Source of the DNA: Candidatus Nanoarchaeia archaeon | GTDB lineage: Archaea; Nanobdellota; Nanobdellia; Woesearchaeales; UBA525 | Length of the DNA stretch: 64,000 nucleotides | Assembly (NCBI GenBank): GCA_028279755.1 | Contig: JANQNB010000011.1 | Span: 192,501 to 256,500 of the forward strand | Direction of reading: 5' to 3' | Part shown: one piece after another, positions 1 through 64,000 of the stretch | How the letters are laid out: each line of letters starts with the position of its first letter | How positions within the stretch are numbered: the stretch's first letter is position 1 | Notes under the pieces: model-generated | Databases searched by the model: none | What the model saw: the letters and a program-made list of their open reading frames with translations, nothing else | Told to the model about the DNA's origin: nothing | Made by a program: the position numbers and the translations under genes

Positions 1-286
1 CTTCCAGCTTCTTGTGTTCACTCGTGTGAAACGTGCCGTTCTTCAGGAGCTCAAGCGCGTGCGTCATCTCGTGATCATGGCATTTCTTGCAGGTCGGGCT
101 CGCCCGCAATGGCAGTTTCGGCACGCCAGGATAGACGCGTTCAGCGTGGAGCAAGGTGCCGTCGCCGCCATACGTGATGACAAGATCGGGTTTTTTCGCA
201 TCATAGACAAAGCCGTATTCCTTGACGTGCTTCCTGCAGAGTTGACAGGCTGCCTTATCCTTTGAGACAATCGCGATACGTTTCAT
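1..286 (-). CDS. NAD kinase (partial, runs off left edge)
   Basis: NAD(+) kinase phosphorylates NAD to NADP in the cytoplasm. The first 95 residues are visible. They begin MKRIAIVSKDKAACQLC and contain the family signature GGDGT followed by LLHAER at about residues 40-50, which is the nucleotide-binding loop of NAD/diacylglycerol kinases. The fold then continues off the window. The ATG (284-286) lies inside the edge of a 28-bp direct repeat copied from the 3' end of tRNA-Ser, 4 nt from the duplicated tRNA end. The gene is therefore probably downstream of, and co-oriented with, that tRNA. The N-terminus is short compared with many archaeal enzymes, and two CxxC-like cysteine pairs (CQLC, CKKC) are unusual for the family. 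Confidence 0.8.
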   Translation of the reverse strand, partial: MKRIAIVSKDKAACQLCRKHVKEYGFVYDAKKPDLVITYGGDGTLLHAERVYPGVPKLPLRASPTCKKCHDHEMTHALELLKNGTFHTSEHKKLE

Positions 287-313
287 CGACGCCAGCACCC
301 GGATTCGAACCGG
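286..313 (-). repeat. Duplicated tRNA-Ser 3' end (copy 1)
   Basis: These 28 bp are identical to 380-407, which is the T-arm and acceptor end of tRNA-Ser plus 4 bp beyond it. This copy is not part of a complete tRNA: the sequence on its 5' side (minus sense) does not fold into D and anticodon arms. The last base of the copy is the A of the NAD kinase ATG. It is either a remnant of a tandem tRNA or the trace of an insertion or recombination event at the tRNA end. Confidence 0.85.
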
Positions 314-383
314 AACAACCTCGAGCGAAGCTCTCGGAGCCCCGCTTCGAACCAGCACAGTGGAAGGGTGCAAGACCCTTCGA
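314..383 (-). other. Hairpin-rich trailer of tRNA-Ser (element C-Ser)
   Basis: This interval lies between tRNA-Ser and the duplicated 3' end. It starts 2 nt after the tRNA with a perfect 6-bp hairpin (GAAGGG/CCCTTC, 363-381). A spacer containing CTGGTTCGAA follows, then a second hairpin around GAGC-TTC-GCTC, then CGAGGTTGTT. The downstream flank of tRNA-Ala(GGC) has the same order: an AAGGG/CCCTT hairpin, a CTGnGG...CGAA spacer, a hairpin, then GAGG plus T-rich sequence and a duplicated tRNA 3' end. Its function is unknown. Confidence 0.5.
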
Positions 384-487
384 CGCCAGCACCCGGATTC
401 GAACCGGGAATTCCCGAAGGAACCGGTTCTCACGCGTCCTTGCGGACAGTTCGAGACCGGCGCAATACCAGGTTATGCGATACTGGC
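384..487 (-). tRNA. tRNA-Ser(CGA) with intron
   Basis: Read on the minus strand, GCCAGTA pairs with TGCTGGC (one wobble) to form the acceptor stem. The D arm is GCA...TGC, the anticodon stem is CCGGT/ACCGG, the variable arm is long (TTCC/GGAA), and the T arm is CCCGG-TTCGAAT-CCGGG. The discriminator is G, as expected for serine, and no CCA is encoded. The anticodon loop CTCGAA is interrupted after position 37 by a 21-nt intron (429-449) with a small GTCC-GCAA-GGAC hairpin. This is the canonical archaeal intron position, recognised by the splicing endonuclease. Anticodon CGA reads UCG. Confidence 0.88.
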
Positions 488-531
488 AAAACTTGTTTTG
501 CCAGGAGCGCGCTGGGAACGATAGTGACCAG
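488..531 (-). other. Hairpin leader of tRNA-Ser (element D-Ser)
   Basis: This interval lies between tRNA-Ser and a duplicated copy of its first 15 nt. It contains a perfect 10-bp palindromic hairpin (483-504, AA loop, GCAAAAC/GTTTTGC core) that runs into the first five nucleotides of the tRNA, so the leader can pair with the 5' acceptor strand. A CTGG...CCCAG segment lies further upstream. The leader of tRNA-Ala(CGC) has the same layout. A TATA box at 570-579 places the transcript start near 546, so the whole element should be transcribed in the precursor. Confidence 0.5.
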
Positions 532-546
532 ATGCGATACTGGCAA
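532..546 (-). repeat. Duplicated tRNA-Ser 5' end
   Basis: These 15 bp are identical to 475-489, the 5' end of tRNA-Ser with two flanking bases, displaced by 57 bp. The predicted transcription start falls at its edge. It can form the same acceptor pairs as the genuine 5' end. Confidence 0.8.
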
Positions 547-569
547 GTAAGAAACGAGATGAAGAAGGT

Positions 570-579
570 GTTTAAAAGC
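570..579 (-). promoter_or_regulatory. TATA box for tRNA-Ser
   Basis: On the minus strand this reads GCTTTTAAAC. The centre is about 27 nt before position 546, where the duplicated 5' tRNA end begins. Confidence 0.55.
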
Positions 580-580
580 T

Positions 581-1414
581 TTATCCGCTCACGCCAATGA
601 AGGTGATGTGATTCTCGCCCTTGTCGAGGTGCTGGTGCGGAATCGTGATCTCATTCACATGACGCTGCACCTCGCCGCTGTACACCTCTTCCTCATTGAC
701 AAGAACCACCAGCAAGCCTTCCCGGTCCTGGCTGTCAAACGCGAGAATGAGATCGTCCTCTGCTTGCTCGCTCGTCAGGCTGACTTCGTACTCCTCGTAG
801 TTCTGGATGCGCACGTCAGTCAGGGTCCTGACAGTCTCGCGATCAGCATCGCTCGGCGTGAAACTGATCGAAAACAAGTCCTTCGTCGTATTGCTGCCGT
901 TCAGGAAGGTGAGATACAACTCGATGTCCTCAAGCTTGTAATCCTCATCGCCAAGCGTGGTGAACGTGAACGTGCTACGTCCGTAGTCAAACAAAGCAAG
1001 CTCGAGATTTTTCTCTACAGGCTCGTTGCAGGGCGGTTCTCTCTCATAGACCTCGTCACCCTCGAGCTTGATCACCAGGGTGCCGGGATCGACACAGTCA
1101 GCAAGGAATCGCAGCGTGGCTGTCTCCATGGTATCGAATTCCTCGTCCACGAGCTTCACGACCGTGATGTCCTCGTCCTTGCCACGCTCGCTCTTCAGGA
1201 GCTCGACATCGTCGAGATGCAGTTCGACATAGCTGCCCTCAAGCTCGCACTCAGCTTCGGGGCATTCAAGCACAGTGCACTCTTCGCATTCCTCGCACAC
1301 TTCGCACGTCGGGCAGAGTGATTCGTTGAATTCGCATTCAGTATCCGCAGGTTCGTCACCACCGCAGGCAGTGAGCGGTAGGGCACACAGGAGAAGAATC
1401 GCAATATATTTCAT
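581..1414 (-). CDS. Cys-rich lipoprotein, uncharacterised
   Basis: This is a predicted secreted, membrane-anchored protein of 277 aa. A hydrophobic signal is followed by a lipobox (LTAC, residues 14-17) and GG. The next 40 residues hold eight cysteines, five of them spaced every third residue (CPTCEVCEECEEC, 34-46), an arrangement that could bind metal or form disulfides. The rest is acidic and beta-rich, with repeated short strands, and shows no family I recognise. ATG 1414 is chosen because GAGGTGG sits 5 nt upstream. An in-frame GTG 9 nt earlier would overlap that ribosome site. The gene is transcribed toward tRNA-Ser. Confidence 0.8.
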   Translation of the reverse strand: MKYIAILLLCALPLTACGGDEPADTECEFNESLCPTCEVCEECEECTVLECPEAECELEGSYVELHLDDVELLKSERGKDEDITVVKLVDEEFDTMETATLRFLADCVDPGTLVIKLEGDEVYEREPPCNEPVEKNLELALFDYGRSTFTFTTLGDEDYKLEDIELYLTFLNGSNTTKDLFSISFTPSDADRETVRTLTDVRIQNYEEYEVSLTSEQAEDDLILAFDSQDREGLLVVLVNEEEVYSGEVQRHVNEITIPHQHLDKGENHITFIGVSG

Positions 1415-1478
1415 GACATCCACCTCATCCGATGCAAATCATGAGAAAGAGGGTTTTTAATTATTACTATTACGAAAA

Positions 1479-1605
1479 TGCGGGTGGGGAGACTTGAACT
1501 CCCGACCTCCAGATGGCTCAGCGCCGTGTCCAGTCATCGCTCCGAAGAGCTCGTCACTCACGGCATTTATGAGTCTGGCGCTATAACCAGCTAAGCTACA
1601 CCCGC
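1479..1605 (-). tRNA. tRNA-Met(CAT), elongator-type, with 53-nt intron
   Basis: GCGGGTG/CACCCGC forms the acceptor stem, with discriminator A. The D arm is GCTTAGCTGGTTATAGC, the anticodon stem is CCAGA/TCTGG, and the T arm is GGGAG-TTCAAGT-CTCCC. The anticodon CAT is followed, after position 37, by an intron at 1515-1567. The intron folds with a GCCGTG/CACGGC stem and a terminal GCTC-TTCG-GAGC hairpin flanked by tandem GA/GA. The anticodon stem lacks the GGG/CCC pairs of initiators, so this is elongator Met. Ile2 (lysidine/agmatidine type) cannot be excluded. Confidence 0.87.
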
Positions 1606-1630
1606 ATAGCAAGATACCGAGGCAGAAGGC

Positions 1631-1641
1631 CGTATAAAAAG
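1631..1641 (-). promoter_or_regulatory. TATA box for tRNA-Met
   Basis: On the minus strand this reads CTTTTTATACG, about 30 nt upstream of the mature tRNA 5' end. Confidence 0.5.
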
Positions 1642-1649
1642 CTTTGGGC

Positions 1650-1753
1650 CGCTGCCGTCCTGAGATGAATGCAGCGCCGAGTATGAGCGCAGCTCATGAT
1701 TGCGAGGCGCTGATAAAAGCGCGACCAGAGGGAGCGTGAAGGCGACGGCAGCG
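1650..1753 (-). ncRNA. Structured RNA element family B, copy 1 (3' of HIT gene)
   Basis: This 104-nt element begins immediately after the stop codon of the HIT gene, in the same sense. An outer 10-bp stem (CGCTGCCGTC/GACGGCAGCG) encloses a conserved single-stranded core containing ACGCTCCCTCTGGTCGCGC. Inside it are a 7-bp stem (CAGCGCC/GGCGCTG) and a terminal ATGAGC-TGC-GCTCAT hairpin. Copy 2 (41472-41572) shares the core and architecture but differs in both stems by compensatory pairs, which supports selection on RNA structure. It could be a 3'-UTR element, a processed sRNA or a terminator-associated structure. Confidence 0.65.
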
Positions 1754-2155
1754 TTACGCCTTGAGTATCTTCTCCTTCAAGGCCAGGAGTTCATCCTGAC
1801 TCACTTCTTGGGGTGGCCACGCGGCAAGGCCATCTCCGTCAAAGCGCGGGATGATGTGCGTGTGCTGATGCATCACCACCTGGCCAGCAGCCTCGCCGTT
1901 GTTCATGCCGAGGTTGAACCCATCCGCAGCGACAGCCTGCACAATCTTCGCCGCCATGTCCTGCGCAAAGGCGAAGTATCCCTCGTCAAGCTCTTTCGGG
2001 AATTCCATGACATCCTTGAAGTGCCGCTTCGGCACGATCAAGGCATGTCCCTTGCTGATCGGGTTGATGTCCAGAAAGCAGAGAAAATCATCGTTCTCGC
2101 CGATTTTGTGACAGGGAATGTCGCCCTTGACAATCTTGCAGAAGATACAATCCAT
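1754..2155 (-). CDS. HIT family hydrolase
   Basis: Histidine-triad nucleotide hydrolases cleave nucleoside phosphoramidates or dinucleoside polyphosphates. This 133-aa protein has the full length of the family. It has the N-terminal zinc-type pair CIFCK, and the catalytic triad is HQHTHIIPR near residues 108-116. ATG 2155 is 5 nt after GAGGTGAT; upstream in-frame ATG and GTG codons fall inside that ribosome site. The stop codon abuts structured RNA element B1 with no spacing. The gene diverges from the MFS transporter at 2219. Confidence 0.92.
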   Translation of the reverse strand: MDCIFCKIVKGDIPCHKIGENDDFLCFLDINPISKGHALIVPKRHFKDVMEFPKELDEGYFAFAQDMAAKIVQAVAADGFNLGMNNGEAAGQVVMHQHTHIIPRFDGDGLAAWPPQEVSQDELLALKEKILKA

Positions 2156-2188
2156 AACCATCACCTCGCTGTTGTGGAAGGGAGAATC

Positions 2189-2197
2189 ATTAAAAAG
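2189..2197 (+). promoter_or_regulatory. TATA box for MFS transporter
   Basis: The sequence is ATTAAAAAG, centred about 26 nt before the ATG at 2219, which implies a leaderless transcript. Confidence 0.5.
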
Positions 2198-2218
2198 TCT
2201 TTCCTCAAGAATACAGCA

Positions 2219-3394
2219 ATGGCAGTCAATCGCGAAGTGGTCAAGCTCGGCCTGTTCGGCTCGTTCTTCAGCTTCGCCACCTTTCTCTACGTGCCATTGA
2301 TCTCACCCTACCTGAAAGACATCCTCAACGAGCTGCCGTTGTACGGGCTCGCACCAGAAATCTGGCTCGGCATCATCTTCGCGGCATACCCGATAGCGAT
2401 CATCCTCGGCACGCACGCGATGGGCACGCTCAGCGATCAAGTCGGGCGGCGCTCTGTCATCGTTGTCGGCCTGCTCTTTTCCATCGCGTCCATTCTGCTC
2501 TTCCTGCTTGCCAAGCATCCGCTACTCTTCTTTCTCGCGAAAGGCCTGGAAGCACTGGGCTTCGCGTCAGTCGCCATCCTGCTCATGGCCAAGGTGAATG
2601 ACCTGATCAGCGACAAGCAGCGCGGCACGCACTCCGGCGTGTACCTCAGCCTCCAGCGCGTCGGCGGCATGCTCGGCCCCCCGATCGGGGCCTGGCTCAC
2701 CGTGCTCCTCTTCCCGAAAGCGCCATTCATCGCCGGCCTGATCATCACTGCCTCCCTGCTCGCCTTCCTCCTGATCCAGCAGCCATTGCACCTGCACAAG
2801 GCGTCAGCGCGCAGCTTCAACCTGATCAGGAACGTGCGGCAATTCCTCGGCTTCCGCAAGCTGAAAGGGATGGCAATCCTCGGCGTGGCGATGCACACCC
2901 ATCTGCCGACCCTGAACTTGTTCCTGCCGCTCTTCCTGCTCGAGCGCTTTCCCGGACGCTACGAGGTTATCGGGTACGCCTTCCTCGCGCTCGGCGCGAT
3001 CAAGCCCCTCCAATTCATCACCGGCAGGATGGTGGACCATTATGGCAAGAAACGCATGACTGTGCTCGGCTGCGTGATCGTCGCCATCGGCCTCTTCCTC
3101 GTGCCGACAGTGCAGGGCTTCTGGCCGCTCATGGCTGTGTTCCTGCTCATCTCTGCAGGCAACGCGCTGTGGAACGTCGGCGCCTGGACTGTCATGAGCG
3201 TCATCGGCGAAGCGAATCATATCGAGGGCCACGTGGTCGGGAGCTATTCCAGCATCGCCAAAGTGGGCGACCTCGCAGGCAGCCTCGCGTTCGGTTTCAT
3301 TGCCGCAGCAGCGGGCACCGCGCTCATCTTCCATATCAGCGGCTATATCGTGCTCGCCGGCATCCTGCTCTCGCTGATCTTTCTCAAAGACTGA
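2219..3394 (+). CDS. Major facilitator superfamily transporter
   Basis: This is a polytopic membrane carrier of 391 aa with about 12 hydrophobic segments. The cytoplasmic loop motif GTLSDQVGRRSV (about 69-80) is the MFS motif A. A related GRMVDHYGKKRMTV loop appears in the second half (around residue 280). The substrate cannot be predicted. Homologues of this kind are often drug or sugar exporters. The ATG is placed by the TATA box 26 nt upstream. The open frame extends further 5' only because the antisense HIT gene is GC-rich. Confidence 0.85.
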   Translation: MAVNREVVKLGLFGSFFSFATFLYVPLISPYLKDILNELPLYGLAPEIWLGIIFAAYPIAIILGTHAMGTLSDQVGRRSVIVVGLLFSIASILLFLLAKHPLLFFLAKGLEALGFASVAILLMAKVNDLISDKQRGTHSGVYLSLQRVGGMLGPPIGAWLTVLLFPKAPFIAGLIITASLLAFLLIQQPLHLHKASARSFNLIRNVRQFLGFRKLKGMAILGVAMHTHLPTLNLFLPLFLLERFPGRYEVIGYAFLALGAIKPLQFITGRMVDHYGKKRMTVLGCVIVAIGLFLVPTVQGFWPLMAVFLLISAGNALWNVGAWTVMSVIGEANHIEGHVVGSYSSIAKVGDLAGSLAFGFIAAAAGTALIFHISGYIVLAGILLSLIFLKD

Positions 3395-3432
3395 ACGGCA
3401 AGCATAAATAAGCAAGAGCATTCCTCTTTTGT

Positions 3433-4191
3433 ATGCATCAAGAAGTAGTATCATGCATACCCGACACTACCCAACACGCCGACTACCGCAAGATAGTGCT
3501 GACGCACGTCGTGTACGAACTTGTACGCAAGGGTGCTCTTCCGGCCATTGAAGGGAAACACTGCTTGAACATCGGGCCGAGCAGCAGCGGTCTCGACGGC
3601 CTGGTGCTCCACCAATTCCAGCCAGCAAGCATCGACGCCGTTGAAATCAACAGAGACCACTTCAATTGTCTGCACAGATTGAATGCATATCTTGCGCAAC
3701 AGCACGAACGATACCGGCAAGGACTGTATAGATATATCTTCCACAAAGATGTTCACGCAGCGCCCAGTATCCTACCCCAAAACGCGTATGACCTTATCGT
3801 CGCGTTCAATATGCATGCAGCATCGATGCGTTGGGAAGAGCTCAGTCCGACACTCGGCAGACTTCTCAACACCCGAGGACATCTCTTGCTGTCGGCAGCA
3901 TTACCCGACCAAACAAGTGTGTATTTGGGACATCATTTTGAAAGCATCACGATATGGCCGCTCAGCTCCTTTCTCGAACAGCATCCAATCGTCTGGTATG
4001 GGGGTCGAGGAGGAATTTTTCGGGACAGATTCGGTTTCACCAAGCCAGAAGATCAAGCCAAAGGGAGAATGGACGAGTATATCATTGTCGCCAAAAGCAT
4101 GAACGCTGGGACAAGCTCACTCGCTCCGCTCATGGACGCTGCGGGATTCGCACCCGCGGCCTCAACGTTGCGAACGTTGCGCTCTGACTAG
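3433..4191 (+). CDS. SAM-dependent methyltransferase-like protein, 3' end runs into tRNA-Ala
   Basis: The 252-aa product has a Rossmann-like start: CLNIGPSSSG (about 45-54) as the SAM-binding loop and DAVEINRDH (about 69-77) with the acidic residue after strand 2. DLIVAFNM serves as the strand-4 region. The conserved-looking body ends at MDEYIIVAKS near residue 217. The last 30 or so residues are translated from DNA that includes the antisense strand of tRNA-Ala(CGC), and the stop lies inside that tRNA. The tail is therefore probably read-through sequence acquired when the original stop was lost. The function is a weak family call. An AAATAAG element lies about 25 nt upstream. Confidence 0.6.
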   Translation: MHQEVVSCIPDTTQHADYRKIVLTHVVYELVRKGALPAIEGKHCLNIGPSSSGLDGLVLHQFQPASIDAVEINRDHFNCLHRLNAYLAQQHERYRQGLYRYIFHKDVHAAPSILPQNAYDLIVAFNMHAASMRWEELSPTLGRLLNTRGHLLLSAALPDQTSVYLGHHFESITIWPLSSFLEQHPIVWYGGRGGIFRDRFGFTKPEDQAKGRMDEYIIVAKSMNAGTSSLAPLMDAAGFAPAASTLRTLRSD

Positions 4192-4207
4192 ACTGAGCTA
4201 AGCGCCC
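4133..4207 (-). tRNA. tRNA-Ala(CGC)
   Basis: GGGCGCT pairs with AGCGTCC through a G3-U70 wobble, the alanine identity element. The D arm is GCTCAGTCTAGTCAGAGC. The anticodon stem-loop is CAACG-TTCGCAA-CGTTG, giving anticodon CGC. The T arm is GCGGG-TGCGAAT-CCCGC and the discriminator is A. There is no intron and no encoded CCA. It overlaps the 3' end of the methyltransferase-like ORF on the opposite strand. It has no TATA box of its own and should be cotranscribed with the upstream tRNA-Ala(GGC). Confidence 0.93.
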
Positions 4208-4253
4208 GTTTTGCTCCGCAAAACGTGCGCAACTTCTGGGTATAACCCAGAAG
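4208..4253 (-). other. Hairpin leader of tRNA-Ala(CGC) (element D-Ala)
   Basis: A GTTTTGC-TCC-GCAAAAC hairpin (4208-4224) directly abuts the tRNA 5' end. A perfect 10-bp hairpin, ACTTCTGGGT-ATA-ACCCAGAAGT (4232-4254), lies beyond it. The outer boundary is a second copy of the tRNA's first nine nucleotides. The order (duplicated end, CTGG/CCCAG hairpin, GCGC, GCAAAAC/GTTTTGC hairpin, tRNA) is the same as in the tRNA-Ser leader. Confidence 0.55.
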
Positions 4254-4262
4254 TAAGCGCCC
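4254..4262 (-). repeat. Duplicated tRNA-Ala(CGC) 5' end
   Basis: These nine bases are identical to 4199-4207 (acceptor 5' strand plus TA), displaced by 55 bp. The displacement at tRNA-Ser is 57 bp. The repeat is short, so the identity alone is weak. The shared context gives it weight. Confidence 0.5.
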
Positions 4263-4290
4263 TTCTGTGAAGCAACGATGTTTCCACCGC

Positions 4291-4302
4291 ATGGACCCTG
4301 CG
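4291..4302 (-). repeat. Duplicated tRNA-Ala(GGC) 3' end
   Basis: These twelve bases are identical to 4364-4375, the acceptor 3' strand and start of the T stem of tRNA-Ala(GGC), displaced by 73 bp. The rest of a tRNA is absent. Confidence 0.6.
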
Positions 4303-4363
4303 ATATCCTCACGCCGCTGCGCAGCGTTCGGGACCGCAGCTTCCAAGGGATCTCCGATCCCTT
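4303..4363 (-). other. Hairpin trailer of tRNA-Ala(GGC) (element C-Ala)
   Basis: A perfect 8-bp hairpin, AAGGGATC-TCC-GATCCCTT (plus-strand reading, 4345-4363), begins 1 nt after the tRNA. A CTGCGGTCCCGAAC spacer and a CGCTGCGCAGCG palindrome follow, then GTGAGGATAT before the duplicated tRNA end. The layout parallels element C-Ser. Confidence 0.5.
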
Positions 4364-4364
4364 A

Positions 4365-4438
4365 TGGACCCTGCGGGATTTGAACCCGCGGCCTCCCGAT
4401 TGCCAACCGAGCGCTCTACCAGACTGAGCTAAGAGCCC
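4365..4438 (-). tRNA. tRNA-Ala(GGC)
   Basis: GGGCTCT/AGGGTCC forms the acceptor stem with G3-U70. The D arm is GCTCAGTCTGGTAGAGC. The anticodon loop TTGGCAA gives GGC. The T arm is GCGGG-TTCAAAT-CCCGC and the discriminator is A. There is no intron. A TATA box at 4463-4472 puts the transcript start about 3 nt upstream of the mature end, so this is the promoter-proximal gene of the Ala tandem. Confidence 0.94.
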
Positions 4439-4462
4439 ATACCGGCGTGCGAACTCCAAGGG

Positions 4463-4472
4463 CTTTAAAAAG
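4463..4472 (-). promoter_or_regulatory. TATA box for the tRNA-Ala tandem
   Basis: On the minus strand this reads CTTTTTAAAG, centred about 29 nt upstream of the tRNA-Ala(GGC) 5' end. Confidence 0.6.
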
Positions 4473-4521
4473 CTAACTCCCAGGGACAAGATATATAACT
4501 GGGCCTGATTCTACACAGGAA

Positions 4522-6222
4522 ATGGATCTCTCACCAGAAGCATTGGCACGCACACTCGCATTGCAGAACGCGGTACGGCACAAAGGCACGGCGAATCCGA
4601 AAGCGCTGGTCGGCGGCATGCTCGGCGCGCATCCGGAATTCAAGGAACGCATGCCAGAGCTCGGCGAACTGCTCGAGCGAGTGGTCGCGGAAATCAACGA
4701 CCTGTCGCCTGAAGAGCAGGAAGCAGCGCTCCGGGAAGAACGCCCGGACTTCGACAAGGTGGAGAAGAAAGAAGACCTGAAAGAACTAGAGAATGTCGAG
4801 GGCAAGGTCGTGATGCGCTTCGAACCAAGCCCAAGCGGCCCATTGCACATCGGGCATGCCTATCCCTTCAGTCTCAATCTAGAGTACGCAAAAAAGTACA
4901 AAGGAAACTGCATTCTCCGCATCGGGGATACCAACCCGGAGAACATCAGCGAGGACGCGTACGAACTCATCCCTGAGGACGCGTGCTGGCTGGCAGAATG
5001 CAATGTCGATGTTGTCGTCCAGAGCGACCGTCTCGACCTCTACTATGGCTACGCGCTCAAGCTCATCGAGGAAGAGCACGCCTATGTCTGCGAGTGCGAG
5101 GCTGAGGAATTCAAGAAGATGCGAGATAAGGGGCTTGTCTGTCCCTGTCGCGAACTCGCAGGGAATGAGCATGCTGAACGTTGGCGAAAGATGAACAGCG
5201 CACCGCCAGACGGCTACGAGCAAGGCGCTGCAGTCGTCCGTTTCAAGACAGACATCGCGCATAAGAATCCGGCGATGCGCGACTTCCCACTCCTGCGCAT
5301 CAACGAAGAGGAGCACCCACGACAAGGAAAGAAGTACCGGGTCTGGCCATTGATGAACTTCAGCGTCGCGATCGACGACCTGGACATGGGCGTGACCCAC
5401 ACGCTTCGTGGCAAGGACCATGCTGACAACGCGAAAAAACAGGCCTTCATCCACGACGCGCTCAAGCACACGACGCCGACCGCGATCAGCGTCGGGCGCA
5501 TCAACTTCGACGGCTTCCCGGTCAGCTGCAGCGCGACACGGCCGCGCATCGAGAACGGCGAGTTCACTGGCTGGGACGATCCGCGCATCCCCTTCCTGCC
5601 AGCCATGCGAAGACGCGGCTACCACCCCGCGGCTTTGCGAAAGTACGCTGTGGAAGTTGGTGTGACGCGCAACGACAAGAGCGTGCACATCGACGAATTC
5701 TTCAAGCACATCAACGCCTTGAACAAAGAAGAACTCGATCCGGTGGCGCACCGGTACTTCTTCATCCCCGACCCGGTCGAGATCACAGTCGAGAACGCGC
5801 CAGCGCAAGAGCTCGAGCTTGACCTGCACCCAGACAATACGAAAGGCGGCAGGAAGTTCGCAAGCAAGAACGAATTCTTCATCAGCGGTGACGATTTCGA
5901 GAAGATACAAAGCATGAGCAAGGTCCGGCTCATGGAATGCATGACGCTCAACGTGAACGATAAGAAATTCTCGTTCGACAGGAAAGACTACAAGAAAGAA
6001 GAGACTGACACGATCATCCACTGGCTGCCGGCAGAAAACCATACCGCCAGGCTCGTCAAGGTGCAAGTGCTCATGCCCGACGGGAGCGAGAAGCACGGCC
6101 TCGGCGAACTCGGCATCGCTGATCTCGAGCCTGACGCCGTCGTGCAGCTCGAACGTTTCGGATTCTGCCGGTACGACCGGACAGAAGGAAGCATCCATGT
6201 CTTCTATTTCGCGCATCGCTGA
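4522..6222 (+). CDS. gltX: Glutamyl-tRNA synthetase, archaeal type
   Basis: This enzyme charges tRNA-Glu (566 aa, normal archaeal length with the usual helical N-terminal extension of about 95 residues). The class I HIGH motif is intact (PLHIGHA, 108-114). A zinc-site-like CxC...CPC pair is at 190-209, and the DLDMGVTHTLRGKDH segment is typical of archaeal GluRS/GlnRS. The second signature is abnormal: where archaeal enzymes have a KMSKS-like STSK-I-R, this protein reads SCSATR (335-340), with alanine at the conserved lysine. The C-terminal beta-barrel tRNA-binding region is present. Confidence 0.93.
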   Translation: MDLSPEALARTLALQNAVRHKGTANPKALVGGMLGAHPEFKERMPELGELLERVVAEINDLSPEEQEAALREERPDFDKVEKKEDLKELENVEGKVVMRFEPSPSGPLHIGHAYPFSLNLEYAKKYKGNCILRIGDTNPENISEDAYELIPEDACWLAECNVDVVVQSDRLDLYYGYALKLIEEEHAYVCECEAEEFKKMRDKGLVCPCRELAGNEHAERWRKMNSAPPDGYEQGAAVVRFKTDIAHKNPAMRDFPLLRINEEEHPRQGKKYRVWPLMNFSVAIDDLDMGVTHTLRGKDHADNAKKQAFIHDALKHTTPTAISVGRINFDGFPVSCSATRPRIENGEFTGWDDPRIPFLPAMRRRGYHPAALRKYAVEVGVTRNDKSVHIDEFFKHINALNKEELDPVAHRYFFIPDPVEITVENAPAQELELDLHPDNTKGGRKFASKNEFFISGDDFEKIQSMSKVRLMECMTLNVNDKKFSFDRKDYKKEETDTIIHWLPAENHTARLVKVQVLMPDGSEKHGLGELGIADLEPDAVVQLERFGFCRYDRTEGSIHVFYFAHR

Positions 6223-6262
6223 AGTTGCAACAATAGCTTTCTATGGCCTCTAGCAGCAAAAA

Positions 6263-6271
6263 GTATTTAAA
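6263..6271 (+). promoter_or_regulatory. TATA box for histone-fold gene
   Basis: GTATTTAAA predicts a start near 6294. That leaves a leader of about 40 nt with GAGGTG before the ATG. Confidence 0.5.
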
Positions 6272-6332
6272 GAAGGCACTGGTGGCGTTTCTTAGAACGT
6301 ACATCGTTCACAAACCAACATGAGGTGGAAAA

Positions 6333-6494
6333 ATGCTTGTAGTGAAAGCAAAAATCAAGGACTATGCTACCGGTTACAACGTCGCTGGTGACTTCGCAGA
6401 AGCGCTGGACCAGAAGGTTGTGCAGTTGATCAAGGATGCAGTCAAGCGCGCAGATGGCAACGGCCGACGCACGGTGATGGCAAAAGACATCTAG
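6333..6494 (+). CDS. Small histone-fold protein (DUF1931-like)
   Basis: The 53-aa product reads MLVVKAKIKDYATGYN, VAGDFAEALDQKV, LIKDAVKRADGNGRRTVMAKDI. The succession of short helix, long helix and RRTVM-x-x-D-I matches the histone-fold pattern of archaeal DUF1931 proteins, which are relatives of archaeal histones and CBF/NF-Y subunits. It could act in DNA compaction or regulation. It starts at ATG 6333, six nt after GAGGTG. It ends 4 nt past the stop of the convergent gene 6491-6826. Confidence 0.75.
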   Translation: MLVVKAKIKDYATGYNVAGDFAEALDQKVVQLIKDAVKRADGNGRRTVMAKDI

Positions 6495-6826
6495 ATCATT
6501 AACTCTTTTTCCTTAATCTTCTTCTTGATATCCTTGAATGTCTTTTCAAAACCCTGCACCGCGATCGGATCCAGCCGTTCTTTGTAGGAGAGCCAGAGCT
6601 GCTCGAGAGCATCGAAATCACGCCTGATCATCTGGATCTCGAGATGGCGCGCCTCGCTGCGCAAAGGCTTGTTGTGGCGCTCGATCTTATGCAAGGCCTG
6701 CGCAAGCTCGGAGTCGAACGCCTGATCCTGGGCATTGACATCGAAAGAACCCATCTGGTCAAGGAGCTTGTGCACCTTGGCGCTCAACGCGAGCGAAGAG
6801 AGTGCATATTTTGACATAGCGGTCAT
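6491..6826 (-). CDS. Hypothetical helical protein, coupled to upstream gene
   Basis: This protein is 111 aa, charged and largely helical (for example LEIQMIRRDFDALEQLWLSY and a Lys-rich end KDIKKKIKEKELMI). It has no recognised domain. The ATG at 6826 lies 4 nt downstream of the preceding gene's TGA. GGTGAG spans that stop, so translation is probably coupled. The pair is probably one functional unit of unknown role. Confidence 0.7.
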   Translation of the reverse strand: MTAMSKYALSSLALSAKVHKLLDQMGSFDVNAQDQAFDSELAQALHKIERHNKPLRSEARHLEIQMIRRDFDALEQLWLSYKERLDPIAVQGFEKTFKDIKKKIKEKELMI

Positions 6827-6830
6827 CGGC

Positions 6831-7358
6831 TCACCGGGGGGGAGGGGGAGGGACGTCGCCGATTTCGATCTCCGGCTTACGAGATGGAGGGTTTGATGGC
6901 GGTGCGCCAAACGAGGGCTCGAATGTCGGAGCTCCAGCAGGGCCTTGCGGCAAGACCGGGCTTGCCACTGGCGGCGGAACCACACCTGGTTCAGGGCTTG
7001 GCTCGCCTGGGGCGCTCACGACCGACGTTTCGGGATGCGTTCCCTTCAGTTCTTTCAGGAGATCGGCAATCGCCACGATGCCCTTCGCGAGCTTTTCGTT
7101 CTGCTCCAGGACCTTGTTGATCTTCTCAGAGCTCGAACTGTCCTTGTAGTCACGGACGATCTCGTCATTCGCAGTCTCGAAGATGCGGACAAGCTTCGCC
7201 ACATTCCTGTTCAGCTCTGCCATCGAACTCAGCAGGTCCTTGCTGCTGCGGGAATCGCCGAACGGATTCTTCTGGATCTTCTCGACCTCATGCTGCAAAT
7301 GCTCGAGCTGATCACGACGCACGAGCTCGTACTCGTCAGGATGCTGCTTCTGATCCAT
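6831..7358 (-). CDS. Hypothetical coiled-coil protein with proline-rich tail
   Basis: This protein is 175 aa and soluble. The N-terminal two thirds is a predicted coiled coil (QLEHLQHEVEKIQKN, then NVAKLVRIFETANDEI and KINKVLEQNEKLAKGIVAIADLLKELK). The last 65 residues are Pro/Ala/Gly-rich and end in PPPPPR. The start at 7358 is supported by a TATA-like CCTTATAAAT about 25 nt upstream (leaderless). No family is recognised. A flexible tail on a coiled coil suggests a scaffolding or adaptor role, which is inference only. Confidence 0.75.
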   Translation of the reverse strand: MDQKQHPDEYELVRRDQLEHLQHEVEKIQKNPFGDSRSSKDLLSSMAELNRNVAKLVRIFETANDEIVRDYKDSSSSEKINKVLEQNEKLAKGIVAIADLLKELKGTHPETSVVSAPGEPSPEPGVVPPPVASPVLPQGPAGAPTFEPSFGAPPSNPPSRKPEIEIGDVPPPPPR

Positions 7359-7430
7359 AGCCCAGATCCAAGAATCAGGATTTATAAGGTTTTCGAAGGA
7401 AAAGAAGGGAAAAAAGGTTTAATCAGGCGC

Positions 7431-7739
7431 CTAGCCGCTCGCATTGAAGGAACAGGCTCCCTGATGGCAGGTCGTGTTGTAGTACTCCCGGCAGTTGACA
7501 ATCTGGTAGGTACACACGCTGCTGTTTGAGGAATTCGTCGGGTACCACTCTTTCAGATTGCTCACTTTGAGACCCGGACTTATTGTACAGTGGTCTGTGT
7601 AGTTTCCAGAGCCATCTGAACACGTTCCCTGTTCCCAAACATTGAACCCGCCGTCGCTGTCGTATGCCCACGCATACACCAAGAACGCAGTGATCACCAC
7701 TGCGAAACACGTTGCTACTATCCATGTGGTTCTTTTCAT
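7431..7739 (-). CDS. Small secreted or membrane-anchored protein
   Basis: This 102-aa protein has an N-terminal hydrophobic segment after MKRTT (about 6-25). The short exported domain is rich in Asn-X-Ser/Thr sequons (NYT, NSS, NTT, NAS) and holds six cysteines (CSDG, HCT, VCTY, NCRE, TCHQ, ACSF), suggesting glycosylation and disulfides. The ATG at 7739 is preceded by GGGAGGTGG. The open frame extends upstream without a ribosome site. The function is unknown. Confidence 0.7.
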   Translation of the reverse strand: MKRTTWIVATCFAVVITAFLVYAWAYDSDGGFNVWEQGTCSDGSGNYTDHCTISPGLKVSNLKEWYPTNSSNSSVCTYQIVNCREYYNTTCHQGACSFNASG

Positions 7740-7823
7740 GCAACCACCTCCCGCAGAGGAAGAATGAGGAAAGGATTTATTCCTAACTACTACCATTAAT
7801 ATTAATCGGTAAGCAGTTTGATA

Positions 7824-9434
7824 TTATTCCAAACTAGCTCCTGGATTCGGTCGGGCACTCGGCACAGTCGTCTCCCCATTGATCACGTCGTCGATCCTGA
7901 GAATCATCGTCGCCACTTCTGCAGCGCTGCTCACCGCTTGCGTCTTGATCTTGAGCGGCTCGAGAATACCCTGCTTCCAGGCGTCCATCTTCTTGCCAGA
8001 ATGCACGCAGATGCCAGCCCATCGCTCTTTCTTGTCATGCGCAGCCTTCAGCTCAGTCAGCGCGTCGATCGGATCAATGCCCGCGTTCTCAGCCAAGGTG
8101 CGAGGGATCACTTCCATCGCGTCAGCAAAGGATTGGACAGCGAGTTGCTCACGACCAGATAGGCTGTTCGCATAGATGCGCAACTGCCGCGCAAGCTCGA
8201 TCTCCGGCGCGCCAGCGCCGGCAACGACCTTCCGGCTCGTCAGCGCAGATGCGACAACGCCGATCGCGTCTTCGAGCGCGCGCTTGATCTCAGCGATGAC
8301 ATGCGCAGTGCCGCCACGCACCAGGATGGTGAGCGCCTGGGGGTGCTTGCATTCTTTCACATACACCATGGCTTCGTCGCCGACAGTGCTTTCTTCGACT
8401 GTGCCAGCGCTGCCAAGATGCGCCTTGTCAAGATCGTCAAGATTGCTCACGATCCGCGCGCCCGTCGCCTTGGCGAGCCGTTCGACATCGCTCTTCTTCA
8501 CACGCCGCACCGCGAACACGCCGCTTTTCGCGAGATAGTGCTGCGCCACATCGTCGATGCCTTTCTGGCAGAGGACGACATTGGCTCCTGAAGCGAGAAT
8601 CTTATCGGTCATACGCTTGAGCATCTGCTCTTCCATATCGATGAACTCCTGCAGCTTCGCAGGATCAGTGATATTGATCTTGGCATCAGTCTCAGTATTC
8701 TTGATCTCGAGCGCAGTATCGAGCAGCAGGATCTTCGCGCCCTTGACTTGCGTCGGCATGCTTGGATGCACCCGCTCCTTGTCCAGAACGATGCCGTGGA
8801 TCAAGCGCGTCTGCTCAACACTATCGCCGATCTTCTTCTCGATCTTGATCGCGTCACGGTCGACCGTGCCATTGTGGGCGACAGCAAGGACTGCGTCGAC
8901 AACAACGCCGGCAAGATGCTCTTTCGCGGTTTCCGCGCCTTTGCCAGTCGTTGCAGTCGTGGCGATCTTGAGCAAGGCAACACGGTCCTTGTCTTCGATC
9001 TCCTCAGCGATGTCATGCAAGACTGCCCTGCTCTTCTCGCCAGCCAGGCGGTAGCCTTTCGCGATCACGGTCGGGTGGATCTCCTGCTCAAGCAAGCTCT
9101 CAGCGCGTTTGAGCAGTTCGCCAGCAAGCACGACAGCAGTGGTTGTGCCATCACCCACTTCGTGCTCCTGCGTCTTGGCAATCTCGACAACCATCTTCGC
9201 AGTCGGATGATCAATTTTCATCTCTTGAAGAATCGTGACGCCGTCATTCGTCACCGTGACCTCGCCGAGCGAGTCGACGATCATCTTGTCCATGCCTTTC
9301 GGACCAAGCGTCGTGCGCACGATCTCAGCGACCAATTTCGCGGCCTGGATGTTCATGCGCTGCGCTTCCCGGCCTTTCGTGCGCGTCGTCTCGTCATTCA
9401 GGATGAAAATGGGTTGCACATTATCACTTGTCAT
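7824..9434 (-). CDS. Thermosome subunit (group II chaperonin)
   Basis: This is an ATP-dependent protein-folding ring subunit of 536 aa. [12 protein letters not shown] (43-54) and GDGTT (94-98) form the nucleotide-binding and hydrolysis region. NDGVTIL (63-69) carries the metal-binding Asp. The apical and second equatorial domains are complete, and [11 protein letters not shown] is present near residue 410. The C-terminus ends PNPGASLE and lacks the Gly-Gly-Met repeats common in other thermosomes. It diverges from the kinase gene at 9519. A TATA box (CTTTAAATAG, 9470-9479) lies upstream. Confidence 0.96.
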
Positions 9435-9469
9435 AGCTAACCACCAACACAGCGCGAGAACGCGGGACG

Positions 9470-9500
9470 CTATTTAAAGTTTGGGAAGCTTTATTAATCC
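9470..9500. promoter_or_regulatory. Divergent promoters, thermosome / kinase
   Basis: CTTTAAATAG on the minus strand (9470-9479) serves the chaperonin. CTTTATTAAT on the plus strand (about 9489-9498) lies about 26 nt before ATG 9519, making the kinase transcript leaderless. Confidence 0.5.
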
Positions 9501-9518
9501 AGGACAGGCCGAAGCCAC

Positions 9519-10064
9519 ATGGCCATCGTCACGATCGTCGGCACACCAGGAAGCGGCAAGAGCACGCTCGCGAAGATGCTCGCGACGAAGCTCGGCTACA
9601 AGCACTACAGCATGGGCGACCTCCGTCGGGAGATGGCGACAGAGCGTGGCATGTCACTCGCAGAGATGAACCAGCGCAGCGAGTCAGGCGAAGAAGATAC
9701 TGACACACCAGTCGAGCAGCACCTCAAAGAGCTCGGCCAAAAAGAGAACGATTTTGTCGTTGACTGCCGCACCGGCCCGCTGATGATACCGAAGAGCATC
9801 AAGATCTACATCGACGCAGACGAGCGCGTCCGGGCTGACCGCCTACTCCACAGTTACCGTATCGCAGAAGAAGCGCATTCGATCGAAGAAGCCATGGCGA
9901 TGAATAAGGCGCGCGTGGAGAGCGGGAGCATGCGCTACAAGAAATACTACGACTTCGACCCCTGGGACACGAAACACTACGACCTCGTGCTGGACAGCAC
10001 AAATACGGGTCCAGACGAGCTGCTCCAGCAGGTCCTGGAGAAATTTCCAGTCTTGCAGCAATAG
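9519..10064 (+). CDS. Cytidylate kinase-like P-loop kinase
   Basis: This is a probable (d)CMP kinase (181 aa, usual archaeal length) that would phosphorylate CMP in pyrimidine nucleotide synthesis. The Walker A motif is GTPGSGKST (8-16). The NMP-binding start is MGDLRREMATERGMSL, the acceptor region is DFVVDCRTG, and IYIDADERVRADRLL is the lid-type segment. An adenylate kinase-like activity is the alternative. The gene sits directly before the FKBP and FtsZ-SecE genes on the same strand. Confidence 0.82.
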   Translation: MAIVTIVGTPGSGKSTLAKMLATKLGYKHYSMGDLRREMATERGMSLAEMNQRSESGEEDTDTPVEQHLKELGQKENDFVVDCRTGPLMIPKSIKIYIDADERVRADRLLHSYRIAEEAHSIEEAMAMNKARVESGSMRYKKYYDFDPWDTKHYDLVLDSTNTGPDELLQQVLEKFPVLQQ

Positions 10065-10093
10065 GCCACCAAGGCAGTGGTGACCTCAATAAC

Positions 10094-10181
10094 AACTTTT
10101 TTAAATCATCCAGCGCTACCCGACGATATCATTCTGGCTCGAACGTATCGCGAGGTACTGGAGAGTCCAGGAGGCACAACC
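10094..10181 (+). promoter_or_regulatory. Promoter and leader of FKBP gene
   Basis: TTTTTTAAATC (10095-10105) predicts a start near 10128 and a leader of about 54 nt. A CTGGA-GAG-TCCAG hairpin near 10158-10170 overlaps the 5' edge of the ribosome site CAGGAGG. This could limit initiation, but that is inferred from pairing only. Confidence 0.4.
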
Positions 10182-10838
10182 ATGGCAATCAAGAAAGGCG
10201 ATTTCGTCGAGCTCGACTATACCGGCAAGCTCGCAGACGACAACAAAGTGTTCGACACCACGATCGCGAGCGTCGCGACAAGCGCAGGGCTGAACCCCAA
10301 GGCACAATACAAGCCAGTCATCATCTGCGTGGGAGAAGGACAACTGCTCAAAGGCCTTGACGAGTACCTCGAAGGCAAGGAGATGGGCACGCACAGCGTC
10401 GCCATCCCAGCAGAAAAAGCGTTCGGCAAGAAGGACGCGAAAATGCTCAAGCTCATCCCGAGCAAGAAGTTCAAAGAGGCAAAGATCGATCCGTTCGTCG
10501 GCCTGGAAGTCAACATCGACAACCAATACGGCATCGTCCGCTCTGTTTCAGGCGGCCGCGTCACTGTGGACTTCAATCATCCGCTCGCGAGCAAGGACCT
10601 GGTCTACGAGGTTGAGGTGAAGCGCCAGGTCACAAAAGCGGACGAGCAAGTCGCAGCCTTGTTGGACATGATCGGCATGCACCACCACGGGACGAGCATG
10701 GAAGGCGAGAAACATGTCGTCGTCAAGGTCCACGAGGCCCTGCCGCAGCAGGTGGCTGAGAGCCTGAACAAGATGATCACCAAACTCACAGACGTCGAGA
10801 CGGTCACATACCACGTCGACAAGGAGTCACACCACTAA
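10182..10838 (+). CDS. FKBP-type peptidyl-prolyl isomerase, long archaeal (SlyD-like) form
   Basis: This 218-aa protein folds proteins by proline isomerisation. It starts MAIKKGDFVELDYTGKL (typical FKBP strand 1). The flap is interrupted by an insert (about 85-145) as in SlyD/archaeal long FKBPs, and FNHPLA closes the insert. A C-terminal domain of about 70 residues contains MHHHG, a possible metal site. ATG 10182 follows CAGGAGG by 6 nt. Confidence 0.92.
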   Translation: MAIKKGDFVELDYTGKLADDNKVFDTTIASVATSAGLNPKAQYKPVIICVGEGQLLKGLDEYLEGKEMGTHSVAIPAEKAFGKKDAKMLKLIPSKKFKEAKIDPFVGLEVNIDNQYGIVRSVSGGRVTVDFNHPLASKDLVYEVEVKRQVTKADEQVAALLDMIGMHHHGTSMEGEKHVVVKVHEALPQQVAESLNKMITKLTDVETVTYHVDKESHH

Positions 10839-10839
10839 G

Positions 10840-10848
10840 TATATAAAG
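10840..10848 (+). promoter_or_regulatory. TATA box for ftsZ operon
   Basis: TATATAAAG begins 2 nt after the FKBP stop codon and predicts a start near 10871. It would drive ftsZ-secE-spt5. Confidence 0.6.
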
Positions 10849-10885
10849 GAGCGTTCCGCGAGAAACATAGGTGGAGGTGCCACTC

Positions 10886-11992
10886 ATGGATTCAATCATT
10901 CAAAACGCAAAGGAACAGGCCGAAGAGCCTGAGAAGCCACGAACCGCAGTCGACGACGAGCTCGAGATGCTCCTGACAGAGCAGAAAGCCAAGATCAAAG
11001 TAGTGGGTTGCGGCGGCGGCGGCAATAACACGATCAATCGCATGACAGAAGTCGGCATCACCGGCGCAGAGATGATCGCGATCAACACCGATGCGCAGGA
11101 CCTGCTCTACACCAGCGCTGACAAGAAGATCCTGATCGGCAAAGACCTGACAAAGGGCTTGGGCGCGGGTAGCATCCCGAAAGTGGGTGAAGATTCTGCA
11201 CGCGAACAAGAGCACGAGATCAAGAACAGCCTACAGGGCAGCGATATGATCTTCATCACCTGCGGCCTTGGCGGCGGCACCGGCACAGGAGCAGCGCCAG
11301 TCGTGGGCGAATTAGGCAAGAAGATGGGCGTCCTCGTCGTCGGCGTCGTCACGATGCCCTTCGAGATGGAAGGCAACCGCCGCTACGAGAACGCGGTGCA
11401 CGGCCTGGAGAAGATGGAAAGTCAGGTTGACACGCTCATCGTCATCCCGAACGACAAGCTTCTCGAGCTCGCGCCAGATCTGCCATTGCACACCGCCTTC
11501 AAGGTGGCTGACGAGATCCTGACCAACGCGGTCAAAGGCATCGCAGAGCTGGTGACCAAAGCCGGCTTGGTGAACCTGGACTTCGCAGACATCCGCGCAG
11601 TCATGGGCAACGGCGGCGTAGCCTTGATCGGCGTTGGCGAATCAGATACTGACAACAGGGCAGTCGAGGCTGTGGAGAAAGCGATCAACAATCCACTCCT
11701 AGACGTTGACATCGGCGGCGCGAACGGCGCGCTCATCAACGTGGCTGGCGGCTCGGATATGACGCTGGAAGAAGCCCGACGCGTTGTCGAAACCGTTTCC
11801 GTGCGGCTCGACGAGGACGCGCGGATCATCTGGGGCGCGCAGATCAGCGAAGACCTGGCAGGCACTGTGCGTGTCATGCTCATCGTCACTGGCGTGCGAA
11901 GCAGCCAGATCATCGGCAAGAGCCTCTTGTCGGAAAAAGAGAAACGAGGAAAAGACATCGAGGACGAGCTCGGCATCGAGTTCGTCGACTAG
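10886..11992 (+). CDS. ftsZ: Cell division protein FtsZ
   Basis: This tubulin-like GTPase forms the division ring (368 aa). The N-terminal tail of about 35 residues is acidic. [18 protein letters not shown] is the first nucleotide loop. The tubulin signature GGGTGTG is at 129-135, and the T7 catalytic loop NLDFADI is at 230-236. The C-terminus ends GIEFVD after a charged linker. ATG 10886 follows GGAGGTG by 6 nt; an upstream GTG overlaps that site. It is the first gene of a ftsZ-secE-spt5 run, the conserved euryarchaeal/DPANN order. Confidence 0.96.
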
Positions 11993-12002
11993 AGGTGCAC
12001 AC

Positions 12003-12185
12003 ATGGCAGAATGGTGGACCAAGCTCAGCAGCTTCATGCTCCAGACCAAGCGCGTGATGCAAGTGACGCGCAAGCCGACCGCGTTCGAATACAAGACGAT
12101 CGCAAAGATCACCGGACTCGGCATCGCGGTCATCGGCGCCCTGGGCTTTGTTCTCCAGATCGGCAAGCAATTGCTATTTTCATGA
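12003..12185 (+). CDS. secE: Preprotein translocase subunit SecE (Sec61 gamma)
   Basis: This small clamp subunit of the SecYEG channel has 60 aa. It has an amphipathic N-terminal helix (TRKPTAFEYKTIAKI, the conserved region before the membrane) and a single C-terminal transmembrane helix (GLGIAVIGALGFVLQIGKQLL). ATG 12003 lies 6 nt after AGAGGTG and 11 nt after the ftsZ stop. Its neighbour Spt5/NusG is the usual partner gene. Confidence 0.9.
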   Translation: MAEWWTKLSSFMLQTKRVMQVTRKPTAFEYKTIAKITGLGIAVIGALGFVLQIGKQLLFS

Positions 12186-12196
12186 GTTGATCGATA

Positions 12197-13126
12197 ATGA
12201 CAGAAGAAGAGAAAACCGCTCCAGAAGCAGAGAAAGAAGAGACTGCGACACCAGAAACAATGGAAAGTTCTGAAGAAAAAACCGAAGAGACAAAGGAAGC
12301 CAGTGAGACTCCTGAGACAGAACCGGAAAAAACAGAGATTCCTGAAATTCCCACTCCAGAACCAGAAACTCCTGAGCCTGCAGAAGAGACTGCAACACCA
12401 GAACCGAGTCCAGAGCCAGCTCCTGAACCGGCTGCTGAGGAAGCGCCGGCTGAGCCGACGCCTGCAGCTCCAGAGATGCCGGACCTGGCGCCGAAGAAGA
12501 ACGCGTTCACCGACGAGACAGAGCAGGAAGAGAACAGCATGCCAGTCGTGAACACGATTGAGAAAGCGAAGCAGGCATTACCGACGATCAAGGGAGCGCG
12601 CGACGTTCCTGAAGAGGCAGAAGAGGAAGCGCCGGCTGAAGAAACTGATGAAGACGCGATTCCTGAAGCGGCAAAGCACGCACACATCTTCGCGCTGCGC
12701 ACGACCGCAAATCGCGAAGACCAGGTGCTCGCGTTCGTGTCATCCAATGCTGCGCGCAAGAAGCTCGGCGTATACTCCGCGATCGCGCCGCACGGCATGC
12801 GCGGCTACATCTTCCTCGAAGCGGTCGATCGGCACGAAGCAGAGCAAGCGGCATACGGCGTGCCCTACGCGAAAGGCCTGCTGCCGAACGAGATCGAGTA
12901 CGACGAGATCGAACACATGCTCGAACAAGTGAAGAAGGACATCAACATCCAGAAGAACGACATCGCCGAGATCCTTTCCGGGCCGTTCAAGCGCGAGAAA
13001 GCGAAGATCGCACGCGTGGACAAGGCCAAGGAAGAGGTCGTGGTCGAGCTCCTCGAAGCGGCAGTGCCGATCCCGATCACGCTCAAGATCGACGCGGTCA
13101 AAGTCATCAGACGAGACGAGAAGTAA
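12197..13126 (+). CDS. spt5: Transcription elongation factor Spt5 (NusG) with long acidic N-terminus
   Basis: Spt5 binds the RNA polymerase clamp and promotes processivity. The NGN domain starts near residue 161 (HIFALRTTANREDQVLAFV) and the KOW domain near 250 (LSGPFKREKAKIARVDKAKEEVVVELLEA). Archaeal Spt5 proteins are usually about 150 aa. Here the first 160 residues are an extra, low-complexity Glu/Pro/Ala/Thr-rich segment. There is no internal stop, so the extension is real in frame, although ATG codons at 22, 94 and 115 could give shorter forms. Confidence 0.92.
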   Translation: MTEEEKTAPEAEKEETATPETMESSEEKTEETKEASETPETEPEKTEIPEIPTPEPETPEPAEETATPEPSPEPAPEPAAEEAPAEPTPAAPEMPDLAPKKNAFTDETEQEENSMPVVNTIEKAKQALPTIKGARDVPEEAEEEAPAEETDEDAIPEAAKHAHIFALRTTANREDQVLAFVSSNAARKKLGVYSAIAPHGMRGYIFLEAVDRHEAEQAAYGVPYAKGLLPNEIEYDEIEHMLEQVKKDINIQKNDIAEILSGPFKREKAKIARVDKAKEEVVVELLEAAVPIPITLKIDAVKVIRRDEK

Positions 13127-13128
13127 GC

Positions 13129-13137
13129 TTTATAAAC
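13129..13137 (+). promoter_or_regulatory. TATA box for uL11
   Basis: TTTATAAAC lies just after the Spt5 stop and predicts a start near 13160. That leaves a leader of about 40 nt with AAAGGTG before ATG 13201. Confidence 0.55.
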
Positions 13138-13200
13138 AGCTTCCTGTTCTCAGGCCTCGCTGTTACGCAATGCTTCAATAGGAAAAAAGGTGTATATTCA

Positions 13201-19654: not shown

Positions 19655-21103
19655 ATGACAAAAAACAATGAGATCAAGACGATTGCCGAGCGGGAATGGT
19701 ACTTGCAAGGTTTCAACGGCACTCCATTTCTCGTGTCAAGCTGTGCAGCTAGCGCGTTCGACCTCGAACCAAGCCTCGGCGACAAATTCAGCATTATTGT
19801 CTACGATTTTCAGGAAGAGAGAGCAGACATGTTCTATCCGCAGGATGATCTCGAACGCCTGGGGAAAATCATTCGACAACGGCTCACAGAACCAACATTC
19901 CTGACAGATATCAGAGATGAATACCTCACTGTGAACAAGCAGGAGCTTGCCAAGCTGCGAGAAGTCATTGGCGACGACCCAAAAAAACTGAGCGATGACA
20001 AGCTGCTCGTCGCGCTCGATGAAGCCAGCAGATTGCTCAGGACCAGCGTTGCGCAAGCGCACATGATCGAGCCCTTTGCACTCACAGCCGATAACATCAT
20101 GAAACAAAGTCTCAGTAAATACATCGACGGCCCTGAACTGAACCAAGCGTTTGCATTGCTCACAACTCCTTTGGAGAAGAGTTTCGCGCACGAACGCGAA
20201 GAAGACCTGCATCGCATCGCCCAAGCACCCGCTGCTGAGCAAGATGCATTGATCAAGCAACACCTCGCCCGATTCCACTGGGTACGCAACAGCTATGCTG
20301 ACGGCAGCCCAATCACGGCTGAAGAGCTCAAGGAAGAACTGCAATCAGTGAAAGAAGGGAAAAAGCTTGATCTCAAGAAGATTGAGGAAGAACAGAAGGC
20401 ATTGACCGAGAAGCTCGGAATCGACGAAGAACTCCAGCGCATGCTCAAGGCAAGCGCCTTCCTCTCCGCATTCCAGGACGAGCGGAAGAAGAACATCCTC
20501 ATCGGCGTCGGACAGGCGGATTGGCTCTTGAAAGAGCTCAGCACGCGCATCGGGATCAGCCAGCAATTGCTCCGCTACCTCGACTACGACGATGATTTGC
20601 AGGAGATGGTGCATAATCCACAACTCAAGGAGATTCTTGAGGAGCGCCGTGCCGGCCTGCTCCAGATATCCAGGCCTGAAGGCATAACCCGGTATGTCGG
20701 CCAGGATTTCAAGGAATGGCGGAAGCAACGCGAAGCGCACGATACGGTGGAAATCCTGAAGGAACTGAACGGCTTGAGCGCAAGCCCGGGCCACGCCATC
20801 GGCAGGGTGCATGTCTGCAACAGCCTCGACGCAATCAAGACCTTCGAAGAAGGCGACATCCTCGTCGCGGCTATGACCAGGCCAGAATACCTGCCAGCCA
20901 TGAAGAAAGCCGCGGCGATCATCACTGACGAAGGCGGCATCTCCTGTCACGCCGCGATCGTCTCGCGCGAGATGGGAACGCCGTGCGTTATCGGCACCAA
21001 GCACGCTACCAAGCTCTTGAAGGACGGCGATCTCGTGGAAGTACGCGCAAATCACGGACTGATCATCGTTATCGAAAGGAGTGAGGTGTTACACCATGAT
21101 TAA
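19655..21103 (+). CDS. PEP-utilising enzyme mobile (phosphohistidine) domain protein
   Basis: This 482-aa protein ends in the swivelling domain of PEP synthase/PPDK. LSASPGHAIGRVHVC and EGDILVAAMTRPEYLPAM precede ITDEGGISCHAAIVSREMGTP, whose H432 aligns with the phosphorylated His. The first 340 residues are helical and charged and contain neither an ATP-grasp nor a PEP-binding TIM barrel, so full PEP synthase activity is not expected from it alone. It may receive or pass phosphate with a partner. It overlaps the HAD gene by 8 nt. ATG 19655 was chosen by the TATA position. Confidence 0.72.
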   Translation: MTKNNEIKTIAEREWYLQGFNGTPFLVSSCAASAFDLEPSLGDKFSIIVYDFQEERADMFYPQDDLERLGKIIRQRLTEPTFLTDIRDEYLTVNKQELAKLREVIGDDPKKLSDDKLLVALDEASRLLRTSVAQAHMIEPFALTADNIMKQSLSKYIDGPELNQAFALLTTPLEKSFAHEREEDLHRIAQAPAAEQDALIKQHLARFHWVRNSYADGSPITAEELKEELQSVKEGKKLDLKKIEEEQKALTEKLGIDEELQRMLKASAFLSAFQDERKKNILIGVGQADWLLKELSTRIGISQQLLRYLDYDDDLQEMVHNPQLKEILEERRAGLLQISRPEGITRYVGQDFKEWRKQREAHDTVEILKELNGLSASPGHAIGRVHVCNSLDAIKTFEEGDILVAAMTRPEYLPAMKKAAAIITDEGGISCHAAIVSREMGTPCVIGTKHATKLLKDGDLVEVRANHGLIIVIERSEVLHHD

Positions 21104-21695
21104 ACTCGTCATATTCGATCTCAGCAATGTGTGTTATAGTCTGGAAGAGCCGCAATTCATCGAGGATTTTGCAGAGAAACATAGCATTGATCATCAAGAA
21201 CTTGATGAGCTGTATCAATCGCTGCTTGTCCGCGCCGAAGTCAACGAGTTCAGCGGCACAGAGGTGTGGAGACGCGTCCTTGCGCATTTCAAGATTGATG
21301 CAGACGTTGACGAGATCATCAAAGAGATGATTGCCATGAAAGAGGAGAAACCAGAGACGCTCGCATTCGCAAAACAATTACGCTCGAAGATCAAGACCAG
21401 CTTCTTCACGAATTACAACGAGGATTATTGGAAAATCATCGAGGAGAAACTCAAGCCTGAACAATGGTTTGACTGGGGCCTGGTCAGCTATCAAGCAAAG
21501 ACCCGGAAGCCGGCTGGAGACGGTTTCAAAGTAATTCTCGAGCATTTTGGGGTCAAACCCGAGGAAGCTGTGTTCACCGACGACGACGAGTACCGTATGG
21601 AGAACGCCGCGAAACTCGGCATCAACACGATACACTTCGAGAGCGTTGAGAAGCTCAAAGAGGGACTTGCTAAGCTCGGAGTTGCGGTCGATTAG
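21096..21695 (+). CDS. HAD-superfamily hydrolase, DxS variant
   Basis: This 199-aa protein has a Rossmanoid HAD fold with a helical cap. Motif I is LVIFDLSNVCY: the nucleophile D8 is present, but the D+2 general acid is serine (S10). Motif II is TSFFTNYNEDY, the lysine is in KTRKPAGDGFK, and motif IV is VFTDDDEYRMENAAKLG. The D+2 change is seen in HAD members with altered or weak phosphatase activity. ATG 21096 overlaps the previous gene and has GGAGTGAGGTG upstream, so the pair is probably coupled. Confidence 0.8.
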   Translation: MIKLVIFDLSNVCYSLEEPQFIEDFAEKHSIDHQELDELYQSLLVRAEVNEFSGTEVWRRVLAHFKIDADVDEIIKEMIAMKEEKPETLAFAKQLRSKIKTSFFTNYNEDYWKIIEEKLKPEQWFDWGLVSYQAKTRKPAGDGFKVILEHFGVKPEEAVFTDDDEYRMENAAKLGINTIHFESVEKLKEGLAKLGVAVD

Positions 21696-22438
21696 CGACG
21701 CAGCTGTCGCCACAATTCATCGATCGCCCATTTCGCGAGCGGCTCGAGGTTTTTACAATCTGCTTCGTTGTATTCCAGCAAGAGTTCGACAAGTTCGTCG
21801 TCGCCAGTCAATTGGTATTCGTACCACAACAACGCGGCTTCCTCGCCAGTCATGCCGTCGAGTTCGCCGTCGCGATTGATGCCAAGCACGCGTTCGATGG
21901 TCTTCAGGCCGCCATGCAGGCCGAGACGCGCGCAGACATGGCGAAGATCGATGTGGATATAATTTTCAGGAAGAACGCCCCCAAAATATTTCTCGATTAT
22001 TGGCAGGTCGAAGGATGAGCCGTTGAAGGTAACAAAAATTGTGTGTTTGGTGAAAAGGGTTTTGACCATTTCCTTTTCCAGGTTGCATCCTTTGACGAAT
22101 GAATAGTATGTTGTGCCGTCCCACGCACCAAGGACTGTGATGTCGCCGTAGCGTTCCGCTGTTTCGATGTCGACATAGAGTATCTTGTCAGCGAGGGGAA
22201 ACAATCGCCAGTGTTCTCGTTTCGGCAGTAGCTGTGCAAGAGTTGCGAGATCGTTCTCTCGAAGTGCGGTTTCGCATTCGATAAGTTTTTGTTCGTAATA
22301 CTTTTTCCTCTTCTCTCCAATGCCGTAAATCTTTTCTTTTTTCTTGAAGGATTTCCAGTTCTCGACGCCATTCATCCATAATTTCCGCTCACCATCGGCA
22401 GATATCCGGTCGAGGAAGATGAAGCTCTGTTCAAGCAT
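21692..22438 (-). CDS. RNase H-like 3'-5' exonuclease domain protein (YprB-like)
   Basis: This 248-aa protein carries the DEDD exonuclease residues. YVDIET (D90, E92), TFNGSSFDLPII (about 137-148), HIDLRHVCARLGL and YNEADCKNLEPL (about 222-233) fit the RNase_H_2/YprB family. It probably degrades or processes single-stranded nucleic acid. The N-terminal 85 residues are helical with basic stretches. It overlaps the convergent HAD gene by 4 nt, and GTTTAAAAG lies about 18-27 nt upstream. Confidence 0.8.
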   Translation of the reverse strand: MLEQSFIFLDRISADGERKLWMNGVENWKSFKKKEKIYGIGEKRKKYYEQKLIECETALRENDLATLAQLLPKREHWRLFPLADKILYVDIETAERYGDITVLGAWDGTTYYSFVKGCNLEKEMVKTLFTKHTIFVTFNGSSFDLPIIEKYFGGVLPENYIHIDLRHVCARLGLHGGLKTIERVLGINRDGELDGMTGEEAALLWYEYQLTGDDELVELLLEYNEADCKNLEPLAKWAIDELWRQLRR

Positions 22439-22572
22439 ACGCTCATAACGAGAACGGGTGTTTAAAAGCGCTACGGCTCTCTGTCCAGTGCTTGGAAAAA
22501 ACCATAGAAAGCTTGAATCCCTTCCGGCACAACACCAGATAGCTTCATTAAAATGGGCTGCTCAAAAACAGC

Positions 22573-23019
22573 ATGCTCACGCCGAAGCACTATGATCTCC
22601 TGCGAGAACTCAGAGATGACGCACGCCTCAGCCTTGCAGAAGTGAGCAGGCGAACCGGCATCGCGTCGAGCACGATCTTCGACTATTACCAACAGCTCGC
22701 CAAGCACGCCATCCTGCGGCACGTCACGATCCCTGACTTCGCCTCACTAGGCTATCCGCTGCATAAGAAGTTCCTGCTCCAAGCCAAGGATCGGAAAGCA
22801 AGCCTTGCCTGGCTCAAGGCACACAGCCTGATCAACAACCTCTATCGTGTCGACGCCTGGAGCGCGTTCTTCGACGCGCATTTCCAGAACGTAAACGAGT
22901 TCGAAATCTTCAAAGAAGAAATACAGCGTTCGCTCAAGCCCCAGACGCTCGAGGAATTCGACGTGCTTGAAGAACTGAAGCATGAAAGCTTTATTCCTAC
23001 ATCGCCTCGAGGCGCTTGA
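22573..23019 (+). CDS. Lrp/AsnC-type transcription regulator
   Basis: This 148-aa protein starts with a winged helix (LRDDARLSLAEVSRRTGIASSTIFDYYQQLAKHAI, 12-46). A RAM-like alpha/beta ligand domain follows (KKFLLQAKDRKASLAWLKAHSLINNLYRV, FDAHFQNVNEFEIFKEEIQ). No substrate is evident. CATTAAAATG lies about 20 nt upstream of the ATG. The 3' end overlaps htpX by 23 nt on the other strand. Confidence 0.8.
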   Translation: MLTPKHYDLLRELRDDARLSLAEVSRRTGIASSTIFDYYQQLAKHAILRHVTIPDFASLGYPLHKKFLLQAKDRKASLAWLKAHSLINNLYRVDAWSAFFDAHFQNVNEFEIFKEEIQRSLKPQTLEEFDVLEELKHESFIPTSPRGA

Positions 23020-23902
23020 TCCGCTCATCGATCGGCGGATGCGTCGCGAAAAGGCGGCCAGCGAATTTCTTCTTCCGGAAGGGCGTGCTGATGAACAGGT
23101 GCGCGGTCGCGCGGTTCGCGTGATCCACCAAGGGGTCGGGATCGCTTCTGATCTTCTTGAGCGCGCTCGCCAAGCCTGGTGGGTAGCGTGTCAGCATCGC
23201 GCCGGTCGCGTCAGCCAAGTACTCGCGCTTCCTGCTGATCGCGAGCTTGATCAACTGCCCGATCAAGGGACTGAGGATCACAAGCGCAAGCCCGATGATG
23301 ATCAGCACAGCATTCCCACCGCCCTTGCCGTCCCGGCGACCGCCACCGAAGAGCAAGCTGCGCAGGAAGATGTCGGCGATGAGCGTGAGCACGCCGACGA
23401 GAACAGCGGCGAGGAGCATCACCCTGATGTCGTAGTTCTTGATATGGCTCATCTCGTGCGCAACAACGCCCTCGAGTTCCTGGCGGTTCAGCTTCTGCAG
23501 CAAACCGGTCGTGACGCAGATCGCGCCATGTTTCGGATCTCGGCCGGTCGCGAACGCGTTCAACGCGCTGTCCTCGATGACATAGCATTTCGGCTTGGGC
23601 ACGCCAGCAGCGAGGGCGAGTCCCTCCACTGTATGGAACAGGTGCGGGTATTCCTTCTTCGTCACTTCGCGAGCGCCGGTCGTGGCAAGCACCATCGAGC
23701 CGCCGGAAAACCATGCGATGAGAAAGTAGATGCCGCCAGCGATGAACGCGAGGACCACGCCGAATTGCCAACCGCCAGGCGCGCCAGCTGCGTAGTAATA
23801 CCCAAGAAATCCACCGACGACGAGCACAAAAGCGAGGAAGAGAATGATGATAATGAAGGACTTGATCTTGTTGATGCGGATCTCGTCGAAGAACGTTGCC
23901 AT
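22997..23902 (-). CDS. htpX: HtpX-family membrane zinc metalloprotease
   Basis: This protease degrades damaged membrane proteins (301 aa). Two N-terminal membrane helices precede the catalytic HEMSH (149-153). A further pair of helices is followed by KREYLADATGA (about 224-234), which supplies the third zinc ligand. LFATHPPIDERIKRLEAM is the typical C-terminus. It follows lemA by 18 nt, a pairing that recurs in bacteria and archaea. Confidence 0.94.
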   Translation of the reverse strand: MATFFDEIRINKIKSFIIIILFLAFVLVVGGFLGYYYAAGAPGGWQFGVVLAFIAGGIYFLIAWFSGGSMVLATTGAREVTKKEYPHLFHTVEGLALAAGVPKPKCYVIEDSALNAFATGRDPKHGAICVTTGLLQKLNRQELEGVVAHEMSHIKNYDIRVMLLAAVLVGVLTLIADIFLRSLLFGGGRRDGKGGGNAVLIIIGLALVILSPLIGQLIKLAISRKREYLADATGAMLTRYPPGLASALKKIRSDPDPLVDHANRATAHLFISTPFRKKKFAGRLFATHPPIDERIKRLEAM

Positions 23903-23920
23903 GAGAGTACCTCAAAGTGT

Positions 23921-24472
23921 TTAGAATTTGACCTTCACGTTCTTCTTTTCCGCGGCAGTCGCCTCGAAGCTCGTCTCTGCCTTGAAACCGAGCATGTTCG
24001 CGAAGACATTGTTCGGGAAGGTCTGGATCTTGGTGTTGAACTTCATGACGATGTCGTTGTAGAACTGGCGAGCGTACGCCACCTTGTTCTCTGTGCCAGT
24101 CAGTTCCTCCTGGAGCTGCAGGAAGTTCTCATTCGCCTTGAGCTGGGGATAGTTCTCCGCGACCGCAAAGAGACTCTTGAGCGTGTCAGTGAGCATGTTA
24201 TCAGCCTTGGCCTTGCCCTGAACAGTCGTGGCTTTCATCAGGCCGCTCCTCGCTTTGGTCACATCAGTGAAGACCTTGCGCTCGTGCTTGGCATAGCCTT
24301 TCACCGTCTGGACCAGGTTCGGGATCAGGTCAGCGCGGCGCTTCAGCTGCACGTCGATCTGCGCCCAGGCATTCTTCACCTGGTTCTTCAGCCGGATCAG
24401 GCTGTTGAACAGGAGAACGACAAACAACACGACCACTGCAGCGATAATGATAATGACAACACCAGTACCCAT
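23921..24472 (-). CDS. lemA: LemA family protein
   Basis: This 183-aa protein has a single N-terminal membrane helix followed by the LemA helical bundle: [49 protein letters not shown] and [21 protein letters not shown]. Its function is uncertain; the context points to HtpX. ATG 24472 is used because GAGGTGATC is 3-9 nt upstream; the in-frame GTG at 24481 lies within it. Confidence 0.93.
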
Positions 24473-24556
24473 AGGGATCACCTCACACGCTCAAGGGCCA
24501 TGCACAGGATATTTAAAAGTTACGTAGCAGAGGAAGGGAATCCCAAACTGATAGTT

Positions 24557-24574
24557 AACTACTTATTAGTAGTT
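24557..24574. promoter_or_regulatory. Perfect 7-bp inverted repeat, possible operator
   Basis: AACTACT-TATT-AGTAGTT sits just upstream of the TATA box (TTTTTAAAT, centre about 24592) of the gene at 24618. It also lies about 85 nt upstream of lemA. The position suits an activator or repressor site. Confidence 0.45.
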
Positions 24575-24617
24575 ATAAACAGAAACATTTTTAAATGGTG
24601 TGGCACAAAACACCGCC

Positions 24618-25442
24618 ATGAGCGACGATATCATTGCCCGAATCGTGGATGACTTCACTGCAGGGAGCCTTGACACCAGACCCTGGATTAAAGGACAGGT
24701 TCCTGCATTACGACGGGAACTGACAGCAACGTTGGAGCAGCATCTGGGCGAACCTGTGCCAGACGCCGAGCCAGTAGTCGAGAGCAGACCGGCTATTGAG
24801 ATGAGCGTCAGGGATGGCATCCAGCACTGGGGAGACGTCGCTCTTGATCAAGAAATGTACACGATCGAAGGCCGCTGCACTGAAGTCCGCAGCAGCTCGA
24901 AAACCGGACAATTGGTCGCATTCTTCCTCGAGCACCAGGGAAGCCGCTACACGCACAGTGAGCTGCAAGAGCAGCTCGACACACGAATAACCTCTGAGAT
25001 ATACGCAGCGCTTCGCTTTCTCGAACAGTCAACACTCTTCGAACGGATGGAGAGTGGAAGGGCGCCAGCACGCTACGGCATCCAGGCACGCCTCACGCCA
25101 GGTGAGCGTCCGACTCCACAGCAAAGCCTCGGCGATCCCAAAGAATGGGAAGGAAGCTTCGGCGAGTGGAGGTTCTCAGGAGGGAAAATGCGGTTCAATG
25201 CCAACATCACCGGCGCAGGCAGCAAAGAAGGCCGCGCAAGCTGGTATCTGCTGAACCGTATCGGAGAATCCTACACCCTCGCAGAGATTTCAGATGCAAC
25301 CGGGACTTCCATCACGCCGAGCACCATCCACCTGCTCCGACGCAAGGCAAAGGTGTCTCGAAGCCTTCGCCTGATATGCAAGCCCGGCACAGGCACCTAC
25401 GGCTTCCACCCAGTCCAGCCAGAAACCATTAGGTATGTCTAG
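24618..25442 (+). CDS. Hypothetical protein with two winged-helix-like segments
   Basis: This 274-aa soluble protein was not recognised. Two regions look like winged helices: LVAFFLEHQGSRYTHSELQEQL with RITSEIYAALRFLEQSTLFE (about 98-145), and ASWYLLNRIGESYTLAEISDATG with SITPSTIHLLRRKAKV (about 205-248). Each ends in a basic beta hairpin (ARYGIQARL; GTYGFHPVQ). A DNA-binding regulator is plausible. ATG 24618 is 26 nt after the TATA box. Confidence 0.6.
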   Translation: MSDDIIARIVDDFTAGSLDTRPWIKGQVPALRRELTATLEQHLGEPVPDAEPVVESRPAIEMSVRDGIQHWGDVALDQEMYTIEGRCTEVRSSSKTGQLVAFFLEHQGSRYTHSELQEQLDTRITSEIYAALRFLEQSTLFERMESGRAPARYGIQARLTPGERPTPQQSLGDPKEWEGSFGEWRFSGGKMRFNANITGAGSKEGRASWYLLNRIGESYTLAEISDATGTSITPSTIHLLRRKAKVSRSLRLICKPGTGTYGFHPVQPETIRYV

Positions 25443-25501
25443 TTCTCAGATCACGAAGTACTTGGTTTTCAAGATAAAAGTAAGAAGGAAAAAAGGTTAA
25501 T

Positions 25502-26482
25502 TTATTTCTTGAGCCAGTACCAGACGCCGCCGATCAGGACAACCAGGCCGAGCAAGATCCACAGCCAGAGGAGGCTGCCCATGGCACCGCCGCCAACAGC
25601 TGCGCCAGTCACGTCGCCTGTGATCAGGTTGTCGTCTTCAGGCGCTTCGTCAGGCTCTTCAGGCACGTCATCGCCGCTGCCACCGCCAGTCTGAGTGTTG
25701 CCGCCAGTGCCATCGCTTTGCGTGTTTGAGCCGTCGTCGCCACTGTCGCTACCATCGTCGCCATCATCGCCAGTGTCGTCGTCTTCGACAGGGACACAGC
25801 GACCGTCGACTTCCTCGTAGCCTTCTCGGCAGTCGGTCACACTGGTGCCGCCGCCTGAGCTGCCGCCACCGCCGTTATTGCCGCCGCCGTCGCGCTCGCC
25901 CAGGAGCTCGATGAGCAGCGGATCCTCGGTGATGTAGCGGAAGTGACTGCGGGAATACCTGCCGTCACCGCGGGCATTGGCTGAAAAGTGGAAGGTGTAC
26001 AAGCCAGGCTCGTACTCGTCAGTCACCCAATTGACGCCATACGCAAGGGCAACAGGTCCGTAGCCATAACCGTAGCCATAGCCGAACGTCCGGTCATCCC
26101 AGCCATAGGGGTAGCCATAGCCATAGCCCCAGCGCCATTCCTGTTCGTAGACATAATCGCCACGGGTAAGAGTGAAACCCTGACAGATCTCATCCTCGCT
26201 CAAGGTGGAACCGCCCTCGACCGGGAACTCGCATTCCACGCCATTCACGAAGAGGGTCACTGTCCTGACCGGGATGTTCTCGTCAATCTCGACCGTGACC
26301 GTCACACCGACATTGACTTCCTCACCGACGTGCGGCGCGTTGTTGTCCGGTGTTCCGAACGCCACAGTCACGGCGAACGCCGGCCCAGCAATGAGCAGCG
26401 TCACAATGACTGCCAACGTAATGATGATACTGAGAAAACGGTTACCATGCAGCAATCGACCTGCTCTTTGAAGTGCTTTCAT
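25502..26482 (-). CDS. Surface protein with signal peptide, Tyr/Gly repeat and C-terminal anchor
   Basis: This 326-aa protein has a signal peptide ending near AFA (about residue 37). A beta domain of about 150 residues includes a Gly-Tyr tract (GYGYGYPYGWDDRTFGYGYG). A low-complexity Gly/Asp/Ser stalk (about 200-280) is interrupted by an EGF-like fragment CREGYEEVDGRCVPV. A membrane helix, SLLWLWILLGLVVLIGGVWYW, and KK complete the C-terminus. This fits an envelope protein carried on a flexible stalk. It is divergent from the glycan locus at 26588. Confidence 0.75.
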   Translation of the reverse strand: MKALQRAGRLLHGNRFLSIIITLAVIVTLLIAGPAFAVTVAFGTPDNNAPHVGEEVNVGVTVTVEIDENIPVRTVTLFVNGVECEFPVEGGSTLSEDEICQGFTLTRGDYVYEQEWRWGYGYGYPYGWDDRTFGYGYGYGYGPVALAYGVNWVTDEYEPGLYTFHFSANARGDGRYSRSHFRYITEDPLLIELLGERDGGGNNGGGGSSGGGTSVTDCREGYEEVDGRCVPVEDDDTGDDGDDGSDSGDDGSNTQSDGTGGNTQTGGGSGDDVPEEPDEAPEDDNLITGDVTGAAVGGGAMGSLLWLWILLGLVVLIGGVWYWLKK

Positions 26483-26525
26483 AAGCGTAACCCCCCTAGG
26501 TTAGTAGTGTTATGAGTGATTCTCC

Positions 26526-26568
26526 ATTTATAAACGTTTTGGTACTGAGGAGTAGTATTTATAAAGGA
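26526..26568. promoter_or_regulatory. Divergent promoters, surface protein / glycan locus
   Basis: Facing TATA boxes are present: CGTTTATAAAT on the minus strand (about 26527-26537) and GTATTTATAAAG on the plus strand (about 26555-26566). The latter is about 27 nt before ATG 26588. Confidence 0.55.
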
Positions 26569-26587
26569 CTTACGATACTGCCCGCAC

Positions 26588-28474
26588 ATGCAAAAGACAG
26601 GGTATCGGCAGACCTTGCTGACACTGCTGGTCGGCCTCATTCTCCTCGAGGCGTTCGCGCTGTACCAGCCACCCTGGACCTTCCCAGGGCTCGCTGCCAG
26701 GACCCTCTGGGTACTCATTCCAGTGGCCCTTCTCACACTCGTTTCCTACCTGCCACAAGCGTATGGGATGCTCGTCAGGCTCCTGCCTGAGAAGAAACGC
26801 GTGGCATTTCCTGCCAAGCTCAGGGATTTCATGGGACAGGTCGAACGCGAAGACACGATCGTCGCGCTCTTCCTCATCTGCCTCGTGCTCGCGACCTTCA
26901 TGCCCGGGCTTCGGGCCATACTGCTCCCGTCAGGCATGCTTCTCGGCATCCTGACCTTATGGCATGGACGGAAACGCGTCCTGCGGCTTTTCTCGCGCAG
27001 AAAGGCACGATCCACGCTCAAGAAATACCATCCATTGCTCCTCGCAGGGCTTGCCCTGCTCGTCCTTGTCATCTATTTTCTCCACATCCCCACCATGGCG
27101 TTCATCTACACTGACGAACCGCGATTGCTCTATGATGCAGAGCTGATCCTTGAAGGCAAGACGCCATTCGAGGATTTCAACGCACGCGCCCCATTGATCA
27201 TCTACCTCCTCGCGCCCTACCTCGCGCTTGTCGGCAATAGCCTTGTCCCGTTCTATGTCCTGAGCGCATTGCTCGCAACCCTCACTGTCACGCTCCTCTA
27301 CCTGCTGGCACAACGGCTCTTCGGCAAGGAACTCGCGCTGCTCGCAGCAGGACTGTTCGCCATCGCGCCGATCATGATCAACCTGCTCCATGTCAAGACG
27401 CAGAGCTTCCAGTTGCCGCTCGTGCTTGGAGCCCTGATCCTCTACGACAAGTATCTCGCTGAGAACCGATGGTGGCAGGTCCTTGCATCAGGTGCCTTGA
27501 TGCTGCTCGCCTTCTTCTGCAGGGAGAGCACGATCTTCTTCTTCGCAGCGATCGCACTGCTCATCCTCCATAGAACAGAGCTCACCTGGAAATCGCTGCG
27601 GAAGCCGACGCTCGTCTTCGTCCTCTACGCCATGATCATCCTGGTCCTGTTCGTCGGGATCACTGCCACATTCTTCACCTACAAGAGCGGGGTCATCAAT
27701 TCCCCCACCGCATTCTCGCTCTCCATCAATGAGCAGAGCCAGGAACGGTTCAAGCTCATCCCGCATTACCTCAGCCCAGCATACCTTATGCTCCTCCTCA
27801 TCTCCCTCGGCATTCTGCCGCTCCTGTTCCGCGCCCGGCAACGGCAGCGCGCGTTCTCCTATCTCCTCCCAGTTATGGTCGTCCTCTCGCTCGCAGTCGG
27901 CTATCTCTACAATACCCTGCGCCATGGGTTCTGGCCGCAATACCTGATGGAATTCGCGCCGTTCTACGCACTCCTCGTTGCTGTCACTGTCGTCGCGCTC
28001 GTGAAAGCACCGTCGAGAAAAGCATTGCGGATCGCCATGGCAGTCCTCCTCGTCGCATTCATCATCGCAGCGAACGTCAGCTCGTACGTCTTCATCAAAG
28101 AATACAAGGGGGTGTATCATCGAGCCGGAACTGAACGGGTTGCGGAATACCTGAACGAGCATAGCACGCCAGGAGATGTCATCCTTGGCGGCAACCCAGT
28201 CTATGCCTTCCTGACAGAGCAGGAGCATTTCATGAACCTGTCCCATATCTACTACAGCAAGGAGAGCGCCGCGCTCATACTCGCACGAATGGAAGCGGAT
28301 CCGCCACGGTACATCATCAATGACCATTACTTCAGCCGGTACACCCTGTCGCGCGGCAATTTCTCTGAGTACATGCACGCCAACTACCGGCTTGCCGCGA
28401 TGTTCAGCGCGACCAGCTATGGCAAGCCATGGAACGCCCAGGTGTGGGAGCTTGAAGGAGTGAGTGAGGAGTGA
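26588..28474 (+). CDS. PMT/ArnT-like membrane glycosyltransferase
   Basis: This polytopic GT39-type enzyme of 628 aa probably transfers a sugar from a lipid-phosphate donor outside the membrane. After three N-terminal helices, the conserved external loop reads YTDEPRLLYDAELILEGKTPFEDFNARAPL (about 176-205), with the catalytic-type Asp-Glu pair. At least ten more helices and a C-terminal soluble domain follow. The stop is 2 nt before the flippase start, so the two genes are coupled. Confidence 0.85.
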   Translation: MQKTGYRQTLLTLLVGLILLEAFALYQPPWTFPGLAARTLWVLIPVALLTLVSYLPQAYGMLVRLLPEKKRVAFPAKLRDFMGQVEREDTIVALFLICLVLATFMPGLRAILLPSGMLLGILTLWHGRKRVLRLFSRRKARSTLKKYHPLLLAGLALLVLVIYFLHIPTMAFIYTDEPRLLYDAELILEGKTPFEDFNARAPLIIYLLAPYLALVGNSLVPFYVLSALLATLTVTLLYLLAQRLFGKELALLAAGLFAIAPIMINLLHVKTQSFQLPLVLGALILYDKYLAENRWWQVLASGALMLLAFFCRESTIFFFAAIALLILHRTELTWKSLRKPTLVFVLYAMIILVLFVGITATFFTYKSGVINSPTAFSLSINEQSQERFKLIPHYLSPAYLMLLLISLGILPLLFRARQRQRAFSYLLPVMVVLSLAVGYLYNTLRHGFWPQYLMEFAPFYALLVAVTVVALVKAPSRKALRIAMAVLLVAFIIAANVSSYVFIKEYKGVYHRAGTERVAEYLNEHSTPGDVILGGNPVYAFLTEQEHFMNLSHIYYSKESAALILARMEADPPRYIINDHYFSRYTLSRGNFSEYMHANYRLAAMFSATSYGKPWNAQVWELEGVSEE

Positions 28475-28476
28475 GT

Positions 28477-29754
28477 ATGGAACTGCTGCGGACCGTCGAG
28501 ACAGAGCTCAAGCGGGGCAAGGGATTTCTCACCTTCATGACCCTGCGCGCGTTCAGCCATGCCATACTGTTCATCATCCCTCTTCTCCTCGCGGCAGTGC
28601 TCGCGCCGGCAGGGTTCGGCTCGTACGCGCTGAGCCTCATGATTATCTATTTTTTCACTGCGCTCTTCGTGACCTCAAGCCAGAGCCCGTACATCGTCTA
28701 CGCGAGCGAAGAGCTCAAGAAGACGCGCGCCATCAGGAAAGCCTTCACTGTCAGGCTGACGATCATGGCGGTCGCGAGCGTCTTCTTTCTCATCCTCGCG
28801 ACCATCTTCCATAATCCGCTGCTCAGCTTCGCCTCCCTCACCGGCAAGCAATTCGTTTTCCTTGTCCTGGCATATTTCGGCGTGACGTTTCGCTTCCTCA
28901 TGGAAAGCACGCTCCTGGCGCTGAACAAGCGCATACTCAACGCAGTCTATGCCGTGCTCACCGGTGTGATCAGCATCGCGTACATCGGTGCGCTCTACCT
29001 CCTCGACCAGCTCTCCCTCGGCAATATCTTCCTCATGTTCATCGTAGCGCCGGTTATCAGCGCGCTCTTCATCCTGCCGAAGATCCAGCTGCGCAAACTG
29101 TTCCCCCTCTCGCCGGATAAGAAGTTCTTCATCGAGATGTTCAGCCATACGAAATGGCTCATCCTTGGCGCTGCGTCGATCTACTTGATCAATTGGGGCG
29201 ACAACCTCGTGCTGCGGCATTTCGTCAGCCTCGAGGACATCGGCATCTACAATCTCGCGTACCAGATCTTCAAAGGCGTGATCATGACCATCATGCTCAT
29301 CCACACCTACTACCTGCCATTCATCGCGCGAAACATCAACAACCCTGCAAAGATCCGCGAATACCTGCATGTCAAGCGGTGGAAGATCTTCGGGCTCATC
29401 AGCATCGGCATCTTTGTCGCAGCCTTCATCATGCCGCTGCTCATCTCTTACTTGTATGGGGAGACATACCAGGATGCGGTCCCTGTCGTGATCGTCCTGC
29501 TTGTCGGCGCGTTCTTCATGCTGTACAAGGTTTTCATCAATCCGATCTTCCACGCGCTCAAGCGCTTCAGATTCACGCAGCTCCTCGACGTCGCGGCAGT
29601 CGTTCTGAATTTGTCGCTCGACTATCTGCTTGTCGCACGCATGGGCATCATCGGCGCAGCGTATGCGACCGCCTTCACCTATTTCTTCATGGCAGCGCTC
29701 TTCGCCTACTACTTCCACCGGCATTGCCGCGCAGAGCTGGCTATCGACACATGA
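28477..29754 (+). CDS. Polysaccharide flippase (Wzx/MVF-type)
   Basis: This 425-aa protein has about 12 membrane helices. It resembles polysaccharide transporter family members that flip lipid-linked glycans (start ELKRGKGFLTFMTLRAFSHAILFIIPLL; mid KWLILGAASIYLINWGDNLVLRHFVSLEDIGIYNLAYQ). ATG 28477 follows GAGGAGTGAGT. It ends in convergent overlap of 14 nt with the GT2 gene. Confidence 0.87.
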   Translation: MELLRTVETELKRGKGFLTFMTLRAFSHAILFIIPLLLAAVLAPAGFGSYALSLMIIYFFTALFVTSSQSPYIVYASEELKKTRAIRKAFTVRLTIMAVASVFFLILATIFHNPLLSFASLTGKQFVFLVLAYFGVTFRFLMESTLLALNKRILNAVYAVLTGVISIAYIGALYLLDQLSLGNIFLMFIVAPVISALFILPKIQLRKLFPLSPDKKFFIEMFSHTKWLILGAASIYLINWGDNLVLRHFVSLEDIGIYNLAYQIFKGVIMTIMLIHTYYLPFIARNINNPAKIREYLHVKRWKIFGLISIGIFVAAFIMPLLISYLYGETYQDAVPVVIVLLVGAFFMLYKVFINPIFHALKRFRFTQLLDVAAVVLNLSLDYLLVARMGIIGAAYATAFTYFFMAALFAYYFHRHCRAELAIDT

Positions 29755-30592
29755 GGTACCACGCGAGGCAGAGGTGGTACAGCGGCAGGTTCAGGCTGTT
29801 CTGGAAGCCGAGCCAGCCAGTCTTCCAATAACCACGGAAGAAATACCAATAGAGGAAACTGTAGATCGGCACGATGAACAAGGCGAGCAAGGGCCAGTTG
29901 CGCTGGAACAGGAGTTTCCGCCGTTGCTCCAGCGTCTTCTCTTCCAGTGAGCAATTGAACGTGGGGATCTTGTCAAGCGGCCCTGCCAAGACCTTCGCCG
30001 CCATCTTTGCGCGTCGCTTGTTCTTCCGGAAGTCGGAGCGGATCTTCCCTTTGCGGCCCGCAGTGTCTATGAAATGATGCTCAAGGATCAGATCTGAACG
30101 ACCGAAGGTGCCGCGCGTCTCGCCAAGAATATGCGGCAGTCCGATCTGGTACATGCGGTCTTTCCGGAACAGGACTTTCTTGTACTTCACCGAGCCAGTC
30201 TCAAACGGCTTGCCGTGCTCATCATAGAATGGCCAACGGATCCAGTACGCGTCGTATTTTCTCGACTGGGCAAGCTTCCTGATCCCTTTCCGCAAGCCTG
30301 GACTGAGCCGTTCATCAGCATCGACGACTATAACCCAATGGCCTGTCGACTGTTCATACGATAGATGACGGACGAATTCAGAGCTACCCTTGCTCTTCGC
30401 TTTCGAAACAAGGACCTTATCCGCATACCTGCGCGCGATCTTCACTGTCTTGTCAGCGCAAGGTCCATCATGCACAACGACGATCTCATCGACCGCACCT
30501 TTGATGCTCTTCAGGCAGTCTTTTATCAGGTCTTCTTCGTTGTGGACAGTCAAGCAAGCAGAGATCTTTGGCTTCGTCTTTCTGTGTTTCAT
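29741..30592 (-). CDS. Glycosyltransferase family 2
   Basis: This 283-aa protein has a GT-A fold: ISACLTVHNEEDLIKDCLKSI (about 11-31), VDEIVVVHDGPCADKT and HWVIVVDADERLSP (the DxD around residue 96). The C-terminal region contains two hydrophobic stretches (WPLLALFIVPIYSFLYWYFF). ATG 30592 overlaps the stop of the upstream ligase gene by 4 nt (ATGA), the distal end of the long minus-strand operon. Confidence 0.87.
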   Translation of the reverse strand: MKHRKTKPKISACLTVHNEEDLIKDCLKSIKGAVDEIVVVHDGPCADKTVKIARRYADKVLVSKAKSKGSSEFVRHLSYEQSTGHWVIVVDADERLSPGLRKGIRKLAQSRKYDAYWIRWPFYDEHGKPFETGSVKYKKVLFRKDRMYQIGLPHILGETRGTFGRSDLILEHHFIDTAGRKGKIRSDFRKNKRRAKMAAKVLAGPLDKIPTFNCSLEEKTLEQRRKLLFQRNWPLLALFIVPIYSFLYWYFFRGYWKTGWLGFQNSLNLPLYHLCLAWYLMCR

Positions 30593-31938
30593 TTCATGAC
30601 CTCGCTGATCGTGTAGAGGAACTTGCCGCTTTTCGAAGCAGGGATGTTCCTGACCTGTTTCCATTCGATCCGGCACTCACCCATCATTTTCCTGATCTCT
30701 GATTCGATCTTGGCCTTGTTCGCCAGGAATTCGTTCTTGTCATTGAGGACGACCTTGATCACGATGTGATCAATCTTCTTCTGGATAACCTGGAACTTCT
30801 TGATGAAGCCCGTGTTGAAGACGCTGCCCACAAAATGCACGAAGAAACCGCCGCTCACCAGGTCGCCCTTCTTGGTCCTGAACATGTTCACCACACGGCC
30901 TTCGATGCGGTCGATCATCGGCGTCTTCCTGCCGCAGGCGCAGCGCTTGTGCTTCGACGGCACTGCCACATCGCCGATCTCGTAACGGATAAGCGGCATG
31001 GCATAGTTGTTCAGGTTGGTGACATAGAGCTTTCCTGGTTTTCCCGGCTTGCACGGCCGCATCTTCTCATCGAGGATCTCGACAAAGTTGTTCCACACGC
31101 TCAGATGCAGCCCCTGATCCTTCTGGCAACTGCACGCAATATCGCCGACTTCGCGCGAGCCATAGCGATTGTACACCTTGGTCTTGAACACCTTCTCGAT
31201 GAGTCGCTGCATGTTCGGCTGCAGGGCTTCTGCTGAGGAGATGATGCCCTTGGGAGAGTGCAGCCGCAGCTTCTTGTCCCTGACAAACTGCGCGAACGCA
31301 TGGAGCGTCAGGGCATAGCCTTCGACCCACGACGGCTCGATCTCGTTCCACAACCGGGCGAAGCTCTCCATGTCCTGCTTCGTCATCCTGAAGGTGTTCA
31401 GGTCTGTCCGGTCGTACAGCCAGTTGCGCAAGCGGATCGACAGTTTCTCCTTACCTTCGAGCACTTCCGCTTCTGAGCTCCAGAGCCGCAATTCCGGTTC
31501 GCCGATCTCCTGCCTGCCGAAGCTCTTGTAGTAGAGCTTGTTCGCGATGTTCCATTCTGCGTAGGTCTTGTCCTGGATCACTGAGCTCGGCTCGCCAGTC
31601 GAGCCGCCAGAGTGGTTGACAAACCATTTCCGCTTGTCGAGATCATCGCTCTGGAGACGGTGGAATTCCTTGCGGAGAGTCGCCTTTGTCAGGATCGGAA
31701 TGTGGTTCCAGTTCTCGAGCTGGACGTCGTCGTTCTCCACAACGCCGGCCTGTCGCAAGACCTTTGTGTAGTAGGGGACATGCTGGTATGCGTGCAGCAG
31801 AACGTTCTTGAGTTTTTCCTGCGTGTATGTCTCCAGCTTTGCAGATTTCTCAAGCCCTTGTATCGTGCGGAGGTGCCGGAGGATCTTGCTGTTCGTAAGC
31901 GTGAGCAAGGCACGGATTGCCGACTGTCGCCAGTTCAT
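30589..31938 (-). CDS. PaaK/CapK-type adenylate-forming ligase (1)
   Basis: This 449-aa protein resembles phenylacetate-CoA ligase and the capsule protein CapK. HVPYYTKVLRQAG is the family N-terminus. The ATP-binding loop is NHSGGSTGEPSS (about 107-118). YGSREVGDIACSCQ (about 265-278) and MPLIRYEIGDVAV precede the CxCGRKTP zinc-like site. In glycan loci these enzymes activate a carboxylate for transfer to sugars or lipids; the substrate here is unknown. ATG 31938 overlaps the ATP-grasp stop (ATGA). Confidence 0.85.
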   Translation of the reverse strand: MNWRQSAIRALLTLTNSKILRHLRTIQGLEKSAKLETYTQEKLKNVLLHAYQHVPYYTKVLRQAGVVENDDVQLENWNHIPILTKATLRKEFHRLQSDDLDKRKWFVNHSGGSTGEPSSVIQDKTYAEWNIANKLYYKSFGRQEIGEPELRLWSSEAEVLEGKEKLSIRLRNWLYDRTDLNTFRMTKQDMESFARLWNEIEPSWVEGYALTLHAFAQFVRDKKLRLHSPKGIISSAEALQPNMQRLIEKVFKTKVYNRYGSREVGDIACSCQKDQGLHLSVWNNFVEILDEKMRPCKPGKPGKLYVTNLNNYAMPLIRYEIGDVAVPSKHKRCACGRKTPMIDRIEGRVVNMFRTKKGDLVSGGFFVHFVGSVFNTGFIKKFQVIQKKIDHIVIKVVLNDKNEFLANKAKIESEIRKMMGECRIEWKQVRNIPASKSGKFLYTISEVMK

Positions 31939-33140
31939 CTCCCGAGCCTCCGCAGGCAATCGGTGAACATAAACCAATATTTCCTGGGCAGGCCGAAGAG
32001 CATCCAGATGAATGGTTTCTTGTCGTCGGTGTCCCACAACGCGAACACCTTGTTTTTCTCGCGATACGGTTTGATATACTCCTTTAGTGTCCAGGGCATG
32101 CCCCGGTCGCGCAACAGGAAGTTGATGAGGTCTGCGTAGATCTCTATCCAGTAGACGCCGAGGGTGCGTTTCTGCACAGTTGATATTTTCTCATCATTGT
32201 AGTCGCGATAGACGAGCTCAGGGATGTTCACGCCCGCTTTTGTGAACAGGGCGATCGGCCTGATGAACCGCACGTTGACCTCGATGAGCTTGTACTTGCC
32301 GTCGCGATGATCGTGCTTGAAGTTGGCTGCAGCTAGGCCTTTGTATTTGACTGCGCGCATCAGGCGGCGCATGCTCTTCACCAATGGCGGCTTGTGGGGG
32401 TTTGTGTAGCCCACGCGGGTGACGCCTTCCTGCGGTGGGTTCAGACGGACCTTCGCGTATGGTGCCATCACGCGTTCCTTCCCGCGCCGGTCATAATACA
32501 CGTACTCGTCGCTGATCTGTTCATCGCCGCCGGGAATCCATTCCTGGACCATCACGAGATGGCCTCGTGCGCGGGATCGCTTGAAATCGCGTTCGAGTTC
32601 TTCCCATGTGTTCACTCTGAAGAGTTTTGTGTTGAAGTCAGCCACAAAATCATGGCTCGTGACCGGCTTGATGATCGCAGGCAGCATGATCTTCTTCCTG
32701 AACTTCCGGAGCGCAGCCAGGGTTCGCGGCGTGTAGGTTTTCGGACACGGGACGCCGATGCGATCGCAGAGCCGGTAGGTGTTCTCCTTCTCGATGAAGA
32801 GCTGCGCATGCTTGAGCGAGGGTGCGGCGACACGGAAGTGTTTTTCCAGCCGTGCCCTGTTGCGCACCAGGGCCATGACCGACTCGTCGTTGGTCGGCAT
32901 GAGGATGCCGCCTGGCCAGTCCTTGCCGATCTTCAGCAGTGCCGCGACAAAGGCCTTCTCATTTTTCTTGGGATCCGGCACGCGATAGTGCTTCGAGACA
33001 TACCGAGAACAGTAGGTGAAGTCATTCGTGTTGAAATGCACGACCACGATCGGCACCTTGATCTGCGCGAGCGATCTGATGACGCCAAGCGCGTTGATAT
33101 GCGCGCCGATGACGATCGCGGGCCGTGCTTCACGGGTCAA
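31935..33140 (-). CDS. ATP-grasp carboxylate ligase
   Basis: This 401-aa protein opens with a Rossmann-like domain (AIVIGAHINALGVIRSLAQ) followed by the ATP-grasp core: MLPAIIKPVTSHDF as the lysine strand, HLVMVQEWIPGGDEQ and KLIEVNVRFIRP as the metal-binding end. It resembles carbamoylphosphate-synthase-like and amino-acid ligase proteins. It probably joins an amine to an acylphosphate in the surface-glycan pathway. The 3' end overlaps the ligase start. The 5' end overlaps the FemAB-like gene by 11 nt. Confidence 0.85.
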   Translation of the reverse strand: MTREARPAIVIGAHINALGVIRSLAQIKVPIVVVHFNTNDFTYCSRYVSKHYRVPDPKKNEKAFVAALLKIGKDWPGGILMPTNDESVMALVRNRARLEKHFRVAAPSLKHAQLFIEKENTYRLCDRIGVPCPKTYTPRTLAALRKFRKKIMLPAIIKPVTSHDFVADFNTKLFRVNTWEELERDFKRSRARGHLVMVQEWIPGGDEQISDEYVYYDRRGKERVMAPYAKVRLNPPQEGVTRVGYTNPHKPPLVKSMRRLMRAVKYKGLAAANFKHDHRDGKYKLIEVNVRFIRPIALFTKAGVNIPELVYRDYNDEKISTVQKRTLGVYWIEIYADLINFLLRDRGMPWTLKEYIKPYREKNKVFALWDTDDKKPFIWMLFGLPRKYWFMFTDCLRRLGR

Positions 33141-34251
33141 AATGACGCCTCCGTTTGATTCTACCGAGCAGGAAGAGCGCAGGCTTCATGAGCAGACCCC
33201 TGACTGGCGATACTGCTTTCAGATGAAGATAGACTGGTTCGCGATAGCCACCGCGAGCGAGCTTGTAGCCATACGTGCTCGTTCCGGCGTTCACCCGCCT
33301 GATGCCGTGCTCGCAGGCGAACTTGATCGGCGTGTACAACGCTGTCACAAAGGTGCTGAAGCTTCCCTTGGCAATCTCGTGGTTCTTTCCCAACCGATAG
33401 AGGAGCATCTCGTCCTTCGAGAAGATGTTCAGGCTGGCGGTGACAAGCTTGCCGTCTTTCCTGTCGGTCACGATCAGCACCCTGCCAGGAAAATGCTTCT
33501 CGACAAGCTTCAGGAAATGCTCGTCGAGCCAGGCTGTGCCTGGTCGGTACTTCTCATAGGTTTCGTTGAAGACCTTGGAGACTTCTTTGAGTTCTGCATG
33601 ATTCCTCAGCAGCTCTTCTGTGACAATCCCTTTCTCCTTGTTCACCTTGAGCTCGTGCTTGAACTGGCGACGCCTGTTATGGAGGAAGCTGCCGAGGTAG
33701 CCGTCGAAGCTGTCCCACTTGATGTCGAAGAAGACCTCTGCAGACAGCGGGATCGTGTCCAAGCCTTCGCGTTTCATGGCAGCATCGAATGCCTTTCCCG
33801 CTCTGGGGTTCAGGAAGCCATAGCTCGCGACCTTCTCCTGCTTGGCAATGCGTTTCATCTCGTCAAGGATGAGTGTGAAGACTTTCTGCTGCTGCGCAGC
33901 GGTCAGTTTCTCGTCAAAGAGGAAGCCCGGGCCGGTCACGCTCATCGGCGCGTAGCAGAGCAAACAGGGGTTCAGCTTGAGCCCGAGCAGGTGGCCAAGC
34001 GTCAGGTGCTGGCCGAAGAGGCTCTCTTCCATGTTGTTGCCGAGCGCGTCGTGCTGCACATACGTGGCAGCAGCGGCGACGAGCTTCTTGTCCTTACGCA
34101 CCAGGATGTGCCGCGGCGTGATGGTCATCACCTTCGCGTCCTCCACAAGAGAGTGCCAGGCATGCTCTGTCAGCAGCGTATGGCTTAATCTGTTCCAGTC
34201 ATTGCGAGAAACGTTCTTGATGCTGGTGATAACCTCGACAGAATAACTCAT
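33130..34251 (-). CDS. FemAB-like GNAT acyl/aminoacyltransferase
   Basis: This 373-aa protein shows two tandem acetyltransferase-like halves as in FemAB/DUF482 proteins: YLGSFLHNRRRQFKHELKVNKE (about 184-205) near the middle, VLIVTDRKDGKLVTASLNIFSKDEMLLYRLG and NAGTSTYGYKLARGGYREPVYLH at the end. Such proteins attach amino acids from aminoacyl-tRNA or acyl-CoA to cell-surface precursors. The start overlaps the GNAT stop by 4 nt. Confidence 0.75.
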   Translation of the reverse strand: MSYSVEVITSIKNVSRNDWNRLSHTLLTEHAWHSLVEDAKVMTITPRHILVRKDKKLVAAAATYVQHDALGNNMEESLFGQHLTLGHLLGLKLNPCLLCYAPMSVTGPGFLFDEKLTAAQQQKVFTLILDEMKRIAKQEKVASYGFLNPRAGKAFDAAMKREGLDTIPLSAEVFFDIKWDSFDGYLGSFLHNRRRQFKHELKVNKEKGIVTEELLRNHAELKEVSKVFNETYEKYRPGTAWLDEHFLKLVEKHFPGRVLIVTDRKDGKLVTASLNIFSKDEMLLYRLGKNHEIAKGSFSTFVTALYTPIKFACEHGIRRVNAGTSTYGYKLARGGYREPVYLHLKAVSPVRGLLMKPALFLLGRIKRRRHFDP

Positions 34252-34874
34252 GCTTTCTTCCTCTTCCAGATTGTTCCGGGCGTGAAGTCTCCGCTGAGAA
34301 TCCTCGCTTTCCCGTACGGCAGGACGACAAGCTTGAGCCCGATCTTGCCTGAGATGAAGTGATCCCGCGCTTTTATCGCCGGGATGTTATTCTGGTCGAC
34401 AAGGTTGCCGAGGAATCGATTGCCTTTCTTCCTGTTGTAGCGGATGACTTCTGAGATGATGTTCTGGAATACTTTCTTTCCTCGGTATTCCGGGTAGACA
34501 ACCGAATCGAACATGAATGCGCTGCCTTTGGGCAATGGCTTGATCATATGGCTGTCGACTTTCACCATGCGGTGCGAGAACCAGGTGTAGCCTGCGATCT
34601 TCCTGCCATGCAGTGCGACAAGACAGGTGTCACCCTCGCGGCGGGCGCGCTCCATCCGTTTCTTCTCAAGCCTGTCTGCACGGCGCCAGATCCTGTCCTT
34701 CTCCGCTTCAGTGGCAACGCGGATCTTGAGCGCGATCTTCGCCTTGATCGGCGTGAAGCTTTCACGGAGATTCTTCTCGCAGTAATAGCTGTTGAAGAAC
34801 TGTATGCCGAGCAGCTTCAGGGGCTTCTTTATCCATTTGGGCAATAAGGGCCGTTTTCGTGCCTGCAGCATCAT
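34248..34874 (-). CDS. GNAT-family acetyltransferase
   Basis: This 208-aa protein has the GNAT core CLVALHGRKIAGYTWFSHR, FMFDSVVYPEYRGKKVFQNIISEVI (acyl-CoA loop YRGKKV near 130-135) and NRFLGNLVDQNNIPAIKARDHF. It probably N-acetylates an amino sugar or a transferred group. ATG 34874 forms an ATGA overlap with the BKACE stop. Confidence 0.8.
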   Translation of the reverse strand: MMLQARKRPLLPKWIKKPLKLLGIQFFNSYYCEKNLRESFTPIKAKIALKIRVATEAEKDRIWRRADRLEKKRMERARREGDTCLVALHGRKIAGYTWFSHRMVKVDSHMIKPLPKGSAFMFDSVVYPEYRGKKVFQNIISEVIRYNRKKGNRFLGNLVDQNNIPAIKARDHFISGKIGLKLVVLPYGKARILSGDFTPGTIWKRKKA

Positions 34875-35713
34875 TCCACCTTCCGCAACCCGAGCATTTC
34901 CCGCACTTCCTGTGGCGTTGCGATCTCCACGCCGTGCGCTTTCGCGACATCGACCACGCGTTTCACAAGCATCTCGTTCGTCGCGAGGATCGTGCGCTCT
35001 TCGTCAAACCAGATGTTGTCTTCAAGGCCGACGCGCGCATGGTAGCCACTCACGACCGCGAGAGAGTTAATGAAGCGCTGCCAGTTGCCAATGCCGGCAA
35101 GGCCGATGACCGACTCTTCGGGGAGCTCGTGGATCATGAGCCCGACACTCATCAGGTTGGCCTGCGCGCACGCGATGTTGCCAAACAGGAGATTGAAATA
35201 ATACGGCGGCGTGATCAGCTCTTTCCTGATCAGATACTTGGCATAGTTGATCATGCCGAGGTCGAAGGCCTCAAGTTCCGGCTTGATGCCCTTCTCGAGC
35301 ATCTTGGCAGCAAGCTGCTTGATCGTGTCCGGATCGTTGATGCTCGCAGTCTTGTTGAAATTCAGGCTGCTCAAGGTGAGGCTGGCCATGTCAGGCTTGA
35401 CTTCACCGTCGAGATCCAATACCTGACCGCGTTTCTCGAATTCCGGATAGTTCCTGCCGCTCGTGGTCACGCAGAGGACCAGTTCCTTGTTCTCCTTCCG
35501 GATGCCGCGGATGATCTCCTCGAAGACCTCTTTCTTATAGGTCGGCTTCCCGTCGCTGTCGCGCGCGTGGATGTGGATCATGCTCGCACCGAGCTTTGCG
35601 CAGGCCAGCACGTCCTTGACGATCTCTTCTGGCGCGATCGGGACGTGCGGCGTCATGTCTTTCGTCGGTATCATGCCTGTCGGGGTGCAATTGATGATCA
35701 GCTTTCGGTTCAT
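34871..35713 (-). CDS. BKACE (beta-keto acid cleavage enzyme, DUF849)
   Basis: This 280-aa TIM-barrel metalloenzyme family condenses or cleaves beta-keto acids with acetyl-CoA. TPHVPIAPEEIVKDVLACAKLGASMIHIHARD (about 21-52) supplies the metal-binding HxHxR. NFNKTASINDPDT, FGNIACAQANLMSVGLMI and ARVGLEDNIWF also match the family. Finding it inside a surface-glycan operon suggests that it makes an acyl or keto-amino building block for the neighbouring ligases. Confidence 0.88.
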   Translation of the reverse strand: MNRKLIINCTPTGMIPTKDMTPHVPIAPEEIVKDVLACAKLGASMIHIHARDSDGKPTYKKEVFEEIIRGIRKENKELVLCVTTSGRNYPEFEKRGQVLDLDGEVKPDMASLTLSSLNFNKTASINDPDTIKQLAAKMLEKGIKPELEAFDLGMINYAKYLIRKELITPPYYFNLLFGNIACAQANLMSVGLMIHELPEESVIGLAGIGNWQRFINSLAVVSGYHARVGLEDNIWFDEERTILATNEMLVKRVVDVAKAHGVEIATPQEVREMLGLRKVE

Positions 35714-35719
35714 TGTTCA

Positions 35720-36988
35720 TCACCTGATGAGCGATTTGACGATCTTGTACTTCCCGCTCTTCTCGCGCGGAATGCTCTTGACTCTCTTCACCGTGATCTT
35801 GACCTTCTTCCCCAGCTCTTCCTGGAATGCTGCGATGATCGCCTGCTCGACCTTCTTCGTGAATCTCTTGTTCGGTTTCACATTGATGACAAGCTCGTTC
35901 GGTTTCACCTGCACGATCTGGAACTGGTCGACTTCGCGTTTCGCTGCTTTCTTCACTGCGTTCGTGCAGAAGAAAGGTGCGATGCTGCGCCCGTCACCGA
36001 GCCTGATGTAGTCGACGCTTCTGCCGAGCACTGGCTTCATGATCGGGAAGGTGCAGCCGCATTCGCACACGCCGTATCGGGGCGAGCCCTTGTCGCCCAG
36101 GCTGTAGCGTATGAGCGGCATCGCCCTGTTCAGGAGCGAGGTGATGATGATGTCGCCTTCTTTCTCGTGCGCGACATGCTTTCCCTTGTTGACGAATTCG
36201 ACAAGATAGCTGTCTGCGTTCACATGGTATTGCTTCAGCTTGCATTCCCACGCCACTTCCTTGAATTCTGTCGAGCCGTAGATGTCATGGACAGTGCAGT
36301 TGAACGTCTTCTCCAGCTCGCGTTTTGTCATCGGGTCGACGAGTTCTGAACTGAGGAAGATGAGGCGCGGTTTCAGCCATTTGATGTTGTGTTTCCTGAC
36401 ATGTTCCATGAGCTCAATGAAGTATGACGGCATGCCGTAGAGCACTGTCGGCTTGTACTTCTTGAAGACCTTCAGGGTGGTGTCGAGGGTTTCGTAGATG
36501 CTCACGTAGCGTTTTCGCAGCAGGCGGTTCAGCGCTTTCCTGTTCTCTTCTTCGAGCTTGTCGGTCTTCTCATCCTCCATGATGGCGAGACGGTCGCCGT
36601 AGCGCAGGCCGCAGAAATGCTTGGAGCGCAATTTGAGGAAGTGCTTGAGCAGGAACCATGAGCGCTTGTCGAAGTATGTGGTGGTCGCCTGTCCTGTCGA
36701 GCCGCTGGTGTTGGATTCCATGAGCTGCTTTTCCTGATAGGGAATGGCGACGAGCCGTCTTCCGGCTTTCCGTATCTCATCCTTGGTTATGACCGGGATC
36801 TTGAGTAGGTCGTCGTAGGTCTTGATGTCAGCAGGCGTGATCCCGACTTTGGTCAGTTTCGCCTTGTAGAACGGGACAGTGTTGTAGGTGTAGTCGAGCA
36901 TCTGCTTGAATTGTTTCCACTGGCGCTTGAGTATCCGCTTGCGCGGCTGCCGAAGGTTGCGCCAGAACCGCATTATTGTGAAGAGCAT
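35720..36988 (-). CDS. PaaK/CapK-type adenylate-forming ligase (2)
   Basis: This 422-aa paralogue of the ligase at 30589 has ATP loop ESNTSGSTGQATT (about 90-102). DIYGSTEFKEVAWEC (about 237-251) and MPLIRYSLGDKGSP are followed by a CECGCTFP cysteine pair. It has the same domain order as the first ligase, but the two differ throughout, so they probably activate different acids. ATG 36988 follows GGAGGTG by 8 nt and overlaps the glycosyltransferase end by 16 nt. ATG 36973 is an alternative (TAATG). Confidence 0.85.
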   Translation of the reverse strand: MLFTIMRFWRNLRQPRKRILKRQWKQFKQMLDYTYNTVPFYKAKLTKVGITPADIKTYDDLLKIPVITKDEIRKAGRRLVAIPYQEKQLMESNTSGSTGQATTTYFDKRSWFLLKHFLKLRSKHFCGLRYGDRLAIMEDEKTDKLEEENRKALNRLLRKRYVSIYETLDTTLKVFKKYKPTVLYGMPSYFIELMEHVRKHNIKWLKPRLIFLSSELVDPMTKRELEKTFNCTVHDIYGSTEFKEVAWECKLKQYHVNADSYLVEFVNKGKHVAHEKEGDIIITSLLNRAMPLIRYSLGDKGSPRYGVCECGCTFPIMKPVLGRSVDYIRLGDGRSIAPFFCTNAVKKAAKREVDQFQIVQVKPNELVINVKPNKRFTKKVEQAIIAAFQEELGKKVKITVKRVKSIPREKSGKYKIVKSLIR

Positions 36989-38079
36989 TCTCTGTACACC
37001 TCCAGGTAGTGTTGCGCCACCCTGTTCCAGGAATGTTGTTCTGCAATCTCCCGGGAACGTCGTTGCATCTTTGTGAGTTTCTGTCGATGCTGCATTTGCG
37101 TGATGGCGCGCGCGATCGCCTTTGGCGAAGTGCTGCGCAGAACGGTGCCGTTGCCGTCGACAAGCTCTTCCGTGCCACCGGTGCGCGTGACGATGACGGC
37201 GAGTCCGGACGCGATCGCCTCCAGCAGAGTGTTGCTCATCCCTTCATTGCTCGACGGCAGGACAAAGATGCCTGCGTGCCGGTAGTAGGGCGCGATCTTC
37301 GCGCGGGGCACGTAGCCGATGAAGTGGACGCGCTGAGTAAGGCCAAGTTGTTTTGTGAGCTCTTTCAATTCTTTTTCTTGGCGGCCTTCGCCGATGATAG
37401 TGAGCTCTGCCTTCGGCACATACTGCAGTGCAGCGATGAGGTGATGAATTCCTTTTCTCGGCACAAGCCGCGAGACACAGAGAATTTTCTTCCCGTCTCC
37501 TGGATTCTTTGCAGGCGTGAAATGCTTGAGGTCGACGCCATTCGGAATAATACCAATAGTCTGCTGGCTTGTTCTCTGTGCCAGTTGTCGTAAGCCCGCG
37601 GAGTTCGCAATGACCGCTTTCGCATGCTTCCATACTCTTCGGCACAATGGTTTGAAGATGAACGGGTCGAGGAACTTGGTTCGGGCACTGAATCCTGGGA
37701 CGTCGCTCCCTCGCAATCCCACAATGTAAGGCAGGGTCTTGCGATGCCGCCATGCCAACCAGCCAGGGGGCCAGCTGAACCATGCGTGGCAGAGGTCATA
37801 CGTATTTTCTGCTAGCAAGTGTTTCATCTTCTTGTTGGCTTTGCGAGTCCAGGTGAGGAATTCCCGCGCTGACCAGTGGTGCAAGCGCTTCTTGCGGATG
37901 CCCAGTTGATGGATCGTGATGCGCTTCGAGAGTTTCACAGTCTTCGCTTTTCCTTCGCTGGCTGTGATCAGGTCGACGTCGATATTCTTTTTTGAGAACG
38001 CCTCCAGCAGGTGCTTGTTCGCTGTCGCTGCGCCGCCGCCGACTGGTGGATACTCGAAGTTGAGCATGAGTACGCGCAT
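36973..38079 (-). CDS. Glycosyltransferase family 4
   Basis: This 368-aa GT-B enzyme begins MRVLMLNFEYPPVGGGAAT with the N-terminal glycine-rich acceptor loop. IIPNGVDLKHFTPA and KILCVSRLVPRKGIHHLIAAL start the nucleotide-sugar domain. The EX7E-type motif falls in PSSNEGMSNTLLEAIASGLAVIVTRTGG (about 288-315). ATG 38079 lies 16 nt after the stop of the preceding GT2 gene. Confidence 0.92.
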   Translation of the reverse strand: MRVLMLNFEYPPVGGGAATANKHLLEAFSKKNIDVDLITASEGKAKTVKLSKRITIHQLGIRKKRLHHWSAREFLTWTRKANKKMKHLLAENTYDLCHAWFSWPPGWLAWRHRKTLPYIVGLRGSDVPGFSARTKFLDPFIFKPLCRRVWKHAKAVIANSAGLRQLAQRTSQQTIGIIPNGVDLKHFTPAKNPGDGKKILCVSRLVPRKGIHHLIAALQYVPKAELTIIGEGRQEKELKELTKQLGLTQRVHFIGYVPRAKIAPYYRHAGIFVLPSSNEGMSNTLLEAIASGLAVIVTRTGGTEELVDGNGTVLRSTSPKAIARAITQMQHRQKLTKMQRRSREIAEQHSWNRVAQHYLEVYRECSSQ

Positions 38080-38095
38080 GATAACCCCCGCGGGC

Positions 38096-39016
38096 CTATT
38101 TGACCCGTTTGATGATGTACCGCTCTTCGATGCGTGAGCTGTTGAAATAGTTGCGCAGGAGGACATCAAGCATGACTCCTGAGACGAAGAGCTGCAAAGC
38201 GATGAGTATGAAGAAGAACCCGAGCGGGAAGAGCGCATGATCGCTCAGGTCGATGTTCCGCGTGATCTTCAGGTAGGCGAGGTAGAGCTCGCTCAGGATG
38301 CCGAGTCCGAAAAGGAGATAGCTGAGCGTGCCGAAGAGGTGCAAGGGCCGTCGGGAATACTTGTTGATGAACCACATGAAGACGAGGTCGGTGAGGCCGT
38401 TGATCGCCTTCTTGCCGGTGTACTTGCTCGTGCCGCTGTGGCGCGCTCGATGGTTTACTTTGAGCTCGCCGGTCCTGAAGCCTTTCCAGCGGAGCAGGGC
38501 GATGATGTAGCGGTGCATCTCTCCCCAGAGGTCGAGGCTCTGCACTGCGGCGCGCCGGTAGACCCGGAGGGTGCAGCCACTGTCATGCACCTGGTCTTTG
38601 ATCAGTATGCCCCGGAGCAGTCGGCCGATCCGCGTCAGGACGCGCGTCAGGATCGGGTCCTTGCGTTTCTGTCGCCAGCCGGCAACAACGTCGAGCTTGT
38701 TGCGCACCAGGTGCGTGTAGAGCCGCGGGATGTCTTTGGGATCGTTCTGGAGGTCAGCGTCGATCGAGATGACAAAGTCGCCTTGCGCTGCCTTGAAGCC
38801 TGCGTCGAGCGCTGCGCTCTGGCCGTAGTTGCGCTGCAAAGTGATGACTTTTCCTTGCAGGCTGCCAAGAACGCGAGCTGTGTTGTCTGTCGAGCCGTCG
38901 TCCACATAGATGATCTCGTGGCTGCCCATGCCTTTCATGACAGCCTTCAGCTCCTTGTGCAGGCGCTGGAGATTGCCTTCCTCGTTATAGACCGGGACGA
39001 CAACACTGAACTTCAT
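38096..39016 (-). CDS. Dolichyl-phosphate-sugar synthase-like GT2 with membrane tail
   Basis: This 306-aa protein has a GT-A domain like DPM1/DPG synthase: SVVVPVYNEEGNLQRLHKEL, IIYVDDGSTDNT, QRNYGQSAALDAGF and VISIDADLQNDP (DxD near 93). Two C-terminal transmembrane helices follow. It probably makes the lipid-phosphate sugar used by the PMT-type transferases at 39051 and 26588. ATG 39016 was chosen over an upstream in-frame codon that overlaps the TATA-like TTTATAAATG (about 39039-39048). Confidence 0.9.
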   Translation of the reverse strand: MKFSVVVPVYNEEGNLQRLHKELKAVMKGMGSHEIIYVDDGSTDNTARVLGSLQGKVITLQRNYGQSAALDAGFKAAQGDFVISIDADLQNDPKDIPRLYTHLVRNKLDVVAGWRQKRKDPILTRVLTRIGRLLRGILIKDQVHDSGCTLRVYRRAAVQSLDLWGEMHRYIIALLRWKGFRTGELKVNHRARHSGTSKYTGKKAINGLTDLVFMWFINKYSRRPLHLFGTLSYLLFGLGILSELYLAYLKITRNIDLSDHALFPLGFFFILIALQLFVSGVMLDVLLRNYFNSSRIEERYIIKRVK

Positions 39017-39050
39017 GCTGAGGCATAAGTAGCGTTTCATTTATAAATGT

Positions 39051-40496
39051 TCAGTCGCCGAAGCGATAGACAAAGGCGCGGCTCCAATACTCGGTTCCGT
39101 GCTCGGCCACAAGGGTCTGGTTCTCAATGACCGCTTTTCTCGCAGGATCAAGACGGGCCAGGGCGAAATCGTCGACAATCACATAGCCGTGATATGCCTC
39201 GACAAGCGCTGCGAGATGTGCCGCGTCGAGCACGCCAGGCACGCCGGTGTAGAATTCCTGGTCAGTCTCGAAATCGTACCGGTGCTCCCGTTCAAGACTG
39301 TGGCCAGTGTAGCTGATCGCGAGCCAGTAATCCGGCTTTCTCAGATAGAGCTCTGCTACCGCAGTATGCGCCACGATGAGGATGTCGTCTGGCTGCAGTG
39401 CGAGTGTGTGCGCTGCCTCAAACGGTGGTTGCGGCGTCCCTTGCTCGAGGGTGTAGCTCTGCTGTGGCAGGAAGAGGAAGCCACTGGCGACGAGCGCGAG
39501 GATGAGCAATGCTGCGGCGGCGTAGCGATACCACCTTGGCTTGAACACAGTGGTGAGATAGATGATACCCTGCGCTGCCAGGAAGGCGAGCATGGGAAGC
39601 GCGATGAGCAGGTAGCGATAGTTCAGCGTGCTCACGAAGAAGCTCGCGCCGAGGAACAGGCCGAGGAAGCTGATGAGGAAGAGCGCGTTGCTTGAGAAAC
39701 GCTTTTTCTCCGCGAACAGGCCGACGACTGCGAAGAAGGCGATAAGCGTGTGCGCACCGAGGAGGTAATAGCGGTATTGCGCTGCATAGTTCGCGACAAG
39801 CGAGTCGGTCGCGATCCAATAGAAGAGCATGCCCAGGCAGAGGGTGATGCCGAGCAGGATCGTGATGAGCGTGTTGCGCTTGAGTCGGGCGATAGCCTTT
39901 TGTGTGTGTTTCCAGATCTCTTCTCGTTGGAGCAGGAGGAAGTGGAGTCCTATCGCGATGGCGAGGATGAATCCTACTTTATGCAAGGCAAAAGTAAGGA
40001 CTAGGAAAGCGAGCAGCCAGAGCAGGTCCTTGAGCTGTTTGCCCTCAAGGAACCTAACGTAAAAATACACTGCAAGGAAGAACGCGAGTTCGAGAAGGAT
40101 GTACATGCGTGCCTGCCTGCTCCAGGCTATTTGCAGGCTCGAGAACGTCACCAGCGCTGCTGTCAAGAGCGCAGTCTTCTCGTCGTAGAGCCGTTTGCCG
40201 ATCAGGTAGAGCACGAGGATGAGCGCTGTGCCTGCGAGGACTGACAGGATGCGCATTGCCACGTGACCATAGCCGAAGAGCGCGCCGATGCCTGCGAGCG
40301 CATAGGTGTGCGGCCAGCTTCTCCAATATGATTCGCCGCTGTCGAAATACGGGACGCCTTTCTCCTGAATCTGTTTCGCTGCAAGCACAGAGTATGATTC
40401 GTCGATCCAGTAGGAGTCAGTATCAAGCGCGTAGCCGCGGTAGAAGAGCCCGAGCAGGATGAGCAGTCCGAGTAGGACGAGCTGCCATCGTTTCAT
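39051..40496 (-). CDS. PMT-like membrane glycosyltransferase
   Basis: This 481-aa GT39-type enzyme has about ten helices. The first external loop, YWIDESYSVLAAKQIQEKGVPYFDSGESYWRSW (about 29-61), carries the conserved acidic pair. ALHKVGFILAIAIGLHFLLL and the later helices follow, with a C-terminal soluble part. It is paired with the DPM1-like gene downstream. It begins with an ATGA overlap on the small membrane protein. Confidence 0.85.
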   Translation of the reverse strand: MKRWQLVLLGLLILLGLFYRGYALDTDSYWIDESYSVLAAKQIQEKGVPYFDSGESYWRSWPHTYALAGIGALFGYGHVAMRILSVLAGTALILVLYLIGKRLYDEKTALLTAALVTFSSLQIAWSRQARMYILLELAFFLAVYFYVRFLEGKQLKDLLWLLAFLVLTFALHKVGFILAIAIGLHFLLLQREEIWKHTQKAIARLKRNTLITILLGITLCLGMLFYWIATDSLVANYAAQYRYYLLGAHTLIAFFAVVGLFAEKKRFSSNALFLISFLGLFLGASFFVSTLNYRYLLIALPMLAFLAAQGIIYLTTVFKPRWYRYAAAALLILALVASGFLFLPQQSYTLEQGTPQPPFEAAHTLALQPDDILIVAHTAVAELYLRKPDYWLAISYTGHSLEREHRYDFETDQEFYTGVPGVLDAAHLAALVEAYHGYVIVDDFALARLDPARKAVIENQTLVAEHGTEYWSRAFVYRFGD

Positions 40497-40669
40497 TCGA
40501 GCATCACCTTTGCGGTGCCGAAGACGACGAGTGCGATGATGAAGAGGAAGAGGCTGAACCTGAGCAGGCCGGGGTGTGGGAAGACTGCTTTTGCGACGAG
40601 GACAAGGAAGACGAAGATCGCAAGATTGCGGAAGACCTCGGCAATGATATCCCGGGTTTTTCGTCGCAT
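40493..40669 (-). CDS. Small membrane protein (58 aa)
   Basis: It starts MRRKTRDIIAEVFRN and has two hydrophobic segments, the second ending FLFIIALVVFGTAKVMLE. It is unrecognised. ATG 40669 has a TATA-like CCTTATAACT about 25 nt upstream (leaderless). The stop overlaps the next start (ATGA), so it heads the 40669-29741 operon. Confidence 0.65.
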   Translation of the reverse strand: MRRKTRDIIAEVFRNLAIFVFLVLVAKAVFPHPGLLRFSLFLFIIALVVFGTAKVMLE

Positions 40670-40710
40670 ACAGGAATGGGGTTTGTTGTAGTTATAAGGG
40701 TTTCGTGTAG

Positions 40711-40814
40711 CAGCCTTGCTGCCTTGGCGCGGCATACGAAGTCACAGAAACGTTCCGTTTCTGGGATGCCAGGAAGCTTCGCTTCCTGAGCATGAGAGCG
40801 CCGCAGCAAGGCTG
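40711..40814. ncRNA. Structured RNA element family A, copy 2 (long form)
   Basis: The outer stem is 11 bp (CAGCCTTGCTG/CAGCAAGGCTG). The core CCTTGGCGCGGCATACGAAGT and GAGAGCGCCG is identical to copy 1. Where copy 1 has a short loop, this one carries two extra hairpins: CAGAAACG-TTC-CGTTTCTG (40745-40763) and CAGGAAGC-TTC-GCTTCCTG (40770-40788). It lies between divergent genes, so it is not simply a 3'-UTR terminator. It could be a free-standing RNA. Confidence 0.6.
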
Positions 40815-40845
40815 TGCAGTTTTCGCTTCTCAGAATCACTCAAAC

Positions 40846-40862
40846 ACTAGTTATTTAAAATG
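40846..40862. promoter_or_regulatory. TATA region for peroxiredoxin
   Basis: AGTTATTTAAAATGAC is centred about 47 nt before ATG 40902, giving a leader of about 20 nt. Its symmetry (TTTAAA) could also serve minus-strand transcription into element A2. Confidence 0.45.
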
Positions 40863-40901
40863 ACATGAGTTCACGTAGCGAATGATTCTAAGGGTGAAAC
40901 A

Positions 40902-41462
40902 ATGAATATCGGCGATACGATACCGGATATGGAATTGGAAGCATACTACAACGATAAGACTGTGAAGATCAAGCTGGGTGAGTGCAGGGGCAAGTGGACT
41001 GTGCTGCTCTTCTATCCTGCTGACTTCACCTTCGTCTGTCCGACGGAGCTGACAGAGGCGGCGCATCTCTACGATGAGTTCAAGAAGGAAGGCGCTGAGA
41101 TCATGTCTGTCTCGACCGATACTGTGTTCGTCCATAAGGCCTGGCACGACCACAGCCCAACGATCAAGGACATCAAGTATCCGATGTTGGCAGACCCGAC
41201 TGGCGAGCTGTGCCGCGCGCTCGGCACGTACATCGAGAAGGAAGGCTTGAGTCTTCGAGGGACATTCATCTTTGATCCTGACTGCAAGCTCGTCGCGATG
41301 GACATCCATGACAACAGCATCGGCAGGAACGCCCATGAGATCCTGCGCAAGGTGCAGGCTGCGAAGTTCACACACGACAATCCAGGACAAGTCTGCCCAG
41401 CATCATGGAAGCCCGGCGGCAAGACGCTCAAGCCCGGCATGGACCTTGTCGGGAAGCTCTAG
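40902..41462 (+). CDS. Peroxiredoxin (AhpC/Prx1 type, 2-Cys)
   Basis: It reduces hydrogen peroxide and organic peroxides in the cytoplasm (186 aa). The peroxidatic cysteine is C46 in YPADFTFVCPTE. The resolving cysteine is C165 in GQVCPASWKPGG. It is normal AhpC length. No AhpF-type reductase is nearby, so the electron donor is unknown. The stop is followed 9 nt later by structured element B2 in the same sense. Confidence 0.95.
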   Translation: MNIGDTIPDMELEAYYNDKTVKIKLGECRGKWTVLLFYPADFTFVCPTELTEAAHLYDEFKKEGAEIMSVSTDTVFVHKAWHDHSPTIKDIKYPMLADPTGELCRALGTYIEKEGLSLRGTFIFDPDCKLVAMDIHDNSIGRNAHEILRKVQAAKFTHDNPGQVCPASWKPGGKTLKPGMDLVGKL

Positions 41463-41471
41463 CCAAACAGT

Positions 41472-41572
41472 GCCACTGTCGCTCCTACGCTCCCTCTGGT
41501 CGCGCAAGTATCGATGCCTCACATAATGAGCTACGCTCATATTCGGCATCGCCTTTAACTCAGGACAGTGGC
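41472..41572 (+). ncRNA. Structured RNA element family B, copy 2 (3' of peroxiredoxin)
   Basis: The outer stem is GCCACTGTC/GACAGTGGC and the inner stem is CGATGCC/GGCATCG. The terminal hairpin is ATGAGC-TAC-GCTCAT. The core ACGCTCCCTCTGGTCGCGC and the segment CTCAGGAC are identical to copy 1. Relative to copy 1, three pairs in the outer stem and three in the inner stem have changed on both sides. It is in the sense orientation just after a stop codon, as in copy 1. Confidence 0.65.
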
Positions 41573-41634
41573 GCCAACAAACATTTTTTATACTTCTTCG
41601 TTTTTTTCCTCTACAATAGTGATTGGGTGGTAGT

Positions 41635-42009
41635 GTGGAACGTGGCCAAGTCTACAAGTGCACCGGAAGCGGTGTCGTCATCGAAGTTCTCGATCAGGGT
41701 CAGCTGGAAAAACCGTGCACAGAGCAGGATATGCGTCCCTTGCTCGAACGCACTGCAGCTGAGGAAGGGAAGGAGAAGCACGTCCCTGTCGTTGAGCAGA
41801 CCAGCGAGGGCATCCATGTGAAAGTCGGGAGCGTGCCCCACCCGATGGAGCCTGATCATTGGATCAAATGGATCGAGCTGCGGACAAGCGATAAGTGCTA
41901 TCGCCACTGGCTCAAGCCTGGCGAGCAGCCAGAGACGACATTTCCGCTGGTCGAGGGTGAGTTCGCGATCCGCGAGCATTGCAACAAGCACGGCCTGTGG
42001 AAGGCGTAG
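41635..42009 (+). CDS. Superoxide reductase (desulfoferrodoxin-like, degenerate centre I)
   Basis: It reduces superoxide to peroxide without making oxygen (124 aa). The iron centre II ligands are intact: KHVPVVE, VPHPMEPDHWI and EHCNKHGLW (His and Cys). The N-terminal desulforedoxin domain, normally with four Cys, keeps only VYKCTGSG and a PCTE fragment, so centre I iron is probably lost. GTG 41635 is taken as the start because GGGTGG lies just upstream; an in-frame TTG at 41623 is less likely. Confidence 0.88.
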   Translation: MERGQVYKCTGSGVVIEVLDQGQLEKPCTEQDMRPLLERTAAEEGKEKHVPVVEQTSEGIHVKVGSVPHPMEPDHWIKWIELRTSDKCYRHWLKPGEQPETTFPLVEGEFAIREHCNKHGLWKA

Positions 42010-42116
42010 TGCATATTTCTGACGTTCAGCACCCTTCAACAATAGCTTTATATATGTGAATATCATTTCACGTTTCAACAAATTCTCAGACGAGAATCAA
42101 GCACGAGGTGACCTCT

Positions 42117-42725
42117 ATGGTACATGAATTGCCAGCATTAGGATACGATTACAACGCGCTCGAGCCCCACATCGATGCCAAGACGATGGAGATCCATCAC
42201 ACGAAGCACCACCAGGCATACATCGACAAGTTGAACGCCGCGCTCGAGAAGCACCCACAGCTACAAAGCAAGGCTGTCGAGGAACTGCTCGCAGACCTCA
42301 ACGCTGTTCCTGAAGACATCAGGAGTGCGGTTCGGAACCATGGTGGCGGGCATTGGAACCACAGCTTCTTCTGGCCTTTGCTCAAGAAAGGGGTTGAGGC
42401 AAAAGGCGCTGTGATTGACGCGATCGCCGAGAAATGGGAAAGCTTTGAGAAGTTCCAGGAAGAATTCTCCAACGCAGCCGCGCTTCGCTTCGGCTCTGGC
42501 TGGGCCTGGCTAGTTGTTGACGAAGACGGCTCGCTTGAGATCATCAGCACGCCGAACCAGGACACTCCTGTGAGCGACGGCAAGAAGCCAGTTCTCGGTC
42601 TCGATGTCTGGGAGCACGCGTACTATCTCACATACCAGAACAAGCGGCCAGCCTACATCGAAGCGTTTTTCAACGTGATCGACTGGGACAAGGTCAACGA
42701 GCATTATCAAAATGCCAAAGCATGA
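42117..42725 (+). CDS. sod: Superoxide dismutase, Fe/Mn type
   Basis: This 202-aa protein carries the metal ligands in [30 protein letters not shown] and [20 protein letters not shown] (Asp and His), with [10 protein letters not shown] between. Fe or Mn specificity cannot be settled by eye. ATG 42117 follows GAGGTGACC. It overlaps the next gene by 14 nt. Having SOD and superoxide reductase side by side is uncommon. Confidence 0.96.
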
Positions 42726-43101
42726 TCTGAAAGAAGTGAAGAAAGACAAGAGCTTCTGGTCAGCCATCGGCCTGAGCGCGTTCGTCGCGAGCTTCTGCTG
42801 CCTGACACCAATCGTCCTGGTGCTCTTCGGCCTGAGCAGTGTCGCGTTCGCGTCCTCGCTCGGCCTCACCTTGTACGGCGAATGGAAATGGGCGTTCCGT
42901 GGCGTCGGCCTGTTGCTGCTCGCTGCATCCATGTTCTTTTACTTCCGCAGCAAGGGCATCTGCACCCTCGATCAAGCCAGGAAACGAAGGAACGAGATTA
43001 TCAACAAGGTATTGATCGCGCTCATCGCAGCGATCATCGCATACGTGATCTTCTTGTATGTCATCCTTCATTATATCGGCGTATGGATGGACATATGGTA
43101 A
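42712..43101 (+). CDS. MerT-like membrane protein
   Basis: This 129-aa protein has about four hydrophobic segments. The first contains a vicinal Cys pair, [19 protein letters not shown] (about 22-40), the hallmark of MerT-type mercuric transporters. A further cysteine in [14 protein letters not shown] fits the loop cysteines of that family. No MerA or MerP is nearby, so mercury transport is not established. Another thiol or redox-linked role is possible. It is coupled to the SOD gene by overlap. Confidence 0.6.
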
Positions 43102-43116
43102 TGCAGAGGTGAAATC

Positions 43117-43593
43117 ATGGCTATTACTATCGGTAAAAAAGCTCCGGCATTCACATTGCCAGACCACGATGGAAAAAAGGTCTCATTGAAAGATCTGAAA
43201 GGCAAATGGATCGTGCTGTACTTCTACCCGAAAGACAACACGCCTGGCTGCACAGTCGAAGGCATCGAGTTCACAGCAAAGAAGAAGGAATTCGAAAAGC
43301 ACAACGCTGTCGTGTACGGCATCTCCGGTGACAGCGCAGACAGCCATTGCAAATTCATCAAGAAACACAAGCTCGGCATTCCCCTGCTGACCGACGTTGA
43401 CAAGAAGATGATGGAAAACTACGACGCGTTCAAAGAGAAATCCATGTATGGCCGCACCTTCCTTGGCATCGTCCGCTCCACAGTGCTCGTTGATTCACAC
43501 GGCAAAATCGCGCATCACTGGCCAAAAGTCAAGGCCAGGGGGCACGCAGATGAAGTGCTCGCTACCGTAGAACGACTGGTCACGCGACCGTAG
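43117..43593 (+). CDS. bcp: Thiol peroxidase, Bcp/PrxQ family
   Basis: It reduces peroxides (158 aa). The peroxidatic cysteine is C45 in FYPKDNTPGCTVEGIEF. The usual +5 resolving cysteine is absent, so it would work as a 1-Cys or atypical enzyme, possibly using the cysteine in DSHCKFIKKH. GRTFLGIVRSTVLVDSHGKI completes the thioredoxin fold. GAGGTGAAATC precedes the ATG. Confidence 0.94.
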   Translation: MAITIGKKAPAFTLPDHDGKKVSLKDLKGKWIVLYFYPKDNTPGCTVEGIEFTAKKKEFEKHNAVVYGISGDSADSHCKFIKKHKLGIPLLTDVDKKMMENYDAFKEKSMYGRTFLGIVRSTVLVDSHGKIAHHWPKVKARGHADEVLATVERLVTRP

Positions 43594-43641
43594 TTTTTAT
43601 AAAGAACCCCTTTGCACTCCATGGTATTGTGAGGTGTTATG

Positions 43642-43929
43642 ATGGCAAAGATCAGCGAGGCTGCAGCGAACCAGACGATCAGCCTTGACGCAATTGAAGT
43701 AGTAGAGAAAGGCGACACTCGAGAGTTCAGCCGTTTCGGCAAGCTCGGCAAGGTCTGCACATGCAAGATCAAGGATGATTCAGGCGAGATGGACCTCACC
43801 TTGTGGAACGACGAAGTCGACACCGTTGCTGAGGGCGACAAGCTCAAGCTCAGCGATGGCTGGTGCAAGGAGTGGAACGGCCGCATGCAGGCCTCGACCG
43901 GCAAGAACGGCAAGCTCGAGAAGCTGTAA
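43642..43929 (+). CDS. OB-fold single-stranded DNA-binding-like protein
   Basis: This 95-aa protein has an OB fold like the RPA/SOSS-B domain: VVEKGDTREFSRFGKLGKVCTCKIKDDSGEMDLTLWNDEVDTVAEGDKLKL, then WCKEWNGRMQASTGKNGKLEKL. It probably binds single-stranded DNA or RNA. Two ATGs lie at 43639 and 43642. The second has better spacing from GAGGTG. TTTTTATAAAG lies about 35 nt upstream of the ribosome site. Confidence 0.82.
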   Translation: MAKISEAAANQTISLDAIEVVEKGDTREFSRFGKLGKVCTCKIKDDSGEMDLTLWNDEVDTVAEGDKLKLSDGWCKEWNGRMQASTGKNGKLEKL

Positions 43930-44020
43930 ACCTGTTTCAACTTCATCTTTAACCCTCCAAGACATATTGTAAATACCTGGATTTCTTCTGCTTTGCGTAT
44001 AACCATCTGAGGTGATCAGG

Positions 44021-44413
44021 GTGTTCCTGAACAAATTGGATTCATTACAAGAATGGAGCCCGCTCGCGATGCGAGTGGTGGCTGGCATCATCTTCATCAT
44101 GGCCGGCTGGATGAAGATCACAGGCATCGACATGTTCGTCGGCATGCTTGACGGCGGCGGCTTTCCGCTTCCGGCGGTGCTCGCATGGATCGTCGCGATC
44201 GTCGAACTGCTCGGCGGTATCGCGATTCTTGTCGGATTCCTCACGCGGGAATCGGCAGCGCTGCTCGGCATCACGATGATCGTAGCCTTCTTCGTCGTGC
44301 TCGCAGGCCAGGGATTGCAAGCCGCATGGTATCCGCTCGCGCTTGCAGCTGGCATGGTCGGCCTCTTGTTCTCAGGAGCAGGCAAGCTGAGCATCGAAGG
44401 CGCGAAACAATAA
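44021..44413 (+). CDS. DoxX-family membrane protein
   Basis: This protein has about 130 aa and four helices: LAMRVVAGIIFIMAGWMKITGI, VLAWIVAIVELLGGIAILVGFLTR, ALLGITMIVAFFVVLAG and LALAAGMVGLLFSGAGKLSIE. The last matches the DoxX GxGxxS/D ending. DoxX proteins are linked to thiosulfate:quinone oxidoreductase or to redox-stress membrane complexes. GTG 44021 follows GAGGTGATCAGG; the GTG at 44012 is inside that site. Confidence 0.85.
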   Translation: MFLNKLDSLQEWSPLAMRVVAGIIFIMAGWMKITGIDMFVGMLDGGGFPLPAVLAWIVAIVELLGGIAILVGFLTRESAALLGITMIVAFFVVLAGQGLQAAWYPLALAAGMVGLLFSGAGKLSIEGAKQ

Positions 44414-44423
44414 AACCTCTTTC

Positions 44424-45692
44424 CTACTTCTTTTTTTTCTTCGCTACGCTTCTCTTCGTGAACAGGCGCGTGGTCCACGACGCCGCTGTCCTGACACGGT
44501 GGCGCGCATCCAAGAACTTGAACAGGTAGATCGTTCGCCAGAGCCACCACATGAAGAAGCCTTTGAGAAAGAGCGTACCCAACGGGGTCCGCAACTCGCC
44601 GACTGCGCGCTTCTGGCCAAGCGAGACGAGAAAGCCTTTGCTCTTGAAGATGAACGGTTCTGTCCCAACGCCATTGATCCGGCGCACAAGGTTGCGCGCA
44701 GCATGCGCTCCTTCCTGCACCGCGACCTGCGCCAAGGCAGGCGTGGGAACAAGCCCGCACGACTCGTCGTAGCATGCCGCATCGCCGATCGCGAAGCAGC
44801 AATCGTCGTCAACAAAGGAGAGATCAGCATTCACATAATAGCGGCCATTCCCCGCGCCTTTCACTGTCTGCGAAATGATCCCTGCGACCCAGACCGTGAT
44901 GTTCGCTTGCTGCTTGAGATTTTCCGATCGTCGCTGATAGGCCACTTGCTTGTTTTTCACACCTCGCACTTTTGCTTCGAGCACGACCTTCACGCCGATG
45001 CGTCGCAAGGTCTTCAAGGCAGTGTCGCGCACGCCCGAACTTGCTGCTGGTAGTAAGATCGGCGCGCCCTGGAACAAGGTGACGTTCGGCGCGTTCTTAT
45101 CGATCATGCGATATTGTTTTTTGATCCGGTGGCGGAGGAATTGCAGGATCTCAGGAGCAAGCTCGACGCCAGTCGCGCCGCCACCCACTACGGCGATGGA
45201 GAGCAAGTTCTTCTGCTTCTGTTTGTCGTCAGTCTTCGCAGCATCGACGAGCGCTTGCTCGAGCTCGAGACGCAATCGTTGCGCATCCTCTTCGTTCTTG
45301 AGTGCACACGTCGAACGCTGTAGCGCCGTATTGCCAAAATAATTCGTGGTTGCTCCAGTGGCGAGGATCATGTGGTCATAGCTGTATGATTTCTTGGCAG
45401 TGAAGAGCCGCTGTCGCGTCCTGTCGACGCGGATAACGCGCTCTTTCACATGACGGATCCATGGCTTGCCAGCAAAGATTTTCTTGAATGGGATGGTGAC
45501 CTGCGTCATCTCCAAACCCGCGGTCGCAACCTCGTGGAGCAAGGGCGTGAAGACAAAACTGTCGCGTGGTTCGAATAAAAGCACACGCAGAGGTTGTTTG
45601 ACCGTGGAACGGAGCTTCTCAAGCTCCTTGATGAAATAGCTGCCGCCGAAGCCGCCACCCACGACCGCAATGACGAGCTCATCCTCTTTCAT
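44424..45692 (-). CDS. ndh: Type II NADH dehydrogenase (NDH-2)
   Basis: This 422-aa monotopic flavoprotein would oxidise NADH with quinone. The FAD motif is VVGGGFGGSYFIKEL (about 10-24). The NADH motif is AVVGGGATGVELAPEI (about 166-181). FAIGDAACYDE binds the second FAD segment. The C-terminal amphipathic region (TLFLKGFFMWWLWRTIYLFKFLD) is the membrane anchor. ATG 45692 is 28 nt from TTTTAAAA; the ATG at 45710 is too close to that TATA box. No quinol oxidase is seen in this window. Confidence 0.92.
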   Translation of the reverse strand: MKEDELVIAVVGGGFGGSYFIKELEKLRSTVKQPLRVLLFEPRDSFVFTPLLHEVATAGLEMTQVTIPFKKIFAGKPWIRHVKERVIRVDRTRQRLFTAKKSYSYDHMILATGATTNYFGNTALQRSTCALKNEEDAQRLRLELEQALVDAAKTDDKQKQKNLLSIAVVGGGATGVELAPEILQFLRHRIKKQYRMIDKNAPNVTLFQGAPILLPAASSGVRDTALKTLRRIGVKVVLEAKVRGVKNKQVAYQRRSENLKQQANITVWVAGIISQTVKGAGNGRYYVNADLSFVDDDCCFAIGDAACYDESCGLVPTPALAQVAVQEGAHAARNLVRRINGVGTEPFIFKSKGFLVSLGQKRAVGELRTPLGTLFLKGFFMWWLWRTIYLFKFLDARHRVRTAASWTTRLFTKRSVAKKKKK

Positions 45693-45782
45693 TGCTGCTG
45701 TTGAAGCCATGGCTTTTTTAAAACTACTCTTGAAGGGTTGAGAGAAGGAAGTTTTTTAAAGCGATTTGCCCCGAAGACGCGC

Positions 45783-46775
45783 ATGGCAAAGCAAGTCAGG
45801 GAACGGCATTGGCTGAGCATTCTCCTCATGTCCATTCTCCTCATCCTGATCATCCTGATCAAGTCAGGGATGCTCGACCAATGGGCCATGGCATTGCCCT
45901 TCAAGGATGCGCAGATTTACTTCTATCCCTTGCTCGTCCTGCTGATCACCGTCATCGTGGCAAAACTAGTGAGCATCGGCTTGCACAAGTATTTCGAGAA
46001 AGCGGCAAAGCACCTGAAAGTCGTGGACAAGACACGCTTTACCCTGGGCGCGCAACTGACCACCCTGCTGATCTACATCATCGGTATCGGGGTTGCAGGA
46101 AGCTTTATCCCGGCATTGCGCAATCTGTCGGTCAGCTTGTTCGCCGGCGCTGGCGTGCTCGCCATCATCATCGGCTTCGCCACGCAGAAGACCCTTGGTA
46201 ATCTGGTCTCCGGAGTGATGATCGCAGCGTACCAACCGTATCGCATCGGCGATAAGATCATGTTCGGCGAGGAATACGGTGAGATCGAAGACATTACGCT
46301 TCGCCATACTGTGATTTCCACCTGGGACAACCGTCGGATCATCGTGCCGAACAGCAAGATGGACGAGGAAGTGATCAACAACTACACGATCAAGGACGCG
46401 AAGATCCTCGGCTGGTTCGATCTCGGGATCAGCTATGACAGCGATGTCGAGCTTGCCCGCCAGATCATGATCGACGAGGTGAACAAGCATCCGGATTACC
46501 TCGACGTGCGCACTGCTGCTGAGATCTTGGCGGCGAAGGATCCTGTCTGGGTGCGTGTGGTGGAGACTGCCGATTCCGGTGTTGACTTGCGCTTGTATTT
46601 CTGGGCCAAGGATCAGCCGACAGCATGGAAGATGAAATGCGACCTGCGTGAGGCGTTGAAAGCACGCTTTGAGAAGGAAGGCGTCGAGATACCCTTCCCG
46701 TACCGCACGATCGTTCAGAAGAAGCACCTGCCCAAGCCGAAGAAGGCGAAGAAGAAAAAGACCAAGAAGAAGTAA
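45783..46775 (+). CDS. mscS: Small-conductance mechanosensitive channel (MscS)
   Basis: This osmotic safety valve has 330 aa. Helices at 11-30 and 45-68 and the pore helix (FAGAGVLAIIIGFATQKTLGNLVSGVMIA, about 121-149) are followed by the beta domain YRIGDKIMFGEEYGEIEDITLRHTVISTWDNRRIIVPNSKM. It ends in a Lys-rich tail. TTTTTAAAG 27 nt upstream places a leaderless start at 45783. Confidence 0.93.
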   Translation: MAKQVRERHWLSILLMSILLILIILIKSGMLDQWAMALPFKDAQIYFYPLLVLLITVIVAKLVSIGLHKYFEKAAKHLKVVDKTRFTLGAQLTTLLIYIIGIGVAGSFIPALRNLSVSLFAGAGVLAIIIGFATQKTLGNLVSGVMIAAYQPYRIGDKIMFGEEYGEIEDITLRHTVISTWDNRRIIVPNSKMDEEVINNYTIKDAKILGWFDLGISYDSDVELARQIMIDEVNKHPDYLDVRTAAEILAAKDPVWVRVVETADSGVDLRLYFWAKDQPTAWKMKCDLREALKARFEKEGVEIPFPYRTIVQKKHLPKPKKAKKKKTKKK

Positions 46776-46809
46776 CCTTTATAAACACTTCATTGTTCTC
46801 GCGCAGCTA

Positions 46810-47079
46810 ATGGAACTCAATGTTCTCGAGAAGAAAAAGAACCGGCTCGTGTTCGAGCTGCCAGGGGCGGATCACACGCTCTGCAACGCGCTCAAGACCG
46901 AGCTGTGGAACGACAAGGACGTCAAGGTCGCGACCTACTCGATCAAGCACCCGCTCCTCGCTGTGCCCAAATTCATCCTCGAGACCAAGACCAAGGACTC
47001 GTCAAAAGCCTTGCTGGACGCGAGCGCACGCCTGAAGAAGGACTTCAAGAGCTTCTCCACAGCGCTGGCAAAGGCGTGA
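46810..47079 (+). CDS. rpoL: DNA-directed RNA polymerase subunit L (Rpb11-like)
   Basis: RpoL (89 aa) forms the assembly platform with subunit D. LEKKKNRLVFELPGADHTLCNALKTELW (about 5-32) and VATYSIKHPLLAVPKFILETK are diagnostic. CTTTATAAAC is centred about 27 nt before ATG 46810, so it is a separate leaderless transcript after mscS. Confidence 0.94.
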   Translation: MELNVLEKKKNRLVFELPGADHTLCNALKTELWNDKDVKVATYSIKHPLLAVPKFILETKTKDSSKALLDASARLKKDFKSFSTALAKA

Positions 47080-47208
47080 GTATCTTTCCCACATAACTAA
47101 AAATTACTATAAACTATCATATTTATTTATTTTTGATCATTATTTTTAGTTTTTGGCTATTATTTTCACTATACTAACTTTTATTAAGAATCGTGCATTA
47201 GCACTCCC
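47080..47208. other. AT-rich intergenic stretch
   Basis: This run is strongly A/T-rich compared with its surroundings. It has several T tracts after rpoL, which are suitable as an archaeal terminator. CTTTTATTAAG near 47178 is a TATA box for the AMMECR1 gene. I see no coding or structured content. Confidence 0.5.
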
Positions 47209-47751
47209 ATGGGGGTGAGCAAGCTCATCACACTGGCACGCGCAGCGATAGAGACTGCGTTCACGAAAAAAGAACTTGATCTCGAACCGTATAAGGAATT
47301 GAAGGACGAACGCGGTGTGTTTGTGACGCTCACTAAAGAAGGCGAACTCCGCGGCTGCATCGGCTATATCAAGCCCATCGGGCCGTTATACGAAGGCATC
47401 GTGCATGCGGCACGTGCCGCAGCGTTCGACGATCCGCGTTTTCCACGGCTCGAGCCAGAAGAGCTCGGCGCGATCCGTGTCGAGGTGAGCGTGCTCACAC
47501 CAGCTTCGCCTGTCGAGGTGGAGAAACCGGAAGAATATCTGAAGAAGATCACTGTTGGCACGGACGGCCTGATCATCAAGCACGGCTTCCACACCGGCTT
47601 ATTGCTGCCGCAAGTCCCGATCGAGTACGGCTGGAATGTCGAGACATACTTGGAACACCTCTGCCTCAAAGCTGGCTTGCCGCGCGAGGCCTGGCGCGAT
47701 AAGAAGACTGAGATCAGCGCGTTCCAAGCAGAAGTGTTTGAAGAGGAATGA
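47209..47751 (+). CDS. AMMECR1-domain protein
   Basis: This 180-aa conserved protein is found in archaea and eukaryotes, with unknown activity. The hallmark LRGCIGYIKPIGPLYEGIVHAARAAAFDDPRFPRL (about 47-81) is intact, followed by IRVEVSVLTPASPVEV and the C-terminal LLLPQVPIEYGW. It abuts the convergent CBS gene with no gap. Confidence 0.94.
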   Translation: MGVSKLITLARAAIETAFTKKELDLEPYKELKDERGVFVTLTKEGELRGCIGYIKPIGPLYEGIVHAARAAAFDDPRFPRLEPEELGAIRVEVSVLTPASPVEVEKPEEYLKKITVGTDGLIIKHGFHTGLLLPQVPIEYGWNVETYLEHLCLKAGLPREAWRDKKTEISAFQAEVFEEE

Positions 47752-48312
47752 TCACTCCTCGACATTCTGCACGCAATCTGGGCAGACAGTGACAGAGCGG
47801 ACTTCCTTAAGCTTTTCAGAATAGTTATGGCACAGTTCGCAATTGCCAGCACTGCCTGGCTGCTTGCTGATCGGCTTCCGGTCTGACTCGCGGATGTCGT
47901 ATTTCTCTGCGATGAGTTCGAACAATTGGGGCTGAAGCTTGAGAATGTCCTTCAGCGTGATGAAACCGACAAGCTTGCCCTCGTCAATGACTGGGAGGTG
48001 CCTGATGTCGCGTTCGCGCATCATGTTCAATGCCTTGAACACGTCCATGCCTGGATCCGCAGTCGCCAATTCTTCCGCTGCCGTCATGACCTTCGAGGCT
48101 GGCGTCTTGTCAGCATCGAGACTTTGCGCCATCCCGCGACGCACAAGATCCCATTCAGTGACAATGCCGACGAGTTCCTCCCCGTCTTTCAGCAGGACGC
48201 TGCCGATACCCTTGTCGCGCATCATGACTGCGATCCTTCTCACTGTGTCTGTCGGTGACGCTGTATACGGTTTCCGTGTCATCGCGTCGATGACCTTATA
48301 GCCAGTGTGCAT
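47752..48312 (-). CDS. CBS-pair protein with C-terminal zinc ribbon
   Basis: This 186-aa protein has two CBS domains (VIDAMTRKPYTASPTDTVRRIAVMMRDKGIGSVLL and SKVMTAAEELATADPGMDVFKALNMMRERDIRHLPVIDEGKLVGFITLKDIL), a common adenosine-nucleotide sensor. A zinc ribbon follows (CELCHNYSE...CPDC, about 157-181). It is probably a regulatory adaptor. A TATTTAAA-like box lies about 25 nt upstream on the minus strand. Confidence 0.88.
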   Translation of the reverse strand: MHTGYKVIDAMTRKPYTASPTDTVRRIAVMMRDKGIGSVLLKDGEELVGIVTEWDLVRRGMAQSLDADKTPASKVMTAAEELATADPGMDVFKALNMMRERDIRHLPVIDEGKLVGFITLKDILKLQPQLFELIAEKYDIRESDRKPISKQPGSAGNCELCHNYSEKLKEVRSVTVCPDCVQNVEE

Positions 48313-48333
48313 GGAGAAACCGAATGGAGCAGA

Positions 48334-48987
48334 TTATTTAAAATTAATGGCTTGTGCTGCCGGAGTGCACCCGCAAACAGGTGACGCTGCACGATACGCT
48401 TTTTCGAGTCGCTGCTGGTAGAGCGAGAGGATCTCTTCTGGACTATGGCGTCCATGGAGTTGGATGAGGTCCTCGAGGTCAGGCATAAGCGTTCCGAAGT
48501 AATAGTGTTTACCTTCTTCTTCCCATCGTTCAGCGCCATGCAGCCAGTTGATGTTAACCCAGAATCGCGCATAGGATGCAAACAATCGCGGATCAGACTG
48601 AAGAAGACTGAGCTCATCCCTGCACGCATAGAAATGTTTATCGTCGGATTTCACCCGTCTTCCGTTGACGAATCGAACTCTGTTTTTCAAGTGCTCGTGC
48701 AATCCTATAACATCCCACAGGTTCTTCGGTATGTTATCAATCAAGACGAAGAGTTTGTCTTCGGATTGTCTACCAGCCTGCAAGCTATTGGAGAACTCCT
48801 CAATCATCATCTCAATGGTGGTCGTATACTGATCTGCAAGAGACAACATGGCATAGGTAAAGGAGTGCCCAAAAATGTCAGCATGACGGATCATGCCCTT
48901 GGCTCTCGCTTCCTCATACGCAGCTGGAAGATACTGCTCTGGATCGATCAGACGCATATCCAATTTTAAGCCCATACCAAGTCCCAT
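48334..48987 (-). CDS. Hypothetical protein (217 aa)
   Basis: This protein is unrecognised. It is soluble and mostly helical, with a mixed central part (DKLFVLIDNIPKNLWDVIGLHEHLKNRVRFVNGR) and ARFWVNINWLHGAERWEEEGKHYYFGTLMPDLEDLIQLHGRHSPEEILSLYQQRLEKAY toward the end. TTTATAAAT about 26 nt upstream makes ATG 48987 a leaderless start. A cysteine pair (CGC) lies close to the C-terminus. Confidence 0.65.
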   Translation of the reverse strand: MGLGMGLKLDMRLIDPEQYLPAAYEEARAKGMIRHADIFGHSFTYAMLSLADQYTTTIEMMIEEFSNSLQAGRQSEDKLFVLIDNIPKNLWDVIGLHEHLKNRVRFVNGRRVKSDDKHFYACRDELSLLQSDPRLFASYARFWVNINWLHGAERWEEEGKHYYFGTLMPDLEDLIQLHGRHSPEEILSLYQQRLEKAYRAASPVCGCTPAAQAINFK

Positions 48988-49053
48988 AGGGCAGTGTTAG
49001 CCTTCATCATTTATAAATACTTCTATTTTTACTACTATGAGATAACGAATTAC

Positions 49054-50304
49054 TCACAACACCAAGCTCGCCAAGTACAGGAAGACGAAGAAGCCGCAGA
49101 CATCAGTGGCTGTTGTGATGAAGATCGTGGCGCTGGTCGCGGGGTCCTTGCCCATGCGCTTCATGATCTGGGGGATGAGCGCGCCGAACAAGCCGGCAAA
49201 GAGCAGGTTGAAGAACATCGACACGCCCAGCACAAAGCCGAGCCACGGACTCCGATTCCATAACAAGGCGACGCCTGCCACGATCGCGCCGATGATCAGC
49301 CCGTTCATCGCACCAGCAGTCATCTCAGCGAAGACGACACGGCGCGCGGTTTCTGGCTTGACCTCGTGCAAGGCCATGCCGCGCACTACGACAGCCAGTG
49401 TCTGCGTGCCGGCAGAGCCGCCCATGGCAGCCACGATCGGCATGTATGCTGCAAGCAGAACGAACGCGGTCAAGGTCTCTTCGAACATGGCGACGATCGC
49501 TGCTGCGATAAAGGCAGTGCCGAGATTGACGATCAGCCATTTGTAGCGATGCCTGACTTTTGCGAACGCGCTGTCGAGGATGTCCTCTTCCTGCGAGACG
49601 CCGGCGAAATCCGCCAAGGTATTCGCTTCCTGATTCTCCATCAACCTAAGAATGTCATCGCTATAAATCACGCCGAGGATGCTGTTCTCGTCGTCGAGCA
49701 CGACGATCTTGTCGTGCGGGTGCGTCTTGAAAATCCTGATGACTTGCTTCTGGTTGCTGTCGAAACGGACATGCGGCACGCGACGACAATGCGGCTCGAT
49801 AAGTTCCTTGGCTTTCCGGAGCACAAGCAAATGCCCTGGGAGCTCGCCGACAAGAAAGCCTTCCTGCACAACCAGCACGGTCGGGAATTTGCCGGTGCGT
49901 TCCTCGTGGCGCTTGATGATCTTGCTCACGTCGCCGAAGCTCGCATCTTTATCGACTTCGATATAGTCGAGGCTCATCATGCCAGCTGCGGTTTTCGGAT
50001 TGAATTTCAACAAGAATTCTACCTTGCCCCGGATGTCTCCGCCCAGTGCTTCGAGCACGTCAGCGCGGCGATGATGGCTCACGTTGTGGAGGATGTCTGT
50101 CGCTTCGTCAGGATCGAGATAGTGCAGGATGGCGATGACTTCCTTATTGTTCAGATGATGCAGAATGTCGTGCTGCTGCTGCCGGCTCATGGCGAGCAGG
50201 ACAAAGCCACGCTTGTTCAATGGCAAGCCTTTGAAGAACTCCACGCGCTTCTTCGTGCTTGTCGGCATCTGCGCCACAAGCTCCTTGATGTCCGCAGGGA
50301 CCAT
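49054..50304 (-). CDS. mgtE: MgtE-type magnesium transporter
   Basis: This Mg2+ channel has 416 aa. The N-terminal superhelical sensor domain (about 1-120) and a CBS pair (FLVGELPGHLLVL and VLDDENSILGVIYSDDILRLM) precede five membrane helices. AAMGGSAGTQTLAVVVRGMAL and the cation-site FNLLFAGLFGALIPQIMKRMGKDPATSATIFITTATDVCGFF are in that part. ATG 50304 is 27 nt after TTTAAGAA; the ATG at 50310 is the alternative. Confidence 0.93.
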   Translation of the reverse strand: MVPADIKELVAQMPTSTKKRVEFFKGLPLNKRGFVLLAMSRQQQHDILHHLNNKEVIAILHYLDPDEATDILHNVSHHRRADVLEALGGDIRGKVEFLLKFNPKTAAGMMSLDYIEVDKDASFGDVSKIIKRHEERTGKFPTVLVVQEGFLVGELPGHLLVLRKAKELIEPHCRRVPHVRFDSNQKQVIRIFKTHPHDKIVVLDDENSILGVIYSDDILRLMENQEANTLADFAGVSQEEDILDSAFAKVRHRYKWLIVNLGTAFIAAAIVAMFEETLTAFVLLAAYMPIVAAMGGSAGTQTLAVVVRGMALHEVKPETARRVVFAEMTAGAMNGLIIGAIVAGVALLWNRSPWLGFVLGVSMFFNLLFAGLFGALIPQIMKRMGKDPATSATIFITTATDVCGFFVFLYLASLVL

Positions 50305-50328
50305 ACCCATTCCGAGAATTGTGGATTC

Positions 50329-50787
50329 TTAAAGGTATTCATTGACGAATCTGTCAACAGCAGTCTTGAGGGATGCGTCGCGTGCATTCTGGCCCTCTGC
50401 AATCGTATGATGCATATGACCTGCAGCCGGTACCAAGTGAGGGTCGGAATTTCTGGTTAGCTCAACGAGCAACATTGGCAAGCCAGCCCTGCGCAAGTTC
50501 TGGTAGTGCTGCATTCGCATATCGATGAAGTATCGAGTACTTGCCACGAACACCAAGGCATCAGGAGTCGTTTCGCTGATCATCTTCGAGATAAGCTGTC
50601 GAGTCCCGAGGTGGACTAAGGGTTCATCGCTCGGAAGCCGTTTCCATTGGCCTTGAGGAAAGCTTCGTTCATACCACGTCAGAAAGGATTCGGCCTCAAT
50701 CTGAGCAGGAAAGGCTCGCACCATGCTCTCTCCAAGAGTGCGCATGCAGGGATAGAAGACCGGGGCTGCAAAAGTCATGACTTTCAT
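50329..50787 (-). CDS. Hypothetical protein (152 aa)
   Basis: This protein is unrecognised. It begins MKVMTFAAPVFYPCMRTLGESMVRAF and contains PDALVFVASTRYFIDMRMQHYQNLRRAGLPMLLVELTRNSDPHLVPAAGHMHHTIAEG. Alternating strands and helices suggest a small alpha/beta fold. TTATAAAC 27 nt upstream supports ATG 50787. Its stop lies within the mgtE promoter region. Confidence 0.6.
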   Translation of the reverse strand: MKVMTFAAPVFYPCMRTLGESMVRAFPAQIEAESFLTWYERSFPQGQWKRLPSDEPLVHLGTRQLISKMISETTPDALVFVASTRYFIDMRMQHYQNLRRAGLPMLLVELTRNSDPHLVPAAGHMHHTIAEGQNARDASLKTAVDRFVNEYL

Positions 50788-50821
50788 AAAGAATCAGAGG
50801 TAGGAAATCGTTTATAACTCT

Positions 50822-52678
50822 TTAGTAGTTCACCAATATCTCGACGTCCTTGCCGAAGATCTCCTTGAGATCCTCGAAGATCGGCTCTTTGATGAAAGCC
50901 TTGTGCGGGATCTTCAGGTTGGCCAGCGCTTTCTCGAGCTCCTCGAGATTGCTTTCTGTTATCGTGCCGAGGCTGCCGTCCTGCTGCACCGGCGCTTTGG
51001 TGATCTCCCGCTCTTCTGCGTCAATGTCATGGATGATGAAGGCCTGGTTCTCGAGCAGGATGACCTCGCCGAACTTCTTGCCGTGCTTCACGCGCAGCTT
51101 CGCCCGCTCCAGTTCACGGCCACGCTTGCGCTGGATGTGCTCGACCATGAAGCGGAGCAGATCGCGGCTGTCCTTCTTAATCTTGTGCGCTTCTGCCATG
51201 GTGAGCTTGCCCTTGTCGTAATCCTTCTTTGCTTTCTCGACGTCCTTGAGCACGCGCAGATACTTTTCCGGAATGATGCCTGCGTGGACGACTTCCGATT
51301 CGAAGATCTTGATCATGGCCTCGTCGCTGACTTTCTCGATGCCTTCCAGCTTCAGGATGTCGCGCACCACTGTCACTGTGGATTCCCACACATGCACCAC
51401 GTCCTGCTTGTCCTTCACGTCAGTGATCTGCTCGAACAATTTGCCGAGGCGCTTGAGATACTTGTCCACGATGTCGACAAGCTCGTCGAGCTCCTTGCCT
51501 GAGATGTCCTTCTTGACAAAGTGCTCCATGTCCTTGCGCACCTTGAGGATCTTCTCGAGCATCTTCACATACTGGTCCTCGAGCAGCTTCTCCTTCTTGA
51601 CAAAGATCTCACGCATGACTTCCGGCGTCTCTTTCGGCGTCGGCGGCGGCAAGCCATAGAGCATGATCGCAGCCTGGCTTGGCGTGAAGGTCGCCCAGAA
51701 CGTGTCTTCCATCGCCACCTCGTTCATCTTGAACTTCATGCGCTGGAGCATCTGGTCGCCGGTCGCCTTGTACATGTCGATCGCTTCAGGGCTCGGCTTG
51801 ACCTTCCCCATCTTCAACAATTGCTTCCACGGCATGAAGATGCCGCGATCGTAGAACGGGATGCCGTCCCTGAGGAAGGTGAAGATGATCGGATTGGCTT
51901 CCTTGATGTTGTCCCAGAAGTCGGTCATGATGTAGACCTGGATGTTGAGCTTGTTCTTGATCCCGGTCATGTTGCCGGCGTCGATACCCATGCCGACGAT
52001 GATGGCGCGGAGCTTGTCTTTCAATTCCACGCGCGTCATCTTCTTCACGTCGGTGTCGTCGATGACAATGAAGACATCGATGTCGCTTTCCGGCGTCGCC
52101 CGGCCTTGCACAAGGCTGCCAGCGAGGACATAGCTGACGATGTACTTCTCGAACTTCTTGAGCACCATCTCCTTGTGGATCTCGGCTATCTTGATGGCTG
52201 CGAGCATGCCACCGTCCATGACCGGCGCGCTCATCGCGATCATCTGGAGCAGGTCCCACTTGGCGTCATAGCACGCCTGCCAGAGCTCGCTCAGGAGCAG
52301 GACTTCAGGATTAAGGTTCTTGTCAACCTCCTGGGCCTGCTGCGTGACGAGCTGTTGCAACCTTTGTTGCAACTCAACCTTGCTCATCTTGGTCGAATCG
52401 GAATCGTCCATGAGCACAAGCACGTTGATCTTGTCCTTCTGCTCCTCCTCCTTTGCCGGCGGCAGGAGCGAGATGCCCATAGTATAGTCTTCGAACTTGG
52501 TCGAGACTTTCTTCGCGAACTTGTCGAGCGTGCCCTTGATCTTATCCAGGCGCTGCTGCGCCTGCTGCGGCATCTGCTGCATGTCAGGAAGCTGTGCCTC
52601 AACGCCTGTCAGAGGAGAATCGTTTTTTGGAGCCGTGTACTCCGCAGTCTTCTTTGCTTTCTTGGTCAAACCTATCAC
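50822..52678 (-). CDS. Large nucleotidyltransferase-fold protein
   Basis: This 618-aa protein has a central minimal-nucleotidyltransferase motif: YVLAGSLVQGRATPESDIDVFIVIDD, with GS at 187-188 and the catalytic-type D199 and D201. A downstream segment, NIQVYIMTDFWDNIKEANP, fits the third acidic strand. The N-terminal part (about 83-180) may be a second, degenerate copy. The C-terminal half is helical and charged (HEPN-like or coiled coil). The substrate is unknown; the protein is not a CCA enzyme or poly(A) polymerase by its layout. Confidence 0.7.
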   Translation of the reverse strand: MIGLTKKAKKTAEYTAPKNDSPLTGVEAQLPDMQQMPQQAQQRLDKIKGTLDKFAKKVSTKFEDYTMGISLLPPAKEEEQKDKINVLVLMDDSDSTKMSKVELQQRLQQLVTQQAQEVDKNLNPEVLLLSELWQACYDAKWDLLQMIAMSAPVMDGGMLAAIKIAEIHKEMVLKKFEKYIVSYVLAGSLVQGRATPESDIDVFIVIDDTDVKKMTRVELKDKLRAIIVGMGIDAGNMTGIKNKLNIQVYIMTDFWDNIKEANPIIFTFLRDGIPFYDRGIFMPWKQLLKMGKVKPSPEAIDMYKATGDQMLQRMKFKMNEVAMEDTFWATFTPSQAAIMLYGLPPPTPKETPEVMREIFVKKEKLLEDQYVKMLEKILKVRKDMEHFVKKDISGKELDELVDIVDKYLKRLGKLFEQITDVKDKQDVVHVWESTVTVVRDILKLEGIEKVSDEAMIKIFESEVVHAGIIPEKYLRVLKDVEKAKKDYDKGKLTMAEAHKIKKDSRDLLRFMVEHIQRKRGRELERAKLRVKHGKKFGEVILLENQAFIIHDIDAEEREITKAPVQQDGSLGTITESNLEELEKALANLKIPHKAFIKEPIFEDLKEIFGKDVEILVNY

Positions 52679-52764
52679 CTGCTTTTTGGAAGAATCATCA
52701 ATACAGTCAGAACCACGACGAGGTTTATAAATATTACCGTGGAAAGAACGGAAGAAGAACAGGT

Positions 52765-53523
52765 TTATTGGTCTTTGATCCTTTCCTGAATAGCTGCGCG
52801 TCGACGCTGTTCCAGCTGGGCCGCCGTGCTATTGTACTCCGGATCACCGCTCATGATCACTGTGCGAGACTGAGGAGTTACACCATCGCCAGCGCGGTTC
52901 GCCACATAATAGCTCTTGCCCCGAAGCATCTCAAGCGGGATGTTACCATCATATTGCTTGAAGGCACGCAGCAACTCTGCCATGTCGCTCTTCAGCAAGC
53001 GCTCGCCAAGGATGTCGTGGGAATGGCCAATGGTTGCTGCCACTGCAGGACCGTCGGTATCACGCAAGTACTTCTCCGGGCGTCCCATGATGTCCGCTTT
53101 TGCGAAATTGAGCAGGTTGCGGTTGTCTTCCATGATGTGATACGGATTGCTACCGATGGCTGACGCACGAGATCGCACAGTGCCGGTGATGTGCTCACGG
53201 GTGAGCGTGTAGGTACCACGCATCGCAGCAGCAACCTGCGCCTCATCCCATTTCGCCTCCTTCGCTCCCATTCGTTCCTTCAGGAAAGGAGTGATCTCTG
53301 TGAACACAGCATCGACATACTGCTGCTGGAACTCATCCCTGTCAAGAAGGCTGGAATCGACATTGCCGTTATCATCTGTAACGACGTCAAGCGCCTTGTC
53401 AAGCGCCATACGGAGCGCTCGTTCCTGGGTATCGAACTCGAGCTGTGCAGCGTGTGCAGCAGTAAAGAACTCGTCAATACGGTCTTCGAGTTTCGATTCC
53501 GGTTGGGCTGGTTCGTCAGTCAC
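52765..53523 (-). CDS. Novel paralogue pair, member 1
   Basis: This 252-aa soluble, helical, charged protein is unrecognised. Its N-terminal part (NGNVDSSLLDRDEFQQQYVDAV at about 53-74) matches the next gene (NGEVDYTLLDKEEFQQ), and the surrounding helices also align. The C-terminal part is specific and includes GKSYYVANRAGDGVTPQSRT. GTG 53523 follows AAGGTG, and a TATA-like CATTTATATATT lies about 40 nt upstream. Confidence 0.65.
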   Translation of the reverse strand: MTDEPAQPESKLEDRIDEFFTAAHAAQLEFDTQERALRMALDKALDVVTDDNGNVDSSLLDRDEFQQQYVDAVFTEITPFLKERMGAKEAKWDEAQVAAAMRGTYTLTREHITGTVRSRASAIGSNPYHIMEDNRNLLNFAKADIMGRPEKYLRDTDGPAVAATIGHSHDILGERLLKSDMAELLRAFKQYDGNIPLEMLRGKSYYVANRAGDGVTPQSRTVIMSGDPEYNSTAAQLEQRRRAAIQERIKDQ

Positions 53524-53639
53524 AATAACACCTTATTTACTACTTTAAGATGGTAAAAAATATATAAATGTTTCGGTTTTGTAGAAAAATAGCTTATAAA
53601 CAAGCTCTAGAGGGTTTGAAAGCTAAGAATTCAGTGGTT

Positions 53640-54263
53640 TCAGCCTTTATAGGCAATGCTTGGAACGCCCAATTGACGCAAGGCGCGCTTGTTCGGCTTG
53701 CCTTGGCGCTCGTGATAGTCGAGCAAAGCTCCTGCATATTGCACATCAAGGCGTCCAGGATCCAGCACGTCCTCGAGACCGACATGCTTGATCACATCCT
53801 TCATATGGCCTTGCTTGATACCCTGAGCTGCTGTCTGGCGCAATTCCTGACGCAACTGGGCCATGTGACGCTCACGGAACTGCTCATTAAAGGTCTCGAA
53901 CTTGAAATCACTCCCCAATTGCTGAATATAATCGCCAAACTGTTTCTTGGTGAAGCCAGCGTACGCCTTCATCAGGCGATCCTTCTTGATCGGATCAAGC
54001 TTCTTGGCATCCTTGTCAGTGTTGAAATAGTCCTGCGCAGCACCAACGTACGAGTCAACAAGCTTACCGAGACCTTTCTGCTGAAACTCTTCCTTATCCA
54101 GAAGCGTATAATCAACTTCACCATTCTTGTCGACGATCGCAGATTCAAACTCATTGAACGCGATGCGATGATGGCGATCTGTTGTGTCGGCAGCCTTCTC
54201 AGCGGCACGATGCAGTTTCTGATGTTCTTCAAGATGCTTTGGCAGCTTGGGCTTCTTTGCCAT
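53640..54263 (-). CDS. Novel paralogue pair, member 2
   Basis: This 207-aa protein is helical and lysine-rich. Residues 15-80 (HRAAEKAADTTDRHHRIAFNEFES, then NGEVDYTLLDKEEFQQKGLGKLVDSYVGAA) correspond to member 1. ATG 54263 is about 28 nt from CATTTATATT (leaderless). The two genes have separate promoters, so they arose by tandem duplication and were kept under independent control. Confidence 0.68.
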   Translation of the reverse strand: MAKKPKLPKHLEEHQKLHRAAEKAADTTDRHHRIAFNEFESAIVDKNGEVDYTLLDKEEFQQKGLGKLVDSYVGAAQDYFNTDKDAKKLDPIKKDRLMKAYAGFTKKQFGDYIQQLGSDFKFETFNEQFRERHMAQLRQELRQTAAQGIKQGHMKDVIKHVGLEDVLDPGRLDVQYAGALLDYHERQGKPNKRALRQLGVPSIAYKG

Positions 54264-54381
54264 AGCTCGCAATCTGTTACCACTCCAATATAAATGTTTG
54301 TATGCTCGATCACCCAGACACGAGGCAAAGCAGAGAAGCTTTTTAAATGATCTCGCTTCCTCCTCGCTTGGTGTTGTTGGG

Positions 54382-55599
54382 GTGAGCGGCAGTCTTGCTG
54401 AATATATCGGTAGTCTGATCAATCAGGGCTATACTGAACCCCAGATTCGGGAGTATCTCCAGAAACAGAACTATCCCATGAGCATGATCGACGCCGCGTT
54501 CCAGGCGCTCAACCAAGGCGGCACGACAGGCCCGGCGCCAACGCAACCAAGCGCGCCGACATCCAATCCAGTCGTCGAGCAGCTCACCAGCTATCTTCGC
54601 ACGTATCTGAGCCAGGGCTACCAGGCAACGCAGCTCGCAGCAACGCTCCAGCAGCAAGGATACAATCAAGCAGACATCGACGCAGCGATAGCAGCAGCGA
54701 CCGGTCAGCAGACCGTGCGGCATGAGGTCCATTTTCCTGGGGCGACGATCATCAAGCTCGCATTCCTCTTCCTGCTTGTCGGCGGCATTGTCTACGGCGT
54801 CATGCTGCTCACCGGCGGCGATGAACCAAGCCCAATTCCGATTCCTGGCGAGATGCGCCTGCTCGACGTCACCATGTCGCTGGAAGAGTATAATGTCAAG
54901 CCTGGCGACAAGGTACGCGCTGAAATCACAGTCACGAACATGGGCGACGCGGCAAAGTTCGACGTGGACCTCCGGTACGAACTCTACGACACAGACGGCA
55001 TCCTGTTATGGAGCGAAGAAGAGACCAAAGCAGTGAGCACGAGCTTTGTCGACACGCAGGCGATCGCGCTCGACGAGGACACGCCGGAAGACACGTACGA
55101 GCTCAAGGTCGTGGCCACGTACGGCGGCGAGGCGCCGGCAACAGCGTCGCGACGCTTCACTGTCACCGAAGAGCCGGAGCCGGGTCCAGAACCCGGACCT
55201 GAACCAGGTCCAGAGCCAGGGCCTGGGCCGATCATTATCATCCCGGGCGAGCAGGACACGACAGTCGACGACGCAGTGGCAGAAGCAGAGCGCGGGAATG
55301 GCGCGCGCGCAGAACAGTTGTGCATGGGTATCACGAACCAGGCAAAGCGGGACAATTGCCTCACCAGAATCGTGATGATCGACAATGACGACACGCATTG
55401 CGACAAGATCACGAGCGCGAGCGAGCGCGACGCGTGCTACATGGCTTTCATCATCGACGGCCGGTACGATCTCTGCGACAAGCTGACCGGGCAGGACAAC
55501 AAGAACCTGTGCGAGAACCTGAAGCATCTCAGCCAATTAGAGATCCCGCCATTGGATGACGACGACGGCAGCATCGACGACTTCGCGACCCCGACCTAG
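54382..55599 (+). CDS. Membrane protein with helical repeats, CARDB-like domain and Cys-rich end
   Basis: This 405-aa protein begins with two copies of a 35-residue helical repeat (YIGSLINQGYTEPQIREYLQKQ and YLRTYLSQGYQATQLAATLQQQGYNQADIDAAI), UBA-like in pattern. Next come a membrane helix (IIKLAFLFLLVGGIVYGVMLL), a beta domain with KPGDKVRAEITVTNMGDAAKF (CARDB-like), a PEPGPEPGPEPG stalk and a Cys-rich helical region with six regularly spaced cysteines. The N-terminal repeats would be cytoplasmic and the rest external. GTG 54382 is the first suitable start after TTTTTAAAT. Confidence 0.72.
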   Translation: MSGSLAEYIGSLINQGYTEPQIREYLQKQNYPMSMIDAAFQALNQGGTTGPAPTQPSAPTSNPVVEQLTSYLRTYLSQGYQATQLAATLQQQGYNQADIDAAIAAATGQQTVRHEVHFPGATIIKLAFLFLLVGGIVYGVMLLTGGDEPSPIPIPGEMRLLDVTMSLEEYNVKPGDKVRAEITVTNMGDAAKFDVDLRYELYDTDGILLWSEEETKAVSTSFVDTQAIALDEDTPEDTYELKVVATYGGEAPATASRRFTVTEEPEPGPEPGPEPGPEPGPGPIIIIPGEQDTTVDDAVAEAERGNGARAEQLCMGITNQAKRDNCLTRIVMIDNDDTHCDKITSASERDACYMAFIIDGRYDLCDKLTGQDNKNLCENLKHLSQLEIPPLDDDDGSIDDFATPT

Positions 55600-55601
55600 C
55601 G

Positions 55602-57800
55602 CTACTCGAAATGCGGCATTGCCTCGTCGATCCAGCGTCGGGAGAAGCTTTCTCCACCATCAAGGCCTTCCAGATCATTCAGGCAGAACGGTGGCGGCGC
55701 GACAAACACCGTGACGACAATCGTGTTGTGATGATAGAGCTCGTTCCTGCCGAGATGCCACAGCTGGGTCGCGTTCGTCAATTGCACACCACCCCATGGC
55801 GCTGGCTGAATCTCGACCGGATCCTCAGGGATCAGGTTGCCTTCGACCTCCATGCAGCCTGCGGGAATGATATGGCCGTGGTCGTCGATGTAATGCGCCC
55901 GTACTTCATAGAGCCCGGGCACGAGCTTCACCATCGTCAGGTTGCTCGTGTTGCTCATCATCGCCATCGCGTTCACAAAACCCTCACCAAGCGTCATCGG
56001 CACCCGGGTCAGGGTCGCGAACACGCTCTCATGCCCTTCAAGCGGTTGCGCCGCGCCAAGGCCGAGCGCGCCAGTCACCGGGTTGCGCGATACCTGGCGT
56101 TTCTCGAACCGGATCTCTCGTTCGACAAACGGCTCGAGCGTGATGTCTGGCAAGCGTTGCGACTGGCCATTCCTGGTCGAGACCCGGAGGTTGAGGGTGT
56201 TATACCCTTCCTTCTCAGCCTTCAGCGTGCCGCCGAGGCATTGCGGCACTTCCTGATCCAGCTCTGCGTACATCCCATAGGTATCCAAGCTGCTATAGCC
56301 AGCACGGCACGATGCATACAAACCGCAGGTGAAGCTGAACTGCACCTCTGACAATGGCTGATTGGTCTGGCCGTCGAAGGTGCGCACCTGGAGGCGCGAT
56401 AATCGCTGGCTCGGATCGCACAGCAGGGTCTCGAGGCTCTCGTTGTGCGCGTAGCCCGGTTCGCCGCTTGGCGTGCCGTTCGTCGCGTTTGTCGACGGTG
56501 GCGGATCAGCGCCTGGGCCGGCCACTTCCCACGCGACGTTGTCATGCGTCCAGGGGATGGTGCCGCGGCCGAGCATCCATTCGACAAGGTTCTTGTTGTC
56601 GCGCAGGTTCGCCTCGAGCGCGAAGAGGAAGCTGATGTCAGTGCCGGCAGTGGCGTTCTGGTGCCGAATCTCGATGATGAACGGCGCGCTGACATCGTAG
56701 AAGAAGTCGTAGTAGTTCTGCTGGCGCGAGGGCACGAGCAGGATTCCGCCGGTTCGTTCAGTGCGTGGCTTGATCAATTGGTCTTCGCTCGGCCGGACAT
56801 TCATGTAGATCGGCAGGTTCGGGTAGAGGATGCTCACCCTGACGTCCTCGGCTGTCCAGAGGCTTTCGTTGAGCAGGTCCAGATATGTCGTGGTGAGGAA
56901 GCCCTGCACATAGGGATCGCTCACGCTCGGTGGTGGCTGCACGCCCTGGGTCCGCATCACCTGCAAGGCCGGGGTCGTGCTGTAGAGGATCTGCCGGAAC
57001 TTCTCCTGCACTGCGAGGAGCGCCCAGATCTTCGGCGAGAAGCTCTCCTCATATCCCCCAAGGGGTGGCAGGTCAGCCTCGATGCCACTGTAGGCAGAGA
57101 TGAGGTAGAGCATCCAGTTCTCGAGATATTGGGTCTCAGCCTGCTTTCGCGTCATCTCCCGCGCAAGATGATGATAGCGCAGGAAGGGGATCTCAACGTC
57201 GCTGATGAACGTGGTGGCGAGCTGGCGGTTGTCGCCCTGCCGCATCTCGACCCGGCGGAGATACACGACCTCGACGCTCTCGTCGAACATCGTCACCTCA
57301 ACGTCTTGTTCAGGGTCAGGCAGGACTTCGATGTTGGTGAACACGCCGAAGTTCAGGCATTCATGCAGGTGCTGCAGGACATATTTGCGGACCTGCTCCT
57401 GCATATGCTCGCGGCTGGGGATGAGCGTGACCAACGGACAGCTCGTGCACTGGTTCGGGCCGTGATAATAGAGGTAATACGGGATGGCGCTTTCCGGGTC
57501 GCCAGGGTGCAATTGGACAAGATCGGACTCTGTCGGCGCGATTGGGTTCAGGGTCAATGCTTCACCCACTTCATCCTGGTCAAGCGGGTCGAGATAGCCG
57601 CCGTGCAAGGCCATGCGTTTCAGCGCGTCCACTGTCGCGTCGTGGAGACAGCTCACCACTTGCGTCTGGACCGGCTGGAAATCCGCTGGCAGGATCTCCA
57701 TCTCCGGCTGTGCTGGCTTTCGCAGCACGAAGAGGAGCGCGACGAGGATGAGGACGAGGATGCCGAGGATGACATACAGCGCGATCTGTCCTCTACGCAT
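55602..57800 (-). CDS. Envelope operon protein 5: anchored extracellular protein
   Basis: This 732-aa protein has an N-terminal anchor, MRRGQIALYVILGILVLILVALL, that resembles a class III (pilin-like) signal with G-Q at the cleavage point. A large Asn-glycosylatable ectodomain follows. The region SFLFALEANLRDNKNLVEW and the C-terminus ending PHFE match the last gene (62743), so the two are paralogues flanking the operon. A short Cys pair (CTSCPLV) occurs near residue 118. ATG 57800 overlaps the preceding gene by 8 nt and follows GGAGGTG. Confidence 0.75.
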   Translation of the reverse strand: MRRGQIALYVILGILVLILVALLFVLRKPAQPEMEILPADFQPVQTQVVSCLHDATVDALKRMALHGGYLDPLDQDEVGEALTLNPIAPTESDLVQLHPGDPESAIPYYLYYHGPNQCTSCPLVTLIPSREHMQEQVRKYVLQHLHECLNFGVFTNIEVLPDPEQDVEVTMFDESVEVVYLRRVEMRQGDNRQLATTFISDVEIPFLRYHHLAREMTRKQAETQYLENWMLYLISAYSGIEADLPPLGGYEESFSPKIWALLAVQEKFRQILYSTTPALQVMRTQGVQPPPSVSDPYVQGFLTTTYLDLLNESLWTAEDVRVSILYPNLPIYMNVRPSEDQLIKPRTERTGGILLVPSRQQNYYDFFYDVSAPFIIEIRHQNATAGTDISFLFALEANLRDNKNLVEWMLGRGTIPWTHDNVAWEVAGPGADPPPSTNATNGTPSGEPGYAHNESLETLLCDPSQRLSRLQVRTFDGQTNQPLSEVQFSFTCGLYASCRAGYSSLDTYGMYAELDQEVPQCLGGTLKAEKEGYNTLNLRVSTRNGQSQRLPDITLEPFVEREIRFEKRQVSRNPVTGALGLGAAQPLEGHESVFATLTRVPMTLGEGFVNAMAMMSNTSNLTMVKLVPGLYEVRAHYIDDHGHIIPAGCMEVEGNLIPEDPVEIQPAPWGGVQLTNATQLWHLGRNELYHHNTIVVTVFVAPPPFCLNDLEGLDGGESFSRRWIDEAMPHFE

Positions 57801-58779
57801 GGCTGCCACCTCCAAGCGAATCGAAAAGGTAACGTCCCCAGGCAAGGAAGACCACGAGCCAGGCAAGGGTCAGAAAGGCGTAGAGGCCCTGGCTCACGAT
57901 GCTGGTGAGGGAGATCAGGCCGATGCCGATGAGCCAGGTGATCGCCATGGCAAGGAGGATGCTGAACAGGTCCCGCAGGAGCGGCCAGAGCGTGCTGGAC
58001 TGGAAGCTCAGCAATAAGAGGGCGAGCAGGCCGGCAAGCACGATGAGCGTGAGCAGGGCGAGCAGCGCATTCCCCACAGGGGCAAGCAAGGAGCTCACCA
58101 AGGTGATGAGCGCGAGGAGTGTGAAGAGGAAAAGTTGCAATAAGGCGAGGCCTGCAAGGTAATGCCACCAAGGCGCTTTGGGAAATTTCTGCATCGCATA
58201 GCAGAGCGGAAGCACGACGCAGACAAGCCCGAGCAGTGAGAGGAACGCGATCGCGACTGGATAGGGATTCTGGATCAGCAGCAAGGGGATCACCAAGACA
58301 AAGGGTGCGAGGAAGAGCAGTGCAGTGACGATTAGGCGACGCCTGGCAATGCGCCACTCCCAACGCCGCTGCTGCAGGTTGTTCCACAACAGGCTCTTGG
58401 CTGCGACGTAGAGCACGAGGAAGACGAGGAGGCAGGCGATCGCGATCAGGACCACCTTGAACACGACCAGGTTGAGGTTCGGACGCAGGCCTTCCAACAG
58501 TGCCAGACGCTGGGGATCCGTCGGGTTGCTCGCTTCGAGCTGGGCGATCGCGCTCAGCACCGGGGCGAATGGGCGCGCGACCATGGTAGCAAACATTGCG
58601 TACACGCCGAACAGCAGCATGCCGAGGAAGCCGAGCGCGACATCGATCCCGACATGCCCGAGGGTGCGCCAGTCCCAGACGCGTCGCCACGCGTGGACAT
58701 AAACCGCGAGCTGTCGCTGCCAGTATGCCCGCAGTGTCTGTTTCCTCACCTTCTTTTTCTTGCTCATGTTCTTGCTCAT
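57793..58779 (-). CDS. Envelope operon protein 4: polytopic membrane protein
   Basis: This 328-aa protein has a Lys-rich cytoplasmic start (MSKNMSKKKKVRKQ) and about eight hydrophobic helices, including LNLVVFKVVLIAIACLLVFLVLYV and WHYLAGLALLQLFLFTLLALITLV. It is not recognised as a known secretion or pilus platform protein. ATGA overlap with the preceding gene and 8-nt overlap with the next indicate tight coupling. It is a candidate membrane platform for the flanking ectodomain proteins. Confidence 0.7.
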   Translation of the reverse strand: MSKNMSKKKKVRKQTLRAYWQRQLAVYVHAWRRVWDWRTLGHVGIDVALGFLGMLLFGVYAMFATMVARPFAPVLSAIAQLEASNPTDPQRLALLEGLRPNLNLVVFKVVLIAIACLLVFLVLYVAAKSLLWNNLQQRRWEWRIARRRLIVTALLFLAPFVLVIPLLLIQNPYPVAIAFLSLLGLVCVVLPLCYAMQKFPKAPWWHYLAGLALLQLFLFTLLALITLVSSLLAPVGNALLALLTLIVLAGLLALLLLSFQSSTLWPLLRDLFSILLAMAITWLIGIGLISLTSIVSQGLYAFLTLAWLVVFLAWGRYLFDSLGGGSHA

Positions 58780-59402
58780 GTGCTGTTCACATCGATGAAT
58801 CCTGACAAGAGGTATTGCCAATCGCCAGTGTGATTTGTCAGTGTGTGCCGCCATCGCAGGCGCACTTGCCGGAGCTCGCCTGTCAAGGGAATGCAGGTAT
58901 ATATGTCAGGATCGCACGGGAGCGGGATCGCGTAATAGCCGTCAGAAGCCCGTGACGAGCTGGCAGTATTACTCACCAGGGTATGGTTGATCCCGGCAGC
59001 GTTGTACAGTATCACTTCGACATCATACGTGCCTTCATACGGCTGCATGTACCAGCCGACCTCATAATACATGCCAGGCGGACCAGTTCCTGAATCGTAC
59101 GGACTCTTTTTCGCGAGCACGGTCACTGTGTCCCGATAGATCGGCGTGTTGAGCGAGACCTCGACGATGTTGTTCGCTGCCGGGTCAGCACCGTAGCTGC
59201 TTGTGAGCCCCTGGGTACACACCTCCACTTCCCACTGCGACACGCCATACCAGGGAAGGCCCAGATCCGATTGGTTCAGTTCTGTCACCCAAGAGAATTG
59301 AGGCTGGGTCAGTGGGCTTGTCAGCGTGACTGCGCCATTCGCTGTGACAAGCGCAGCCAGGCAGATCAGGAGGAGCATGGCAAGGAACGATCTACGAATC
59401 AA
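58776..59402 (-). CDS. Envelope operon protein 3: secreted protein
   Basis: This 208-aa protein has a clear signal peptide (MIRRSFLAMLLLICLAALVTANGA). The small beta-rich domain contains NQSDLGLPWYGVSQWEVEVC and ends in VNST. Several Asn-X-Ser/Thr sequons are present. The start is TTG at 59402, overlapping the previous stop (TTGA), with GGAGGTG 7 nt upstream. No family is recognised. Confidence 0.68.
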   Translation of the reverse strand: MIRRSFLAMLLLICLAALVTANGAVTLTSPLTQPQFSWVTELNQSDLGLPWYGVSQWEVEVCTQGLTSSYGADPAANNIVEVSLNTPIYRDTVTVLAKKSPYDSGTGPPGMYYEVGWYMQPYEGTYDVEVILYNAAGINHTLVSNTASSSRASDGYYAIPLPCDPDIYTCIPLTGELRQVRLRWRHTLTNHTGDWQYLLSGFIDVNST

Positions 59403-62400
59403 AACAAGCCACCTCCATCACCAGTGTCGTCAGGCTCGACCCCGTCGAGATCAGCGCAGAAATCGCTGCCAGTCGGCACAGCAGGGTTGCCTTCCCGCAG
59501 GCTGTCTGCGTATTCCTCAAGCTCGTTGAAATTGAGCGCGACGCCCACGAGACCGCAGACTGTCGCGATCAGGCCGCACATCAATGGATCCCACGCATCA
59601 ACCTCATCGCCAGTGCATGTGCTGCTGCCAGCTGCGCGCGCGTCCGTGTACAATGGCGAGCAGACTTCTTCGTACGCCTTCACGACCAGCCAGCCGATCA
59701 GGGCCTGCAAGGCTGCATACCCGAGCTGAATGAGCAGGTTTTCCATCGCGCCGTGCTCGCGTGCCTGCGCGCTTTCGAGGTAGAGGCAGGATTGCGCAGC
59801 GTACTTCTGTTCGCAATGCGTGATCGGCATGCCAAGAGGTGCGCTTTCGCGGATGCAATCAAGTTCGATGCATTTGAGCATCTTCTCCTTACGCAGATTG
59901 TACAATTGTGCAGGGATGCAGAGCGCGTCGTAGCGCGTCGACCGGTAGGGGTTCACAATCCAGTCATCGCCAGGGATGGCATCGACAAAGGTTTGATAGT
60001 TAAGGAGTTGCTGCCCATACGGGGACATGCCCACTTGCTTTCGCGGCGTCAAGGTGAGCCTGTCAAGACCCAGATTGTATCCGGAGCTTGAACCGTCAAG
60101 CACTTCTGGACTGAAATGATCTCCCAATTGAGACGGTGATTCATACGACACTTCGTAAGGTTGTTGGTCGCCATACCAGTTCGGAATCTCGCTGCCGTGC
60201 ATCGCCCGCATCTCCAAGCCGAAGCTCATCCATTCGCCAGCGTCGTAGAGCTTGCAGGTGTACAAGCCGCAGATCCATTTGATCAGGTAACCGATAGCTG
60301 ACAGACCACCTTCTTTGCTGAAGGCTTTGATGAGGCCGACTGTGCCATCTGCGCCGCCGCCACTCACCCAGCCGACCGGCCAGATGTACGTGTTGACAAA
60401 CTTGTGGAAGCCAGAGAAGAGTTTGTTCCCGAACTCCCACAAGCTCTCGCCGTCGTAGCCCCACGCTTCGAGGATGAGCGCGATCGCCCAGATGATGCCT
60501 TTGACGACCTGGATCACCTGATTGATCTTGCCCAACGCTTCTGCCATGCGGCAGATCTTGCCCAGGCTTTCATCGATGCTCGCCTTGCTCCCGATCTTGC
60601 CTTGCAGGCGGTTGATCTCGTCGACAAGCATGGCGTCCTTATCCAAGATCGCCTGGCCGGGATTGCCGATCTCGTCGCGCGTCAGGGGCAGCGCAACAGA
60701 GAGGTTCTCCTTCTCAGCCTGGGTATAGACGACATTGCCCCGTCGCATCGTGAAGTCGAGCGAGCAGTTCATGTCGACTGTGCCGTTGGGCCAGATGCTG
60801 GTGTAGTGGTAATGCGTCACCAGGACCGGCTTGGAGCTGAACTCGTTCATCAGATAGGTCGGACCCGCTATCTCTGGCGTACTGCACTGGATGCGCCGCA
60901 CCTGGATGACGGTCGCACCGCCAGTGACAGAAAGCGAGAGCGGCAGGACAACACGGAAGGGAACAAGCGAAGCGATCCGCTTGTCCACCAGCGGCAAGGT
61001 GCCAGTCGGCCTGACCGCAGTGATGAAATTCGGCGTGATCTCGGTTTCGGCCTCGCACACTTCCAGATTGCGGATCTCAAGCTCGCGCGTGTTGCCTGCC
61101 TCATCCCTAAGCACGAGGGGCACGTTCCCCTCAGTATAGACGCTCAAGAAGCTATTGATAGCCAGGTTGCAGACAAAGTTGCCGTCGCCAAGCGCTTCGC
61201 ACACGGTCGTGACTGTGTCGCGGTCAGTCACTTCGCTCACATTCGCGGTGAGGTAGAGCCGCGGCGAGTAGGCATCATGAGCGTCGACTGTCACTGTCAG
61301 AGTCTGGCCAGCGACAGGACAGGCTGCGTCCATCGAGGGCTGGCCGATCACTTGCGGCACTTCGTTGTCGATGGTGAACTCCTTCTCGAGGATGCCCACG
61401 ATGCGGTTGCCCAGGTCGTCCATCGAGGTCGGCAATACTTGCAAGGTCTGAACATCGCCGTTCCCGCCGGTCGCGTGCACAGTCGCAAGGCATTCCCACG
61501 CGTCGCCGCCAGTGTTGGTGCAGTTCCGCGCCGCCACTGTGCTGGTCCGGAGCTTGAAGAACAGACCGTTCCCGGCCATGCCGCCGGGCGCGTTGAGGAG
61601 CGCGAGCACGTCGTTCGCACCACGGGTCAGGAAGCAGGTGTCGCACCCATCTGGCCGGCCGAGGTAGGTGATGACTGGTTGCGTATTCTCGATCATCAAG
61701 GTCTTCGCTGCGCTGCCGGTTGCGGTGTTGCCGCTCGTGTCAGTCGCGGTGATGGTGATCATGATCGTCTCTTCCGCAGGGTTGAGCTTCAGGTTGGGGT
61801 ATTCGCACTGGTGCACGCCGCCCTGGTCATTGCAGGTCATAGTGAGATCGGTGTATTGCGAGGCATGGCCCGGGTCGGCAGTGAGCGCGCTTGCGTCCAC
61901 AGTGACGGTGTCGAGCGAGCGTTCCTCGACAGTGAAGCGCAAGGTGACCCTGATGTCGACATCGGTCGTGGTGCTGATGTGCTGGATGTCCTGCCCCGCC
62001 CTGAGCAATTCGAAGCTCACCGGCAGGCTCGGCGCGACAGTGTCAACCTCGCGCGTGATGACCTCGCTCGTGCCGGTATTGCCCAGGCGGTCGGTCGCGA
62101 TCAGGAAGATCTCGGTCTGGCCGCTCAGGCCCGCGGCTTCGCCGGTGATGATGCCGTTCGCCTGGCACTCGCCGCCGAAGTTCTCTGTCGCGACATTGTT
62201 CTGGTTGACGATGAGCTGGAGCGTGTTCAAACCAGAGCAGAGCGGCACGGTCCCGCTCGACACGTCTGCGATGTCATAGGTCGCGCTCAGGCTGCTGCCA
62301 AGCTGTGCCACCTGGATATTGTTGAACTGCGGCGGCAGGCCATCGACAGTGTACATCGCGGTCGTGAGCGGTGGAGAACCGCCTTCCTGTCGCAGGTTGA

Positions 62401-62746
62401 GCGTGTAGGTCCCTGGCGCCTGCCAGGTCTTGGGGAAGACGTAGGTGCAGTGGAAGCCGCCTGTATCTGCTGGCGTGCAGGTCAGGTTGATGCTGGTGCT
62501 CGCGCCGACAAGGCTGACCAGGTTCGAATCAGCGTAGACAGTCACGGTCGTGGTGTCGTTGGCCCGGCGGAACTCGGGGAGCTGGTCCTCGCCATACACT
62601 TCTGCCTGGAACACTGCCTCTGCCCGCATCGAGAGCAGGGGAATCACGCCGAGGCTCATCACCAGGTAGATCATGAAGATCGCGAGTGGTTTCAGCCAGT
62701 GCTCGGGAATCAGTCGTTCCGCATCCATCATGGTTCCTGCATTCAT
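59399..62746 (-). CDS. Envelope operon protein 2: giant Ig-like repeat surface protein
   Basis: This 1115-aa protein has a single N-terminal membrane helix (PLAIFMIYLVMSLGVIPLL) after a short cytoplasmic start. Ectodomain Ig-like beta-sandwich repeats recur with the pattern D-N-x-x-P (VDTVAPSLP, IDNEVPQV, IENTQPVIT) and with disulfide-type Cys. The last 400 residues are a different, helix-containing region with two further hydrophobic stretches (LLIQLGYAALQALIGWLVV; MCGLIATVCGLVGVAL) and end in an acidic tail. It starts with an ATGA overlap. Confidence 0.75.
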   Translation of the reverse strand: MNAGTMMDAERLIPEHWLKPLAIFMIYLVMSLGVIPLLSMRAEAVFQAEVYGEDQLPEFRRANDTTTVTVYADSNLVSLVGASTSINLTCTPADTGGFHCTYVFPKTWQAPGTYTLNLRQEGGSPPLTTAMYTVDGLPPQFNNIQVAQLGSSLSATYDIADVSSGTVPLCSGLNTLQLIVNQNNVATENFGGECQANGIITGEAAGLSGQTEIFLIATDRLGNTGTSEVITREVDTVAPSLPVSFELLRAGQDIQHISTTTDVDIRVTLRFTVEERSLDTVTVDASALTADPGHASQYTDLTMTCNDQGGVHQCEYPNLKLNPAEETIMITITATDTSGNTATGSAAKTLMIENTQPVITYLGRPDGCDTCFLTRGANDVLALLNAPGGMAGNGLFFKLRTSTVAARNCTNTGGDAWECLATVHATGGNGDVQTLQVLPTSMDDLGNRIVGILEKEFTIDNEVPQVIGQPSMDAACPVAGQTLTVTVDAHDAYSPRLYLTANVSEVTDRDTVTTVCEALGDGNFVCNLAINSFLSVYTEGNVPLVLRDEAGNTRELEIRNLEVCEAETEITPNFITAVRPTGTLPLVDKRIASLVPFRVVLPLSLSVTGGATVIQVRRIQCSTPEIAGPTYLMNEFSSKPVLVTHYHYTSIWPNGTVDMNCSLDFTMRRGNVVYTQAEKENLSVALPLTRDEIGNPGQAILDKDAMLVDEINRLQGKIGSKASIDESLGKICRMAEALGKINQVIQVVKGIIWAIALILEAWGYDGESLWEFGNKLFSGFHKFVNTYIWPVGWVSGGGADGTVGLIKAFSKEGGLSAIGYLIKWICGLYTCKLYDAGEWMSFGLEMRAMHGSEIPNWYGDQQPYEVSYESPSQLGDHFSPEVLDGSSSGYNLGLDRLTLTPRKQVGMSPYGQQLLNYQTFVDAIPGDDWIVNPYRSTRYDALCIPAQLYNLRKEKMLKCIELDCIRESAPLGMPITHCEQKYAAQSCLYLESAQAREHGAMENLLIQLGYAALQALIGWLVVKAYEEVCSPLYTDARAAGSSTCTGDEVDAWDPLMCGLIATVCGLVGVALNFNELEEYADSLREGNPAVPTGSDFCADLDGVEPDDTGDGGGLF

Positions 62747-64000
62747 TCAAAGCTTGGCATCTGCATCAAGCGCTTGCTCCGCAAAAAGTCTTCTGGCGTG
62801 TCGTATTCTTCGAGGTCGTGCCAATTCGCGGGCAGTTCCCGTTCGAGGACATAGAGCACGTATTCGTCGAACCGGTAGAGGGTGCTCTCGCTGAGCAGCC
62901 AGGGCTCGCTCGCATTGATCATCGCACCGCCGTTCAGCCAGGTCGTGAAGTTCGTCGCGTTCAGGGTCATCTCCTGCCTGCTGAGGCAGAGCGGGTCAGC
63001 GCAGAAGTCCCTCGTCTCTTCAGGGATCGTGAAGGGCTCGGTATAGAGCAGGAAGGCTTCGATCTCATAACTTCCTGGCGCGAGTTCGGCGTGCACGACT
63101 GGTTCTTGTCCTGAGAGCGTGAGGTTGAGGCTCTGGTTCAGGGCGACAAGCCAGTCTTCGACATCCTGGGCAGTGAGCAAGCCCTCTGCTTGCAGCTGTT
63201 CGAGCTCGCGACGTTTCGCGTCCAAGTCGAAGGTGCTGACATGTTCCTCGACGCTGAATGTAAAGAAGCCGACGAACGGCACGTCCTCGTCATAGGGCGT
63301 CTCCTTGATCCGCTTGAAGTTCAGGATGACCATGTCGCTCGCGTTCAGCATGGCTCGGTGCTCGCGCACCAATGCTTGCGTCAATGTCCGGCCGCTCAAT
63401 TCCTCGACCTGCGCCGGCGTTCTTTTCATCATGGTGAGCGTGACGTTCCGGAGCGGCCAGAGCTCGAGCTGGAAGCTCTTGGTGATGCCCTCCTGGTAAT
63501 TGTCGTACTCGAGGCCGCTGCCCATGTAGCCCTCCTTGCTGTACAAGAGCACGCCGCCGTAGCGGCAGTAGGGCAGGGTCGTGACAAGCTCGCCGTTCTC
63601 GTCGCTCTCGCCGATGAAATATTCCTCGCCGCAGGAATAGCTCACCCTCGCAAAGGGCAAGGGCTCGAGCGTGTACTTGTCCCGGGTCTTGATGAGGAGG
63701 GTGTTCTCCACGCGCTGCAAGGGGCTGGTGAAATCGATCTGTTCGTCGAGGATGAGGAAGTCGTCCGCGCTCGCGCTCCTGTTGAGCGGCTTGTTCCGCC
63801 GGATGTTCGCCTCGAGGGCAAAGCTCCAGTCCAGGCCTTTGCCGTCGAAGGCTTCTGCATCGGTGAGGGTGACGATGACCGGGTAGGCGAGGTCGTATCG
63901 GAAGCGGTAGTCGTTGATGAACACGCCGGCGATCCTGCTCACCAGGCCGCCGGTGTCTGCGCTCCGCGGCTTGAGCAATTCCTGGCCGCCGTTGATGCTC
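62743..64000 (-). CDS. Envelope operon protein 1: paralogue of protein 5 (partial)
   Basis: This is the C-terminal 418 residues of a gene whose start lies beyond the right edge. It shares with the 732-aa protein the segment SFALEANIRRNKPLNR, the carboxypeptidase-regulatory-like beta repeat around FARVSYSCGEEYFIGESDENGELVTTLPYC, and the short C-terminus ending PSFE. Many Asn-X-Thr sites suggest export. Its stop overlaps the next start by 4 nt. Confidence 0.72.
   Translation of the reverse strand, partial: SINGGQELLKPRSADTGGLVSRIAGVFINDYRFRYDLAYPVIVTLTDAEAFDGKGLDWSFALEANIRRNKPLNRSASADDFLILDEQIDFTSPLQRVENTLLIKTRDKYTLEPLPFARVSYSCGEEYFIGESDENGELVTTLPYCRYGGVLLYSKEGYMGSGLEYDNYQEGITKSFQLELWPLRNVTLTMMKRTPAQVEELSGRTLTQALVREHRAMLNASDMVILNFKRIKETPYDEDVPFVGFFTFSVEEHVSTFDLDAKRRELEQLQAEGLLTAQDVEDWLVALNQSLNLTLSGQEPVVHAELAPGSYEIEAFLLYTEPFTIPEETRDFCADPLCLSRQEMTLNATNFTTWLNGGAMINASEPWLLSESTLYRFDEYVLYVLERELPANWHDLEEYDTPEDFLRSKRLMQMPSFE

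Follow-up and report, generated by a model that had tools for sequence, protein, structure and literature searches.

Small palindromic elements at woesearchaeote tRNA gene ends, a candidate family of DNA insertions

In the genome of a Candidatus Nanoarchaeia archaeon (assembly GCA_028279755.1), two tRNA-Ala genes are separated by a short segment in which the 3′ end of one gene and the 5′ end of the other are repeated beside hairpins, which raises the question of what this segment is. The window, meaning the whole stretch of DNA analyzed here, spans 64,000 nucleotides of contig JANQNB010000011.1 (positions 192,501 to 256,500, forward strand), and, at 75% identity in glutamyl-tRNA synthetase, the best named relative is a Woesearchaeota MAG, which makes the window woesearchaeote DNA. 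We propose with moderate confidence that the tRNA-Ala intergenic segment contains two small palindromic DNA elements of one family, inserted at woesearchaeote tRNA gene ends.

As presented in Table 1, both end copies of the preliminary description were found at the tRNA-Ala pair. The 3′-end copy, 73 bp downstream of the tRNA-Ala(GGC) end, was equalled in none of 200 shuffles, and the 5′-end copy, 55 bp upstream of tRNA-Ala(CGC), is modest when taken alone (p ~0.015). The hairpins described beside the two genes were present as well. The second hairpin downstream of tRNA-Ala(GGC) gave 54.9 bits (E 6e-9 in its own genome) with model R1, of which it is a training sequence, and a fold z-score of −3.4. 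The tRNA-Ser gene, to which the pair had been likened, has the same layout with longer copies, and its 3′ element holds an R1 match at 351-304 (50.6 bits, also a training sequence). The tRNA-adjoining hairpins vary in sequence, and it is the second hairpin, ending in the outer copy, that is better conserved. No end copy was detected in the flanks of tRNA-Met (1605-1479). ARAGORN as run found two of the four window tRNAs; with Rfam, over the window and the element loci, tRNA alone reached the gathering score, and the elements match no known RNA family. A scan of the whole window for tandem-GA hairpins returned 7 on both strands versus 0-3 per strand in shuffles, hardly an excess, and one of these matches was the tRNA-Ser 5′ element.

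Table 1. Features of the tRNA-Ala pair and of the tRNA-Ser gene in the window
Feature	Position	Strand	Basis or remark
tRNA-Ala(GGC)	4438-4365	minus	ARAGORN and Rfam RF00005, 65.6 bits
First hairpin, AAGGGATC-GGA-GATCCCTT, abutting the 3′ side of tRNA-Ala(GGC)	4363-4345	minus	sequence and fold
Second hairpin, type-1 element	4345-4292	minus	arms: TGGAAGCTGCGG (inverted) and the outer copy; core: TCCCGA-stem-loop-TGAGGATAT
Outer copy of the tRNA-Ala(GGC) 3′ end, 11-nt CGCAGGGTCCA	4302-4292	minus	stops at the nucleotide 73 position
Outer copy of the tRNA-Ala(CGC) 5′ end, 9-nt GGGCGCTTA	4262-4254	minus	sequence match
Hairpin CTTCTGGG-TTATA-CCCAGAAG, adjoining the outer 5′ copy	4253-4233	minus	fold
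Short inverted arm TTGCGCAC	4232-4225	minus	GCGC of the arm and GCGC in the outer 5′ copy pair
Hairpin GTTTTGC-GGA-GCAAAAC, abutting tRNA-Ala(CGC)	4224-4208	minus	sequence and fold
tRNA-Ala(CGC)	4207-4133	minus	ARAGORN and Rfam
tRNA-Ser with intron, elements on both flanks	487-384	minus	Rfam, 41.2 bits
tRNA-Ser 3′ element	383-290	minus	last 26 nt (315-290) repeat the tRNA 3′ end
tRNA-Ser 5′ element	544-488	minus	first 13 nt (544-532) repeat the tRNA 5′ end

We then looked at how often tRNA ends are duplicated, aligning the terminal 14 nt at either end of each tRNA to its own flank (score of at least 9, expectation from shuffles). For the window genome (G000), the set comprised 42 tRNAs, 41 found by the Rfam model in the assembly plus the window tRNA-Ser. 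A 3′ copy was observed at 15 and a 5′ copy at 9 of them, for about 0.14 expected each (Poisson tails 1e-25 and 5e-14). The four genus mates gave 3′ and 5′ copies at 10/32 and 7/31, 15/35 and 9/35, 7/23 and 4/23, and 3/25 and 3/25 tRNAs, a few of these cases being neighbouring tRNAs of the same kind; once such cases were dropped, and with a slightly lower score limit, the five genus genomes held 73 elements. Another genus of the same family had 10/29 (3′) and 7/30 (5′), and further families of the order had 3′ copies at between 1/14 and 7/26 tRNAs, with the best-scoring tRNAs considered in distant genomes and mostly draft assemblies compared throughout. The shuffles and the flanks of the other tRNAs rule out a chance origin. 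The preliminary description had argued from recurrence for a system, and had proposed aligning the flanks of all tRNAs as a check; the pattern does recur, although not every tRNA has it. Overall, the element is a real and recurrent feature of tRNA termini in one archaeal order, and most tRNAs are without one. RNase P RNA, examined by eye as a further stable RNA, has no end copies. Literature searches, in which few subscription papers were covered, returned no description of such elements, which were apparently undescribed before.

The elements share a common anatomy. Outward from the tRNA, the usual order is the tRNA end, a spacer (from 2 nt up to a hairpin), an imperfect inverted arm, a core stem-loop and the outer end copy, with about 40-130 bp for the element and target copy together. 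In the commonest class (type 1), the conserved core is TCCCGA-hairpin-TGAGGAYA. The 16 type-1 elements of G000 align to one hairpin, with 87.6% of the cells paired and 74 cells changed on both sides versus 27 in shuffles, and slid registers were all far worse. In this hairpin, CGA facing GA (tandem G-A) is invariant and two neighbouring pairs are nearly so, a 1x2 asymmetric loop adjoins the outer helix, and the sequence of the apical stem-loop varies, the changes being paired. Two of the 16 are 5′ elements and are read on the opposite strand, so that type 1 has an outward polarity at both tRNA ends. Type 2, at 5′ ends, has the form CAGCGTYGCTACCCTGGGAAGCAGGGG..TCAAGCCCC, and stretches of about 30 nt are identical at different tRNAs; type 3 contains GGAACGAAGTGACTG, and a separate class occurs at tRNA-Ser 5′ ends. 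A kink-turn or C/D box was considered for the tandem GA and rejected, since by eye, and against the generally known features of these motifs, the tandem GA lies in a continuous helix and the 3-nt bulge is absent.

The two arms of the hairpin differ in how well they follow the tRNA. In 70 hairpin elements, chosen partly by copy quality, the outer copy is identical to the tRNA end at 697/716 positions, whereas the inverted arm pairs at 514/641, i.e., 97-99% identity compared to about 80% pairing. Such a gap is not expected if both were perfect at insertion and then decayed freely, and it counts against the insertion reading. Since the gap is large and the mismatches of 3′ elements cluster 4-7 nt from the outer end, the inverted arm may never have been perfect, like the arms of folded recombination sites, instead of having decayed from a perfect copy.

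The position of the elements was then compared with that of promoters and trailers. Of 128 tRNAs lacking a 5′ element, 77 have a TATA-like box whose start is 28-42 nt upstream. Where a 5′ element is present, the box keeps this distance (−28 to −42) from the outer copy in 16/28 cases, whereas the inner tRNA has a box at that distance in 1/28 (Fisher p 2e-5). T-rich trailers behave alike, coming after the outer 3′ copy rather than after the inner end (p 3e-5). Box and trailer thus place the extra sequence between the tRNA and its original flank, so that every element separates a tRNA from the promoter or trailer that it originally had. At G002:C86, the repeat continues 15 nt into the leader, and G008:C73 carries a long tandem repeat, leader included.

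Other observations bear on movement at the DNA level. Few orthologous tRNAs of G000 and G001 share an element, and most differ. Tandem elements, two in a row, were observed at several tRNAs. Apparent tandem 3′ elements are seen, for example, at G000:C23:38110 (L009), with three TCCGGACGGAGGCG copies counting the tRNA, and at G003:C231 (L061). In G001, a type-1 core lies at a protein gene (G001:C46:5283-5327; L065 1501-1545) between two exact 15-nt copies of ACCTTTGTCGCAACT, just past the stop codon and overlapping what is probably the ribosome-binding site of the gene that follows, at a locus where Rfam detects no tRNA. Its copy matches at 15/15 positions versus 9/11 for its arm, a gap similar to that of tRNA sites. 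The ORF upstream of this site has calcium-loop-like repeats, DYDNDGSLTRDD and DLDGDGLVCDED. A weaker non-tRNA case is found at G000:C14:36281-36331, and elements are very rare outside tRNA loci. Type-2 sequence is found at 5′ ends, immediately behind 3′ ends and, in one case, as an intron within a tRNA. The type-3 stretch of G003 recurs in G005 as its exact reverse complement CAGTCACTTCGTTCC, both downstream of a tRNA, and type-1-like cores occur in three further families of the order.

Model R1 was trained on 16 G000 elements, and R1 and R2 matches in training genomes are partly by construction; further R1 matches in G000 beyond the training set are nearly absent. Of the eight independent R1 matches in G001, G003 and G004, seven neighbour a tRNA, truncated at a contig edge in one case, and the remaining match is the G001 site at a protein gene. 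R1 gave no match in 14 genomes outside the genus, and distant cargo-bearing versions were looked for with models R1 and R2 only. No within-species polymorphism was seen, which counts against the insertion reading. A viral source was also considered and rejected. The gapped core pattern had 30 matches in viral contigs, no more than the estimated chance number, R1 had a single match at E<1 (0.13), and the type-2 20-mer had no match in these contigs.

The same features could be read at the RNA level, an interpretation that we regard as unlikely. Hairpins of the precursor tRNA would mimic the acceptor/T-stem helix and guide, delay or regulate processing, as a tRNase Z-like substrate downstream and an RNase P-like substrate upstream. 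Such a role is kept alive by the 3′ helix, whose 12 bp equal the length of the acceptor (7) plus T stem (5), and in 21/24 cases the 7-bp 5′ helix gives way to a mismatch at the U8 position. The outer copies, which hardly differ from the tRNA end, mostly stop exactly at mature nucleotides 1 or 73, which looks like RNA and not DNA logic. Judged by promoter position, the elements are inside the transcribed unit, and RNase P RNA is present, so that ordinary 5′ processing is expected. However, arm mismatches on the transcript strand show no significant excess of G-U over A-C (31 vs 19, p 0.12), a core stretch is found in both orientations, one member sits at a protein gene and the repeats reach into leaders; in addition, turnover between orthologous tRNAs is rapid and most tRNAs are element-free. 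The first four of these points disfavour precursor processing and decoy acceptor ends, two of the three ideas of the preliminary description, to which the anatomy does not mainly point. The best fit is with its third idea, a small element targeting tRNA termini.

A purely mutational origin, which we consider quite improbable, would have fold-back template switching at tRNA borders create inverted triplications, in which an inverted copy lies between two direct copies of the end; the common core would then reflect shared hairpin constraints and not a mobile unit. The minimal forms have exactly the order expected, i.e., end, 2 to 4 nt, inverted end, core and end (G000 C23:159787 and C4:140553; G001:C84:8156), and the arms match the local target at the non-tRNA site too. 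Template switching alone would nevertheless not be expected to give a core, TCCCGA..TGAGGAYA, common to families of the order, nor the identical type-2 stretches at different tRNAs. The mismatches of the inverted arm also fall at preferred positions, at about the same distance from the core at the non-tRNA site.

A special case of insertion would be that the elements are folded single-stranded recombination sites, comparable to integron attC or the attP of CTX phage, with arms as binding boxes and extra bases near the core for strand choice; we give this version a low probability. An attC site is an imperfect hairpin with mid-arm mismatches, asymmetric extra bases, a variable apical stem and an R box of consensus GTTRRRY / RYYYAAC. 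The elements resemble it in the first four respects, with an outer box, a mismatch spot at k = 4-7, an inner box, the 1x2 asymmetric loop and the variable apical stem, and they form tandem arrays. By contrast, their arms derive from the tRNA and have no common box sequence (by eye, the attC features and consensus being those of general knowledge), and they carry neither cassette nor other cargo. Archaeal integrons have been reported (PMC9668308), but no integron integrase was identified here, in matches to PF00589 that do not separate IntI from other proteins of this family.

PF00589 integrases are present in four of the five genus genomes, and the elements could be imagined as scars of ordinary tRNA-targeted integrative elements (with SSV-type or pNOB8-type integrases) whose cargo was deleted and whose partial tRNA copy was left. 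Known elements of these types have attB sites at tRNA ends and leave one full and one partial tRNA (PMC3293823; PMC9897764). The likeness lies in the targeting of tRNA termini and in the intact tRNA with a partial copy as far-side direct repeat. In contrast to these kilobases of genes including an integrase, we observed regions of 42-130 bp with hairpins, an inverted copy and no gene. The same tiny size, hairpins and core recur at many different tRNAs, the inverted arm would be left unexplained, no PF00589 gene neighbours a tRNA in G000, and the search of G004, a genome with elements, found no such gene. We therefore hold the scar explanation to be very improbable.

Among other known systems, MITE and REP-like repeats are small, non-coding and hairpin-forming, occur in many copies and in tandem, and have fixed arm sequences in known families. 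The elements are likewise small, geneless units with inverted arms, in many copies and in tandem, but here the arms follow the target tRNA end and only the core is common. No matching transposase was found in G000, G001 and G004, from which the Y1 (HUH) transposase PF01797 is absent; it is present in G002 and G003. Casposons may insert at tRNA 3′ ends with target duplication, a point of likeness, and encode Cas1 and PolB over several kilobases, for which regions of 42-130 bp leave no room. Archaeal bulge-helix-bulge (BHB) introns and split or permuted tRNAs also place extra structured sequence on tRNA genes, and one type-2-like intron was observed here. The elements differ in lying outside intact tRNAs, with junctions that lack the 4-bp helix and two 3-nt bulges; the predicted folds instead combine a 1x2 loop with 2 bp and a loop of tandem GA, which does not fit a BHB splice site.

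Small palindromic DNA insertions at tRNA termini are the best-supported reading, in which we have middling confidence, the attC-like special case being weighed apart. The unit would spread, or arise repeatedly, at the DNA level, probably via a folded single-stranded hairpin. Since the tRNA end is present twice, the tRNA stays intact, and duplication of the target end would permit settling at tRNA termini without killing the tRNA. Selection would remove versions whose hairpin arm is the functional copy, which would explain the mostly outward polarity. There is no fixed element sequence, the arms being different at each tRNA; to our knowledge, no small mobile element accounts for this, which counts against insertion. 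Further points against it are that no mobilising enzyme emerged among the PF00589 integrases and Y1 transposases, and the rarity of elements away from tRNAs. Tentatively, the elements could represent a new minimal class of mobile hairpin, a folded single-stranded DNA (or RNA) that pairs or recombines with the tRNA end, has target-matched arms and no genes of its own, and occurs through much of one archaeal order. In some of these archaea, roughly one in three detected tRNA genes has an altered end region, which bears on tRNA annotation, on precursor processing and on ideas about tRNA gene disruption in archaea. Were the units mobile, they would illustrate how duplicating the end of an essential gene provides a safe landing site, and hairpin arms that follow the target would imply an unknown way of choosing or copying targets.

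A few further tRNA loci deserve mention. Both tRNA-Ala genes are present at G001:C84:8746-8897 (L236), in swapped order relative to window positions 4133-4438, 3 nt apart and element-free. Introns occur in many tRNA genes of the window genome, including the one at window positions 1479-1605. At G004:C77:10659-10711 (L380, tRNA at 1456-1595, minus strand), a type-2-like sequence is placed like an intron at the anticodon loop, and a second one lies just upstream of the same tRNA. The tRNA intron at G001:C93:4585-4708 (L376) contains TCTGAACGCGAGTGAAGATATC, which resembles the type-1 core with CT/AG replacing CC/GG.

What the first reader, a model, noticed from the sequence alone, without database searches (positions are those of the whole stretch)
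40711..40814. Long form of family A carries two inserted TTC-loop hairpins
In this copy the distal loop is replaced by two hairpins, each with an 8-bp stem and a TTC loop (40745-40763, 40770-40788). Peripheral expansion with core retention is a pattern of structured ncRNAs. The element lies between divergent promoters, so it cannot be explained as a 3'-UTR terminator.
Basis: partly seen in the sequence, partly recalled or inferred. Interest (0 to 1): 0.7.

Follow-up and report, generated by a model that had tools for sequence, protein, structure and literature searches.

The report
Modular palindromic repeat with swappable core
The element is one copy of a short, folded, scattered DNA repeat found only in one family of Woesearchaeota (an uncultured archaeal group); its inner part is swapped or enlarged by other small hairpins while its outer stem is nearly perfect and almost always different at each place, so it looks more like a mobile palindromic repeat than an ordinary functional RNA.

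Summary
Window 40711-40814 is a perfect 12-bp inverted repeat enclosing a conserved core plus a 51-nt insert with two 8-bp hairpins, each with a TTC loop. It is one of at least 31 copies of a family (FA) in this Woesearchaeota genome. The long form occurs at three loci, each with its own outer stem (degraded in one). A sister family (FB; two copies in this window, 143 model hits in four genomes of the genus) has the same base: a locus-specific stem P1, a CTT bulge, then GG/CC. Every helix covaries, but not like RNA. P1 has as many A·C as G·T mismatches (12:11), against 2:19 in tRNAs of the same genomes. Copies lie in divergent, tandem and convergent spacers. Small hairpins nest inside each other. 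At eight sites shared by two close relatives, seven cores resemble another copy in the same genome more than the true ortholog, while P1 and flanks tend to persist. Best reading: a lineage-specific family of modular, mobile or converting palindromic DNA elements, like REPINs or yeast mitochondrial GC clusters but without their conserved stem or (in this genome) a RAYT gene. The structured-ncRNA reading is weakened, not excluded. No mobilising enzyme was found.

The parts
40711..40722 (+). P1 left arm of FA element (CAGCCTTGCTGC), specific to this locus apart from one different-core copy (C9:14097) with nearly the same arm
   Evidence: Perfect 12-bp inverted repeat; other FA copies have other, equally self-complementary arms; C9 copy read
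40723..40725 (+). CTT bulge, conserved base of the superfamily (P1-CTT-GG...CC-P1')
   Evidence: Conserved in FA alignment A2 and in most FB copies; palindromes flanking CTTGG: 23 against 0-2 for 29 permuted pentamers
40726..40730 (+). P2 5' strand GGCGC
   Evidence: Covaries: GGCGC/GCGCC, GGCCC/GGGCC, GGGCC/GGCCC
40731..40742 (+). Conserved FA loop GGCATACGAAGT, including the mini-hairpin RC-GNA-GY (AC-GAA-GT)
   Evidence: R-Y pair covaries A-T 9 / G-C 9
40743..40793 (+). 51-nt insert that makes the long form; absent from short copies such as 17019-17067
   Evidence: Alignment with the other two long copies, C23:52227-52316 and C7:733-826
40745..40763 (+). Insert hairpin 1, 8-bp stem, TTC loop
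   Evidence: Sequence; C7:733 copy carries a compensated change (C-G to T-A at its base) and a two-base insertion that extends the stem
40770..40788 (+). Insert hairpin 2, 8-bp stem, TTC loop (GAA on the other strand: GC-GAA-GC)
   Evidence: Sequence
40794..40802 (+). Conserved GAGA plus P2 3' strand GCGCC
40803..40814 (+). P1 right arm GCAGCAAGGCTG
17019..17067 (+). Short-form FA copy in the same window, P1 TTTGCGCCGC/GCGGCGCAAA
41472..41572 (-). Sister-family (FB) copy 3' of the peroxiredoxin gene, P1 GCCACTGTC/GACAGTGGC
   Evidence: FB model R1 103.7 bits
1650..1753 (+). Sister-family (FB) copy, P1 CGCTGCCGTC/GACGGCAGCG
   Evidence: FB model R1 107.3 bits

Best explanation
The element is a copy of a lineage-specific family of short, modular palindromic DNA repeats that spread and change at the DNA level. 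SHOWN: nearly every unit has a basal stem P1 (usually 9-16 bp, nearly perfect Watson-Crick, different at almost every locus), a conserved CTT bulge and a GG/CC clamp, then an interchangeable core (FA short, FA long, FB and others). Cores carry or lose further small hairpins and can nest in one another. The long form here is an FA core with a 51-nt double hairpin, found at three loci in three different stems. Cores at shared sites of sister species mostly resemble paralogs more than orthologs while P1 and flanks tend to stay. INFERRED: the unit folds as a single-stranded DNA hairpin or cruciform, for example at replication forks. The core is copied from place to place by conversion or insertion. 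Perfect basal arms are produced or restored by template switching between the arms (arm homogenisation) or by fold-back synthesis when the core joins a new site. It has no demonstrated function for the host and probably behaves as a tolerated intergenic repeat.
For: Copy number 31 FA and 21 FB hits in one genome, FB 13/64/45 in three sister species, none detected outside the family among 58 relatives; FA pattern 0 in 350 further genomes of the order. Near-identical cores with different arms; composite A(B) elements keep their inner stem GGTTTTGCCA while each of four loci has a different outer stem. Near-perfect Watson-Crick P1: 295/300 (FA) and 734/773 (FB), G·T 11 against A·C 12, tRNA control 19:2, Fisher p 0.003. 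FA inside FB at C22:2354-2495. A 42-nt hairpin insert present in G002 and absent at the orthologous G003 site, flanked by an ATGG repeat; related inserts occur inside G000 FA copies. Core closer to a paralog than to the ortholog at 7 of 8 sites. CTTGG permutation control. Placement in divergent, tandem and convergent spacers (heuristic). Arm homogenisation by template switching is a documented process (PMC8604942; PMC7202029).
Against: No mobilising enzyme identified; Y1 transposase and RVT_1 are absent from this genome. No clean empty target site was found: at two sites where a G002 copy is missing in G003, another hairpin occupies the spacer. P1 sequences share a common trend (YRCYR next to CTT; GCATCATCG-like stems in G002/G003), so part of P1 is inherited rather than target-derived. 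Some compensated changes exist between orthologous P1s, which selection on structure would also give. Core subtypes evolve fast, so paralog similarity could partly reflect subtype sharing. Mismatch counts are small and the tRNA control is only 14 genes with rough stem extraction.
Confidence: 0.6

Rival explanations
1. A structured non-coding RNA (trans-acting or cis-regulatory) family present in many copies per genome; P1 changes by compensatory mutation because the RNA fold is selected.
For: All helices covary (72 double-change cells against 21.6 in shuffles; 324 against 98); conserved unpaired motifs; FB in the same peroxiredoxin 3' spacer in G000 and G002, same orientation; slight G·T excess in the FB inner helices P3 and P4 (19 against 8).
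Against: P1 shows no wobble asymmetry; copies sit in all gene arrangements including divergent spacers; cores swap and nest; no Rfam match at gathering threshold.
Confidence: 0.22
2. A REP/REPIN- or MITE-type element moved in trans by a transposase (for example a Y1/RAYT or another transposase) that recognises the CTT-bulged single-stranded hairpin.
For: Intergenic short palindromes with bulges and GNA triloops resemble substrates of single-strand transposases (established knowledge of REP/IS200 systems); Y1_Tnp matches exist in G002 and G003.
Against: No Y1_Tnp in G000, where FA expanded; no conserved terminal GTAG/CGTC tag; no conserved terminal repeats, since the arms differ per locus; G002 and G003 hits are partial or interrupted by a stop.
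Confidence: 0.13
3. Transcription terminator or mRNA-stabilising hairpin used by many genes.
For: Stable hairpins; many copies lie close to gene ends.
Against: The element in question lies between divergent genes; archaeal termination does not need hairpins (established knowledge); placement is not restricted to 3' ends.
Confidence: 0.05

Closest known systems
REP/REPIN elements (GTAG- and CGTC-tagged palindromes; PMC3733652, PMC3116915)
   Same: Short intergenic palindromes, tens of copies, lineage-restricted, compensated stem variants, clustered or dimeric organisation
   Different: No terminal GTAG/CGTC foot, no RAYT in the genome, basal stem differs at almost every locus, much larger modular cores (31 to about 150 nt)
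Mobile GC clusters / double-hairpin elements of fungal mitochondria (PMC4478555)
   Same: Small palindromic units that proliferate, merge and shuffle, stand-alone and merged forms at the same homologous site, mobilising enzyme unknown
   Different: Archaeal chromosome, conserved CTT-bulge base and strong covariation of all helices, locus-specific near-perfect basal stem
MITEs
   Same: Non-coding, dispersed, inverted-repeat ends
   Different: No common terminal inverted repeat, no parent transposon found, no clear target-site duplication at FA/FB
Structured RNA motif families found by comparative genomics (PMC2864571)
   Same: Covarying multi-helix structure with peripheral expansion
   Different: No RNA-type wobble in P1, no fixed gene context, core exchange at the DNA level

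Membership tests
REP/REPIN (RAYT-associated) | Terminal GTAG or CGTC tag next to the palindrome | tested here: not met
   Conserved base is CTTGG; the GTAG seen in some copies is the variable GNA loop (GAA, GTA, GCA)
REP/REPIN (RAYT-associated) | RAYT/Y1 transposase gene in the genome | tested here: not met
   PF01797 none in G000 (93.7% complete); partial or interrupted hits in G002 and G003 only
REP/REPIN (RAYT-associated) | Many short dispersed intergenic palindromes | tested here: met
MITE | Common terminal inverted repeats shared by copies | tested here: not met
   P1 arms differ at nearly every locus
MITE | Target-site duplication | tested here: inconclusive
   No clean empty site for FA/FB; the nested 42-nt insert is flanked by ATGG in G002
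Structured ncRNA | Covariation of helices beyond chance | tested here: met
Structured ncRNA | G-U wobble tolerated on one strand, A-C avoided | tested here: not met
   P1 G·T 11, A·C 12; tRNA control 19:2. This holds for P1 only: the inner helices P3+P4 give 19:8
Structured ncRNA | Expressed transcript | not testable with these tools
   No expression data
Known Rfam family | Score above gathering threshold | tested here: not met
   Window scan found tRNAs only

The most novel reading that the evidence does not exclude
A new class of self-propagating single-stranded-DNA hairpin elements that, on joining a new site, fold back at the CTT bulge and copy the adjacent target strand, so that each insertion writes its own perfect locus-specific inverted repeat; cores then act as exchangeable cassettes.
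Probability: 0.2. Interest if true: 0.85.

Novelty: new variant of a known kind. Interest (0 to 1): 0.55.

Why it matters
It shows that strong covariation and 'peripheral expansion with core retention', usually taken as marks of functional RNA, can appear in a family whose behaviour (locus-specific near-perfect stems without wobble asymmetry, nesting, core exchange) points to DNA-level dynamics. It adds a modular palindromic repeat family in DPANN archaea with a nested-module architecture for which I found no published description in the held literature, and it gives a natural system to test how short palindromes spread and stay perfect without a known transposase.

Tried and rejected
Rfam search: tRNAs only. 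Insertion into pre-existing palindromes was considered and rejected: fewer than one 9-bp perfect palindrome with a YRCYR centre is expected by chance in 1.5 Mb (my estimate), against about 30 occupied ones. P1 made purely from target sequence was considered and only partly kept, because P1s share a trend and some pairs share stems. RAYT/IS200 and reverse transcriptase as mobilisers: neither found in G000. Viral contigs: no exact match. Generic hairpin enrichment in the window: none (65 observed, 55-64 in controls), so only these families stand out. Nucleotide search of the peroxiredoxin locus in the genus found about 75% coding identity and an unalignable spacer between G000 and its relatives; G002 and G003, about 80-90% identical at shared loci, were used instead.

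Full report
OBSERVATION. The sequence at 40711-40814 is as described: arms CAGCCTTGCTGC / GCAGCAAGGCTG are perfectly complementary, and the two inner hairpins have 8-bp stems and TTC loops at the stated coordinates. Folding is significantly stable as RNA (z -6.2) and as DNA on both strands (z -6.8 and -6.1). Relative to the short form at 17019-17067, a 51-nt segment (40743-40793) is inserted into the loop; the loop itself is kept.

A DISPERSED FAMILY. The core CCTTGGCGCGRCATACGAAGTGAGAGCGCCG is repeated across the genome: 31 hits are reported by covariance model R2. The pattern with up to 2 mismatches hits 24 times in this genome (control 0), once in sister species G003, and in none of 350 other genomes of the order. 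The only exact match in the 84,980-species collection is a Candidatus Woesearchaeota contig that is the same G003 locus (records of the window's own genome may be left out there), and there is none in viral contigs. The long form occurs three times: here, C23:52227-52316 and C7:733-826, each with a different outer stem, degraded to 4 bp in the C23 copy. In the C7 copy, hairpin 1 has changed with compensation, so the inserted hairpins are real structures.

ANATOMY. P1 (locus-specific) - C - CTT bulge - P2 (GGNNC/GNNCC, covarying) - conserved loop with a mini-hairpin RC-GNA-GY. In alignment A2, 99.3% of cells pair, 9 of 10 P1 pairs change on both sides, and no shuffle reaches the covariation score. 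The GNA triloop closed by C-G is known as an unusually stable DNA mini-hairpin, d(GCGAAGC); this rests on my own knowledge, and one search lists papers that use the term. A second family in the window (1650-1753 and 41472-41572) has the same base but a branched core; model R1 finds 21, 13, 64 and 45 copies in four species of the genus, 0 in the fifth, a few in the sister genus, and none in 49 other genomes of the order. Its helices covary very strongly. Palindromes that flank CTTGG number 23 in a set of relatives' loci, against 0-2 for each of 29 permuted pentamers.

RNA OR DNA? If selection acted on an RNA strand, G-U would be tolerated and A-C avoided. In P1 the counts are G·T 11 and A·C 12 among about 1,070 pairs (FA, FB), while tRNA stems from the same loci give 19 and 2 (Fisher p 0.003). 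The tRNA control is small (14 genes, simple stem extraction). The FB inner helices P3 and P4 lean weakly towards G·T (19:8), so an RNA role for the core is not excluded. The copy in question lies between divergent genes, and others lie in tandem and convergent spacers (from an ORF heuristic).

MODULARITY AND MOBILITY. Composite elements, in which one FA unit sits inside another, occur at four loci with the inner stem unchanged and the outer stem different at each. An FA unit sits inside the apical hairpin of an FB unit at C22:2354-2495. A 42-nt hairpin insert is present in G002 and absent at the orthologous G003 site, with ATGG on both sides, and related inserts occur inside G000 FA copies. 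G002 and G003 are close enough (about 80-90% nucleotide identity at shared loci) to compare sites. At 7 of 8 shared sites the core is closer to another copy in the same genome (0.72-0.96) than to its ortholog (0.42-0.74), whereas P1 is on average closer to the ortholog, clearly so at some sites and marginally at the others. In two cases a short core in one species corresponds to a long core in the other at the same site. At the peroxiredoxin-SOD spacer and the L137 site, G003 carries a different hairpin. A further copy with a different core, C9:14097, nearly shares the P1 of the window element.

MECHANISM. I favour DNA-level dynamics: hairpin or cruciform extrusion, core transfer by conversion or insertion, and template switching that makes or restores perfect arms. 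Arm homogenisation of short inverted repeats by template switching is documented (PMC8604942; PMC7202029, listed). P1 is partly inherited (YRCYR next to the bulge; GCATCATCG-like stems in G002 and G003) and partly specific to the site; whether it is written at insertion is not shown. Neither a Y1 transposase nor a reverse transcriptase was found in this genome.

COMPARISON. Closest are REP/REPIN palindromes (PMC3733652) and yeast mitochondrial GC clusters, which merge and shuffle at homologous sites (PMC4478555). The element is not a REP by the tag or RAYT test and not a classical MITE by the terminal-repeat test. A survey of REPs in bacteria and archaea does not mention Woesearchaeota or DPANN (PMC12306157), and a library search for Woesearchaeota with palindromic intergenic repeats returned nothing.

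VERDICT. A real and unusual feature with a partly wrong interpretation: a new variant of mobile palindromic repeats, interesting for its locus-specific near-perfect stem and exchangeable cores.

Noticed in passing
L089 (DAHXMN010000003.1) 5470-5830: In the sister species a copy is nested in a larger multi-armed palindrome (361 nt folded: RNA MFE -164 kcal/mol, z -5.9), ending near a run of T.
   Followed up: partly
C22:38333-38559 and C24:53749-53951 of the own genome: FB and FA copies lie next to each other in opposite orientation, about 13-36 bp apart.
   Followed up: no
window 40902-43593: Cluster of oxidative-stress genes (two peroxiredoxin-like ORFs and a superoxide dismutase-like ORF, named from the translations); the FA-long element and an FB element flank the first one.
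   Followed up: partly
C22:2354-2495 and C6:47823-47971 of the own genome: Two loci share about 79 bp at 90% identity around an FA unit, one short and one with the extra hairpin insert, so short and long forms exist in otherwise homologous surroundings.
   Followed up: partly
G002:C109:24077-24721 and G001:C114:13206-13850: RVT_1 domain hits in two sister species, absent from the window's genome; no link to the repeats tested.
   Followed up: no

Follow-up and report, generated by a model that had tools for sequence, protein, structure and literature searches.

The best-supported statement about the operon described here is that it encodes a surface complex, in which pilin-like anchors are combined with disulfide-braced Ig stalks. 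On balance, this complex probably serves in cell-surface attachment or in contact between cells. The operon was found at the edge of the window, that is, the whole stretch of 64,000 nt from a Candidatus Nanoarchaeia archaeon that was analyzed (G000:C7:192501-256500), which belongs to a genome of 1.49 Mb in 24 contigs, probably from a member of the Woesearchaeales or of a group close to them.

Organization of the operon and its neighborhood

The original prediction described an envelope operon of five genes, overlapping by 4 to 8 nt at every junction. All five are present on the minus strand, translation bore out their lengths and features, and the overlaps measure 4, 4, 4, and 8 nt. However, the operon comprises six genes 3' of metG, and the right-hand gene of the five is cut by the window edge. 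Following the sequence past this edge, as had been proposed, completed the anchor F0a (~768 aa) and revealed one more gene 5' of it, coding for an Ig-type protein of ~1,200 aa that is a paralogue of the 1115-aa protein and is itself preceded by metG. From metG onward, the order is Ig protein (~1,200 aa), anchor F0a (768 aa), Ig protein F1b (1115 aa), small secreted protein F8 (208 aa), eight-helix membrane protein (328 aa), and anchor F0b (732 aa). The features in the window are as follows.

54247..55599, plus strand: F5, convergent neighbor, open frame with uncertain start; ~40-aa motif repeats, one transmembrane segment (TM), and an extracellular part
55602..57800, minus strand: F0b, second pilin-like anchor, 732 aa, N-terminus MRRGQIALYVILG; paralogue of F0a
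57793-57800, minus strand: junction of the 8-TM protein and F0b, 8 nt overlap, ATG at 57800
57793..58779, minus strand: polytopic membrane protein at the F3 position, 328 aa (P0005), 8 predicted TM; relatives mostly ~6 TM
58776-58779, minus strand: junction of F8 and the 8-TM protein, 4 nt overlap, ATG at 58779
58776..59402, minus strand: F8, 208 aa, signal peptide; relatives at this position confined to its genus (L067) and to one further family (L048, L049)
59399-59402, minus strand: junction of F1b and F8, 4 nt overlap
59399..62746, minus strand: F1b, secreted, 1115 aa; ~six predicted Ig-like domains (45-690), then a helical part and a conserved Cys-rich C-terminal module; conserved disulfide-type Cys pairs
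62743-62746, minus strand: junction of F0a and F1b, 4 nt overlap
62743..64000, minus strand: F0a, pilin-like membrane anchor, ~768 aa, N-terminus MRRGQIALYVV; cut at the window edge and continuing to ~65049 (L003:9243-11549)

In the short gap between metG and the first operon gene, a TATA-like sequence, ctttataaag, was recognized by eye only, which would be consistent with a separate promoter for the operon. At the opposite side, the 3' end of the operon lies 2 nt from the convergent gene F5.

Searches of relatives gave the recurrent families F0 (anchors), F1 (Ig stalks), F3 (polytopic membrane proteins), and F7 and F8 (secreted proteins); F4 is a second Ig family, which in many relatives is paired with a shorter second anchor. 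The typical layout among relatives is metG - F0 - F1 - F7 - F3 - F0 - F4 (L055 and L056, and also L157 and L185 over the part of the contig examined), and the layout of the window, metG - F1 - F0 - F1 - F8 - F3 - F0, also occurs in L048 and L049. The gene-neighborhood check suggested with the original prediction showed that, in 30 of 42 cases, F0 has F1 or F4 as its same-strand neighbor, with 4 nt as the commonest overlap. Contigs fetched via metG alone provide a less biased check of this neighborhood, and F0 and/or F1 follow metG in the same orientation in all six that are named Woesearchaeota or Nanoarchaeota; F0/F1 were found in none of three Micrarchaeota contigs fetched in the same way, and it is on these three contigs that absence outside the phylum rests. 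The genes are not scattered in relatives, and because their arrangement recurs across the order and, in reduced form, across the phylum, it is not due to chance; the genes form a real operon.

The metG gene lies at L003:15174-17291 (about 68674-70791 in window coordinates), and roughly half of the loci examined have metG ahead of the cluster. The metG found there is of two sequence types, one with YANGPIHIGHL (here and in L212) and the other with YVNNVPHLGN (in other loci), which suggests replacement in place.

As for the smaller components, the 208-aa protein has the expected signal peptide, and the membrane protein has the eight hydrophobic segments ascribed to it. Because P0005 shares only 11-19% identity with F3 relatives, its assignment to F3 was made mainly by position, topology, and a C-terminal 'W.R.Y' that they have in common. 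In many relatives, F5 adjoins the cluster or lies close by; it is associated with the cluster, outside the operon. Its cytosolic repeats of ~40 aa follow the pattern 'QGY..I..L..QGY....ID.AI', and F5 weakly matched a putative S-layer protein of NCBIfam (E=0.0079).

The anchors carry a prepilin-peptidase site without Glu at +5

The proteins encoded by the two outer genes of the five are paralogous anchored ectodomain proteins, as had been proposed (F0a versus F0b, 28% identity, E=3.3e-31), and F0b is 49% identical to the protein at the same place in a relative of the same genus. A pilin-like G-Q site had been ascribed to one anchor, but both F0a and F0b carry K/R-K/R-G-Q. Within the family, whose members measure ~620-800 aa, the pattern [KR][KR][GAS]Q, with a hydrophobic stretch behind it, was found in 57 of 57 members with a locatable N-terminus: the Gln is invariant, position -1 is only G, A, or S, the two positions preceding it are mostly K/R, and the Gln is followed mostly by I/V and T/S/A. 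Position +5 is Phe or Tyr in 56 of these members and Ile in one, and none of the 57 has the pilin Glu there. Glu at +5 of the mature protein is a feature of major, filament-forming pilins, and it is present in the small pilins of this genome (QASME, QTALE, and QAAME, of the QASMEYL type). Judged by its sequence, the F0 motif is a prepilin-peptidase site, but without the Glu+5 of filament-forming pilins.

The AlphaFold2 model of F0a (mean pLDDT 88.9, pTM 0.58, 51 sequences) predicts a membrane helix at residues 2-26, pLDDT values under 50 at 27-34, a resumption of the helix at 36-42, and a helix at 42-65, beyond which alpha/beta parts follow. By structure comparison of the model, residues 446-533 would form a transthyretin/CnaB-like domain (best Z 11.1, rmsd 1.8 over 80 residues), and SlaB of Sulfolobus is among the matches to this domain (Z 9.1). 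Such domains are common in adhesins and sortase pilins and are found elsewhere too. The whole-chain matches of F0a were not meaningful (TM-scores 0.1-0.2), and the comparison barely probed the parts outside 444-533.

A third F0-type anchor (438 aa) was observed on another contig of the genome (G000:C9, L211:3665-14098), together with secreted proteins of 790 and 1352 aa. This locus also has four GQ pilin-like proteins of 167-363 aa, and in the distant relative L216, F0 is immediately preceded by a comparable set.

The stalks combine Ig-like domains with conserved cysteines

The 1115-aa protein had been called an Ig-repeat protein, and both its length and its predicted fold agree with this. In the F1b model (mean pLDDT 76, 31 sequences), residues 45-690 are predicted as beta domains making up about six Ig-like units, which are followed by long helices; confidence is low for these helices and for the C-terminal half of the model as a whole. 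Sequence comparison reveals that 17-18 of 18 members share the Cys pairs 90/100, 305/314, 409/419, 516/526, and 621/661, and these pairs would suit an oxidized, extracellular protein. Outside the signal region, the most conserved part is 930-995 (C943, C959, C964, C978, and C987), with a mean pairwise identity of 34% versus 21-23% for each Ig domain. The fold matches of F1 range over many Ig-array proteins, with adhesins, receptors, and S-layer proteins among them, and do not discriminate between these.

In line with the description of the operon as one of unknown function, none of its proteins scored above a curated Pfam or NCBIfam cut-off, and sequence searches of Pfam, NCBIfam, and PDB gave nothing above curated cut-offs to name either F0 or F1. 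In particular, Pfam gave no PilY1/PilC domain match in P0002 or P0003 (E<=1) or in the 31 F1 members (E<=0.01). A viral origin was also rejected: the matches in the viral structure library are generic tail/baseplate beta-proteins, and the operon stands beside metG.

F0 and F1 are co-inherited

F0 was detected in 132 of the 145 genomes of the order by a single-sequence search and in 171 of 193 genomes sampled from the phylum by a profile search, and F1 was detected in 92 of the 145 genomes by a single-sequence search. The F1 profile was then run on 40 genomes, 20 of which lack F0 and span ten families; as genomes are related, the resulting counts are not independent events. Full-length F1 was found in none of the 20 F0-lacking genomes, which gave partial Ig-repeat matches only (best E 1.2e-10), and it was present in all 15 genomes of the order with a clear F0 (E<=1.5e-83). 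In four F0-bearing genomes at a greater distance (G184, G210, G255, and G167), the F1 matches include the conserved C-terminal Cys region, for which distant relatives within the class give matches, and G125, with a weak F0 match (1.3e-11), had no F1. Some genomes of the phylum have neither family, and F0 had no match in two single-contig genomes of 600-700 kb from the class (family f105). F1 is the partner family of F0 and is co-inherited with it.

Prepilin peptidase and motors elsewhere in the genome

As originally noted, no ATPase is visible in the operon, and none of its six genes codes for a platform protein. Elsewhere, the genome has one A24 prepilin peptidase (G000:C7:84516-84848), whose similarity to FlaK/PibD lies below the curated cut-off, and Peptidase_A24 was found in 189 of the 193 genomes of the phylum. 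The genome also has at least three TadA/T2SSE-type ATPases, with motors on contigs C1 and C23. Two canonical ATPases each adjoin a TadC-type protein, with class III pilins in the locus.

A further TadA/FlaI-like ATPase of 777 aa (G000:C23:104179-106506; L201:9176-11509) occurs in 185 of the 193 genomes, with ~50-68% identity among the matches listed. In five loci examined, it is followed by a divergent TadC-like membrane protein of ~710-760 aa (here L201:6985-9189), and the two halves of this protein each resemble TadC in profile comparisons (P=5.6e-4 and 1.7e-5). Three 5-TM paralogues of ~190-240 aa were also observed near the ATPase in this nearly universal motor locus. Beside the ATPase, a small coiled-coil protein (L201:12168-12827) contains the motif of F5, a cytosolic helical element of ~40 residues (QGY..I..L..QGY....I..A); a profile comparison of this protein with F5 gave P=4e-5 and 70% probability, and the motif is a possible link between the motor locus and the surface operon.

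No PF00482 hit was obtained in 36 genomes; of these, 20 are listed by name, and each of the 20 carries both F0 and the 777-aa ATPase, with the peptidase present in 19. We dropped the idea of 'motor-less' genomes, as only canonical TadC (PF00482) is missing from them, while the 777-aa ATPase and the TadC-like protein are kept (five loci examined). A PIN-KH housekeeping ATPase had been considered behind the lone weak T2SSE hit of many genomes, but the protein proved to be a TadA/FlaI-like ATPase of 750-790 aa without a PIN match. Nor does the presence of F0 predict a pilus motor, the 777-aa ATPase being nearly universal with or without F0. The earlier suggestion that the operon relies on a pilus motor elsewhere is possible: motors and the prepilin peptidase are present in the genome and in nearly all relatives, but nothing ties them to the operon. 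Since the peptidase and the 777-aa ATPase are nearly universal, their co-occurrence cannot provide this tie, and the anchors are without Glu+5, with a helix broken at 27-35 in the model.

Discussion

According to the architecture described above, F0 would be made as a prepilin-like precursor, which the A24 peptidase of the genome probably cuts between G/A/S and Gln; the hydrophobic helix of the cut protein would stay in the membrane, leaving the large ectodomain outside on a short tether. F1 would be exported by Sec, braced by disulfides, and would project as a stalk of about six Ig domains, while its conserved C-terminal Cys-rich module may dock on F0 and/or the polytopic F3, as suggested by gene pairing only. 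The output of the operon would be two anchor/stalk pairs and one membrane protein, and the divergent Ig stalks, if oriented outward, would touch what lies outside, be it a second cell, some surface, or the coat of the same cell. Ig/TTR-like folds say little on function because they are found in S-layers, enzymes, and receptors; adhesion or cell contact would be the most plausible use in view of the architecture, the presumed lifestyle of DPANN archaea, and analogy. The main rivals of this attachment reading are a pilus tip and a structural coat.

In bacteria, the minor pilins PilX/V/W act with PilY1. The complex of PilY1 with minor pilins serves in priming and at the tip (PMC7541494), and GspK is a large capping tip subunit (PMC7248040); following these precedents, F0 could be large minor pilins and F1 an adhesin carried at the end of a filament extended by one of the genome's TadA/TadC motors, which we regard as rather unlikely. 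Like the PilY1/minor-pilin complex of type IVa pili, the operon encodes prepilin-type proteins (F0) with a large Sec-exported protein (F1) likely carrying the binding function. The prepilin site on F0 would fit a pilus tip, as would the two canonical ATPase/TadC loci with class III pilins, the near-universal 777-aa ATPase followed by its divergent TadC-like protein, and the small GQ proteins beside F0-type genes on contig C9 and in a distant relative (L211 and L216). However, F0 differs from the minor pilins of that complex in its size of ~620-800 aa, in having Phe/Tyr instead of Glu at +5 in 56 of 57 members, and in lacking one long alpha-1 in the model, where the helix stops at 26 and restarts at 36-42. 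F1, unlike PilY1, consists of an Ig array plus a Cys-rich module and has no Pfam match to PilY1/PilC, and neither a motor gene nor other assembly genes lie in the locus. Moreover, F0 is kept in all 20 listed genomes without detectable canonical TadC (PF00482), though all 20 have the 777-aa ATPase.

The peptidase, the anchors, and the 777-aa ATPase plus its TadC-like partner persist in the genomes lacking canonical TadC, and on this basis a phylum-specific cell-contact apparatus may be envisaged, in which prepilin processing would be used chiefly to anchor Ig-stalk complexes, not ordinary pili, with the ATPase and its partner as a dedicated assembly machine; we consider this unlikely.

It is quite unlikely that F1 and F4 are S-layer or coat glycoproteins, with F0 as the pillars that hold them on the membrane. 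Near-universality and co-inheritance of F0 and F1 fit a structural role, SlaB matches the TTR-like domain (Z 9.1), and the F1 Ig arrays match S-layer proteins among many others; Makarova et al. predict arCOG02487, which has an Ig-like domain, to be an S-layer protein (PMC5898192) and list a DPANN-specific secreted family beside it (PMC6393860). Nevertheless, two F0, two F1, and a membrane protein per operon are more suggestive of a complex than of a single abundant coat protein, and the phylum includes genomes without both families. A secretion or membrane-remodeling complex, as proposed for Ig-like/S-layer-like archaeal clusters with arCOG01314, is highly improbable: the operon resembles it in general terms (Ig-like secreted proteins with a polytopic membrane protein), and a DPANN family is reported to neighbor arCOG02487, a component of that proposal (PMC5898192, PMC6393860), but its MoxR-type AAA+ ATPase and vWA protein have no Pfam match among the six operon proteins.

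The attachment or cell-contact complex that we favor can be compared with other known systems. Gram-positive sortase and ancillary pilins are alike in having a CnaB/TTR-like domain in an adhesive surface protein, whereas anchoring here would be by an N-terminal helix with no sortase signal; this domain is widespread and is not evidence of kinship. The bindosome and other archaeal class III signal-peptide non-major-pilins presumably share a large ectodomain behind a prepilin-type signal and an A24 peptidase in the genome, and presumably differ in that no substrate-binding-protein domain was found here and the partners are Ig stalks.

Makarova and colleagues (2015, 2019), in the passages available, describe DPANN islands of divergent pilins and a DPANN-specific secreted family, cls.004306 (NEQ255), beside arCOG02487, a predicted Ig-like S-layer protein (PMC6393860, PMC5898192). 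This pairing of a DPANN secreted family with a predicted Ig-like S-layer-type protein is like that of F0 and F1, which may be the same families; unlike for F0/F1 here, those passages give no operon, cleavage site, or co-inheritance. Jarett et al. discussed Nanoarchaeota surface proteins and a FlaJ/TadC homologue as host-contact candidates (PMC6142677). The open-access literature that we searched contained no description of the operon, the cleavage motif, or the co-inheritance. The partners may have been glimpsed before but, in the open literature searched, were not described as a system.

These findings bear on how host-dependent DPANN archaea recognize and hold other cells, for which no surface apparatus has been named in most lineages. 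F0 and F1 constitute a two-family system, which is found in most genomes of a large phylum with hardly any cultivated members and is lost or retained as a pair. The system yields a precise prediction, namely, that the A24 peptidase would cleave between G/A/S and Q, which could be checked in a laboratory host without cultivating the organism.
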